From: Candidatus Planktophila sp.
Lineage (GTDB): Bacteria; Actinomycetota; Actinomycetes; Nanopelagicales; Nanopelagicaceae
Reading direction: 5' to 3'
Assembly (NCBI GenBank): GCA_030649935.1
Contig: JAUSFN010000005.1
Span: 1 to 45,913, forward strand
Length of the DNA: 45,913 bases
The notes under the pieces are model-generated. The model saw only the letters and a list, made by a program, of their open reading frames with translations. It was not told the origin of the DNA and did no database searches. Shown one piece after another: positions 1 through 45,913 of the stretch (positions are counted from its first letter, which is position 1; each line of letters starts with the position of its first letter). A program made the position numbers and the translations under genes.

Positions 1-1569
1 GACTTTGAAGTCCATATCACCGAAAGCATCTTCTGCTCCGAGAATATCTGTGAGTGCGACGTATTCAACTTTCCCATCGACCGTGTCAGAGATAAGACCC
101 ATTGCAATACCGGCAACTGGTGCGCGCAATGGAACACCTGCGTTATACAAAGCAAGTGTTGATGCACAGACCGAGCCCATCGATGTTGAACCATTTGAAC
201 CAAGAGCTTCAGAGACCTGACGGATTGCATATGGGAACTCTTCACGTGTTGGAAGAACTGGAATCAATGCGCGCTCTGCGAGTGCACCGTGTCCGATTTC
301 GCGACGCTTAGGTGTACCAACACGACCGGTTTCACCAGTTGAATATGGTGGGAAGTTGTAGTTGTGCATGTAACGCTTGTGATTTTCTGGATTCAACGTA
401 TCTAACTGTTGCTCCATCTTGAGCATGTTAAGTGTTGTGACTCCAAGAATCTGTGTCTCACCGCGCTCGAAAATTGCAGAGCCATGAACGCGAGGAATAA
501 CTTCGACCTCGGCAGAGAGTGCGCGAATATCGCGGAGCCCGCGACCATCGATACGAATCTTGTCGCGAAGTACACGTTGGCGAACAAGCTTCTTAGTCAA
601 TGAACGAAAAGCCGCAGGGACTTCCTTTTCACGCCCAACAAAGGCTGCTCCAACGCTCTCCTTCGTAGATGCACTGAGCTCATCGATCTTTGTTTCCCGC
701 TCTTGCTTACCGGAAATAGTAAGAGCCTTAGCAAGATTTGATCCAGCTGCAGTTTCAACGGCGGCAAAGACATCATCTTGATAATCAAGAAAGACAGGGA
801 ACTCAGCAGTTGGCTTTGCAGCTACCTTGGCAAGCTTTGCTTGGGCATCACAGAGAATCTTGATGAATGGCTTTGCAGCATCTAATCCCTGTGCAACAAC
901 TTCTTCATTAGGAGTTGGTGCTCCGCCTTTAATGAGCTCGATCGTCTTAGTTGTAGCTTCTGCTTCAACCATCATGATCGCAACGTCATCGCCAGCAACG
1001 CGTCCTGCAACAACCATGTCAAAAACTGCATTAGCAACCTGTGAGTGGTTAGGGAATGCAACCCACTGGCCATCAATCAAAGCAACGCGAACGCCGCCGA
1101 TTGGACCTGAGAAAGGCAGACCTGCAAGTTGTGTTGACATCGATGCGGCATTAATAGCAATAACGTCATACATATGATCAGGGTCGAGTGCCATTACTGT
1201 CACAACGATCTGAACCTCATTGCGAAGTCCCTTAACAAATGATGGACGTAAAGGACGATCGATTAAGCGGCAGGTAAGAATCGCATCCTCTGATGGACGG
1301 CCTTCACGACGGAAGAAAGATCCTGGAATACGACCAACTGCATACATCTTTTCTTCAACATCAACTGTTAAAGGAAAGAAATCAAATTGATCCTTTGGTG
1401 TCTTTGATGCAGTTGTTGCTGAGAAAATCATTGTCTGATCATCTAGAAATACTGCCGCAGCTCCGGCTGCTTGACGCGCTAAGCGCCCTGTTTCAAAACG
1501 AATCTCTCGTTTTCCGAACTTTCCGTTATCAATTACTGCAACGGCTGATTGAACCTCTTGACCCTCCAT
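1..1569 (-). CDS. pnp: Polyribonucleotide nucleotidyltransferase (PNPase), N-terminal 523 residues, cut by window edge
   Basis: PNPase degrades RNA 3' to 5' by phosphorolysis and can add 3' tails; it works as a cytoplasmic trimer. The minus-strand frame is open from an ATG at 1569 to base 1, giving 523 residues. The first RNase PH domain starts with the motif [14 protein letters not shown] near residues 19-32 and contains the family signature [16 protein letters not shown]. The second RNase PH domain begins at about residue 339 ([11 protein letters not shown]) and includes the [11 protein letters not shown] motif. KH and S1 domains would lie beyond the left edge. The start is fixed by a strong AAAGGAGG site just upstream. 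It follows rpsO, the usual rpsO-pnp order, with about 140 bases between that contain a hairpin. Confidence 0.97.
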
Positions 1570-1661
1570 GGGTCCTCCTTTGTCTCGACTACCCACATCG
1601 AGAACTAACAATGAATCTCCGATCGAAGTTCACGCACGCCTACATAGGGCTCTTGCGGAAA

Positions 1662-1692
1662 CCACTACCGAGGACCATTGATCCTCTAGTGG
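1662..1692 (-). promoter_or_regulatory. Hairpin between rpsO and pnp
   Basis: An inverted repeat pairs CCACTA (1662-1667) with TAGTGG (1687-1692) and GAGGA (1670-1674) with TCCTC (1682-1686), leaving a two-base bulge and a seven-base loop. No T-tract follows in the transcript direction, so it is unlikely to be a simple intrinsic terminator. In other bacteria a stem upstream of pnp is cut by RNase III and allows PNPase to control its own mRNA; an equivalent role here is inference. Confidence 0.45.
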
Positions 1693-1707
1693 GTAGGTAT
1701 TACATAT

Positions 1708-1977
1708 TTAGCGGCGAATACCGAGCTTTTCGATAATCGCACGGTAGCGATTGATATCTGTCTTTGCGAGATACTGAAGAATTCGACGGCGACGTCCAAC
1801 TAGTAACAAAAGGCCACGACGGTTGTGGTGGTCATGTGGGTTGGTCTTTAAGTGTGTGGTGATTTCTTCAATGCGCTTGGATAGCAAAGCGACCTGAGTT
1901 TCAGGACTTCCCGTATCAGTAGGAGTCGAGCCGTACTGTGCGACTATTGCCGATGTTACCTCTGGTGTTAGTGCCAT
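1708..1977 (-). CDS. rpsO: 30S ribosomal protein S15
   Basis: S15 is a primary 16S rRNA-binding protein that helps form the platform of the small subunit. The 89-residue product has normal family length and the diagnostic run [14 protein letters not shown] followed by the conserved [16 protein letters not shown] segment and a C-terminal IEKLGIRR. A clear AGGAGC site precedes the ATG. It lies directly upstream of pnp on the minus strand, the standard arrangement. Its normal upstream neighbour ribF is instead more than 11 kb away, separated by accessory genes. Confidence 0.98.
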
Positions 1978-2012
1978 GCGGTTGTGCTCCTATTTGTCTG
2001 ATGATTACGGAG

Positions 2013-2036
2013 TTTTCCGGTGTACCTCACGGAAAA
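2013..2036 (-). promoter_or_regulatory. rpsO leader: Stem-loop in the rpsO leader
   Basis: TTTTCCG and CGGAAAA form a seven-pair stem with a ten-base loop about 36 bases upstream of the rpsO start. S15 is known in several phyla to repress its own translation by binding leader structures, so this is a candidate operator. No T-tract follows it. The identity as an S15 site is inference. The rest of 1978-2125 shows no convincing gene. Confidence 0.3.
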
Positions 2037-2203
2037 TCGCTTTCTCGTTGGATGCGTAGGTTACCAGTGAGCCCGTGGATAGGGGAAATCGAGATTTAGA
2101 GCCCAAATTGGCCCCAAAATAGAGAGTGCAGGAGGTTCATATCTTCTCCACAACAGTTTCCATTGCCGGAGTAGGCCAAGTGTACTTGTACCAATCTTGC
2201 ACA

Positions 2204-2503
2204 ATGGAGCGCTGGAAACCTATCTGGATTGCAACGCTATATATTTCGGATGCAATTGCACAGAAAATTCAATTGAAACACAATGTAGACGTTGACACAC
2301 TTGTGAGCTATTTGATATGTAATCACGCTGTGAGAGGTAAGTTGATTGAGAGCGCAGACCATGGCGAGCGTATATTGATTTACGTGCGACTTTCACACGA
2401 CAGGTACATTCGAGCCTACATAGATGTAGTTGACCCTGACTACTCTGCGTATTCACTCAGAACAGCCTGTGTTACTTCACAAATTCCAATAGTTGGGAGA
2501 TAA
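2204..2503 (+). CDS. Small hypothetical protein, possible toxin of a toxin-antitoxin pair
   Basis: I do not recognise this gene with certainty. From the ATG at 2204 it encodes 99 residues. The layout (aromatic N-terminus, a KIQLKHNVDVDTLVSYL helix, then alternating strand-like segments with HGERILIYVRLS, DRYIRAYIDVV and a final SLRTACVT) resembles the compact folds of BrnT/DUF4258-like toxins, which end with a similar TA-containing strand. The frame is open further upstream; a GTG at 2180 has a better placed GGAG and is an alternative start, and 2126 is also possible. A second small gene starts seven bases after its stop with its own GGGAGA site, a toxin-first pair layout. The opposite orientation to rpsO and the accessory setting also fit. 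Confidence 0.5.
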   Translation: MERWKPIWIATLYISDAIAQKIQLKHNVDVDTLVSYLICNHAVRGKLIESADHGERILIYVRLSHDRYIRAYIDVVDPDYSAYSLRTACVTSQIPIVGR

Positions 2504-2509
2504 TTATCC

Positions 2510-2677
2510 ATGTCCAAAAAATTCAGAACGATTCCAACGGAAGAGGAATTGGTCGCGCGGGACGAAAGTGATCCTGTTTTCAAAATGTTGGATGACGGTG
2601 TTATGTCCGATAATGAGATTTTCGAAAAACTGGGTTGGGAACCGATGCCAGCCGATATTTTTGATGAAAAATCGTAA
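2510..2677 (+). CDS. Small acidic protein, possible partner antitoxin
   Basis: This 55-residue reading frame (MSKKFRTIPTEEELVARDES at the start) is rich in Asp and Glu and has a conserved-looking core DPVFKMLDDGVMSDNEIF followed by EKLGWEPMPADIFDEKS. It begins seven bases after the stop of the preceding gene, with GGGAGA placed seven bases upstream of the ATG, so the two genes are almost certainly one transcript. Acidic, short and downstream of a compact basic partner is the profile of an antitoxin, but no DNA-binding motif is obvious and the function is inferred only from the arrangement. Confidence 0.55.
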   Translation: MSKKFRTIPTEEELVARDESDPVFKMLDDGVMSDNEIFEKLGWEPMPADIFDEKS

Positions 2678-2688
2678 CTAGAAAGTAC

Positions 2689-2751
2689 TTAACGCTTCAA
2701 AATTAACGCATCTCACTGGCCACCACCGCCACAAAGGGCTGCAACACGTGC
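2689..2751 (-). pseudogene. Remnant of a thiolase 3' end with an internal stop
   Basis: Translated on the minus strand this stretch reads [12 protein letters not shown], a TGA stop, then DALILKR and TAA. The intact thiolase at 11116-12294 ends [20 protein letters not shown], so this is the last 20 codons of a related gene with a glycine codon changed to a stop. The first 57 bases match the 3' end of the intact gene at 51 positions. The homology stops where the ABC ATPase gene begins, leaving no upstream thiolase sequence. It is a dead fragment and marks an old recombination junction. Confidence 0.85.
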
Positions 2752-2759
2752 CTAAGCAA

Positions 2760-3815
2760 TTAAAGCCGTACCTGCGTCTTTTCATCAAAGAGATGTGTCC
2801 GGTCTTTTCTAAACTTCACACCAACTTCTAAGCCCTCTTGGATAGAGCCCATATCGGAAGTATTCACAATCGCTGTCAGATGTTCGCTAGCTACCTGCAG
2901 AGTGACGATGGCTCGTGGCCCAAGTAGTTCAACAATTTCAATGGTTGCCATGAAATCAGCTTCCACTGCAGGCACAAGAAGAATTTCTTCAGGCCTGATT
3001 CCAAGTACCGTCTTTTTTGGACCAATATTTTTAACAATACTTTTAATGCCTGACTCCGACGTGAACAGGCCTCTATCGCATAATCCACTAATGAGATTCA
3101 TGCGTGGGCTACCTACAAATGAAGCCACGAAAGTGTCGTTTGGATATTCGTAGATATCTATTGGTGAGCCTTTTTGAAGAATCTTTCCATCTTTCATAAC
3201 AATCATTACATCAGAAAGTGTCATCGCTTCTTCCTGATCATGAGTGACATAAACAGTTGTTGTCTTTAATTGACGTTGCAAGCGAAGTAATTCAGTACGC
3301 ATTTCAACACGCAATTTTGCATCAAGATTTGAAAGAGGCTCATCGAAAAGAAAAACCTTTGGCGCTCTAGCAATAGCTCGGCCAATTGCAACACGTTGCT
3401 GTTGGCCACCAGAGAGTTCTTTTGGTTTGCGCTCAAGCAGGTGGCTGATGTTCAACATTTTTGCTACTTCTTGCAAGCGACCCTGAGCCTCTACACGCTT
3501 ACCACCTCTTGCAAGCAAAGGAAAAATGATATTTTCAGCAACGGTTAAGTGAGCATACAATGCATAATTCTGAAAAACCATCGAGATATCACGATCTTTC
3601 GGCTCTAGTGATGTCACGTCAAGCTTATCAATGCTGATAATTCCACTAGTTACATCTTCTAGCCCAGCAATCATGCGTAAAGTTGTTGTCTTTCCGCAAC
3701 CTGAAGGGCCGACAAGGACGGTGAATTTGCCATCCTCAAGCTCGAGATTGAGATCATCAACAGCAAGTACGTTGCCATACTTCTTGACAACTTTTTCGAA
3801 CGTTACCTTTGCCAT
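2760..3815 (-). CDS. Carbohydrate ABC transporter ATP-binding protein (MalK/UgpC/MsmK type)
   Basis: This is the ATPase that powers the two permeases encoded upstream. From the ATG at 3815 it is 351 residues: Walker A GPSGCGKTT at 36-44, Q-loop in VFQNYALY, signature ELSGGQQQRVAIGRAI near 133, Walker B VFLFDEP, and a switch histidine in VYVTHDQEEAMT. A C-terminal OB-like regulatory region from about residue 240 is typical of sugar-importer ATPases, which are often shared between importers. The reading frame is open to 3857, but AAGGAG just before the tandem ATGs at 3818/3815 decides the start. It is the last gene of the operon and its stop lies nine bases from the thiolase remnant. Confidence 0.93.
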   Translation of the reverse strand: MAKVTFEKVVKKYGNVLAVDDLNLELEDGKFTVLVGPSGCGKTTTLRMIAGLEDVTSGIISIDKLDVTSLEPKDRDISMVFQNYALYAHLTVAENIIFPLLARGGKRVEAQGRLQEVAKMLNISHLLERKPKELSGGQQQRVAIGRAIARAPKVFLFDEPLSNLDAKLRVEMRTELLRLQRQLKTTTVYVTHDQEEAMTLSDVMIVMKDGKILQKGSPIDIYEYPNDTFVASFVGSPRMNLISGLCDRGLFTSESGIKSIVKNIGPKKTVLGIRPEEILLVPAVEADFMATIEIVELLGPRAIVTLQVASEHLTAIVNTSDMGSIQEGLEVGVKFRKDRTHLFDEKTQVRL

Positions 3816-3825
3816 CATTATCTCC

Positions 3826-4644
3826 TTAGAATTTAACTGCTCCACCACTGATTCCACGAACCAGTCGACGTTGAATAAAGAAACTTGCTATTAGAACAGG
3901 CACTACAGAAACAAGAATGGCAGCACACATTGCGCCAAGCTCAACTCCTCTAAATGTATTAAAACCAGCAATCCGAACTGGAAGTGTTGCTGCATTACCC
4001 GGAGCAAGAATGAGCGCATAGAACAAGTCGTTCCATGAAAGCACAAAGCCAAAAATTGCTGCTGCACCCATACCTGGCGCCACTTGAGGGAGTACAACTT
4101 TACGAAATGCTGCAAAACGATCCAGTCCATCAACGAGGGCTTGTTCTTCGACTTCCTTGGGAGCTGCATCAAAGAACCCAATAAGAAACCAAGTTACGAC
4201 AGGAAGTACAAAACTCAAATGGGCTGCGATTACTGCGACAAGGGTGTCACTTAATCTAAGACGATAGGCTAAATCAAGAAATGGGAATACTAAAACTGCT
4301 GGAGGCAAAACCTGGGCTGCCAATATTCCAAATCGAGTGAGTGATTTACCTGTTTTATAGCGACTAATGGAATAAGCACCCATGCTTCCAAGCACAATAG
4401 AAATTGCAACAGTGATTACACCAACAAAAGCACTTCTGCCAGCAGATTGGAATATTCCAGAAGAGAAAACTTTTTTCCAATTCTCAGAGGTGGGAGTGAA
4501 GGTAACAAGTGTTGGATCATTAAGATCTGAACCTGTTTTAAATGATGCAAGAAGAACCCAAAGAAGTGGTGCAGCAACTATAATGAAGCTGAAAGTTATG
4601 ATTAGCTTGCTGAGTATTCCCCAGCTTGATTCTCTCTTTCTCAT
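3826..4644 (-). CDS. Carbohydrate ABC transporter permease (MalG/CUT1 type)
   Basis: This 272-residue integral membrane protein is one half of the importer pore. Hydrophobic segments are visible near residues 13-33, 73-97, 108-127, 138-157 and toward the C-terminus, giving six spans. The EAA loop that docks on the ATPase is EEQALVDGLDRFAAFRKVVL, with the conserved glycine. It overlaps the upstream permease gene by four bases (ATGA), indicating translational coupling. The short C-terminus after the last span is normal for MalG-type subunits. The substrate cannot be told from the permease itself. Confidence 0.93.
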   Translation of the reverse strand: MRKRESSWGILSKLIITFSFIIVAAPLLWVLLASFKTGSDLNDPTLVTFTPTSENWKKVFSSGIFQSAGRSAFVGVITVAISIVLGSMGAYSISRYKTGKSLTRFGILAAQVLPPAVLVFPFLDLAYRLRLSDTLVAVIAAHLSFVLPVVTWFLIGFFDAAPKEVEEQALVDGLDRFAAFRKVVLPQVAPGMGAAAIFGFVLSWNDLFYALILAPGNAATLPVRIAGFNTFRGVELGAMCAAILVSVVPVLIASFFIQRRLVRGISGGAVKF

Positions 4645-5492
4645 AATCTGCGTGTCTTCTCTATCTGCTTAAAGAGCACAACAACAATAATCATCACAAT
4701 AATTAATAACAGATAAGCCATAGCCGAAGCATTACCCAATCTGTAATACTGAATTCCAGTTTGGTATGTGAAGTATTGAATTGTTTGAGTTTCAATTCCT
4801 GGTCCACCACGCGTGGTGGCATAAACATATTCAAAAACTTTAAGTGCATCAAGACTGCGAATCAATATTGCAACAGTCAAAATTGGTGCAAGCATCGGAA
4901 TCGTAATCCGTCTAAATGTGTAGAAAGGCTTAGCCCCATCAACTCGTGCAGCTTCAAAAGGTTGCTTAGAAAGGCTTTCAAGCCCCGCTAATATTAATAA
5001 GACCATAAAAGGTGTCCACTGCCAAGTATCGATCATGATCATTGTGAAAAGAGCATTACCCGAACCAAAGAAATCGTATGAGAAACCAACTTTGTCAAGA
5101 ATTGTTGGAATAGCTCCTAGTTGTTGATTAAGAAGGAAACGAAACATTAATCCCACTGCGATTGGGGTGATAAACATTGGGCTCAACAAGAATGAGCGAG
5201 TGAAATCTCGGAATCTCTTCTGCCTTTGAAGTGAAAGTGCAATTGCAAGACCTAGCGAGAGTTCAAGAAAGACACCAATGACAACGAACAGTCCCGTCAC
5301 TTTCATGGCTGACCAGTAATCAGAGTTAGCAAATACATCTCTATATTGGTTTAACCCAACAAAATGGCTATCCCATCTCTGCGTAATTTTATAGCTGGTG
5401 AGTGATAAATAAAATGAGTAAAAAAGGGGGTATCCCACTGCAGCAACGAATGTTGCAATTAACGGCAAAATCATTCGAATGCGAAATGACAT
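4641..5492 (-). CDS. Carbohydrate ABC transporter permease (MalF/UgpA, CUT1 type)
   Basis: This 283-residue protein is the second pore subunit. It has an N-terminal span (LPLIATFVAAVGYPLFYSFY), the periplasm-facing loop with SHFVGLNQYRDVF typical of MalF/UgpA-like permeases, and the EAA loop FEAARVDGAKPFYTFRRITI. A strong AAGGAGG site lies just before the ATG. It follows the solute-binding lipoprotein gene after 34 bases and overlaps the next permease by four bases. The single-domain size without the large periplasmic insert of enteric MalF fits the CUT1 family of Gram-positive bacteria. Confidence 0.93.
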   Translation of the reverse strand: MSFRIRMILPLIATFVAAVGYPLFYSFYLSLTSYKITQRWDSHFVGLNQYRDVFANSDYWSAMKVTGLFVVIGVFLELSLGLAIALSLQRQKRFRDFTRSFLLSPMFITPIAVGLMFRFLLNQQLGAIPTILDKVGFSYDFFGSGNALFTMIMIDTWQWTPFMVLLILAGLESLSKQPFEAARVDGAKPFYTFRRITIPMLAPILTVAILIRSLDALKVFEYVYATTRGGPGIETQTIQYFTYQTGIQYYRLGNASAMAYLLLIIVMIIVVVLFKQIEKTRRL

Positions 5493-5526
5493 ACCCCCTC
5501 CTTTGTCTTACTAAATTAGATTCTTG

Positions 5527-6822
5527 CTATTTGCTTTGAATCTTATTTGCTTTAGTAGTTGCATCCCTCAAAGCTGCATCTACTGATTTCTTTCCAGCAA
5601 TTGCTGCATTAAGTTCAGTTCCGACTGCGTTGATCATTTCATCGCAGTTTGATCCCAAACACATTGGCTCTGAATTACCGAGAATCTTTGCAACAGTTGC
5701 GTAGTAATCAGCTCCGCCACCTGTATTTGATACTGCAGAATCTGAAAACACGCTTGTGCGAACAGGTGCACCACCTGCTGAAACGCGAGCAGTTTCTCCA
5801 GCCTTAGATGTCAACCATGAAATAAATGCCCATGCTGCATCAGATACTTTTGAGTTAGCAGGAATTGCCCAATCCCATGATCCAAGAACTTGCTTACCAC
5901 CAGGCATTGTTGCAAGCTTGAATTTGCCTGCAAGCGCTCCTGCTGAACCGCCAACCTTATTAAGTGTTGGAAGCATCCAGTTATAAGAAACCATCATTGC
6001 TGCCTTGTCGCTTGATACAGCACGAAGTGCTTCATCAAATGCCCAGTTCAAGCTGTTCTTAGGAGCGCTTGACTTGAACATTGCGATATAAGTTTCAAGA
6101 GCTTTCTTAGCTTCTGGTGTGCTGAGATTTACTTTGCCATCAGAACCGTAAACAGATCCTCCTGCTGCAAATAGGTAATTACCCCATTCTTCGAATGCTT
6201 TATAACCACGCTGTGGTTGCATTGCAATACCTGATCGTAATCCTGAGTTGAGTTTCTTTGCAGCTGCTTCCAAATCATCTAGTGATGCAGGCTCTGAAAG
6301 TCTAGCTTCGGTAAATAAATCTGTGCGATAGATCAGCCCAAGACCATAGTTATAGAACGGAATACCATAAATCTTTCCATCTACTTCACCAATTGAACGA
6401 AGAGGAGCAGAGAAATCTTCGTAGTCATATCCTTCTGTTGAGTTAACCAAGTCATCAAGTGGCTTTAGAAAACCAGCTCGAGCAAAATCCCCTACCCAAG
6501 GGTTATCGATAATTGCTATGTCATATGTTGGCTTTGATGCTTGGAACGATGCTACGAGCTTGTCACGAATTTGATCGTAAGCAATTGGCTCGATTTGGAC
6601 ATCAATCTTTGGAAAATCTTTATTGAAATCAGCAAGAAGTCCCTTGACGATATCTGTATCAGGAACGCCTTCCATAAGTACTCGCAGGGTTCCTGCTGTA
6701 TCAGCAGAAATCTTTCCCGAGCCTGAACTTGAAGATGAACTGCCACCGCACGCGGTAATAATTCCCATTATTAATACAACGCCTGCAGCCAAGAGACTGC
6801 GACGTATACCGGTTTTTCTCAT
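5527..6822 (-). CDS. Carbohydrate ABC transporter substrate-binding lipoprotein
   Basis: The 431-residue product starts MRKTGIRRSLLAAGVVLIMG and has the lipobox IITAC, so it is exported, lipid-modified on Cys25 and tethered to the outer face of the membrane. A Ser/Gly linker follows. The mature part is an extracellular solute-binding protein of the sugar family, with NPWVGDFARAGFLKPLDDL and the DEALRAVSSDKAAMMVSYNW region seen in family 1 binding proteins. The ORF is open to 6852, but AAAGGAG eight bases before the ATG at 6822 and the proper signal peptide fix the start. It is the first transport gene after the dehydrogenase, with a perfect palindrome in the gap. Confidence 0.93.
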   Translation of the reverse strand: MRKTGIRRSLLAAGVVLIMGIITACGGSSSSSSGSGKISADTAGTLRVLMEGVPDTDIVKGLLADFNKDFPKIDVQIEPIAYDQIRDKLVASFQASKPTYDIAIIDNPWVGDFARAGFLKPLDDLVNSTEGYDYEDFSAPLRSIGEVDGKIYGIPFYNYGLGLIYRTDLFTEARLSEPASLDDLEAAAKKLNSGLRSGIAMQPQRGYKAFEEWGNYLFAAGGSVYGSDGKVNLSTPEAKKALETYIAMFKSSAPKNSLNWAFDEALRAVSSDKAAMMVSYNWMLPTLNKVGGSAGALAGKFKLATMPGGKQVLGSWDWAIPANSKVSDAAWAFISWLTSKAGETARVSAGGAPVRTSVFSDSAVSNTGGGADYYATVAKILGNSEPMCLGSNCDEMINAVGTELNAAIAGKKSVDAALRDATTKANKIQSK

Positions 6823-6848
6823 GCTTTCTCCTTTTGTTGGGCTACTTG

Positions 6849-6864
6849 GCAACCAATTGGTTGC
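6849..6864 (-). promoter_or_regulatory. Perfect 16-base palindrome between dehydrogenase and binding-protein genes
   Basis: GCAACCAATTGGTTGC is a perfect inverted repeat that touches the stop codon of the dehydrogenase gene and ends about 26 bases before the binding-protein ATG. As DNA it could be an operator for a dimeric regulator. As RNA it folds into a six-pair stem with an AATT loop, which could raise binding-protein mRNA levels relative to upstream genes by blocking exonucleases, a common arrangement in ABC operons. The sequence does not separate these options. Confidence 0.4.
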
Positions 6865-7631
6865 TAATCCATAAAGGCGCCGCCATTTATGGCAAGTGCC
6901 TCCCCAGTTACAAAGCCAGCTTCATCAGAAGCTAAAAATGCAACCACCTTTGCAACATCCTCCGGTTGTTCCAAACGACCAAGAGGTGTGTCAGCGATCC
7001 ATAGATTGCGGACTGCGTCAGCGCTTACACCTCGTAGCTCTGCCTCCCATGCAAGTTCACGAACCTGCATGGGTGTTGCGACATAACCGGGACAGACGCT
7101 ATTTACACGAATGCCATGTGGTGCAAGTTCAAATGCCATCGCCTGCGTCAGACCGACTACGCCAAATTTACTTGCGACGTAATCAGAGAGATATGGCACT
7201 TTTCCCTGCTTTCCAGCCATTGATGCGATATTTATTATGACCCCATCTCGATTACCGAGCTGGATCATTTCCTTTGCTGCAGCCTGTCCAGCAAAGAAAA
7301 CCCCCTTTAGATTTACATCCATTGTGAAATCAAAAATTTCTTCTGTTATCTCAGTAAATGGCAGCATCTTTGAAACACCTGCATTAGAAACCCACAGATC
7401 AAGGCGACCATGTTTCTTTGAAACTGCGCTTGCAACCGCAGAAGAATCGAATAAAGTCGTGACATCTAATTTCATTGCTTCAGCAAACTTAAGCTCGGAG
7501 GCGATCGTTTCAGCTGCTGACAAATTCAGATCAGTGACAACTACGTGATAGCCAATTGCACTTAACTTGCGTGCAATAGCGGCACCAATTCCGGAACCCC
7601 CACCAGTTACTACTGCCACTTTTACATTCAT
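6864..7631 (-). CDS. Short-chain dehydrogenase/reductase, probable sugar or polyol dehydrogenase
   Basis: A classical SDR of 255 residues that should oxidise or reduce a sugar, polyol or sugar acid with NAD(H) or NADP(H). The cofactor motif TGGGSGIG is at 9-16, an acidic residue at the end of strand 2 (VVVTDLN, D34) suggests preference for NAD, the structural motif SNAG is at 82-85, and the catalytic set N107, S137, Y151, K155 is complete. The C-terminus (GEALAINGGAFMD) is that of the FabG-like group. The start overlaps the stop of the upstream kinase gene by four bases (ATGA). The operon context implies a role on the imported carbohydrate. Confidence 0.92.
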   Translation of the reverse strand: MNVKVAVVTGGGSGIGAAIARKLSAIGYHVVVTDLNLSAAETIASELKFAEAMKLDVTTLFDSSAVASAVSKKHGRLDLWVSNAGVSKMLPFTEITEEIFDFTMDVNLKGVFFAGQAAAKEMIQLGNRDGVIINIASMAGKQGKVPYLSDYVASKFGVVGLTQAMAFELAPHGIRVNSVCPGYVATPMQVRELAWEAELRGVSADAVRNLWIADTPLGRLEQPEDVAKVVAFLASDEAGFVTGEALAINGGAFMD

Positions 7632-9121
7632 CGTTGACTCCTTGCTATTGAGTGTGAGATTGGATCGATACTGGGTTTAAGTTGAAGATACTGCTGATAA
7701 CGCTCTTCATAAATAGTTTTTTTATCGCTACTAGGGGTAATGGTCTCACCTGGTTCTAAATACCCTTCCACGAAAGACCAATTAGAAATCACTCCGCTAC
7801 CAATACCTGCAATTACCGCGGCAGCAAAGGAAGCGCCAGGATGATTGATAACCGACAACAAATCTTTTTGAAGTACATCTGAAAGTATTTGTCGCCAAAG
7901 GCGAGATTTAGAGCCCCCATTTGTGACACGTGTTTTTTTCATAGGCACATTAAGGCTGGTAAAAATATCTGAATGCTGCTTAAATCCATATGCAATAGAT
8001 TCCAAGAATGATCTATGAATATCTCCATTTGTTGTTCCAAGATGTAGCCCAACTATGGCCCCACGTAGTTCTGGATCATGGTGCGGAGATTTTTCACCTA
8101 AGAAATATGGAAGTGTTAACAAATTTCCCGGACGAGCATCTTGTGCCTGAGCATCAAGTTTTTCTAGATCATTCTCTTTGAAAATACTCTGCTCCCAGCG
8201 AAGAAGAGAGCCACTTGTTGCCATGCATCCATTTGGTAGCCATTTATGTGGAACTGGATGAGCATCTAAATAGAGTTGCTTGTTAAGCACCTTCGTATCG
8301 CTGACAACCAAGATATCCCCAGCACCTCCAAGCTTTATGAGCGCATCACCGGAATTAATTAGCCCTGCGCCATATGCTGAAAGCACATGATCAGCGCCTC
8401 CAACAATAATTTTTGTGCCGGATGCCAGCCCTATTTCTTTGGCTTTATCTGGCGAAATTTCTCCAATGACTTCCCCGGATGCTCGCGGAGATAGAAGTTT
8501 TGGCCAGGTAACTCCTGTTGCATTGATGACTACATCCAGTGGCGTGCCATCCCAGTTGTAAAGCCCACTTTCAATTGCCCAATTTTTCTCAACGTGTGGC
8601 TCGGCTCCTAGTGACATTGCAGCCCAGTCATATGAGCCCACTATGAATTGGGTAAGGGCAAGTACTTCGGATTCGTATTTAGAAATCCATCGAACAGTTG
8701 GTGCGACTGATTGTTGTGTAAGGGCAGAGCCTGTAAGTTGAAGTAAGTCAATGCCATTTATCTTGCTATCAATCTCAGCTATCTCAACAACAGCTCGTGC
8801 ATCATTTTGCAGGATTGCTCTGCGCAAGGGTTTTCTATTTGAATCAAGAAAGAGAACAGCAGGAACCATTCCTGAGAATGAAATGGCAGAAATATCACTG
8901 GAGCTGATGTCTTCAAGCGAGAGCAACTCTGAAATTATTTCTTTAAGCCCGGTCCACCATTGTCCAGGGTCAGCTTCTGCAAAACCTGGCTTATCAGAGA
9001 AAAGCTCAACCGGATAACTTGCTGTTCCAAGAATTCCCTTATCCGGATCAAGCAGCAAGCCTTTTAGCCCAGAAGAACCAATATCGATTCCCAGGCAAAG
9101 TGATGCTGACTTTTTATGCAC
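7628..9121 (-). CDS. FGGY-family carbohydrate kinase (xylulokinase-like)
   Basis: A 497-residue kinase predicted to phosphorylate the imported sugar or polyol with ATP. It has the N-terminal phosphate-binding motif GIDIGSSGLKG at 11-21, SFSGMVP, the catalytic aspartate in GGADH (D244), and the FGGY C-terminal domain with FLESIAYGFKQH and TNGGSKSRLWRQ. The frame is open to 9223, but those 34 extra residues lie inside the BtpA gene and are not kinase-like. A GTG at 9119-9121, overlapping the BtpA stop by eight bases and followed by HKKSASLCLGID, is the likely start. Xylulokinase is the closest impression, but FGGY substrates are not safely read from motifs. Confidence 0.9.
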   Translation of the reverse strand: MHKKSASLCLGIDIGSSGLKGLLLDPDKGILGTASYPVELFSDKPGFAEADPGQWWTGLKEIISELLSLEDISSSDISAISFSGMVPAVLFLDSNRKPLRRAILQNDARAVVEIAEIDSKINGIDLLQLTGSALTQQSVAPTVRWISKYESEVLALTQFIVGSYDWAAMSLGAEPHVEKNWAIESGLYNWDGTPLDVVINATGVTWPKLLSPRASGEVIGEISPDKAKEIGLASGTKIIVGGADHVLSAYGAGLINSGDALIKLGGAGDILVVSDTKVLNKQLYLDAHPVPHKWLPNGCMATSGSLLRWEQSIFKENDLEKLDAQAQDARPGNLLTLPYFLGEKSPHHDPELRGAIVGLHLGTTNGDIHRSFLESIAYGFKQHSDIFTSLNVPMKKTRVTNGGSKSRLWRQILSDVLQKDLLSVINHPGASFAAAVIAGIGSGVISNWSFVEGYLEPGETITPSSDKKTIYEERYQQYLQLKPSIDPISHSIARSQR

Positions 9122-9917
9122 TTCGAGCAGCCTCAATAAAACGCTTAACGCGCTCTGGTTCAACTTCATTCCATGTGTATCCATCGCGCTTAAGGTCACT
9201 TCCAACAATGCATCCATTCGCATGTTTTAGATATTTTGCAATAGTTCCTGCTTTTGCTCCAGTATTTAAAAGAACAGGAATATCACTTGGCACTGCATCT
9301 CGCACATCCGCAACAGTGCTCACATCAGGCTCGCTTCCTGCCATAGGTCCTGAAACAAGAATTACATCTGCAAGGCTTGAAACAACTGTTGACTTTGCCA
9401 TTTGGGCAGCTGTGCGTGTGCCAATATTTGATGCAAACTCAGGTGTGATATTTGCAAAGATTCCAAGATCTTCTCTGCCAAATGCACGGCGATCTCTTAG
9501 TAGTTTAGCCGCATCCGGACTCCATGGACCCATATCTGACTCCCATGTTCCATTGATAACTTCACGCATAAAGTAGGCATCTGTTGCTACAGCAATTGCC
9601 ATTGCGCATTGAGCATCCCAGAGGAAATCAACGCCATATGGGCGATCACTTGGCTTGCATTCAGTAACAACTCTTGCCATTACTGCAGATGCCTCAAGAC
9701 CTGCATGTAATTGATATGGACGATCGCCTTCATTGCAGAAAAGAATCGCATCAAAACCAGCTTCTAGAAGTAGCTCCGTGTCCCTCTTAACGTGATCGAT
9801 CAGACCTTGAACACCTTTTGATGCATCAAAGAGCGGAGTACCAGGTAGTGGAGGAACATGAGCCATAGCAATGAGTGGTTTATTCACATTAGGAAAAATG
9901 GTTTTGAAACGTGACAT
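9114..9917 (-). CDS. BtpA/SgcQ family TIM-barrel protein
   Basis: This 267-residue protein belongs to the BtpA family: N-terminal KPLIAMAHVPPLPGTPLFD, central GFDAILFCNEGDRPYQ, PYGVDFLWDAQCAMAIA, and the C-terminal phosphate-site-like NGCIVGSDLKRDG. The family was named for a cyanobacterial factor affecting photosystem I, but it includes SgcQ, encoded in an enterobacterial sugar-phosphotransferase operon; its biochemical activity is not established to my knowledge. Here it sits between a DeoR regulator and a sugar kinase, with a one-base overlap to deoR (TAATG) and eight bases to the kinase, which points to a carbohydrate step, perhaps an aldolase- or epimerase-like reaction. That role is inference. 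Confidence 0.85.
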   Translation of the reverse strand: MSRFKTIFPNVNKPLIAMAHVPPLPGTPLFDASKGVQGLIDHVKRDTELLLEAGFDAILFCNEGDRPYQLHAGLEASAVMARVVTECKPSDRPYGVDFLWDAQCAMAIAVATDAYFMREVINGTWESDMGPWSPDAAKLLRDRRAFGREDLGIFANITPEFASNIGTRTAAQMAKSTVVSSLADVILVSGPMAGSEPDVSTVADVRDAVPSDIPVLLNTGAKAGTIAKYLKHANGCIVGSDLKRDGYTWNEVEPERVKRFIEAARSA

Positions 9918-10702
9918 TATTTTGACTCCTTATACATCGGTTCTACGTGGATAACCTCAACACCAACATCTTGAAGTGACTTAATTAATTTATTACTTGG
10001 TGAAGCATTTGTTACTAACACATCTACCTTGCTTATATCTGCAACGTTTGCAAAAGCGATTTTCCCAATTTTGCTTGCATCAGCCAGAACAACACATCTA
10101 TGCGCTGCGCGAATCGCAGATTGCTTAACTCTTGTGTCATCGAGGTTGTATTCGGTGAGGCCTTTTTCTAGGTTTATTCCTGCAACTCCAAGAAATACAA
10201 CATCGCAATTCAAATCTGAGAAGGAATCTTCGGCTCGAGCCCCGATTAAACTCATCTCACCTGTTCTGATAATTCCCCCAGAGACAATTGTTCGGATCTG
10301 TGGACGGTGAGAAAGCTCGGCTGCAATCAAGATAGAACTAGTGACAATTGTCAGAGATAACCTGGGATTTATGGCTTTGGCCATTTCAAGAGTGGTAGTA
10401 CCGACATCGATAATTGCGGTCTCACCATCTTTTAACAGATCCGCAGCTGCTTTACCGATTGCAGTCTTTGCAATCTGCTCAACGCCCTGTCGTTGAATGA
10501 TTGGGGGTTCATATGAACGGCTAATAGCCGATATCGCTCCACCTCGAACTCGGCGAGCATGTCCTTCTAATTCAAGAATCTCAAGGTCTCTTCGAATGGT
10601 CATCTCTGAGATGCCGAACTCTTGGGCTAGTTCACCGATCCTGGCTTCCCCTTGATTTGCAAGGCGAGTCAAAATTGCCACTCTGCGAAACTCTGAACTC
10701 AT
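9917..10702 (-). CDS. DeoR-family transcriptional regulator of the carbohydrate operon
   Basis: A 261-residue regulator with an N-terminal winged helix (RIGELAQEFGISEMTIRRDL, about residues 20-39) carrying the DeoR signature, and a C-terminal DeoRC sugar-phosphate sensor domain with DVGTTTLEMA, TSSILIAAEL and FLGVAGINLEKGLT. Such proteins usually repress catabolic operons and release DNA on binding a phosphorylated intermediate. It is the first gene of the eight-gene minus-strand operon, so it probably controls its own transcription. A 27-base imperfect palindrome lies 44 bases upstream of its start. A weak TTGTTT-17-TACCTT promoter would give an almost leaderless mRNA. Confidence 0.93.
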   Translation of the reverse strand: MSSEFRRVAILTRLANQGEARIGELAQEFGISEMTIRRDLEILELEGHARRVRGGAISAISRSYEPPIIQRQGVEQIAKTAIGKAAADLLKDGETAIIDVGTTTLEMAKAINPRLSLTIVTSSILIAAELSHRPQIRTIVSGGIIRTGEMSLIGARAEDSFSDLNCDVVFLGVAGINLEKGLTEYNLDDTRVKQSAIRAAHRCVVLADASKIGKIAFANVADISKVDVLVTNASPSNKLIKSLQDVGVEVIHVEPMYKESK

Positions 10703-10745
10703 GTATCAGAAGGTATCCCTAAACTTCACAAAAAACAACAGAATT

Positions 10746-10772
10746 ATGTAAATGTTTATCAAACTTTCACAT
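10746..10772. promoter_or_regulatory. 27-base imperfect palindrome, candidate DeoR operator
   Basis: Reading the minus strand, the pattern is ATGT.AA.GTTT...AAAC.TT.ACAT, with 20 of 27 positions symmetrical. It lies 44-70 bases upstream of the deoR start, exactly where an autoregulatory site would be expected, and its other edge is within ten bases of the first recognisable base of the RNase P RNA on the plus strand, so the same site could influence transcription in both directions. Assignment to this DeoR protein is inferred from position and symmetry. Confidence 0.5.
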
Positions 10773-10780
10773 TATTGGTA

Positions 10781-11082
10781 TGAGGCAGTTTGCCCACCCG
10801 GAGCAATCCGCGGGATTAGTGCAACAGAAAACAGACCGCCTTTTAGCAATAAAAGGTAAGGGTGAAACGGCGGTGTAAGAGACCACCAGTAACTGCAGCA
10901 ATGTAGTTAGCTATGTAAACCCCACTTGGAGCAAGACCATGCAGTTGGCGTTTGAGAGCTGCTCGCTCGAGTCAACGGGTAGGTTGCTTGAATCTGTAAG
11001 TAATTACAGATCTAGATGGATGGTGATCCGTTTTCGCTGCGAAAGTAACGAGAACGACAGGATCCGGCTTATAGGGCGACTC
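10781..11082 (+). ncRNA. rnpB: RNase P RNA (type A, actinobacterial style), apparently lacking its 5' part
   Basis: RNase P RNA matures tRNA 5' ends. Recognisable blocks are GTGCAACAGAAAACAGACCG, the P12 stem CCTTTTA-GCAA-TAAAAGG (10839-10856), GTAAGGGTGAAACGG, GTGTAAGAGACCACCAG, the tRNA 3'-end binding loop around CCCCACTTGGAGCAAGACC, the P18 stem ATCTGTAA-GTAA-TTACAGAT, CTAGATGGATG, a P19 stem CGTTTTCG/CGAGAACG, and the 3' end CAGGATCCGGCTTATAG. The universally conserved 5' core GAGGAAAGTCC with P1-P3 and the 5' strand of P4 should precede these, but similarity ends near 10781 and the upstream bases hold the DeoR palindrome instead. Expected length is about 400 nt and only about 300 are present. 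It may be a pseudogene, a split gene or an assembly junction. Confidence 0.82.
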
Positions 11083-11115
11083 TTCTTTAATTTTCCAAAG
11101 CTCTTAAAATCAAAC

Positions 11116-11178
11116 TTAACGCTTCAAAATTAGCGCATCTCCTTGGCCACCGCCGCCACAGAGCGCTGCAACCCCGTA
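11116..11178 (-). repeat. Right copy of a degenerate direct repeat (thiolase 3' end)
   Basis: These 63 bases form the 3' end of the intact thiolase gene and match 2689-2751 in the same orientation, with 6 differences in the first 57 bases and loss of similarity after that. The two copies bracket the sugar operon and the RNase P RNA piece, about 8.4 kb. Confidence 0.8.
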
Positions 11179-12294
11179 CCCGCTCCCCTTTTTCTTAAGT
11201 TCAAGCGCGATATGTAAAGCCAGTCTGGCCCCTGACATACCAAGCGGATGTCCAACTGCAATGGCACCTCCGTGAGTGTTTACTGCGGAAAGGTCGAGGC
11301 CTAACGCGTTCGATGAGGCAATTCCAATGGCCGCAAATGCTTCATTAATTTCAATAAAATCAAATTGCTCTATCCCTATCCCTTCTTTTCTTGCCGCCTC
11401 TTTAATTGCATTTGAAGGCTGCTCCTGAAGCGAGGCATCTGGTCCGGCTACCATCCCCTGCGCACCAATTTCGCAGAGCCAATCGATTCCTAGTTCGATG
11501 GCTTTTTCCTTCGACATTACAACAACTGCTGCTGCGCCATCTGAAATCTGCGAAGACGACCCTGCAGTGATAGTTCCCCCATGCGAAAAAACTGGTTTGA
11601 GTGCTGCCAGTGTTTCCAGCGAAACCTCTGGACGCACTCCCTCATCGGCCGAGAAAAGCGTGATATTTCCCTTTCGATCAATGATCTCTACTGGAACTAT
11701 TTCATCAATAAAGGCGCCCTCGGATTGAGCCTTCGCGGCGCGAAAATGAGATTGATAAGCAAATTCATCTTGCATTTCACGGGTCAATTTATATCGTGAA
11801 TTATATTTCTCAGTGGCCTCACCCACGCCCATTTGATCGATACTACAAAAAAGCCCATCAAAGATCATTGAATCATTCAAAATGGCATCACCAAGTTTGA
11901 AGCCTGCACGGGAGTTCATTAATAAATGCGGTGCATTGCTCATTGATTCCATGCCACCTGCAACAATCACGTCATGCTCGTTTGCACGAATGAGTTGATC
12001 GGCCAGCGCAATTGCATTTAATCCAGAGAGGCAGAGCTTATTAATTACTATTGAAGGAACATCCAAAGGTATGCCGGCTTTTATCGCCGCTTGGCGTGCT
12101 GGACCCTGTCCCGCTCCTGCCTGTAGTACCTGACCCATAATCAGATATTGAACTTGATTTGGTGCGATACCTGCGCGCTCTATCGCAGCTTTAATTGCCA
12201 ATCCACCCAAGTCGGTTGCGCTTAGGTTCTTTAACGCACCATTAAATCGGCCAACCGGAGTCCGTGCGCCAGCCACGATTACTGAAGTTTTCAT
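11116..12294 (-). CDS. Acetyl-CoA C-acyltransferase (thiolase)
   Basis: A 392-residue thiolase that condenses two acetyl-CoA or cleaves 3-ketoacyl-CoA. The active-site nucleophile is C88 in [11 protein letters not shown]; the second set is complete, with NEAFAA, H349 in [16 protein letters not shown], and C379 in [11 protein letters not shown]. Length and motifs fit the acetoacetyl-CoA thiolase (AtoB/PhaA) group, though degradative FadA activity cannot be excluded. It stands alone, ending 33 bases from the RNase P RNA 3' end (convergent). Its last 20 codons are echoed by a decayed copy at 2689-2751. A perfect CGAACCGGTTCG palindrome lies 30 bases upstream of the ATG. Confidence 0.95.
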
Positions 12295-12323
12295 ACCAAT
12301 ACATTAGTCAAAAAATCAACTGC

Positions 12324-12335
12324 CGAACCGGTTCG
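12324..12335. promoter_or_regulatory. Perfect 12-base palindrome upstream of the thiolase
   Basis: CGAACCGGTTCG is fully symmetrical and lies 30 bases upstream of the thiolase ATG and 91 bases upstream of the divergent antitoxin gene. AACCGGTT-centred sites are used by several TetR-type regulators of lipid metabolism in actinobacteria, so it is a candidate operator for the thiolase promoter. There is no regulator gene next to it in this window. Confidence 0.3.
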
Positions 12336-12425
12336 TAGTATTTTTGGTAAGAACGCTCTCGGATCGTCTAACACGCACCCGCTAGCAGGTTGTAATGCAT
12401 CACTTAATGTGGCACTATATGAAGC

Positions 12426-12749
12426 ATGGCAACAAGAATTACATCCCCTGTGCAACGCCGTACTTCGTTACCCCTGACGGAACGAAATGAGAGTGACATT
12501 TCAATTCTTCTTGAGTCCTCTGCCTATCAACGTGCGCTTGAAGAATTAAGTGGGACGAAGATCATTGACCAAGAGGTGAGTACTTCCGCACTTTTGCATG
12601 CGGTATTCGAAGCCGGAATGTCTGCAGTAAAAAGATCAGCGGAAATGGAAGGGTACTCACAAATCGCTGCAGGAATTTCAAAGGCTGACCTCCAACAACA
12701 ACGAATTGACGCGCGTCGCCGCCGTCCATCTTGGTCAGCTGAGGAATGA
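12426..12749 (+). CDS. Putative antitoxin of a MazEF/PemIK-type module
   Basis: A 107-residue protein encoded immediately upstream of a PemK/MazF toxin and overlapping it by four bases (ATGA), the usual antitoxin-first order. The N-terminal half (about residues 1-60) is likely a small dimerisation and DNA-binding region; the C-terminal tail ADLQQQRIDARRRRPSWSAEE is strongly charged and probably disordered until it wraps the toxin, as in other MazE-like antitoxins. I do not recognise a specific AbrB or RHH signature, so the family is assigned by partner. It diverges from the thiolase gene across 131 bases. Confidence 0.7.
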   Translation: MATRITSPVQRRTSLPLTERNESDISILLESSAYQRALEELSGTKIIDQEVSTSALLHAVFEAGMSAVKRSAEMEGYSQIAAGISKADLQQQRIDARRRRPSWSAEE

Positions 12750-13072
12750 ACTCTCCTTGGCCACTACTTCGTGGCAGAGTGTACGCAGCAAAATTATCTA
12801 ACATTAAAAGTGAAAAGTATTTTGTTATCGTTTCAAACAATCAACGCAATTCCACACTTCCACAAGTACTCGCAGTGAGACTTACAACTTCGCCAAAGCC
12901 AAGAATCCCCAGCATCGTCGAATTGGGCAAAGGGGAAGTATTTCTCGGTCGAGCTGTCTGTGATGACATCGTTGAACTGTATGAAGATGAAATCCTGCGA
13001 GACCTTGGTGCTCTAAGCCCAGTCGCTATGTCAAATCTGGGTGCAGGATTGAAGGCAGCGCTTTCAATCTAA
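12746..13072 (+). CDS. PemK/MazF-family mRNA interferase toxin
   Basis: A 108-residue toxin of the MazF/PemK fold that would cleave mRNA at short sequences. Matching features are the N-terminal RGRVYAAKLS (the GDI/GEV strand of the family, slightly changed), KYFVIVSNNQRN, LAVRLTTSP, and GEVFLGRAVCDDIVEL, which corresponds to the conserved S/T-X-V-x-C-D-Q-strand region. Length is normal. Its ATG lies within the antitoxin stop (ATGA), and its TAA overlaps the stop codon of the convergent HicB gene by three bases. Toxicity and cleavage specificity are not visible from sequence. Confidence 0.82.
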   Translation: MNSPWPLLRGRVYAAKLSNIKSEKYFVIVSNNQRNSTLPQVLAVRLTTSPKPRIPSIVELGKGEVFLGRAVCDDIVELYEDEILRDLGALSPVAMSNLGAGLKAALSI

Positions 13073-13281
13073 TTCTCTTCGATGAATTCGTATTCGATAT
13101 CAAAGCATTTCGGATGGATTTCAAACCAAAATGCAATTGCTTCGCGTGTCATTTCTTCTACCGTATGTCGAGAGAGAGCCTGGCTAAAAAGCCCGCTTAT
13201 TTCAGGAACAGATATTGCCCAATAATCACCAGACTTCTGAACACGTGCCTTGTATAAAGTCTTAATCATCTGATCCACCAT
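13069..13281 (-). CDS. hicB: HicB-family antitoxin (short form)
   Basis: A 70-residue protein with the HicB partial RNase H-like fold: strand-forming YKARVQKSGDYWAISVPEIS, then GLFSQALSRHTVEEMTREAIAFWFE. It lacks a C-terminal HTH/RHH domain found in longer HicB proteins. HicB neutralises HicA. Two starts are possible: the ATG at 13281 has a good GGGAG site, while the ATG at 13269 gives a four-base ATGA overlap with hicA and a more typical N-terminus (MIKTLYKARVQK). The order hicA then hicB is canonical. Its stop overlaps that of the MazF-type gene on the other strand. Confidence 0.85.
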   Translation of the reverse strand: MVDQMIKTLYKARVQKSGDYWAISVPEISGLFSQALSRHTVEEMTREAIAFWFEIHPKCFDIEYEFIEEN

Positions 13282-13481
13282 TTCACTCCCAACTCACTCT
13301 CTAAGTGTTTCATAATCGCCTTTGCTGTCAACCCATCGATGTCACGGTGTCTCGGAATTTGAACGGCAATGTCACGGAGCGTAAATATGGAATGGTTGCC
13401 ACCCTCGCGAACCAATACCCAGGGTAATCCAGCCTCAATCGCTGCCCGAGAAATCATCCTTAAAAGGTCTACGCGTTTCAT
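13266..13481 (-). CDS. hicA: HicA-family mRNA interferase toxin
   Basis: A 71-residue double-stranded RNA-binding-fold toxin. It shows the family pattern MKRVDLLRMISRAAIEAGLP followed by the active-site histidine in EGGNHSIFTL and the conserved VQIPRHRDIDGLTAKAIMKH segment. HicA binds and cleaves mRNA; the catalytic histidine is present, so it looks active. It is slightly longer than the shortest HicA proteins but within the normal range. It is the first gene of the minus-strand pair. The 140 bases between it and ribF show no other gene. Confidence 0.9.
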   Translation of the reverse strand: MKRVDLLRMISRAAIEAGLPWVLVREGGNHSIFTLRDIAVQIPRHRDIDGLTAKAIMKHLESELGVKWWIR

Positions 13482-13621
13482 TGCTCAATTACAGATGTAC
13501 TACCTGACAGAAATTTGCAAGAGAAAAATTCGTGTGGACAAGATCTTCAGTAAAAAAATAAAGACCTTGATTTCGCTTTGTTTCCGCAAATTCAAAAAGC
13601 GATATAAATCAATAGTTAAAT

Positions 13622-14494
13622 TTAAAGCACCGTTAGTTCGCGGGCTTTAGAGCAATCTTTTGCCATTTGTACAAGTAGTGGTTCAAGGCCATCGAATTTG
13701 AGGGTATCTCGAAGGCGCCAACCAAATTCAATCGTCGCCGCTTTTGTATAGAGATCCAATCCAACTTGATCCAATGCATATGCCTCAACCTGTCGCCCGC
13801 GCGCTCCCTCAAAAGTGGGATTAGTGCCAATTGAGATAGCTGCGGGCCATCGATCGATTCCAACGGTTAACCAACCGGCATAGACGCCATCGGCTGGAAT
13901 TGTTTGGTGTTCAAGATCGCCCAGATTTGCCGTCGGATATCCAATCTCTCGGCCGCGCTTTTCACCGTGGACCACAATTCCATCTAAGCGGTGTGGGCGA
14001 GTTAGAAGATCGCGAGCTTTTTCAACATTTCCTTCAACGATGAGTTTTCTGATGCGAGTAGAAGAGACAACTTCCCCATCATCTGGAGCCAAATCTAAAA
14101 CGACAGTCTCAAACTCCGTATGGGCTTTCAAAGTTTCAATATTTCCGGCAGCTTTGTGTCCGTAAGTAAAATTTTTACCGACAACAACCTTGGTTGCATG
14201 TAACTGCTGAACTAGGATTTTATTAACGAAATCCTCTGGAACCATGGCGGCAAACTCTGGTGTGAATTTCATGACTGCAACTTGATCGGCTTTGTGAATC
14301 TTAAGAAGTTCAATCCGATCGGTAAGTATTGTTAATAGAGTGGGTGCCCGCTCTGGTGCAAAAACACTGACTGGATGCGGATCAAAAGTAAGAGCAATTA
14401 TTTTTTCATCTCCTGCAATTGCTTTAGCGCGATTGAGCACATCTTGATGTCCTTTATGGACTCCGTCGAATACTCCGATTACGACAACGCTCAT
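13622..14494 (-). CDS. ribF: Bifunctional riboflavin kinase / FMN adenylyltransferase
   Basis: RibF phosphorylates riboflavin to FMN and adenylates FMN to FAD. The 290-residue product has the nucleotidyltransferase motif IGVFDGVHKGHQ at 6-17 and the SSTRIRKLI motif near 140, followed from about residue 165 by the riboflavin kinase domain with GREIGYPTANL and the ATP/riboflavin site GVYAGWL. The usual N-terminal leader of about 15 residues before the first strand is absent, making it a little short. It follows truB after 18 bases, the standard actinobacterial pairing, and is the last backbone gene before the large accessory block. Confidence 0.95.
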   Translation of the reverse strand: MSVVVIGVFDGVHKGHQDVLNRAKAIAGDEKIIALTFDPHPVSVFAPERAPTLLTILTDRIELLKIHKADQVAVMKFTPEFAAMVPEDFVNKILVQQLHATKVVVGKNFTYGHKAAGNIETLKAHTEFETVVLDLAPDDGEVVSSTRIRKLIVEGNVEKARDLLTRPHRLDGIVVHGEKRGREIGYPTANLGDLEHQTIPADGVYAGWLTVGIDRWPAAISIGTNPTFEGARGRQVEAYALDQVGLDLYTKAATIEFGWRLRDTLKFDGLEPLLVQMAKDCSKARELTVL

Positions 14495-14512
14495 TGGAAT
14501 ATTATTACCTAG

Positions 14513-15388
14513 TTAATTCGCTGCCGCGAACACGGCAATTGGCTTAGCCAAACCATCTTTATTGGCCAACAGTGCAATCAAATCATTGGTACCGCTCATA
14601 GCTGCATAAATTTCATCCGTTGGATTGGCCGATAACGGGCGGCCGAATGAGAGCTCTTGCCGCTCATCTAAAGCTAACTCTCGAACTACAAAAACTGTTC
14701 GTGCCACATCAGCCAGTGCAAGTGCCGTGAAGTCGCCACACTTTAACTGCTCCAATGAAACCGCGGCGTCGAGTGTAAATCCAGCAACTCTGCTTCGACT
14801 AAGTGATGATAAATGCCCGCCAACACTCAGGGCATTACCACAATCTCGTGCAATCGCACGGATGTACGTTCCGGCAGAACATGTAACTTCAATTTCGATT
14901 TCAATTGTTGTGGGCAAATGACGAATAACCAGAATATCTAATTGAGAGATTGTGACTTGGCGCGATGCCAGTTCGACGTTTTCACCTGCTCGTACACGGG
15001 CGTATGCGCGTTTGCCTTCAACTTTGACCGCTGAAACCGAACTAGGCCGCTGCATGATTGTGCCCCGCATTGTGGCAAGTACATCTTCAATCTGAGAATC
15101 AGTAATCTGTGAGACATCACTGCGAGAGATAATCTCGCCATCGGCATCATCGCTGACCGTTGCGATGCCAAGAACTACGGTTGCTTGGTACGTCTTATCG
15201 CCATCGGTGATGTACTGCAATAAACGAGTTCCATTATTATAACCAAGCACTAAAACGCCAGTCGCCATTGGATCTAATGTGCCGGCATGGCCGACTTTTT
15301 TTGTTCCAAGTGCACGGCGGGCTACGGCAACTACGTCGTGACTTGTCATTCCTGGCTCTTTATCTACAACCAGAAAGCCGTGCTCGAT
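14513..15388 (-). CDS. truB: tRNA pseudouridine(55) synthase, probably with an AUC start
   Basis: TruB makes pseudouridine 55 in the T-loop of tRNAs. The catalytic aspartate is in GHAGTLDPMATGVL. The first ATG (15349) begins MTSHDVVAVARR, which omits the conserved N-terminal strand. The same frame continues upstream as EHGFLVVDKEPG, matching the family motif G-hydrophobic-DKPxGMTSHD, but holds no ATG, GTG or TTG before an in-frame TGA. An ATC at 15386-15388, two bases after the rbfA stop with GGAG five bases upstream, is the best candidate; CTG (residue -8 from the ATG) is another. From ATC the protein is 291 residues. I choose this start on homology; a base error is the alternative. Confidence 0.9.
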   Translation of the reverse strand: MEHGFLVVDKEPGMTSHDVVAVARRALGTKKVGHAGTLDPMATGVLVLGYNNGTRLLQYITDGDKTYQATVVLGIATVSDDADGEIISRSDVSQITDSQIEDVLATMRGTIMQRPSSVSAVKVEGKRAYARVRAGENVELASRQVTISQLDILVIRHLPTTIEIEIEVTCSAGTYIRAIARDCGNALSVGGHLSSLSRSRVAGFTLDAAVSLEQLKCGDFTALALADVARTVFVVRELALDERQELSFGRPLSANPTDEIYAAMSGTNDLIALLANKDGLAKPIAVFAAAN

Positions 15389-15390
15389 GA

Positions 15391-15825
15391 TTACTCCGAC
15401 TCAATTATCCGTGGAGCTTTATATGGATCTTCTCCCCCGGCATACTTTGCGTTTTTACGCAGGGCAGCAACCTCAGCATCTTGTTCATGAACTCGTGCAA
15501 GCAGGGAATCAAGGGCCTTAGCGCTCTCGGGCAGACCATCTTCAAAGAACTCAATCGATGGAGTGATACGCAAGCCAAGTTCGCGCCCAAGGGCCGAACG
15601 AATCGCACCCTTTGCACTCTCTAACGCTGCCGCAGTTGATGCTCGGGCATCATCATCGCCTAGCACAGTATAAAAAACCGAGGCCATTTGTAAATCTCCA
15701 GTGACTCGCGCATCAGTGACAGTGACAAAGCCAAGACGTGGATCTTTAATCTTGGTTTCGAGCAGCTGTGCCACTACCACTTTAATGCGGTCTGCAACTT
15801 TTAAGGAACGGTGTGATGGGTTCAT
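15391..15825 (-). CDS. rbfA: 30S ribosome-binding factor A
   Basis: RbfA is a small KH-fold factor that assists late 16S rRNA processing and 30S maturation. The 144-residue protein has the family N-terminus [19 protein letters not shown], the [20 protein letters not shown] core and the [17 protein letters not shown] strand. The C-terminal 25 residues are a charged tail typical of actinobacterial forms. It lies two bases downstream of infB and its end carries the GGAG that serves truB. Confidence 0.96.
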
Positions 15826-15827
15826 TT

Positions 15828-18500
15828 TTATACTCGCTTTTTCTCGCGCATCTCAAATACCTGAATCATGTCTCCCACAGCAATTTCCTTCATGTTGCCA
15901 AGGCCAATTCCGCACTCGAAGCCCTCTTTGACTTCGGTTGCATCATCTTTGAATCGCTTGAGTGAATCGATAGTCAGATCATCAACAAGCACCTTGTCGC
16001 CGCGCAGAATACGTGCCTTGGCATTACGCCTGATGATTCCATCTTTAACGATCGATCCAGCTATGTTTCCGGCCTTAGAAGATTTGAAGATCTCTCGAAC
16101 TTCAGCATTACCCACAATTAACTCTTCGTAGATCGGCTTGAGTAGACCTTTGAGTGAGAGTTCGACATCATCGATTGCTTGATAAATTACGGAGTAGAAG
16201 CGAACTTCGACGCCCTCTTGATCGGCAAAGATTGCAGTCTGTGGTTCGGGTTTAACGTTAAAGCCAATTACTACTGCAGTCGATGCAGATGCCAATGTAA
16301 TATCGCTCTTCGTAATCGCACCTACGCCGCGGTGAATAACTCGAAGATCGACTTCGTCGCCAACATCCAGGGCCATGAGTGCCTCTTCGAGAGCTTCAAC
16401 TGATCCGCTTACGTCACCTTTGAGGATTAGGTTAAGCGTTGAAACCTTGGACTGCTCCATGAAGTCTTCAAGAGATACCTTCTTGCGCGCCTTTGCAAGT
16501 TGAGCATTTCGCTCGGCTGCTTGGCGCTTTTCAGCGATTTGTCGAGCAGTGCGATCTTCATCGGCTACTAAGAATGTATCTCCTGCACTTGGCACTGATG
16601 TAAATCCAAGTACTTGAACTGGACGAGACGGACCGGCAGTTAGAACGTTGTCACCATTCTCATCAAGCATTGCACGTACGCGTCCAAAGGCACCACCGGC
16701 AACGATTGCATCACCAATATTTAAGGTTCCGCGCTGAACCAGCACTGTCGTAACCGGACCTCGGCCACGATCTAAGTGAGCTTCGATGGCTACACCGCGC
16801 GCACTATCTTCGGAAATTGCCCGAAGATCAATGGCTGCATCGGCTGTCAAGAGAATTGACTCTATTAACGCATCGACTCCTAGACCAGATTTTGCCGAAA
16901 CGTTAACGAAGATTGTCTCTCCACCATACTCTTCAGCGATCAAGTTGTATTCAGTTAATTGCTGGCGAACCTTGTCGGCGTTAGCGCCTTCTTTATCCAT
17001 CTTGTTAACGGCCACAACAATGGGAACATCGGCGGCTTGTGCATGGTTTAACGCCTCAATTGTCTGCGGCATAATTCCATCATCTGCTGCGACTACGAGC
17101 ACTGCGATATCAGTTACCTTGGCACCACGTGCACGCATCGCAGTAAATGCCTCGTGACCCGGTGTATCAATAAATGTAATCGCGCGACTAGTACCGTTGT
17201 GATTATGGTGAATTTGATATGCGCCGATGTGCTGTGTGATTCCACCAGCTTCGGATTTCATAACTTCACTCTTTCGAATTGCATCCAGAAGCGAGGTTTT
17301 ACCATGGTCAACGTGACCCATGACAGTGACAACTGGTGGACGCGCGACAAGCATCTCTGGATCAAGTTCTGCGAGCTCGTCGGCTAAGTCAATATCAAAG
17401 CCTTGTAGAAGTTCGCGATCTTCATCTTCTGGGCTAACAATCTGGATTACATAACCAAGTTGTACGCCGAGAATTTCAAATGTATCTGCATCAACGGATT
17501 GCGTCGCAGTAACCATTTCACCTAAGTGAAAGAGCGCTGAAACTAGCGCCGCTGGATCTGCACCAATCTTATCGGCGAAGTCGGCCAATGAAGATCCACG
17601 TCGCATACGAATCGGAGTTTTTCCATCGCCGTGAGGAATAACTGCTCCACCGAGTTGTGGCGCCTGCATATTGTCGAACTCATCGCGCAACGCCTTTCGT
17701 GACTTAGTTTTGCGACCTGATTTCTTGCTTGCATTTTTGCCAAATGCTCCACCTGCACCGCCTCGTTGAGGTGGACGACCGCCACCTGAACGAGTTGAAG
17801 CGCCAGTTGTCGGCGCACCTGCAGGACCATTGCTCTTATAAGGAGTTCCAATAGTTGGTGCACTACCTGCACGTGGTGGAAAACCCGCACCAGCCGGTGG
17901 GCGTTGACCTGGTGGACGAGCGGCAAAACCGGGGCGTACTGAACCTGGACGCGCACCTGCCATTCCTGGACGAGGCGCTCCCGTTGGGCGTTGCGGTGGA
18001 CGTGGAACTGCGCCACCAGTTGAAAATGGATTGTTGCCTGGACGCGGTGGACGCGGCACTGCAGAAATGCCAGATGAGAATGGATTGTTACCTGGACGTA
18101 GCGCCGGTTTTGGTAGCTCAACTGCCGGTACCTCCTCTAGAGCGCGCACTGCCTCTGCCTTTGCATGAAGTTCGGCCTTATGAAGTTCGGCACGCACTGC
18201 TTCAGCTTTTATCGCCGCCAAATCGACGCCAAGTTCAGCGGCTAACTCAGCTGCCTGTTCAGCACTGACTTCATCCTTTGGTTTAGCTGCAGATTTTTTC
18301 GTGGCAGCTTTCTTTACCGGCTTCTTTTCATCGAGTGGTTTAGCATCGGGAAACATTTCGACAAGTTTTCGCACAACTGGTGCTTCAACCGTCGATGATG
18401 CTGATTTTACAAACTCTCCCATATCTTGGAGTTTTGCAAGAACTTCCTTGCTCTCCATACCGAGTTGTTTTGCTAACTCGTGTACACGGACCTTTGACAC
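15828..18500 (-). CDS. infB: Translation initiation factor IF-2
   Basis: IF-2 is the GTPase that recruits initiator fMet-tRNA and promotes subunit joining. From the GTG at 18500 it has 890 residues: an N-terminal IF2_N domain ([19 protein letters not shown]), a long Pro/Gly/Arg-rich low-complexity segment at about 140-270 as in other actinobacteria, a second IF2_N domain, then the G domain with GHVDHGKT at 395-402, DTPGHEAF and NKMD, followed by domains II-IV ([21 protein letters not shown]). An AGGGGA site precedes the GTG; the extra 13 upstream in-frame residues are unlikely. The nusA-infB gap of 148 bases contains no ylxR gene, only a weak stem. Confidence 0.96.
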
Positions 18501-18648
18501 ATTTTCCCCTGTCTTGGCCCGCATATTCTGCACATGCAAGCCCTAGTTGTTCGACCTCATAGCTTTAGCGAGCTCATGTGAGTTTCATATCTTTCATATC
18601 CATTTCATTTGTAGTGCAGGGGCCCATCGTATCTAATGGATACCCTCT

Positions 18649-19620
18649 TTACATAATGGGATTATCGGGATGAATATCGATTCGCCAGCCTGTTAAGCGG
18701 GCCGCTAAGCGTGCATTCTGTCCATCTTTTCCAATTGCTAGGGATAATTGGTAGTCCGGAACAACTACTCTGGCGCATCGTCCAACTAAATCGGTAATTT
18801 CAACAGAAACCACCTTTGCCGGGGCAAGAGCGTGGGCGACAAATACCGCTGGATCCTCTGACCAGTCAACGATATCTATTTTTTCGCCATGAAGCTCATC
18901 CATGACGGCACGGGCACGAGATCCCATGGGTCCGATTAAAGAGCCTTTAGGGCTTACTCCCGCGCGGTGAGATTTTACGGCAACCTTCGTTCGATGCCCT
19001 GCCTCGCGTGCAACGGCCATGATTTCAACGACGCGATCGTTAATCTCAGGGACCTCAAATGCAAATAACTGCTTCACTAGCGCCGGGTGAGATCGAGACA
19101 ACATAATCTCCGGTCCCTTCAATCCCTGTTTAACCTCAACTACAAAACATTTAATGCGATCACCATGGTTATAAACCTCTCCCGGAACTTGTTCTTGAGG
19201 AGGAATGCGACCTTCAGTGCGACCTAAATTAACGTTGATCATCTTTGGATCGCGGCCCTGCTGAACCACACCCGAGATTACATCTCCAACATTTCCCGTG
19301 AACTCCACAACGATGGATGCATCATTTGTTTCGCGCATTTTCAGTTTAATAATTTGGCGGGCCGTCGAAGTTGCAACTCGTGAAAAACCATCCGGAACAT
19401 CTGGTTCTTCGCCAATTCTTTCCCCAAGCTCATTAAACTGCGCAATTAATATTGAAATCTCTCCGGTATCACGATCTAAGTGGGCGCGTGCATGCCGCTT
19501 AGCCTCTTCGGTCTGGTTGTAAGCAGTGAGTACACCAATTTCAATAGCTTGAATTAACTGCTCTAGCGGAATCTCTTTTTCTGTTGTAAGCGCAACTAAT
19601 GCACTCATCTCGACATGCAT
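18649..19620 (-). CDS. nusA: Transcription termination/antitermination factor NusA
   Basis: NusA binds RNA polymerase and nascent RNA to modulate pausing, termination and antitermination. The 323-residue protein has the N-terminal RNAP-binding domain (ALTTEKEIPLEQLIQAIEIG), an S1 domain (about 105-175, GDVISGVVQQ), and KH1/KH2 domains with GHRTKVAVKS, GVSPKGSLIGPMGSRARAV and SLAIGKDGQNARLAARLTG. It lacks the C-terminal acidic repeats of proteobacterial NusA, as is normal for actinobacteria. The ATG touches the rimP stop; a second ATG four codons later is also possible. Confidence 0.97.
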   Translation of the reverse strand: MHVEMSALVALTTEKEIPLEQLIQAIEIGVLTAYNQTEEAKRHARAHLDRDTGEISILIAQFNELGERIGEEPDVPDGFSRVATSTARQIIKLKMRETNDASIVVEFTGNVGDVISGVVQQGRDPKMINVNLGRTEGRIPPQEQVPGEVYNHGDRIKCFVVEVKQGLKGPEIMLSRSHPALVKQLFAFEVPEINDRVVEIMAVAREAGHRTKVAVKSHRAGVSPKGSLIGPMGSRARAVMDELHGEKIDIVDWSEDPAVFVAHALAPAKVVSVEITDLVGRCARVVVPDYQLSLAIGKDGQNARLAARLTGWRIDIHPDNPIM

Positions 19621-20091
19621 TTAATTTTCATCCTTACGGCTAAATTCAACTTCAACGTGAGCCTTCTTGATATCGGCAAGTGCAATTATGTGGGTTTTCA
19701 TGCGACCCTTGATGTTTTCAATAAATAGTGCATCAACATCGCGAAGTTCGGCAAGGCGTCCAGTCAACAACGAACCGTCATGCATCACCATGGTTATAAG
19801 CCGGGACACGTTCTTTTCCCAGTGACGGCGCTGCGTAAGTGGGCGATCAACGCCAGGAGAGGTTACTTCGAGAGTGAATGCCCCATCAATGAGCTCAGAT
19901 TCATCTAAAAGATCAGAGACTAATCGGGAGACAATTGTTACCTCATCAAGATTGAGTGGTTTCGCTCCATCGATGACACACGTGAGGATCTGATGATTGC
20001 CAGGTTTTGAAATAAGTACTTGCTCAAGGAAGAATCCCGCATTTTCTACAGCAGGTGTGAGTAATTCAGTAAGTGATTCCTGAAGCGACAT
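19621..20091 (-). CDS. rimP: Ribosome maturation factor RimP
   Basis: RimP binds the 30S precursor and is needed for S5/S12 incorporation. The 156-residue protein has the N-terminal alpha/beta domain with the conserved PGVDRPLTQRRHWEKNVSRL segment around residues 80-99 and a C-terminal SH3-like domain (GSLLTGRLAEL). It starts the rimP-nusA-infB-rbfA-truB run and its stop abuts the nusA ATG. Confidence 0.95.
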   Translation of the reverse strand: MSLQESLTELLTPAVENAGFFLEQVLISKPGNHQILTCVIDGAKPLNLDEVTIVSRLVSDLLDESELIDGAFTLEVTSPGVDRPLTQRRHWEKNVSRLITMVMHDGSLLTGRLAELRDVDALFIENIKGRMKTHIIALADIKKAHVEVEFSRKDEN

Positions 20092-20131
20092 AAGTAACTA
20101 CCTTCTTATTAAGTTGTGACGTTAATCCTAT

Positions 20132-20914
20132 CTAGAAACTTTGAAAAGTATCAATTCCCACTTTAATAATCAGCGCAATAGTTACGAGAAGGAAGACCCT
20201 ACGAACCAACGTCGATCCGCCCCGAATTGCCAAACGAGAACCGAGAATAGCTCCCGTTACATTTGCAACACCAAGGGCCAGACCTATATGCCAGATAATT
20301 GCACCATGTATGCCAAATATAACAAGTGCGCCAAGGTTTGTAGAAACATTGACTACTTTAGCAATCGCCGAGGCTGTGATAAATGCATAGCCAAGAGATG
20401 CCACTAAGACAAGCATCAAAAATGAACCAGTGCCAGGCCCAAAGATCCCATCGTAGAAACCGATCACAATTCCAGAGAAGGCGGCGATTTGAACTCTGCG
20501 AGTTGAGTGATGGCGCAAAAGTTCGATCTCTCCTAAATCTGGTTTTAACCATGTATAGATTGCAACGAGAATTAATAAAATTAAAACAATGGGTCGCATA
20601 CTGGCAGTTGGAATTCGAGAGGCAAGTGATGCACCAGCTGCCGAACCAATAAAAGCTGGTAATGCCATTGCAATCAAAACTTTAGGCTCGGGTTTTATTT
20701 GGCGGCGATATAACCCTGCCGCCGTTGCCGTACCAAAAACCGAGGCCAACTTATTAGTACCCAGAACCGTAACTGTTTCAGTTTTAGGCAAAGCGATTAA
20801 GAGGGCTGGAAGTTGAATTAGACCGCCGCCGCCTGCAATGGAGTCAACAAAGCCTGCGAAAAATGATGCAGCTATAAGAAATATCCCTGTGGTAACCGCA
20901 ATATCACCCATCAA
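20132..20914 (-). CDS. TSUP (TauE/SafE) family membrane transporter
   Basis: A 260-residue polytopic membrane protein of the sulfite exporter TauE/SafE family. It has the family start FFAGFVDSIAGGGGLIQLPAL, a repeat of that motif in the second half (IGFYDGIFGPGTGSFLMLV), and about eight hydrophobic segments. Members move sulfite, sulfonates or other small organic anions; the substrate is not predictable here. It lies between proS and rimP, with six bases to proS upstream and 40 to rimP downstream, so it may be co-transcribed with the translation genes. Confidence 0.9.
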   Translation of the reverse strand: MMGDIAVTTGIFLIAASFFAGFVDSIAGGGGLIQLPALLIALPKTETVTVLGTNKLASVFGTATAAGLYRRQIKPEPKVLIAMALPAFIGSAAGASLASRIPTASMRPIVLILLILVAIYTWLKPDLGEIELLRHHSTRRVQIAAFSGIVIGFYDGIFGPGTGSFLMLVLVASLGYAFITASAIAKVVNVSTNLGALVIFGIHGAIIWHIGLALGVANVTGAILGSRLAIRGGSTLVRRVFLLVTIALIIKVGIDTFQSF

Positions 20915-20920
20915 TAAAAC

Positions 20921-22645
20921 CTACGTAAGCAGTGATGCGATTGCCGATACCGCCAGTGAGAGAGCAACTTCGCTCTTATCTGCGCTTTTGCGAACACGTA
21001 CTTCAACGTTTCCGTCGACAAGGGCTTTGCCAACTACCACGATAATAGGATTGCCAATGAGCTCAGCATCTTTGAACTTAACTCCTGGGCTTGCATCTCT
21101 GCGATCATCGAGCATGACAGAAATACCTAACGCTTCTAAATCCCTTCCAAGTTGGAGAGCGGTATCAAAGGGCAAGTCATCTTTACCTGTGGCGACAATA
21201 TGCACCTTTGCTGGAGCGATTTCAACTGGCCAATTAAGACCAATCTCATCAGATGTCTGCTCGGCAATTGCTGCTACCGCTCGTGAAACACCGATTCCAT
21301 ACGAGCCCATTGTTACTACTTGTGATTTACCATTCTGATCTAAAACCGTCAGGTTTAATGCATCGGCATATTTTCGACCTAACTGAAATATATGACCTAT
21401 CTCTATCGCCCTATCAATGACAATCTCGGTTGCGCACTCTGGACATGAATCCCCCGCGCGTACTTCAGCCGCCTCTATATATGCATCAGGAATAAAGTCA
21501 CGCCCATTAACAACAAATCGTGCATGGAGATCTTTCTTATTTGCCCCGCTAATCCAGGATGTACCAGGTGCTACACGCGGATCTGCATAAAGAGTTATTC
21601 CAAACGCCTTCACATCTTGCGGTCCGATATAGCCTTTAACAAGCTGAGGATATTGGGCAAAATCCGCCTCTTCAAAGACGCGAAGCTCATGCACTCCACT
21701 TAAATTCTCTTGCATGCGCTTTAAATCTACTTCACGATCGCCCGGAACTAAAACAGCAAGGGCACGCCCATCTGCAATTACCATTATATTTTTCAGAGTA
21801 TCGGCCGCGGTGTATCCGCCACCGAATTTTTCATTCATAACGGCCACCAATAAATCAATCGTCGGAGTATTAGGAGTATCTAACTCCTCCAGAGAAGGGA
21901 TACCGGAGGGATCCGAGGCAGCGACTTTCGTAACCATGGCTTCGACATTGGCGGCATAACCACAGCTCGGGCATAAGACATATGTGTCCTCTCCCGTTGA
22001 ACATGGCGCCAAAAACTCTTCCGATCTAGATCCGCCCATCGCACCTGATACTGCTTTAACGATGTTGTACCTTAATCCAAGGCGGTCAAAGCATTTGATA
22101 TATGCATCACGGTGCTTTTGATATGAAATATCTAGACCTGCATCATCAATATCAAATGAGTACGAATCCTTCATCACAAATTCGCGGCCTCGAATAATTC
22201 CGCTGCGAGGACGGGCTTCATCACGATACTTAGTTTGTATTTGATAGATAGATAGTGGCAAATCTTTATACGATGAGTACTCACTTTTAACCATCAACGT
22301 AAACATCTCTTCATGGGTTGGCCCTAGTAAGTAATCTCCACCTTTGCGATCTTGCAGACGAAAAAGTGAAGGTCCGTACTCTTCCCAGCGATGAGTAACT
22401 TCATACGCCTCCCGTGGCAAAAGTGCAGGGAAATGAACCTCTTGAAATCCAGCTTTATCCATCTCTTGACGAACTACATTTTCAATGTTGCGAAGTGTGA
22501 TGACACCTAACGGGAGCCAGGAGTAAATTCCCGCGGCGACTCTGCGAATATATCCCGCACGTACAAGCAGTCGATGGCTTGCGACCTCAGCATCTGCTGG
22601 GTCATCGCGCAAAGTACGCAAAAATAGCGTAGACATTTTCAACAT
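20921..22645 (-). CDS. proS: Prolyl-tRNA synthetase, bacterial type
   Basis: ProS charges tRNA-Pro. The 574-residue class II synthetase has the N-terminal sequence [20 protein letters not shown], motif 1 around [20 protein letters not shown], motif 2 with GPTHEEMFT and [20 protein letters not shown], an inserted YbaK-like editing domain (about 235-385), motif 3 with [16 protein letters not shown], and the C-terminal anticodon-binding domain. This is the long bacterial form with editing insertion. It starts ten bases after the ispG region on the same strand. Confidence 0.96.
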
Positions 22646-22654
22646 GAGGTGAGC

Positions 22655-23806
22655 CTATCTAATATCAACGGTTGGCATGCCTGATGCAACGCCCGCTGCT
22701 TCCATTTCCTCGGCCAATCGCATCGCCTCCTCGATTAAAGTTTCAACGATCATCGATTCAGGAACGGTCTTAATTACTTCACCCTTCACAAATATCTGAC
22801 CTTTTCCATTTCCAGATGCGACACCAAGATCTGCCTCCCGTGCCTCCCCTGGTCCATTAACAACACAACCCATTACCGCTACACGTAAAGGAACTGTCAT
22901 TCCCTGCAACCCTGCTTGAACTTTTTCGGCCAATGTATAGACATCTACTTGGGCACGGCCACAAGATGGACAGGAAACTATTTCGAGTTTGCGTTGACGA
23001 AGATTGAGTGATTCCAAAATCGAGATTCCAACTTTTACCTCTTCAACTGGTGGAGCCGACAATGAAACTCGAATAGTGTCGCCAATGCCTTCTGCCAATA
23101 AAATTCCAAATGCCGTTGCCGATTTAATAGTTCCTTGAAAAATCGGTCCAGCTTCTGTGACTCCAAGGTGCAATGGATAGTCACATTGTGCGGCCAAAAT
23201 CCTGTAAGCCTTAACCATCGTCACTGGATCATGGTGCTTAACCGAAATCTTGATATCTGAAAAGCCATGCTCCTCAAATAATGATGCCTCCCACAATGCC
23301 GATTCAGCTAAGGCTTCTGGGGTCGCTTTGCCGTATTTTGCAAGCAATCGAGGATCAAGTGAACCGGCATTTACTCCAATACGAATCGGAATGCCCGCAT
23401 CTCCCGCCGCTTTTGCAACCTCTTTTACTTTATCGTCAAACTGCTTAATATTTCCAGGGTTAACACGGACCGCCGCGCAACCTGCATCAATTGCAGCAAA
23501 GATATATTTGGGTTGAAAGTGAATATCGGCAATCACTGGTATCTGAGATTTCTTAGCTATCTGAGCTAAAGCATCGGCATCATCTTGGCTTGGGACTGCA
23601 ACTCTGACAATCTCACAGCCAGAGGCAGTTAGCTCTGCTATTTGCTGAAGCGTTGCATCTACATCAGATGTTAGCGTCGTGCACATAGATTGAACGCTCA
23701 CTTGAAATCCACTACCCACACCGACCTTACCGACCATCATCTGCTTAGTCTTTCGACGTGGCGAAAGAGTAGGAGGAGGAGCGCTCGGAATTCCTAAATC
23801 AACCAT
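22655..23806 (-). CDS. ispG: 4-hydroxy-3-methylbut-2-en-1-yl diphosphate synthase (flavodoxin)
   Basis: IspG (GcpE) is the iron-sulfur enzyme that converts MEcPP to HMBPP in the MEP isoprenoid pathway. The 383-residue protein has the TIM-barrel N-terminus with [27 protein letters not shown], and the C-terminal [4Fe-4S] domain with the cysteines of SCPSCGR and CVVNGPGEA plus the conserved glutamate. Length is typical. It clusters with dxr and rseP as in other actinobacteria; electrons must come from flavodoxin or ferredoxin. Confidence 0.97.
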
Positions 23807-23838
23807 GGCGCTATTCTGCCGTAAGAATCGGCTATCCG

Positions 23839-24984
23839 CTAAAGATTAAGAACGACAGGATTAACAATATCTGCGACTAGGAGAAGTAGTGTTAATGCCG
23901 CCAAAATTACAAAAACCACCATCGTAATCGGCGTCAGAACTGTGACATCGATAGCAGCTGGTCTCGGGCGCTTTCGAAGGCGGGCAAAAAATGCACGAAC
24001 TTCATCGGCGATAGCAACGGCCATATGTCCGCCATCTAAAGGCAGGATAGGTAAGAGATTAAAGAGACCTACAAAGATATTTAAGCTAGCAATAATTAAG
24101 ATAAAGGTTCCAAAACGCTCCATTGCACTCAAATTATCGCTACTTATCGCCTGACCAGAAACACGAGCGACACCGACTACACCCACTAGACCATTTGCAT
24201 CGCGCTCTTGTCCGTTGACGGTTTGTCCCCACAAGGCTGGGACTTTAGATGGAAGTTTTGCTAAGGACTTAATACTTGCAACCAGGAAATCCTTTGTAAC
24301 TATTCCTGCATTTTTCAACGAGGTGAGCACCCCGGTTCGCTTAAGACCTGTCTCATTAATAATTCCTAGTAAATATCGCGTATTACCATCAATAGTTTCC
24401 AACGTTGGTGTAGCGGAGATAATTAAATCCTCGCCATTGCGATTGATACCAAGAGTTAACTCTCTGCCCTGTGATTCACGAATGGCATTTACATCTTTAT
24501 ACCAGTTAGTAACTGGCTTTCCGTTAATTGAGGTTACTTCATCTCCGACCATGATTCCGGCGGAATGTGCGGCCGTTCCCTTCATGACCTCGCCAATAAT
24601 TGGAAGAACTTGTGTAGTTCCGATTCCAGCAAATAGCGTAAAGAGAAGTACGTAACCAATAACAAAGTGAAGAAAGGAGCCTGCACTTAAAACAATTAAT
24701 TTTTTGCCAGAACTGGCTTTGTAAAATGCTCGATCCTCCTGACCAATCGGCATCTCATCGCCGGGGGTCATGCCTTCGATTTTGCAGTAGCCACCCGCAG
24801 GGATCGCCTTGATTCCAAACTCGGTTTCACCACGTTGCTGGGACCAGATACGTCGTCCAAAGCCAACAAAAAACTCGGAGACTTTCATGCCAAAACGTTT
24901 AGCGGTTATGTAATGCCCAAACTCGTGAATCATCACTGAGAGAAGAAGAGCTACAACAAAGGCGAGGATTCCGAGTATCTGCAT
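23839..24984 (-). CDS. rseP: Site-2 membrane metalloprotease RseP/Rip1 type (M50)
   Basis: A 381-residue intramembrane zinc protease that releases membrane-bound regulators such as anti-sigma factors. The zinc-binding HEFGH is at residues 20-24 in the first membrane span; a single PDZ domain lies at about 120-200 ([16 protein letters not shown]); the second active-site motif is in [14 protein letters not shown] near residue 310; further hydrophobic segments follow to the C-terminus. The single PDZ matches actinobacterial Rip1 rather than the two-PDZ enterobacterial enzyme. Its start overlaps the dxr stop by one base. Confidence 0.93.
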
Positions 24985-26129
24985 TATGTGGCCAATCGTA
25001 ATAGAAGTTCATGGGCTCTGGTTCGTGCATTCTCTTCTATGCCGCTGACATCAGCTAAATCCCGAAGCGTCGATGTTGCATAACCCTGACATGCCTCAAC
25101 TACCTCTTGAACAAGGGGAAGAATCGAAATAAAAGCAATCTTTTGCGAGATAAAAGCCTCCACGGCAACTTCATTAGCGGCGTTGAAGATCGCAGGCATT
25201 GCTCCACCAAGCTCTCCACAAACTCTAGCAAGTGCAACGGCAGGAAATTTTACAGAATCAATCGGTTCAAAGCTCCAAATATGTTTAAGTCCCCAATCGA
25301 TTGCGCCTGTGGCCTGTTCTAACCGATGTGGAAAGTTAAGGGCATAAGCAATTGCACCCTTCATATTCGGTGGGCTTGCCTGTGCAATAGTTGAACCATC
25401 TACATACTCAACCATTGAGTGAACTACTGATTGACGATGAATAACAGCATCAATTGAGCTATAAGGCACCTCAAATAAATAATGCGCCTCAATAATTTCA
25501 AGAGCTTTATTTACTAACGTCGCCGAGTTAATAGTGACAACTGCGCCCATATTCCACGTAGGGTGTTTGAGTGCATCGGCCACGCTAACTGCCTGCAAAT
25601 CGCTGCGATCTAGAAAAGGGCCACCGCTAGCAGTTAAAATTAATTTGCGTACTTCATCTTTTTTACCCGCAAGTGAGCACTGCCATATCGCCGAGTGCTC
25701 CGAGTCAACTGGAATAATCTGATGTGCTCTTGCCTTTGACATCACTAGATCACCTGCGGCTACGAGTGATTCTTTATTAGCAAGGGCTAGAGTATTTCCA
25801 GCATCGAGTGCGGCTAGCGTTGGTCCAAGCCCGATAGAGCCGGTTATTGCGTTGAGAACAACATCGCATTCGATAGCTGCGATCTCTCTTGAGGCAAGTG
25901 GCCCACCAATTACTGTGACACCTGGAAGTGCCTGGCGAATCTCTTCGGCATTTTTTACTACACCAATAAATTTGACGTTAAATGCCTTCGCCTGCTCGAT
26001 AACACGCGCTGGATTACTGCCGGCGGATGAAATAGCAATAACCCGGAAGGAACCTTCATGTGTAGCAACAATCTCTAACGCCTGTCGCCCGATCGAACCC
26101 GTTGAACCAAGAATTACTACTTCACGCAT
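24984..26129 (-). CDS. dxr: 1-deoxy-D-xylulose 5-phosphate reductoisomerase
   Basis: Dxr converts DXP to MEP with NADPH, the second step of the MEP pathway. The 381-residue protein has the NADPH-binding motif LGSTGSIGRQALEI near 7-20, the substrate and metal site in DSEHSAIWQC and LTASGGPFLDR, and the flexible loop HPTWNMG. The C-terminal helical domain is complete. Its ATG directly abuts the stop of the upstream agmatinase gene, so the polyamine genes probably read through into dxr. Confidence 0.97.
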   Translation of the reverse strand: MREVVILGSTGSIGRQALEIVATHEGSFRVIAISSAGSNPARVIEQAKAFNVKFIGVVKNAEEIRQALPGVTVIGGPLASREIAAIECDVVLNAITGSIGLGPTLAALDAGNTLALANKESLVAAGDLVMSKARAHQIIPVDSEHSAIWQCSLAGKKDEVRKLILTASGGPFLDRSDLQAVSVADALKHPTWNMGAVVTINSATLVNKALEIIEAHYLFEVPYSSIDAVIHRQSVVHSMVEYVDGSTIAQASPPNMKGAIAYALNFPHRLEQATGAIDWGLKHIWSFEPIDSVKFPAVALARVCGELGGAMPAIFNAANEVAVEAFISQKIAFISILPLVQEVVEACQGYATSTLRDLADVSGIEENARTRAHELLLRLAT

Positions 26130-27128
26130 TTAGCGATCCAGAAGGTTTTGTGTTGGTGAATACCTCTCACCCGATCGACGTTTGGCAATCGCACTTAACG
26201 CCTCAAGAACCACCCGGTTAGCAAGGATCGCTGTTATATCGGCGTTATCAAAGGCCGGTGCCACTTCTACGACATCCATTCCGACCACCGGTAGTTCAAG
26301 ACAGATTCGGCGGATCGATTCAAGAAGTTCTCGGCTAGTCATGCCACCGGGCTCAGGTGTTCCTGTACCTGGCGCCATTCCTGGATCAACTACATCAATA
26401 TCAACGGATAAGAAAACTCCCTGGCAGCCATCAGTGAGTGTGGCAAAAGATTCATCTAAAACCGAATTTAATCCTCGGTGATGTATTTCGGTCATTTCAT
26501 ATGAGCGCATTCCTTGATCGCGCATCCAATCCAAGACCTTTGCATCAGGCCAATAACCACGCAGACCTAACTGCAAAAAACGATCGCCCCGAACAACACC
26601 GGTTTCAATCAAGCGACGCATTGGTGTTCCATGTCCGATCAATGCGCCCCATTGATCTTCGCCCGTGTCAGCATGGGCATCAAAGTGAATCATTGAGATA
26701 GTCCCTAGACCTCGGTGTCGTGCAATTCCTACCACATCGGCCGAAGCTATTGAATGGTCTCCTCCGAGAATTACTGGAATTGCACCGGCTCGAGAGATTT
26801 TTTCGGTAGCTTGAGCTAATACCTCAAGAGATGCGACTAGGTCACCGCCAGGCATCATTAAATCCCCGGCATCGACGACTTTCATAGTTTTCAATGCATC
26901 GATTCGAAGCGCAAGATGTGGGCGTTCGCCATCGTGCGGAAGATAATCTCCTCCGCGAATCGCTTGCGGACCGAACTTTGCACCAGAGCGATGTGATGTT
27001 CCGCTATCAATTGGAGCGCCAACAATTACTACATCGGCATCGGCGAAAGTAGATTCAATATCTAGATCACACCGTTCGATTCCAAGAAAGGTAAAGTCAG
27101 GGCCATACATGTTGCCGTGGTTGGTCAT
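26130..27128 (-). CDS. speB: Agmatinase / ureohydrolase family enzyme
   Basis: A 332-residue manganese ureohydrolase predicted to split agmatine into putrescine and urea. The metal-binding motifs are intact: GGDHSIASA, HFDAHADTG, and SVDIDVVDPGMAPGTGTPEPG. The N-terminal SGTSHRSGAKFGPQAIR is typical of the agmatinase branch, although guanidinobutyrase and related guanidino hydrolases share it. Its neighbours (polyamine importer, amine oxidase, aldehyde dehydrogenase) support a polyamine role. Urease is not in the window. Confidence 0.87.
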   Translation of the reverse strand: MTNHGNMYGPDFTFLGIERCDLDIESTFADADVVIVGAPIDSGTSHRSGAKFGPQAIRGGDYLPHDGERPHLALRIDALKTMKVVDAGDLMMPGGDLVASLEVLAQATEKISRAGAIPVILGGDHSIASADVVGIARHRGLGTISMIHFDAHADTGEDQWGALIGHGTPMRRLIETGVVRGDRFLQLGLRGYWPDAKVLDWMRDQGMRSYEMTEIHHRGLNSVLDESFATLTDGCQGVFLSVDIDVVDPGMAPGTGTPEPGGMTSRELLESIRRICLELPVVGMDVVEVAPAFDNADITAILANRVVLEALSAIAKRRSGERYSPTQNLLDR

Positions 27129-27151
27129 TGCTTAAGAATAGGCGTAAAACT

Positions 27152-28564
27152 TTAGGAATCGAACCCTAAACCCAATAAATCCAGAAGCTTGAGCCATAGG
27201 TTGCGTTTGCCACCTTTTTCATCGGCTCGATTTATGGACCATTGTGTAAAGCGAATAAAGATAAATCTAAATGGCTCAGGTGGGAAAGGCCATGGTTTTT
27301 TGCGAACCATAGCAAGACGCGTTCGTTCATTATCGATGCCATCTAGGAGGTCGAGCATCACTTGTGCTCCAAAACGAGTTGAAGCTACTCCAAGACCCGT
27401 ATATCCCATTACATAGGCAACGCGGCCCCGATAGGCCTTGCCCCAAAAAGGTGAAAAGCGTGAGCAGGTATCAATTGCACCACCCCAACCATGTGTGAAT
27501 TTAATCCCTTTGAGCTGCGGGAAAGTTTCTAGAAAAGCCGCCGCCAGGTGGGCGTAAGTCTGTGCATCTGATTCATACTCTTGACGCACTTTTCCTCGGA
27601 AATTATAAATTGCATCATAACCGCCCCACAAAATCTCATTATCTTTCGTCAGTCGATAATAGTGGAACTGATTACCAGCATCAGATAAACCTTCTCGACC
27701 TTTCCAACCAATTGAATCTAACTGTTCGCGAGTCAAAGGCTCAGTTACTAATTGAAAATCATATACAGGCACTACATACTTATGGGCACGCCTGACAAGT
27801 GATTTAAAAACATTAGTTGCAAGTGCAACTTTCTGGGCGTACACACTTCCGTATGGTGTATGAACAATCATTGCGCTATTAGTTCGCTCTAGCGATTCAA
27901 CATGGGTATTTTCAAAAATCTTTACTCCAAGTTTTATGCACACTCGCTCTAAACCCCAGACTAAACGTGCTGGATCAACGAGCGCGGTTCCATCTGGATC
28001 CCACAACGCTCCTTTATACAGTGGAGATTTAACACGTGCTTGAATTTGGTTTTGATCCAAAAGTTCAACGTTATCGCCGAATGAGTTTCGCAGGCCCGCC
28101 TCTTTTATCATCGATTCCATTTGCCACGTTTCGATTGCGATACGGAGTTCGCCGTTCCATTCAAAATCGCACTCAATGCCGTATTTCTTAATTGTTGCTT
28201 CGATGCCATCTAAATTTTCACGTCCCATACGTTCGATAATCGCCATCTCATCTTTAAAACGGTTATAACCATTCATAAATCCATGCGTAAGTGAGTAGCT
28301 ACAGAAACCACCGTTTCGTCCAGATGCCCCAGCGCCGGTTACGCGTTGCTCGAGCAGAATCACTTCACGTTCTGGGTTCTGCTCTTTTGCCAGGAGCGCG
28401 GTCCAGAGACCGGTATAGCCTGCCCCGACTATGCATAAATCAGTTGTGGCATCCCCGATTAATGTTGGATGCGGCAGAGGTTCTAGTGGATCTTCATCTA
28501 GCCAATACAAAGCTGGCTGCATATAGATGAGATGTTTAAGAATTGAGGGATCGATGGATGACAT
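27152..28564 (-). CDS. FAD-dependent amine oxidase, PuuB/OrdL-like
   Basis: A 470-residue flavoenzyme of the D-amino acid oxidase (DAO) superfamily. The FAD-binding motif IVGAGYTGLWTALLA starts at about 45, followed by LLEQRVTGAGASGRNGG, a DAO-type segment, and a C-terminal FAD contact in YVMGYTGLGVASTRFGA. PuuB-like members oxidise gamma-glutamylputrescine; others oxidise putrescine or N-methyl amino acids. No glutamate-putrescine ligase is present here, so direct polyamine oxidation is possible. The annotated ATG lacks a clear ribosome site; the ATG 14 codons later (28522) is an alternative. A basic 40-residue tail after residue 430 is unusual. Confidence 0.83.
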   Translation of the reverse strand: MSSIDPSILKHLIYMQPALYWLDEDPLEPLPHPTLIGDATTDLCIVGAGYTGLWTALLAKEQNPEREVILLEQRVTGAGASGRNGGFCSYSLTHGFMNGYNRFKDEMAIIERMGRENLDGIEATIKKYGIECDFEWNGELRIAIETWQMESMIKEAGLRNSFGDNVELLDQNQIQARVKSPLYKGALWDPDGTALVDPARLVWGLERVCIKLGVKIFENTHVESLERTNSAMIVHTPYGSVYAQKVALATNVFKSLVRRAHKYVVPVYDFQLVTEPLTREQLDSIGWKGREGLSDAGNQFHYYRLTKDNEILWGGYDAIYNFRGKVRQEYESDAQTYAHLAAAFLETFPQLKGIKFTHGWGGAIDTCSRFSPFWGKAYRGRVAYVMGYTGLGVASTRFGAQVMLDLLDGIDNERTRLAMVRKKPWPFPPEPFRFIFIRFTQWSINRADEKGGKRNLWLKLLDLLGLGFDS

Positions 28565-28582
28565 AAGGATACGAGAGGTAGT

Positions 28583-29419
28583 TTAGCGAGCTTTTTTACG
28601 GTTTACTAACTGCCCCGCTATTACAATCGCTAAAGCTAAGAAAAACATCGAAGATCCGATGACATTTGCCTGGGCAGGTATACCGCGCGCGGCCGAGACA
28701 TAGACAAACTTCGGAAAAGTCGTCATTGTTCCAGAATTAAAGTTTGTGATAATAAAATCATCGAACGAGAGTGAGAATGCAAGTAAAGCGGCAGCGGCGA
28801 TTCCAGGGGCTACCAGTGGAAGAGTTACACGGCGAAAAGTCTCAACTTCATTGGCATATAAATCCATTGCCGCTTGCTCTAGACGAGGATCGAGACTGGC
28901 GATTCGCGCCTTAACTGTAACTACCACAAATGAAATGCAGAAAACTACATGTGCAATTACCGTAGGCCAAAAACCTGGATTGACTTTGAAGACCAAGAAA
29001 AGAGAGAGTAGGGATGCGCCTAAGACAATCTCAGGGGTCGCCATTGGTAAGAAAATAAGAAGGTTAGAGCTTGAACGACCTGCAAATTTATACCGAGCAA
29101 TAGCAAAGGCGATCATTGTTCCAAGAATCGTAGAAAAGACTGTCGCTAGAAATCCGATTTTTATTGAGTTGCCAAGAGCTTCACAAATCTGCGGAGCACC
29201 GCACGGGTTCTGCCAGTTGCTAAAAGTAAATCCCTTCCAAATTAAATTGCTCTTACCTGAATCATTAAATGAAAATGCGAAGGTATATGCAACTGGGATA
29301 AATAGATAACTAAAACCAAAAAACATATAAATTCGTAGAAGATTTCTTCCGAACCAGCGTGAAAGTCGGGCGTTTAATGGAATCGTCGGAATGGGGGCTT
29401 CTTTAACTTTAGTGCTCAT
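28583..29419 (-). CDS. potC: Polyamine ABC transporter permease PotC type
   Basis: A 278-residue inner-membrane subunit of a spermidine/putrescine-type importer. It has the PotC N-terminal span (FFGFSYLFIPVAYTFAFSFN), the segment FTFSNWQNPCG, and an EAA loop EQAAMDLYANEVETFRRVTL with conserved glycine region LVAPG. Six spans are visible. Its ATG overlaps the potB stop (ATGA). Confidence 0.9.
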   Translation of the reverse strand: MSTKVKEAPIPTIPLNARLSRWFGRNLLRIYMFFGFSYLFIPVAYTFAFSFNDSGKSNLIWKGFTFSNWQNPCGAPQICEALGNSIKIGFLATVFSTILGTMIAFAIARYKFAGRSSSNLLIFLPMATPEIVLGASLLSLFLVFKVNPGFWPTVIAHVVFCISFVVVTVKARIASLDPRLEQAAMDLYANEVETFRRVTLPLVAPGIAAAALLAFSLSFDDFIITNFNSGTMTTFPKFVYVSAARGIPAQANVIGSSMFFLALAIVIAGQLVNRKKAR

Positions 29420-30276
29420 ACCAACTCGTCCGTTCCGGCTTTTCGAATATATAGCGTCACAAGAATTAATATTGCTGCCATCAAAGTAAATGAGAGAGCT
29501 GCGGCCGTTGGATAGTCAACAATTTTGAAATAGCGTGACTCAATAACATTTCCGATCATCTTTGTATTAGGACTTCCGAGAATGGAGGCATTTACATAGT
29601 CACCAGCAGCTGGAATAAATGTCAGCAAAGTACCGGCAACAACACCGGGCATCGAAAGCGGGACCGTAACTTTGCGGAAAGTTGTGATCGCATTGGCATA
29701 AAGATCTCCCGAGGCCTCAATTGTGCGAGGGTCTATGCGCTCAAGTGAGGCATATAGTGGCAAGGTCATAAAGGGAAGAAAGTTATACGTCATACCGGCC
29801 ACTACTGCTACGGCGGTGGATGTTATCGTGGTCTGCTCGCCCATTAAGTTCAGGCTTCGAAGTGTTGGAACTAGAAAACCCTCTTCACCAAGGATCTGTT
29901 TCCATGCAACTGTGCGAAGCAAAAATGAGGTAAAAAAAGGAGCAACCACTAATACCAAGAGAATATTCTTAAATTTGCCTGATTTAAATGCAATTGCATA
30001 AGCAAGTGGATATGCGATTGCTAGAGCAAAGATTGTCGCCAAACTTGCATAGATGAAAGAGCGGTAAAATTGTTCTCTATTTTCTAGAAAAGCATCGATG
30101 TAGTTGCTAAATGCAAAGCTCTGTTCGTATTGACCTGTATCACCACCCACGATGGCAGTTTGCGTCGATGTCTGCGCAAGGTTCATAATCGGCAGGATAA
30201 AAAATGTAAATAGAAATGCAAAACCTGGAAATAACAAGAGGTAGGGAACACGCACCTTTGGCAAGGTCATGCTCAT
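29416..30276 (-). CDS. potB: Polyamine ABC transporter permease PotB type
   Basis: A 286-residue membrane subunit pairing with the PotC-like permease. It shows an N-terminal span (LLLFPGFAFLFTFFILPIMN), the characteristic FLLRTVAWKQILGEEG segment and the EAA loop EASGDLYANAITTFRKVTV, then PLSMPGVVAGTLLTFIPAAGDY, which is a strong PotB signature. It lies six bases downstream of potA. Confidence 0.91.
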   Translation of the reverse strand: MSMTLPKVRVPYLLLFPGFAFLFTFFILPIMNLAQTSTQTAIVGGDTGQYEQSFAFSNYIDAFLENREQFYRSFIYASLATIFALAIAYPLAYAIAFKSGKFKNILLVLVVAPFFTSFLLRTVAWKQILGEEGFLVPTLRSLNLMGEQTTITSTAVAVVAGMTYNFLPFMTLPLYASLERIDPRTIEASGDLYANAITTFRKVTVPLSMPGVVAGTLLTFIPAAGDYVNASILGSPNTKMIGNVIESRYFKIVDYPTAAALSFTLMAAILILVTLYIRKAGTDELV

Positions 30277-30282
30277 TACTCG

Positions 30283-31428
30283 TTATTCATCTAACTGCTC
30301 TGGATCTACCTCAGTACCGGCCTCAATGTCTTCATCTCCTCGTAGACCAAAAGTAAAGTTAGGCTCCCAAGAGATGACAACCTCTTCACCCTTATTAAAT
30401 GGCGGTACCCCATCATCGTTTTGTTCAAAGACCATCAACTCTTGTCCCCATGGCATTGCAACTACATACTGCGTGCTCACACCGATATATGAGACATCTT
30501 CGATTCGGCCACCAGTTAAAACGTTGCCACGCACCGTCGAGCCTGTTCGGGAGATGCGGAACTTCTCTGGACGTATTCCAGCATAGAGAGAGCTATCGAC
30601 GGCATGAGAGCGCGACTTCGGCATGGATATCTTTTGGCCAAAGAGATCGATAACTAAACTATCACCATCATTTCCATCAATCTTTCCTTTAATCAGATTT
30701 GACTGTCCAAGAAAGTTTGCAACAAATGCAGTCTCTGGATCATCATATAAATCAACTGGAGAGCCCATTTGCTCAATTCTGCCCTCGTTCATAACTGCGA
30801 TTGTGTCGGCCATAGTCATAGCCTCTTCTTGATCGTGAGTTACATGCACAAAGGTAAGGCCGACTTCGCGTTGAATCCACTTGAGTTCAATCTGCATCTG
30901 ACGGCGCAGTTTCAAATCAAGTGCACCAAGTGGCTCATCCAATAGTAAGAGCGCAGGCCGGTTTACGATTGCGCGGGCAAGTGCAATGCGCTGTTGCTGT
31001 CCACCGGATAACTGTGTTGGCTTGCGCTCGGCAAGATGCGGGAGCTCAACAAGGTTGAGCACTTTATCGACCTGCTCTTTCACATCTTTAACTCCTCGAC
31101 GGCGTAAACCAAAAGCGATATTTTCAAAGATAGTTAAATGTGGAAAGAGTGCATAATTTTGAAAAACGGTATTGATGGGACGTTGATAGGGGCGAGTCGT
31201 AGTTATGTCAGTATCGCCTAAGTGAATACTTCCAACCGTTGGCTCTTCAAGTCCGGCAACCATGCGAAGCGTCGTTGTTTTGCCGCAGCCCGAAGGTCCA
31301 AGAAGTGCAAAAAAAGAGCCCTTAGGAATCGTTAGCGTTAAATCATCAACGGCTGTGAAATCACCGTAAGTTTTGGTGATTCGAGTTAGCCGTAAATCCC
31401 CACGTGCATCAATTGGATCAATGGCCAC
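30283..31428 (-). CDS. potA: Polyamine ABC transporter ATP-binding protein PotA type
   Basis: The 381-residue ATPase of the importer. Walker A LLGPSGCGKTT lies at about 43-53, signature QLSGGQQQRIALARAI, Walker B LLLLDEPLGALD, H-loop VHVTHDQEEAM; the C-terminal TOBE/MOP regulatory domain from about 240 fits PotA. It starts with GTG: the codon at 31426-31428 overlaps the stop TAG of the binding-protein gene by one base, indicating coupling. The DEAM/EDAM style and neighbours favour putrescine/spermidine over iron or sulfate. Confidence 0.92.
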   Translation of the reverse strand: MAIDPIDARGDLRLTRITKTYGDFTAVDDLTLTIPKGSFFALLGPSGCGKTTTLRMVAGLEEPTVGSIHLGDTDITTTRPYQRPINTVFQNYALFPHLTIFENIAFGLRRRGVKDVKEQVDKVLNLVELPHLAERKPTQLSGGQQQRIALARAIVNRPALLLLDEPLGALDLKLRRQMQIELKWIQREVGLTFVHVTHDQEEAMTMADTIAVMNEGRIEQMGSPVDLYDDPETAFVANFLGQSNLIKGKIDGNDGDSLVIDLFGQKISMPKSRSHAVDSSLYAGIRPEKFRISRTGSTVRGNVLTGGRIEDVSYIGVSTQYVVAMPWGQELMVFEQNDDGVPPFNKGEEVVISWEPNFTFGLRGDEDIEAGTEVDPEQLDE

Positions 31429-32600
31429 TAATTGCCTTGAGCCTGCTGAAACGCCTCGGCCCAGGTTGTCTCCTCAGCAGGAGTCAAAGAACGGAAAACA
31501 TGGAGGCGAGAAGAAGTATTTTCGCTAGGGAAAATGAACTCACTCGTTGCAAGCTCAGGTGCAATCTTTTCCATCTCAGCCTGAGCTCCTTGAACTGGAC
31601 ATACATAGTTAACGTAGGCGGCAACTTCGGCGGCAACTACAGGATCGTAGTAATAATTAATTAACTTTTCGCCATTTGCTTTACCGCTTGGTGAGGCCGT
31701 GGATGGAATCATCAAATTATCACCTGAGATTGTGCCGCCCGACTCTGGAATTGCAAAGTCGAACTTACCCTCATTCTCATTTGCGAGAATGAACATATCC
31801 CCTGACCAGCCAATAACCGCGGTTGCATCACCTGAGGTTAAATCTTCAGCATATTCATTGCCCTTAACGCCACGAATCCAACCATCGGAAATCTTGCCGG
31901 CCATGAAATCTACGGCGTTCATAAATTGATCTTCAGTGACAGTTGTAATATCCACGCCTTGAGCAAGAAGAATTACTCCGATCGTGTCACGCATTTCAGT
32001 GAGTACAACGATCTTGCCCTTGTTCTGTGGTGCAAAGAGATCATCGAGAGTACGTATGCCCTTTGGATTCTTCTCAGTATTCCAACCAAAGCCAGACATG
32101 ATGCCCTGCCATGTAAGTGAAGATTCGCGCATTGGGTCATACGACGGTGATTTAAGAGAATCCAAAATGTTTCCTGCATTTGGAATATTTGCTAAATCAA
32201 ATTTCTGTGTATATCCAAGGCGCATCCATCGCGCCGCCATCCAGTCAGTTGGTGTGACTACGTCATAGCCAATGTCTTCGCCGAGCTTGAGCTGTGCCTG
32301 CACTTTTCCAAAGAACTCATCGTTGTCGTTGTAATCTTCAAAGTACTGGGCATCGATTCCAGTTGACTCAGAGAATTTAACGAGAGTTGGATAGGTTTTG
32401 GTTGCCTCATCAAAATCTAAATACAAAGGCCAGTTGCCCCATCGCACTGAGTTTTCAGCAGCTGAATCACCACTACCACCACATGCTGCTAGTAAGCCGA
32501 CAGCTCCTAATCCGCCTGCGCCTGCAAGAACGCTTCTGCGCGAAATGCGAGCGCTAAGAATTGAACGTGCCTCTGGTGAGATTGATCGCTCTGTTGCCAT
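31428..32600 (-). CDS. potD: Polyamine-binding lipoprotein PotD type with twin-arginine signal
   Basis: A 390-residue substrate-binding protein. The N-terminus carries a twin-arginine motif (ISRRSVLAGAGG, R21-R22) and a lipobox LLAAC (C40), so it is predicted to be exported folded through Tat and then lipid-anchored. The mature part has the PotD/PotF core with VRWGNWPLYLDF, YDVVTPTDWM and VIGWSGDMFI. The reading frame extends to 32651, but AAGGAG upstream of the ATG at 32600 and the signal peptide set the start. It lies 40 bases after the aldehyde dehydrogenase gene. Confidence 0.92.
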   Translation of the reverse strand: MATERSISPEARSILSARISRRSVLAGAGGLGAVGLLAACGGSGDSAAENSVRWGNWPLYLDFDEATKTYPTLVKFSESTGIDAQYFEDYNDNDEFFGKVQAQLKLGEDIGYDVVTPTDWMAARWMRLGYTQKFDLANIPNAGNILDSLKSPSYDPMRESSLTWQGIMSGFGWNTEKNPKGIRTLDDLFAPQNKGKIVVLTEMRDTIGVILLAQGVDITTVTEDQFMNAVDFMAGKISDGWIRGVKGNEYAEDLTSGDATAVIGWSGDMFILANENEGKFDFAIPESGGTISGDNLMIPSTASPSGKANGEKLINYYYDPVVAAEVAAYVNYVCPVQGAQAEMEKIAPELATSEFIFPSENTSSRLHVFRSLTPAEETTWAEAFQQAQGN

Positions 32601-32640
32601 TCTGATGTACTCCTTAGAAAGTGAGGTTCTGGCGCAAATT

Positions 32641-34065
32641 CTATGCCCCAAGATTGGTCATTACATGCTTAATCCGTGTGTAATCTTCAAAACCATAGGC
32701 CGATAAATCTTTGCCGTAGCCTGAACGTTTAAAGCCACCATGTGGCATTTCAGCGACGATGGGGATATGGGTATTGATCCATACACAACCAAAGTCGAAG
32801 GCCTTGGCCATACGCATTGCACGGCCATGATCCTTAGTCCAGATGCTCGATGCAAGGCCATAGTCAACACCATTTGCCATAGATACAGCCTCGGCCTCAT
32901 CGCTAAAACTCTGCACGGTGATTACAGGTCCAAAGATTTCATTTTGAATCATCTCGTCATCTTGGTGCAGGCCAGCGACAACGGTTGCCGGGAAGAAAAA
33001 TCCTGGTCGGTCTAGCGCGCTTCCCCCACTCATCACGCTGGCATGTGCTGGTAGGCGATCAAGAAAGCCCGAAACTCGCGCTAATTGGTTGGCGTTATTT
33101 ACTGGACCGAGGAAGACATCTTCATCTGGAGCCCCGATGGCAACTGCCTTAGCTTGCGCGCTCAAAAGTGCAACAAAATCCTCATACACCTTCGCTTGAA
33201 CAATCACGCGAGTTGCAGCGGTGCAGTCCTGGCCAGCATTGAAATATCCTGCAATTGCAATAGCTTCGGCGGCGGCCTCTAAGTCGGCATCGGCAAATAC
33301 AACGACGGGTGCTTTGCCACCTAACTCTAAATGAACGCGCTTAAGTTGGGCAGCTGCAGATTGAGCAACTTGAATTCCTGCGGCAATGGATCCAGTAATT
33401 GAAACCATGTCAGGGCGCTTGTGTTCAACCACTGCACGTCCAGTTTCGCGCTCTCCACAGACCACATTGAAGACTCCGTCAGGTAAGTACTCGGCCATCA
33501 GCGATGCCATCCACACCGTTGAAGCAGGTGTCGTATCACTTGGTTTCAAAACAACGGTATTGCCAGCTGCAATTGCAGGTGCCCATTTCCAAACGGCCAT
33601 CATCATTGGATAGTTCCATGGCGTTACTTGGCCGATGACACCGATTGGCTCGCGACGAATCATTGATGTCATACCTGGCATATATTCGCCGGCAGATTTA
33701 CCTTCAAGGATTCTTGCAGCTCCGGCAAAGAATCGAATTTGATCGACCATTGGCGGAACTTCCTCCGTCGTAGTTAATGAAATTGGCTTACCTGTATTTC
33801 GGCACTCAATTGCAATTATTTCGCTCTGGCGATCTTCAATTGCATCTGCAATCTTTAATAACGCTCGTTGTCGTTGCGATGGTGTTGAGTCGCGCCACCC
33901 AGGAAATGCATCACTTGCTGCGCTAAAAGCGGCATCGATATCGGCTGCATTTGATTTCGGCGCAGTTGCATATGCCGATCCTGTAGATGGATTTATAAGT
34001 GAGCTTGTTTCACCGGACGTGCTGTCTACGGCGCTGCCATTAATGAAGTTCTTTAACTTTTCCAT
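32641..34065 (-). CDS. Aldehyde dehydrogenase, probable 4-aminobutyraldehyde dehydrogenase
   Basis: A 474-residue NAD(P)-dependent aldehyde dehydrogenase with all catalytic residues: N151 in PWNYPMMM, E247 in LELGGKAP and the nucleophile C281 in FNAGQDCTAATRV. Length and the FNAGQDCTA active site are those of the PatD/YdcW group that oxidises 4-aminobutyraldehyde to GABA. Next to a polyamine importer and an amine oxidase this role fits well; related betaine-aldehyde or other omega-amino aldehyde substrates remain possible. It is the first gene of the polyamine block, 33 bases downstream of rlmN. Confidence 0.88.
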   Translation of the reverse strand: MEKLKNFINGSAVDSTSGETSSLINPSTGSAYATAPKSNAADIDAAFSAASDAFPGWRDSTPSQRQRALLKIADAIEDRQSEIIAIECRNTGKPISLTTTEEVPPMVDQIRFFAGAARILEGKSAGEYMPGMTSMIRREPIGVIGQVTPWNYPMMMAVWKWAPAIAAGNTVVLKPSDTTPASTVWMASLMAEYLPDGVFNVVCGERETGRAVVEHKRPDMVSITGSIAAGIQVAQSAAAQLKRVHLELGGKAPVVVFADADLEAAAEAIAIAGYFNAGQDCTAATRVIVQAKVYEDFVALLSAQAKAVAIGAPDEDVFLGPVNNANQLARVSGFLDRLPAHASVMSGGSALDRPGFFFPATVVAGLHQDDEMIQNEIFGPVITVQSFSDEAEAVSMANGVDYGLASSIWTKDHGRAMRMAKAFDFGCVWINTHIPIVAEMPHGGFKRSGYGKDLSAYGFEDYTRIKHVMTNLGA

Positions 34066-34098
34066 GGGGTTGAGCCTACCAAGTGCGAGAAAAGCTAA

Positions 34099-35220
34099 CT
34101 AGTCGGTCCGGGTTTTTTCAGCGGCCGCTAACTGCCCACATGCACCATCGATTTCGCGCCCCCGCGTATCCCGTACCGTGACTGGCACCCCGTAACTTTC
34201 CAAGATACGAACGAACTCGGCCTCATCTTCTCGGCGAGATGCTGTCCACTTCGATCCTGGGGTTGGATTTAGCGGAATCAAATTTACATGAGCGTTGCGG
34301 TTCTTAAGAAGTCGGCCAAGTAAATCCGAGCGCCACGACTGATCATTGATGTCACGAATGAGGGCATACTCAATGGAATATCGACGTCCTGTGCGCTTTT
34401 CATACTTATCGGCGGCGGCTAAAACCTCCTTAATATTCCAACGCGAATTTATCGGCACCAACGTATCCCGAAGCTCATCATCTGGGGTATGCAAGGAGAC
34501 GGCCAGCGTTAGCGCTAATCCCTCTTCGGTAAGTTTTTCAATTCCATTGACAAGCCCAACGGTTGACACTGTGACAGAGCGCGCACTAATTCCTAGACCA
34601 TCTGGATGTGGATCTGTGATATTTCGCACCGAACGCATCACTGCGTTGTAGTTAGCCAAAGGCTCTCCCATTCCCATAAACACTATATTCGAAAGACGGG
34701 TTGGACCACCGGGCAGCTCTCCATTAACACATGCACGGGCGGCGGAAACTATCTGCTCGGTGATTTCACCCGCGCTTAAATTCCGAGTTAATCCAGCTTG
34801 ACCAGTGGCACAAAAGGGGCAGTTCATTCCACACCCGGCTTGGGATGAGATACAGACTGTCACGCGATCGGTATAACGCATTAAAACACTTTCTACTAAT
34901 ACTCCGTCGTGTAACTTCCACAAATCCTTACGTGTCATACCTTCATCGCACGATACTGATCGAACTAATTCTATAAGTTTTGGTGTTAGTTGATCGGCGA
35001 TACTGTGGCGCAATTCAGCTGGAATATCGCTCCACGTTTGGGGATCATTAGATAGATGAGAGAAATAGTGTGTGGCAACTTGCGTAGCTCGAAATGGAGG
35101 TAGGCCCAGTAATTTTGCAACATCGCGCCGCTCATCAGGGGAGTAATCAGCTAAATGCTTAGGTACATTTTTTCGCTGGATTGGTTCTTCGAAGGTTAAT
35201 TTAATCTCTGGGGTACTCAT
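34099..35220 (-). CDS. rlmN: Dual-specificity 23S rRNA / tRNA adenine-C2 methyltransferase
   Basis: RlmN is a radical SAM enzyme that methylates C2 of A2503 in 23S rRNA and of A37 in some tRNAs. The 373-residue protein has an N-terminal RlmN domain (about 20-100), the radical SAM cluster CGMNCPFC (C130, C134, C137), [11 protein letters not shown], and the C-terminal cysteine needed for the methyl transfer chain in EIDGACGQL. It overlaps cdsA by four bases (ATGA), which is the normal cdsA-rlmN coupling in actinobacteria. Confidence 0.97.
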
Positions 35221-36062
35221 AACCAGTTCTTTACTAACTCAAGTGCTAGCCACAAGGCTGGTGCAGAAATCAAAACTGAGTCCAAACGATCGAGCATTCC
35301 ACCATGACCAGGCAGAAGCGTTCCCATATCCTTCAGCGCTAAATCTCGCTTCATCGCACTTTCAATGAGATCTCCGCATGTTGCGGTAAAGACAATCATC
35401 AGACCTACCACCGCCCCGATCCACCATTTCATATCCATGATGTAGTAAAAAGCCAGGGTTCCACCAAGTACAGTAAAGATTAAAGAACCGATCAAACCCT
35501 CCCAACTCTTTCTTGGCGAGATTTTAGGCGCCATAGGATGTTTACCGAAAAGAACTCCGATAATGTAGCCAAAAGTATCGTTACATGAAACTAACACTAC
35601 AAAAGTCATCACGCGCTCAAAGCCTGTATTGGTACGACCAAGCAGTATCAGAAAACCACCTAAAAATGGCAGATAAAGCAGCGAAAATGTAGTTGCCGTT
35701 GCACTTGCCACAAAGCCTTCTGGGCCTTTTGTCAAGAGTTGAATCAGCAGTATTGGTATGGCTATCGCAGTTGCAACGGCAAGACCTGCAACTCCCCCGT
35801 TCCAAGTGGCATATGAGAGCGCAATAGAGGCCACAACTAATGCTCTCAATGACAAATAGATGCCTCGCGCGTTAAAAGCGCGAACTATTTCGCGGACACC
35901 TAGAAGCACGGCAACTGCCACAACCACAGCAAAGATTTCTCGTTGGTAAGCCAGGGCAAACCAGATGAGAGCAACCAAAGTTAGTGAAACGACAATTGAT
36001 GGCAGGAGTTTTCGCCCAGCGCGTTTATTGATCGCCTCGTTTAATGAATAAATGTCAGACAT
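35217..36062 (-). CDS. cdsA: Phosphatidate cytidylyltransferase
   Basis: CdsA makes CDP-diacylglycerol, the precursor of membrane phospholipids. The 281-residue membrane protein has about eight hydrophobic spans and the family signature near the C-terminus: [19 protein letters not shown] then [14 protein letters not shown], with the metal-binding aspartates. [12 protein letters not shown] is the other conserved motif. It follows frr after 15 bases. Confidence 0.96.
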
Positions 36063-36077
36063 GTGAACTACAACTCC

Positions 36078-36641
36078 TTAGATTTCTAGGAGTTCACTCT
36101 CTTTATGTTTAAAAAGCTCATCGACTTTAGCTACATGTTCTGAAGTAATCTTTTCCAACTCCTTCTCTCCCCGAGCAACATCATCTTTACCAACATCGCC
36201 ATCTTTTTCCATTTTTTCAATCGCCTCTTTTGCAGCTCGGCGAATATTACGCATGGAAATCTTTGAATCTTCAGCCTTGCCTTTTACAACTTTGGTGTAC
36301 TCCTTGCGTCGCTCCTCAGTGAGCTGAGGAAAATTGATTCGTATAAGAACACCATCACTTGAAGGGTTGACACCTAAATCCGAATCCCGTATCGCCTTTT
36401 CAATGTTTGCCATTGCACTCTTATCAAATGGAGCAATCGTTGCTAGACGCGCCTCTGGTACTTGAATAGATGCCAGTTGCGAGAGTGCAGTGTAGGTACC
36501 GTAGTAATCGACCATAATTTTATTAAAGAGCGATGGATGCGCACGGCCTGTGCGGATAGATGCAAAATCATCTTTAGCCACCTCTACCGCCTTGCTCATC
36601 TTGGTGTCGGCATCCTTAAGGACGCTTGCTACATCTGACAT
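36078..36641 (-). CDS. frr: Ribosome recycling factor
   Basis: RRF splits post-termination ribosomes with EF-G. The 187-residue protein has the typical three-helix-bundle sequence with SIRTGRAHPSLFNKIMVDYY, GVLIRINFPQLTEERRKEYT and KVVKGKAEDSKISMRNIRR. Its normal upstream neighbour pyrH lies 4.6 kb away because an opposite-strand gene cassette is inserted between them. The 214 bases upstream hold a small stem (GCGGT 36679-36683 with ACCGC 36689-36693) in the frr leader and presumably divergent promoters for frr and the oxidoreductase genes. Confidence 0.97.
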   Translation of the reverse strand: MSDVASVLKDADTKMSKAVEVAKDDFASIRTGRAHPSLFNKIMVDYYGTYTALSQLASIQVPEARLATIAPFDKSAMANIEKAIRDSDLGVNPSSDGVLIRINFPQLTEERRKEYTKVVKGKAEDSKISMRNIRRAAKEAIEKMEKDGDVGKDDVARGEKELEKITSEHVAKVDELFKHKESELLEI

Positions 36642-36855
36642 CGTTGCTCCTTCTAAAGGTGGTTCTAAATATCTGGAGGCGGTCTGAAACCGCTGATGGC
36701 GATTGTATATTACGAAAAGTGATTTAAATTACGTGTTCAAAACTAAGCGTAAATCAAGGGTTTTACTCAAATTGGCGCTGGCACTCACGAGATGTATTCA
36801 TTCGGTGATGTGTGAGGAGTAGTTTTTGCATTGTAACTGCGACGGAGAGGTCCAT

Positions 36856-37425
36856 ATGTTTCAAGTACGTATCCATGGCCGCGGTGGCCAAGGAGTGGTG
36901 ACTGCAGCCGAACTCCTTGCGCAATCTGCATTTGATGAGAAACGCTTCGCACAAGCCTTTCCGAGTTTTGGATCAGAGCGCACTGGCGCACCAGTAGTTT
37001 CTTTTTGCCGTATCGCCGATGCTGAAATTCGTGTTCGCGAACCGATTATGTTTCCAGATGCACTCATCATTCAAGATTCAACGCTTCTTAAACAGGTCGA
37101 TGTCTTCGCCGGTTTGAAGAGTGATGGCTACGCACTCATTAATTCCACCCGTACTTTTGAGCAGTTAGGAATTGCAGATGTGGCCGACAATCACACTCGA
37201 TTCATAACCGTGCCGGCAACAGCGATGGCGATGGAGCATCTAGGTCGACCAGTGCCAAATGCCGTTTTACTTGGTGCCTTTGCCGCCTTAACTAAAGTGA
37301 TTTCACTGGACTCAGTAACGAATGCGATCAGAGAAAAATTTAAACCAAAAATCGCGGCCTCTAACTGCGCCGCTGCAACAGCCGCCTACGAATTTGTCTT
37401 AGCGATGGTGCCTGCAGATGCTTAG
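36856..37425 (+). CDS. porG: 2-oxoacid:ferredoxin oxidoreductase gamma subunit
   Basis: The 189-residue gamma subunit of a pyruvate/2-ketoisovalerate:ferredoxin oxidoreductase. The family motif IHGRGGQGVVTAAELLAQSA is at the N-terminus, and GSERTGAPVVSFCRI and PNAVLLGAFAAL are conserved. The frame is open from 36826, but the ATG at 36856 with GGAGAGG upstream gives the standard N-terminus MFQVRIHGRGGQG. It is the first gene of a four-gene plus-strand operon and overlaps the alpha gene by eight bases. The gene order gamma-alpha-beta resembles four-subunit PORs. Confidence 0.92.
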   Translation: MFQVRIHGRGGQGVVTAAELLAQSAFDEKRFAQAFPSFGSERTGAPVVSFCRIADAEIRVREPIMFPDALIIQDSTLLKQVDVFAGLKSDGYALINSTRTFEQLGIADVADNHTRFITVPATAMAMEHLGRPVPNAVLLGAFAALTKVISLDSVTNAIREKFKPKIAASNCAAATAAYEFVLAMVPADA

Positions 37426-38602
37426 ACAAGTTGAAGGATCTAAAGCCGTTGCCGATACAGTGGCAGCATGCCGTCCGCAGGTAATTTGCGCATATCCAAT
37501 CTCACCCCAAACCCACATTGTCGAAGGTTTAAGTCAGCTCGTTAAAAACGGCTCTTTAGATGGCTGTGAATTCATAAACGTTGAATCTGAATTCGCCGCA
37601 ATGTCGGTGGCTATCGGTGCCAGCGCAACAGGTGCGCGTACATACACTGCCACAGCCAGTCAAGGCCTTCTCTATATGGTCGAGGCGGTCTACAACGCTT
37701 CAGGGTTAGGTCTTCCAATTGTTATGACCGTTGCAAACCGAGCGATTGGCGCTCCGATAAATATTTGGAATGATCACAGCGATTCAATGTCCCAACGCGA
37801 TAGTGGCTGGATACAGCTTTATGCCGAAACAAATCAGGAGGCGGCGGATCTGCATGTCCAAGCCTTTAAAATCGCCGAAGATCTCTCACTTCCTGTGATG
37901 GTCTGCATGGATGGATTCATTCTGACCCACGCCTACGAGCGTGTAGATGTTCCGGAGCGGTCCCAAGTTGATAAGTTCTTACCACCATTTGTGCCACGCC
38001 AAGTTTTAGATCCAAATAATCCTGTTTCTATCGGTGCGATGGTCGGGCCAGAGGCATTTACAGAAGTGAAGTACATGGCGCATATGAAAAACCAACTTGC
38101 GTTAGAAGTAATCCCCAAAGTTGCGAGGGATTTTCAAAAGGCTTTCGGTCGCAGCTCGGGTGGTTTAGTGCGTGGCTACAAACTCGATGGCGCTGACACG
38201 GTCGTCATAGCTCTTGGTTCGATTCTCGGAACAATAAAAGATGTTGTCGACGAAATGGTTGCCGCCGATATTGCTATTGGAGTTATTGGAATAATCGCAT
38301 TCAGGCCATTTCCGACTGATGTCGTACGTACCGCTTTATCACACGCTAAGCGCGTTATAGTTCTGGAGAAAGCATTCCAAGTTGGTATCGGTGGAATCGT
38401 GATTGAAAATGTTCGCGCAAGCTTACGTGGAAGTTCGACTAAAGATTACACCGTCATTGCCGGCCTTGGCGGACGACCAATAACTAAAGATTCGCTACGA
38501 CAATATTTAAATCGCGCATGTGTTGATGGAGTCGAAGATTTAACTTTTTTAGATCTCGATCAAGAGTTGGCAGATAGCGAAATTTTGCGAGAGGTGTGGT
38601 GA
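37418..38602 (+). CDS. porA: 2-oxoacid:ferredoxin oxidoreductase alpha subunit
   Basis: A 394-residue alpha subunit with the thiamine-diphosphate-dependent fold's PYR-type domain. Diagnostic runs are CAYPISPQTHIVEGLSQLV, ESEFAAMSVAIGASATGART, TASQGLLYMVEA and GAPINIWNDHSDSMSQRD, which is the PorA rather than KorA style. With beta and gamma it would oxidatively decarboxylate a 2-oxoacid to acyl-CoA with release of low-potential electrons. Pyruvate is most likely; branched-chain 2-oxoacids are possible. Confidence 0.92.
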   Translation: MLRQVEGSKAVADTVAACRPQVICAYPISPQTHIVEGLSQLVKNGSLDGCEFINVESEFAAMSVAIGASATGARTYTATASQGLLYMVEAVYNASGLGLPIVMTVANRAIGAPINIWNDHSDSMSQRDSGWIQLYAETNQEAADLHVQAFKIAEDLSLPVMVCMDGFILTHAYERVDVPERSQVDKFLPPFVPRQVLDPNNPVSIGAMVGPEAFTEVKYMAHMKNQLALEVIPKVARDFQKAFGRSSGGLVRGYKLDGADTVVIALGSILGTIKDVVDEMVAADIAIGVIGIIAFRPFPTDVVRTALSHAKRVIVLEKAFQVGIGGIVIENVRASLRGSSTKDYTVIAGLGGRPITKDSLRQYLNRACVDGVEDLTFLDLDQELADSEILREVW

Positions 38603-38606
38603 GTCC

Positions 38607-39614
38607 ATGTCTGCGGCCCCGATTAAGTTTTATCAAGTAGGCAGTTTTGCAATCGGAAACCGCTTGCTATCGCCCGAAGACCGCTCGATCCAATCTGATC
38701 CAGAACGTACGAACGCACTGACTTCTGGCCATCGTGCCTGTCAAGGCTGCGGTGAAGCGTTAGGGGCGCGTTATGCATTAGATGCTGCGATGCGTGCAAC
38801 TGATGACAAGATAATCGCAGTTAATGCAACGGGTTGTTTAGAAGTTTTCTCGACACCGTATCCTGAATCATCGTGGAGAATCGCTTGGCTTCACTCTCTT
38901 TTTGGTAACGCTCCAGCAGTTGCAACAGGTGTTGCAGCAGCCCTTAAGGCCCAAGGCAAGAGCGATATTCGCGTCATCGGTCAAGGTGGAGATGGCGCAA
39001 CTGTAGATATCGGATTCGGCGCATTATCTGGAATGTTTGAGCGAAATGACGATGTTTTATACATCTGTTATGACAATGAGGCTTACATGAATACCGGTGT
39101 TCAGCGCTCAGGTGCAACTCCTCCAGCTGCGCGCACGGCCACCACTCAAGCCGTTGGTGAAAACCCTGGAAATGTTTTTGGACAAGGAAAAAACCTTCCT
39201 CGTATCGCAATGGCACATGAGATCCCATATGTTGCAACGGCAACAGTTGCAGATTTACGTGATCTAGAGGCAAAGGTCATCAAGGCGATGTCCTTTCGAG
39301 GTGCGCGCTACATCCATGTTTTAGTGCCATGTCCGCTAGGTTGGGGTTCAGAATCCTGTGACACGATTAAAATCGCGCGTCTTGCAACGCAATCAGGTCT
39401 GTTTCCAGTCTTTGAGGCCGAATCCGGCGAAGTAACATCATCGACGCCAATTCGTCACCGTGTAAAAGTCGAAGAGTATTTAAAACTTCAAATAAGATAT
39501 TCACACTTATTTTCACCTAACCGCCGCGATGACGTTATCGATTTGTTGCAAGCAACGGCGGATAAAAATATTTCTCGTTATAACTTAATCCCTGATGAGA
39601 GTGGGAGCATATAA
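38607..39614 (+). CDS. porB: 2-oxoacid:ferredoxin oxidoreductase beta subunit
   Basis: The 335-residue TPP- and [4Fe-4S]-binding subunit. The proximal cluster cysteines are in HRACQGCGEALG and CLEVFSTPYP plus a later cysteine near CPLGWGSESC; the TPP/Mg motif is GQGGDGATVDIGFGALSG with YDNEAYMNTGVQRSGATPP, typical of PorB. It starts four bases after the alpha stop; its stop TAA overlaps the ATG of the next gene (TAATG). Length is in the normal range. Confidence 0.93.
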   Translation: MSAAPIKFYQVGSFAIGNRLLSPEDRSIQSDPERTNALTSGHRACQGCGEALGARYALDAAMRATDDKIIAVNATGCLEVFSTPYPESSWRIAWLHSLFGNAPAVATGVAAALKAQGKSDIRVIGQGGDGATVDIGFGALSGMFERNDDVLYICYDNEAYMNTGVQRSGATPPAARTATTQAVGENPGNVFGQGKNLPRIAMAHEIPYVATATVADLRDLEAKVIKAMSFRGARYIHVLVPCPLGWGSESCDTIKIARLATQSGLFPVFEAESGEVTSSTPIRHRVKVEEYLKLQIRYSHLFSPNRRDDVIDLLQATADKNISRYNLIPDESGSI

Positions 39615-41233
39615 TGGAAAAACCATTTGCAATTACGCTTTCCGTTAACTCATCTCTTGCTAACCACACTGGATCATGGCGTGTAGAAAAACCAGAGTAT
39701 GTCCATCGGATGCCACCATGCAACAACGCATGCCCAGCGGGTGAGAATATTCAAAACTGGTTATATATCGCCGAAGATGGCTCGTATGAAGCGGCTTGGA
39801 GGGCATTAATTCTTGAAAATCCATTTCCGGCGATTATGGGGCGCGTCTGCTATCACCCATGTCAAAGCGTCTGTAATCGAGCCGAACTTGATGAGGCCGT
39901 TGGAATTAATTCAGTTGAGCGATTTCTAGGTGATCACGCCATTGAAAAGGGTTGGAGTATTCCGCCGCCGACGGTAGAGAGTGGCTTTAAAGTTCTCGTT
40001 ATCGGCGCTGGTCCGGCGGGATTATCAGCGGCATATCACTTACGGAGCATGGGTCATAGCGTCACAGTTAGGGATGCAACACATGCGCCAGGTGGAATGA
40101 TGCGCTATGGAATTCCCAAATATCGCCTTCCACGTGAAGTTCTAGATGCTGAAATCAATCGCATTAAAGATATGGGTGTTCAATTTGAAATGAATACTCG
40201 AGTTGATGACGTGCATGAAGCGCTCAACGAGGGTTTCAGCGCTGTCTTCTTAGCAATTGGAGCACAGTTGAGCAAGCGCGCTTATATTCCAGCAAGTGAG
40301 GCTGCGCGCATATTAGATGCGATCAAAGTCTTACATGATGTCGAAGAGGGCAATCAACCATTACTCGGACGAAAAGTCGTTGTCTATGGTGGCGGCAATA
40401 CTGCGATGGATGTCGCCCGCACCGCTAAAAGACTTGGCGCAGAAGAGGCGATTATTGTCTATCGTCGAACCCGCGATAAAGCACCGGCAAATGATGAAGA
40501 GATTACTGAAGCGCTTGAAGAGGGTATTTTAGTTAAATGGCTCTCCACCGTTAAGCACGTCGATGAAAAAAGTATGCAGATTGAAAAAATGGCGCTAGAT
40601 GCTGATGGATATCCTCAACCAACTGGTGAGTTTGAAACTCTTGAAGCCGACTCTTTAATTTTAGCGTTAGGTCAAGAAGTTGATTTTTCTCTCTTGGGCA
40701 ATAGCGCCGATATAGATACTAAAGATGGCGTGATGCCAGTTGATTCCACAATGATGACAACTCACCCAGGGATTTTTGCCGGTGGAGACATGATTCCAGC
40801 AGAGCGAACCGTAACTACTGGTGTCGGGCACGGTAAAAAAGCTGCGAGAAATATCGATGCTTGGCTGCGCAAAACCGTTTACGAGAAGATCGATAACAAT
40901 GATCTAGTTACGTATGAGCAGTTAAATACGTGGTACTACACCGATGCTCCGCACATTGTGCGCGAACGCCTAGAGGCGACCAGACGGGCCAAGGATTTCT
41001 CCGAAGTAGTAAAGGGATTAGATGAGAGCAACGCCTTGTATGAGGCTCGCAGATGTATGTCATGTGGCAACTGCTTTGAGTGCGATAACTGCTTTGGCGT
41101 CTGTCCCGATAACGCCATTATAAAATTAGGTCCAGGTAAGGGCTTTGAGATTAATTTGGATTACTGTAAAGGTTGCGGAATTTGCGTCTCAGAGTGCCCC
41201 TCGAGCTCGATCATGATGGTGCCCGATAAATAA
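39614..41233 (+). CDS. GltD-like NAD(P)/FAD oxidoreductase fused to an 8Fe ferredoxin domain
   Basis: A 539-residue protein that probably replaces the ferredoxin-like delta subunit and links the oxidoreductase to NAD(P). N-terminal cysteines C36, C40 (CNNACPAGENI), C79, C83, C87 fit the Fe-S domain of GltD/NfnB-like proteins. An FAD motif GAGPAGLSAAYHL begins at 131, GGMMRYGIPKYRLP follows, the NAD(P) motif GGGNTAMDVARTAKRLGAEE is near 257, and AGGDMIPAERTVTTGVGHGK is the second FAD contact. The C-terminus carries CMSCGNCFECDNCFGVCP and CKGCGICVSECP, two [4Fe-4S] sites. Direction of electron flow is inference: oxidation of a 2-oxoacid with reduction of NAD(P), or the reverse. Confidence 0.88.
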   Translation: MEKPFAITLSVNSSLANHTGSWRVEKPEYVHRMPPCNNACPAGENIQNWLYIAEDGSYEAAWRALILENPFPAIMGRVCYHPCQSVCNRAELDEAVGINSVERFLGDHAIEKGWSIPPPTVESGFKVLVIGAGPAGLSAAYHLRSMGHSVTVRDATHAPGGMMRYGIPKYRLPREVLDAEINRIKDMGVQFEMNTRVDDVHEALNEGFSAVFLAIGAQLSKRAYIPASEAARILDAIKVLHDVEEGNQPLLGRKVVVYGGGNTAMDVARTAKRLGAEEAIIVYRRTRDKAPANDEEITEALEEGILVKWLSTVKHVDEKSMQIEKMALDADGYPQPTGEFETLEADSLILALGQEVDFSLLGNSADIDTKDGVMPVDSTMMTTHPGIFAGGDMIPAERTVTTGVGHGKKAARNIDAWLRKTVYEKIDNNDLVTYEQLNTWYYTDAPHIVRERLEATRRAKDFSEVVKGLDESNALYEARRCMSCGNCFECDNCFGVCPDNAIIKLGPGKGFEINLDYCKGCGICVSECPSSSIMMVPDK

Positions 41234-41256
41234 TTTGTATCTCGTTACAGCGAAAT

Positions 41257-41979
41257 TTAATCGACTAAAGTTCCAATTAATTCGCCTCGAACGGCACGGC
41301 CGATATTTCCATTCTCCAATAAGTCAAAGACGATTATGGGTAAATTGTTTTCGCGGCACAAGGCAAATGCTGCAGCATCGGCAACGGCTAAAGACTTAGT
41401 CAAGACCTCGTCATATGAGATACTCTCGTACTTGACCGCTTTAGAATCTTTCTTTGGGTCAGCGCTATAGACGCCATCCACTCCACTTTTAGCTAAGAGC
41501 AAAGCCTCAGCACCAACTTCAAGTGCACGCTGGGCCGAGACCGTATCGGTTGTAAAATATGGCATTCCTGCACCTGCGCCAAAGATAACAACGCGACCTT
41601 TTTCTAAATGACGGATCGCGCGCAGTGGAACATATGGTTCGGCAACTTGTCCCATAGTAATTGCAGTCTGGACGCGGGTTTGAATCCCCTCTTTTTCAAG
41701 AAAATCTTGGAGCGCTAAACAGTTCATGACCGTTCCGAGCATTCCCATGTAGTCGGCGCGAGCGCGATCCATTCCGCGCTGCTGTAGTTCGGCTCCGCGG
41801 AAATAATTACCGCCGCCAACCACAATTGCAACCTGAACACCTGTTCGTGCAACGTCGGCAATCTGCTTAGCAATGTCTTGAACAACATCGGGATCAACAC
41901 CGATGCCTTTGGCCCCACCAAAAACCTCTCCAGAAAGTTTAAGGAGCACCCGCCGATACGTTCCTCGTGTACCGGACAT
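41257..41979 (-). CDS. pyrH: UMP kinase
   Basis: PyrH phosphorylates UMP to UDP as a hexamer. The 240-residue protein has [11 protein letters not shown] (phosphate loop), [20 protein letters not shown], the [15 protein letters not shown] motif and [16 protein letters not shown], all typical. It is normally followed by frr; here its stop is 23 bases from the convergent stop of the plus-strand oxidoreductase operon, so that cassette sits exactly at the pyrH-frr joint. Confidence 0.97.
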
Positions 41980-42038
41980 ATGTGCTCCTTTTAACTAGTT
42001 ATTCGATGGTTAAATCTTAGGCGTTACTCCCCTAAAGC

Positions 42039-42869
42039 CTATTGACCCACGCGGAAGCGGTGAAATGCCTTAACGGCCGTTCCTGCCTCATCGAGAATCT
42101 GCTTGACAGTCTTTTTAGCATCCTTAGCAAATGACTGCTCAATTAATGAGACTTCCTTAACAAAGCCAGTGACGCGACCTTCAACGATTTTCATAAGGGA
42201 GGCCTCAGGCTTACCCTCTTCAATTGCAGTTTCGTGGGCGATACGTCGCTCATTTTCAATAAGCTCTGTCGGTACTTCTTCGCGATTAACGAACTGCGGT
42301 GCAAAGGCTGCAATGTGCTGAGCGATTTCTTTTCCGACATCACCGGCATCTTTTACTAACTGCACAAGCACGCCGACCTGCGGTGGCAGATCTGGACTTG
42401 TCCGGTGAAGATAGATGCCCACTGGTGAATCCTTTAGAACTGCAATGCGGCGAACTTCAATTTTTTCTCCGAGCATCGCATTAGCCTCATCGATAGCTGA
42501 TTGGACTGTGCTTCCATTAGCCATTGTTGTTGCAAGAAATGATTCAACTGAATCAGATTGAGCATTTTGCAAATGCTTTAATAGTTCATCGGCAAGTGCA
42601 ACAAAGCGATCGCCCTTTGCAACGAAATCGGTTTCGCAGTTTAGTTCGAGCATCACGCCAAGGTTGCCCTCAACCTTTGCAACGACTGCGCCATTTGAAG
42701 TTAAACGGCCTTCGCGCTTAGTAACTCCTTTTAAGCCCTTAACTCGGATTATCTCGATTGCTTTATCGTAATCACCATCTGCCTCATCGAGTGCCTTCTT
42801 GCAATCGAGCATTCCCGCAGCGGTAGCTTCGCGAAGTCTCTTTACATCTGCAGCTGTATATGCAGCCAT
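42039..42869 (-). CDS. tsf: Elongation factor Ts
   Basis: EF-Ts is the nucleotide exchange factor for EF-Tu. The 276-residue protein has the N-terminal UBA-like domain (AADVKRLREATAAGMLDCKK), the conserved core EGNLGVMLELNCETDFVA, the dimerisation domain with HIAAFAPQFVNREEVP, and KQILDEAGTAVKAFHRFRVG at the end. A Shine-Dalgarno AAGGAG lies inside the last codons of rpsB, five bases away, so translation is coupled. Confidence 0.97.
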   Translation of the reverse strand: MAAYTAADVKRLREATAAGMLDCKKALDEADGDYDKAIEIIRVKGLKGVTKREGRLTSNGAVVAKVEGNLGVMLELNCETDFVAKGDRFVALADELLKHLQNAQSDSVESFLATTMANGSTVQSAIDEANAMLGEKIEVRRIAVLKDSPVGIYLHRTSPDLPPQVGVLVQLVKDAGDVGKEIAQHIAAFAPQFVNREEVPTELIENERRIAHETAIEEGKPEASLMKIVEGRVTGFVKEVSLIEQSFAKDAKKTVKQILDEAGTAVKAFHRFRVGQ

Positions 42870-42874
42870 AGTAA

Positions 42875-43798
42875 TTACTCTCCTTCTACTGGCGTTGGGG
42901 CAGGCTCAACCACTGCGTCTGGACCCACAACTTCAGCTGGAACCGGTGCCACATCTAGATTCTCCGATGCTTCGGACACCTCGGACACAGCCACGTTACT
43001 TGTTGGTTCGGACATGGTTTCGGACGCCGCTATCTCTTTCTCCCAGTCGGCCATTGGCTCACCTGCGGCAACCTCTGCTGGTGCACCTGGCTTTGTCTCT
43101 TCCTTAACTACCGTAGAGCGTGCGGCTAAGCCAGCAACGATTGCATCGGTAATAACGCGAGTGAGCAATCCAATTGAACGGATTGCATCATCATTGCCTG
43201 GGATCTTGTAATCAACTTCATCGGGATCACAGTTTGTATCTAAAATCGCAATAACAGGAATACCAAGTTTCTTAGCCTCTTGTACTGCAAGGTGTTCTTT
43301 CTTTGTATCTACTACCCAAATCGCTGAAGGTAACTTTGTCATATGACGAATGCCGTCTAGGTTCTTGAAAAGCTTCTCACGCTCACGACGAAGCATTAAG
43401 AGCTCTTTCTTTGTTAGTAGAAGATCGTTGGTGTTCTCTAACGCCTCTAACTCTTTCAGTCGCTGAATACGCTTGTATACCGTTGGGAAATTAGTAAGCA
43501 TCCCCCCTAACCAACGCTCGGTGACAGTTGGCATTCCTACTCGTGCAGCCTGCTGAATGATTGGCTCGTGTGCCTGCTTCTTTGTACCGACGAATAAAAT
43601 GTGCCCGCCCTTAGCGACCGTATCCTTTACAAACTCATACGCATTATCGATAAGTCCAAGTGACTGCTGAATATCGATGATGTAAATACCGTTGCGCTCG
43701 GTGAAAATAAAACGCTTCATCTTTGGGTTCCATCGACGAGTTTGGTGTCCGAAGTGGACTCCACTGTCGAGAAGTTCTCGCATTGTTACAACTGCCAT
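42875..43798 (-). CDS. rpsB: 30S ribosomal protein S2 with an acidic C-terminal extension
   Basis: S2 binds near the 30S head/body junction. The 307-residue protein has the canonical N-terminus [49 protein letters not shown] and [18 protein letters not shown]. The conserved fold ends by about residue 235; the last 70 residues (from [12 protein letters not shown]) are Glu/Pro/Val/Ala-rich and likely disordered. Actinobacterial S2 proteins often have tails, but this is long for a compact genome. AAGGAG precedes the ATG. Confidence 0.97.
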
Positions 43799-43836
43799 GG
43801 CAGGGTTACTCCTTCATAGATTTAATGCGCATGCGC

Positions 43837-43854
43837 AAAAAAACCCGCTCGGTT
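43837..43854 (-). terminator. Terminator-like stem and T-tract in the rpsB leader
   Basis: In the transcript toward rpsB, AACC-GAGCG-GGTT is followed at once by seven T residues, about 40 bases before the rpsB ATG. The stem is short (four pairs), so termination would be weak or conditional. A terminator would be expected to end an upstream gene, but mntA upstream runs away from it, so a leader attenuator is the more interesting reading. Confidence 0.4.
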
Positions 43855-44069
43855 ATGGCCCAACTATTTGTTTGGCCCGTCGCACTGAGAGTCATCGACC
43901 GATTAAACGGACCGAGATGATTCACCTGGTTTTAAAGCCAAGGCAGTGCTGAGATGTCACCGGCAAATCCCCAAAGATTGGGAGCTTACGGTGCAGGGCA
44001 GATTCTACCCTTAGCGGTGGAGCTCTTTTTACCGAGCTAGCTTCGACCAAATAAGCCTGAAACCCTCCA

Positions 44070-44096
44070 TTGAGATAAAAACACGGATGCTATCCT
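44070..44096 (+). promoter_or_regulatory. Candidate promoter of mntA-hepT
   Basis: TTGAGA (44070-44075) and TATCCT (44091-44096) are spaced by 15 bases, slightly short, and the -10 box ends seven bases before the ATG at 44104. Transcription would start at or within a base or two of the ATG, giving a leaderless mRNA. No ribosome site is visible before the ATG, which agrees with this. Confidence 0.35.
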
Positions 44097-44103
44097 TGCC
44101 ATC

Positions 44104-44394
44104 ATGAGCGGGCGTATGGCATTTCTCAAGGAAAATAGTGAAGCTATAAAGGCTATTGCCGCGCGCCATAAAGGGTTAAAGATTGCTGTATTTGGCAGTG
44201 TCGCACGAGGCGAAGATACAGAGATAAGCGACATTGATTTTCTCGTGACTTTTGATAAAGAAGTATCCGTGCTCGACTGGTTACTTCTGAATGAAGAACT
44301 TGAGCAATTTTTGAAAATCCCTGTAGATGTAGTCTCATTTAAAGGTTTAAAATCTCGAGATACGCGAATTCTCCAAGAAGCCGTTCTGCTTTGA
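44104..44394 (+). CDS. mntA: MntA-type minimal nucleotidyltransferase antitoxin
   Basis: A 96-residue nucleotidyltransferase-fold protein with the motif VFGSVARGEDTEISDIDFLV: G31-S32, then the catalytic aspartates D43 and D45. In characterised MntA-HepT modules this antitoxin AMPylates the toxin to inactivate it. Typical length and C-terminus (IPVDVVSFKGLKSRDTRILQEAV). The gene diverges from rpsB and overlaps its toxin gene by four bases (TTGA). Confidence 0.9.
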   Translation: MSGRMAFLKENSEAIKAIAARHKGLKIAVFGSVARGEDTEISDIDFLVTFDKEVSVLDWLLLNEELEQFLKIPVDVVSFKGLKSRDTRILQEAVLL

Positions 44395-44717
44395 GTAGAT
44401 CTGACGAGGAAAGAATTCAGGACATTCTCGAAATATCGATTTCTTTACTCAAACTTGTCAACCAAGGTCAAGAGTTTTTCCTAGAGGATATTACTCATCA
44501 ATGGCCTGTTGAAAGAGCACTGCAAAATATCGGGGAAGCGTGCACAAAAATATCTGATGAAGTGAAAGCAAAATATCCAGATGTAGATTGGAAGTCAATA
44601 TTAGGGATGCGAACATACCTGGCTCATGCCTATCACCGTATTGATTCGGATATTGTTTGGCGGGCGGCCAGTGTAAGCGTTCCGGCACTAGTTAATGCCT
44701 TAGAGCATAATTCATGA
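44391..44717 (+). CDS. hepT: HepT-type HEPN ribonuclease toxin
   Basis: A 108-residue all-helical HEPN protein (DUF86). The active-site motif R-X4-H-X-Y is complete: R74, H79 and Y81 in MRTYLAHAYHRI, so it should be a functional metal-independent RNase, with Y81 as the AMPylation target. The N-terminal helix EERIQDILEISISLL and RALQNIGEACTKIS are family features. The likely start is TTG at 44391, inside the mntA stop, giving coupled translation. It converges on the glycosyltransferase gene; the 44-base gap holds no clear terminator. Confidence 0.9.
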   Translation: MSRSDEERIQDILEISISLLKLVNQGQEFFLEDITHQWPVERALQNIGEACTKISDEVKAKYPDVDWKSILGMRTYLAHAYHRIDSDIVWRAASVSVPALVNALEHNS

Positions 44718-44761
44718 CACTACTTATTTCCCTAGACTTTTATCGGCCCTCCTAAAAAAAT

Positions 44762-45454
44762 TTACCGGCCAATGAGGCGCAAAAACCCCCATGCTGTGAT
44801 TCGCACAATGGCCTCGAAGGCGATGGCAAAGGACATCTTACTGACCCCATGTGCCCGCTCAATAAAGGTGATCGGGATTTCCCCAACAGTTGCCCCTCGG
44901 GCCAAGGCGCGACGAGTCATTTCAATTTGGAAGCAGTAGCCCTCACTCTTAATGCTTGCAATATCCATCCGCTGCAAAAGTTCCACATCATAGATTCGAA
45001 AACCCGACGTCACGTCTTTGATACCCAAGGATAAAAGGAGGTTGGCATAAGCGTTTGCCCCTCTAGATAGATATTCGCGGAACTTGCTCCAGTTTTCGAT
45101 TCCACCATCGGCCACCCAGCGCGAACCAATGAGTAGTTGGTTGCTACCTATCCACTCCATCATCGTTACCAAATCACTGACTTGGTGGGATCCATCGGCA
45201 TCCATTTGAATAATATTTTTGTAACCACGCTCTAAAGCGATGGTAAAACCAGTCCTGTAAGCGCTACCTAACCCCAACTTTGATGCTCGAGAGATAACTT
45301 CCACACCGTGGGCGATGCATGTGAGCGCTGTCCCATCGGGTGAACCATCATCGATTATCAAAACATCGACAGGCAGTTTTTTTAATGAATGCAGGAGGGC
45401 TCCGATACTCTCACGCTCGTTATAAGTAGGTATAACTACTATTGACGTATTCAT
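44762..45454 (-). CDS. Polyprenol-phosphate mannosyl/glycosyltransferase, DPM1-like (GT2)
   Basis: A 230-residue GT-A enzyme that likely transfers mannose or another sugar from a nucleotide donor to polyprenyl phosphate at the inner face of the membrane. [16 protein letters not shown] at 6-21, [10 protein letters not shown] (D35, D36), the metal-binding [10 protein letters not shown] and [14 protein letters not shown] are typical of DPM1/Ppm1 catalytic domains. There is no C-terminal membrane domain, unlike DPM synthases of some archaea, so it is the soluble or peripheral form. Its ATG overlaps the xerC stop by four bases. Confidence 0.91.
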
Positions 45455-45913
45455 GCGCGCGGATGCGCATTCTTAAATACTTTATGCAGACGTTGCGTTG
45501 AAACATGAGTGTAAATCTGAGTTGTTGCTAGGGATGCATGCCCCAAGATTTCCTGCACCGTACGCAAATCAGCTCCACCTTCGAGCAGATGGGTAGCGGC
45601 AGAGTGACGCAGTCCGTGCGGGCCCATACGTTCAATTCCCTCAATCGCACTTAGCGCTTCATACACAACGCTACGCACTGTGCGCTGATCTATGCGACCT
45701 CCGCGGGCACCAAGAAAAACCGCTTTGGCAGATAACTCAGTTGTTAAATCTTCCCGACCCTTAGACAACCAAACCTCCAATGCATTGACTGCCGGTTTTC
45801 CCATTGGAATCGTGCGCTCCTTATTGCCCTTACCTAATACGCGAATCGTGTTTCGACTAAAGTCAATATCTTCTATATCTAAACCACAGAGTTCACTTAC
45901 CCGTGCACCTGTG
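45451..45913 (-). CDS. xerC: Tyrosine recombinase XerC/XerD type, C-terminal catalytic part
   Basis: The open frame continues through the right edge, so the N-terminal SAM-like domain is outside the window and 154 residues are seen. The catalytic residues present are R in [16 protein letters not shown] in [12 protein letters not shown]2-R in [15 protein letters not shown] in [12 protein letters not shown] and the nucleophilic tyrosine in that run. These enzymes resolve chromosome dimers at dif. The location upstream of rpsB matches xerC of other actinobacteria; the name rests on that synteny. Confidence 0.88.

Follow-up and report, generated by a model that had tools for sequence, protein, structure and literature searches.

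Introduction

Genomic islands that use the 3' end of an RNA gene as their target are known from Dehalococcoides, where a 20-bp 3' end of ssrA (the tmRNA gene) is reported to be repeated in tandem, with integration modules in sixteen of the islands (PMC3146451). These tandem ssrA islands are the closest described system to the arrays of rnpB 3' ends reported here. In both, an essential RNA gene present in one copy is the target, tandem repeats of its 3' end (20 bp in ssrA, about 23 in rnpB) follow downstream, the intact gene is found at one end and the cargo varies between strains; integration genes lie beside some of the ssrA repeats and appear to do so beside some of the rnpB repeats. The systems differ in the target, which is rnpB here, in the associated enzyme, which is a tyrosine recombinase and not the serine recombinase of Dehalococcoides, in the length of many rnpB cassettes (only 0.3-2.5 kb) and in the additional occurrence of long (100-300 nt) rnpB ends, two of them at other loci. 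A second parallel is offered by tRNA-gene islands, where, as described for Islander, the target is restored and a displaced fragment marks the island boundary. Our case differs from these in its target, rnpB, and in that the fragment described below lies on a different contig from the intact gene. Integron cassette arrays consist of short cassettes in one orientation, contain mixed accessory genes and change at their anchored end. The rnpB arrays share all of these traits; unlike in integrons, their repeats are copies of a gene end and their integrases score far below the cut-offs for integron integrases.

The literature searched, which covered part of the matching papers, yielded no description of rnpB being used for integration. 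The retrieved passages treat rnpB as a phylogenetic marker (PMC2705793, PMC2516327) or deal with its promoter (PMC8776855), and in the retrieved text of PMC3541175 rnpB stands only in the title of a cited work.

Here we analysed the whole of contig C27 (45,913 nt, hereafter the window) from a Candidatus Planktophila genome of 1.82 Mb in 42 contigs, with 99.95% completeness and 0.29% contamination. The explanation that we consider likely is that the window carries a non-functional rnpB 3' fragment, which was displaced from the rnpB locus by mobile-island traffic and which lies at the right edge of a sugar operon that was acquired horizontally and now sits in the gap between ribF and rpsO. Taken alone, this fragment is an ordinary by-product of island traffic. 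The interesting part is the rnpB-anchored array. The tail end of rnpB appears to be a docking site for mobile gene cassettes, and following up the fragment points to rnpB as a target of repeated integration in freshwater bacteria that are very abundant and have small genomes.

A 5'-truncated rnpB in the window

The first-pass annotation of the window had reported an RNase P RNA without its 5' catalytic core, and at the level of sequence this observation of a 5'-truncated rnpB was confirmed: a covariance search with RF00010 found a class A RNase P RNA gene, of which DNA comparison places the last 295 nt at positions 10792-11086 of the plus strand, without the 5' strands of P1-P4 and without the GAGGAAAGUCC block. 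The RF00010 match itself (186.1 bits) extends from 10665 to 11087, and its nominal model span of 1-367 is an artefact of end-to-end alignment, because its 5' part was laid onto the start of a DeoR gene and onto intergenic DNA, with a stretch of 82 bases left unaligned. Homology to the intact rnpB of the same genome begins at 10792 (GCCCACCCGGAGC), ends at about 11086 and corresponds to rnpB nucleotides 77-357; the homology proposed earlier to start at 10781 is real, with its true start 11 nt further in. The missing 5' part was not found in the window: GAGGAAAGTCCGGACTCC had no match with up to three mismatches allowed, and when the first 90 nt of rnpB were used in a sensitive search, the matches were the 14 nt that overlap the start of the fragment and four stretches of 10-12 nt (E 0.18 or worse). 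The conserved 5' block and both strands of P4, which a functional class A RNase P RNA requires, are absent from the window and present in the intact copy on contig C24.

What is left of the gene is well preserved. The RF00010 alignment contains the conserved S-domain and 3' blocks of class A RNase P RNA, and the non-standard S-domain pairs flagged in the fragment are, by eye, the same ones as in the intact copy, which agrees with the little decay that had been ascribed to its conserved stems. With helices so little decayed, recent function and recent origin are not distinguishable. A DeoR-type palindrome had also been placed near the junction; an imperfect inverted repeat is indeed there (10760-10772 and 10780-10792, 77%), its identity as a DeoR operator being unsupported. 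On the other side, the 20 nt 3' of the fragment resemble the sequence flanking the intact C24 gene, a stretch too short to weigh, and positions 11086-11116 used as a query had no match among the loci examined. The final 23 nt of the rnpB fragment, TCCGGCTTATAGGGCGACTCTTC (11063-11085, plus strand), are identical to the cassette-array repeat of the genus and occur once in the window within three mismatches.

The fragment and the intact rnpB of the genome are identical at 290 of 314 positions when gaps and 18 nt beyond the gene end are counted, and at 273 of 281 gap-free columns (97.2%). They differ mainly in the P19 hairpin, which is longer in the fragment; an extended P19 is also present in the intact rnpB genes of two other loci (L257 and L236). 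At six of the eight substituted positions the base of the fragment is found in at least 13 of 71 full-length rnpB rows, the fragment itself being one of the 71. Judged from these differences, the fragment in the ribF-rpsO gap is a different rnpB allele, one with an extended P19 hairpin. A 97.2% identity could also be expected of a decayed tandem or segmental duplicate of the genome's own rnpB, unrelated to islands. We hold this to be very improbable, as the differences are mostly bases of other rnpBs, the extended P19 is that of other intact genes and of a fragment in the sister genome G139, and the fragment is located inside an insert with direct repeats.

Other rnpB copies in the genome

A search of the whole genome with the type A RNase P model, which had been suggested as a check, revealed three places: the intact, full-length gene at C24:50554-50911 on the minus strand (309.4 bits), the fragment in the window (186.1 bits) and a second 3' fragment of 154 nt at C24:49743-49896 (67.2 bits), near the intact gene. 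A nucleotidyltransferase-fold gene and a HepT-like gene lie between the two places on C24. A separate 5' piece was found in the genome neither by covariance search nor by DNA search, and the notion of an RNA expressed in two pieces, in which the fragment is a 3' piece that pairs with a separately made 5' piece, is thus unsupported. The nearly undamaged S-domain and 3' helices speak for such an arrangement; with a full rnpB at 309.4 bits, no 5' piece in the genome and no 5' block in the window, we regard it as exceedingly improbable. The recombination that had been offered as an alternative fared better in that an operon and a cut rnpB end were gained while an intact rnpB is present elsewhere; the idea that the genome's own rnpB was cut in place did not hold. 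The fragment is probably the cut-off, dead back half of an rnpB, and most likely it has no function of its own.

A second nucleotidyltransferase/HepT-like pair, by eye similar to the one beside rnpB on C24, is located beyond rpsB in the window (44120-44717, plus strand).

The ribF-rpsO locus and its insert

The core gene order at this locus is truB-ribF-rpsO-pnp. In 15 of the 16 relatives examined with tblastn, the rpsO match begins 120-146 nt past the end of the ribF match (one of the compared loci, in G115, is cut by a contig end within rpsO and another, in G056, within pnp). The sixteenth, G139, has only a thiolase gene between ribF and rpsO, and this gene ends 3 bp away from the flank on the side of rpsO. 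The corresponding gap in the window spans 11.6 kb. From rpsO (1709-1978, minus strand, pnp beyond it) towards ribF (13622-14494, minus strand), it contains a small insert (2094-2686) with an ORF at 2126-2503 that has no Pfam match, a copy of the thiolase 3' end (2687-2745), the sugar-uptake operon (2760-10702, minus strand), the rnpB fragment, the intact thiolase gene (11116-12294, minus strand) and a further insert beside ribF (12335-13617), where a small ORF (12426-12749, plus strand) precedes a PemK/MazF-like gene (12746-13072, plus strand). An Actino-pnp RNA (RF01688, 55.5 bits) lies upstream of pnp at 1610-1679 on the minus strand, as expected for an actinobacterium.

The operon and the rnpB fragment are thus enclosed by two copies of the thiolase 3' end, which form 59-nt direct repeats that are 90% identical: the left one (2687-2745) is the displaced end, and the right one (11114-11172) is part of the intact gene. 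The thiolase protein is 95.7% identical to that at the same locus in G139; as a core gene of the genus it was rejected, since full-length matches in 19 genomes, G139 not among them, are at most 34% identical. The boundaries of the insert are therefore thiolase ends and not an intact rnpB with a displaced end, the intact rnpB being on C24. The insert contains no integrase and a single copy of the repeat, and rnpB is not on its contig, so that site-specific entry of this piece is without support.

The same locus bears on the possibility of an assembly artefact, namely a chimeric join inside rnpB, where the contigs of this group often break. Many rnpB matches in relatives are indeed partial and located at contig ends. 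However, the right side (thiolase, ribF and truB) and the left side (rpsO and pnp) are the flanks of one locus, so that an artefact would require no fewer than two wrong joins; completeness and contamination are 99.95% and 0.29%, and an analogous ectopic rnpB 3' fragment is found inside a 406-kb contig of G139. An artefact is, in our estimation, quite unlikely.

According to Pfam, the sugar-uptake operon encodes an ABC ATPase, two permeases, a solute-binding protein, an SDR protein, an FGGY kinase, a BtpA-like protein and the DeoR regulator. Matches to the latter are present in 18 of 100 other genomes of the genus and are 28-36% identical, and the G+C content of the operon is 43.4%, that of the core flanks 47-48%. 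A stretch in PowLak16_MAG21 that includes BtpA and DeoR genes is 70% identical to positions 9039-10609 of the window. The same contig contains an exact rnpB-type core (2484-2503), a second core recognized by eye and two tRNA matches, one of which was read as tRNA-Tyr. A plasmid source was set aside, the seven plasmid records obtained covering 12-24% of the query.

Longer rnpB 3' ends and the sister genome

Among the matches listed, the longer rnpB 3' ends that do not adjoin a contig end number at least five: the 295-nt fragment in the window, the 154-nt fragment on C24, and fragments of 145 nt in G139:C15, 177 nt in G139:C40 and 101 nt in G052:C6. Only fragments away from contig ends were counted; matches in G010, G158, G126 and G165 were checked against contig ends, and those in G116:C121 and G038:C30 start at base 1. 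Partial rnpB matches at contig ends are numerous in the genomes of the genus, and rnpB therefore seems to be a place where assemblies from this group commonly break.

The fragment in G139:C15 has an extended P19 like that of the window fragment and sits at the boundary to older cassettes common to both genomes; it may represent a former rnpB end of this lineage, displaced when a new end entered. The fragment in G139:C40, the one inside the 406-kb contig, is ectopic and lies at the end of a transport operon (a sugar-type binding protein, an ABC ATPase, a permease and an SDR protein) in an island at tRNA-Tyr. The equivalent locus of our genome, on C25, resumes at the last base of this fragment and holds tRNA-Tyr and a partial copy of it. 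In the latter locus (C25:17617-18928, L363) the tRNA gene and its partial copy are about 1.2 kb apart and form a small island.

In both sister genomes a transport operon ends at a 3' fragment of rnpB, and the two operons are different; this raises the question of whether such an end is useful to the island, either as homology for RecA-mediated re-entry at rnpB or as an RNA element for the neighboring operon. The 154-nt fragment on C24 would fit a single crossover within rnpB. On the other hand, there are only two ectopic cases and their orientation differs, the fragment being beside the start of DeoR in the window and after the last gene in G139, and no terminator-like site was found at 10600-11200 of the window. 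We consider a use of this kind unlikely.

Arrays of the rnpB 3' end

Downstream of rnpB, in this genome and in its relatives, small cassettes are separated by head-to-tail copies of the last 23 nt of the gene. The array on C24 has six copies within five mismatches, that of rnpB included, on one strand and at spacings of 512-2389 nt. Altogether, 56 copies were counted in 16 stretches (300 kb) that were chosen for holding rnpB or repeats. Eleven of the 56 are the end of rnpB itself, and each stretch has its copies in one orientation. As controls, the reversed pattern gave one copy, and 97 loci around other genes (339 kb, up to four mismatches) gave none. In G039 and G051 the repeat is present only within rnpB itself in the 20 kb examined. 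Both the array on C24 and those of the relatives consist of tandem direct repeats of the target 3' end in one orientation and have an intact target at one end. Intact rnpB is present in 11 of the 16 stretches and absent from the other five. In a scan of a genome collection, a 20-nt form of the repeat was found in at least 119 stretches, many of them in acI/Nanopelagicales records. As to a viral source, which was set aside, the 20-mer had no exact match in a viral collection.

The cassettes on C24 contain mixed genes, with AHSA1, DUF2200, GNAT, HTH_3, DUF1801, Ble-like, F420-oxidoreductase and MarR among the Pfam matches and one of the ten scanned genes without a match. Older cassettes, which begin at a repeat, are common to C24 and G139:C15 (92.5%), whereas the segment adjoining rnpB is not the same (about 6 kb on C24 and 1.4 kb in G139:C15), and we infer from this that the array changes at its rnpB end. 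In several cassettes (L004, L074-L084) a TATACT-like hexamer was seen by eye just 3' of the repeat, with an ATG soon after it; such cassettes look as if each had its own promoter and a leaderless start.

The associated integrase subfamily

A 305-aa phage-type integrase encoded in G055:C45 has three close relatives (in G112, G049 and G055:C12, 42-45% identity) among 135 genomes of the genus. For three of these four, the repeat core (at most two mismatches) lies about 40-130 nt from the integrase match; the G112 locus has no core. The integrase genes of G049 and G112 share a contig with rnpB and lie 3.9 and 5.6 kb downstream of it, respectively. Near ten other integrases (24-31% identity), in loci some of which are cut by contig ends, the core was found in none. 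Three array integrases were scanned: they contain PF14659 and PF00589, and their TIGR02249 scores of 45.7-52.2, far below the cut-off of 265, place them outside the IntI-type integrases.

None of the four integrase matches in our own genome is a close member of this subfamily, and the array on C24 may therefore have lost its enzyme or used one in trans. Two 14-kb stretches around the integrases of C35 and C4 contained no rnpB core at up to six mismatches. An integrase at the right end of the window was set aside as an island enzyme: this tyrosine recombinase (45451-45912, minus strand, cut by the contig end) lies beyond rpsB and, from gene order, we take it to be most likely the host XerC.

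Proposed origin of the fragment and a possible cassette platform

The displacement that we favor may be pictured as follows. An integrase would recombine at the rnpB 3' end, and the incoming DNA would supply a new 3' end, so that rnpB is restored and the old end is left behind. A second process is needed for the fragment in the window because its 295 nt greatly exceed the 23-nt core: an exchange further inside rnpB, for example by homologous recombination, could produce ends of 100-300 nt. The fragment would be such a longer end, which came along when the operon was transferred into the ribF-rpsO gap as a second locus, and this transfer would have left the thiolase 3' end in two copies.

A broader proposal, which we put forward tentatively and which may well prove wrong, is that, in lake actinobacteria with streamlined genomes, the rnpB 3' end serves as the permanent anchor point of a cassette platform similar to an integron. 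Small cassettes would enter beside rnpB by means of a phage-type integrase acting partly in trans, older cassettes would be pushed outward, and longer rnpB ends would travel with islands into other loci and provide homology for their return. If the arrays are active, they offer a defined site and an enzyme for the exchange of transport, stress and toxin-antitoxin genes. They also explain an annotation trap, namely several rnpB-like matches per genome and contigs that break inside rnpB.

Finally, acI-type rnpB repeats are carried by records titled Bifidobacterium breve (L230, L241, L242 and others), which are probably mislabelled lake MAGs, and other repeat-bearing records, named Streptomycetaceae, Phycisphaerae and so on, were taken for mislabelled or mixed bins.
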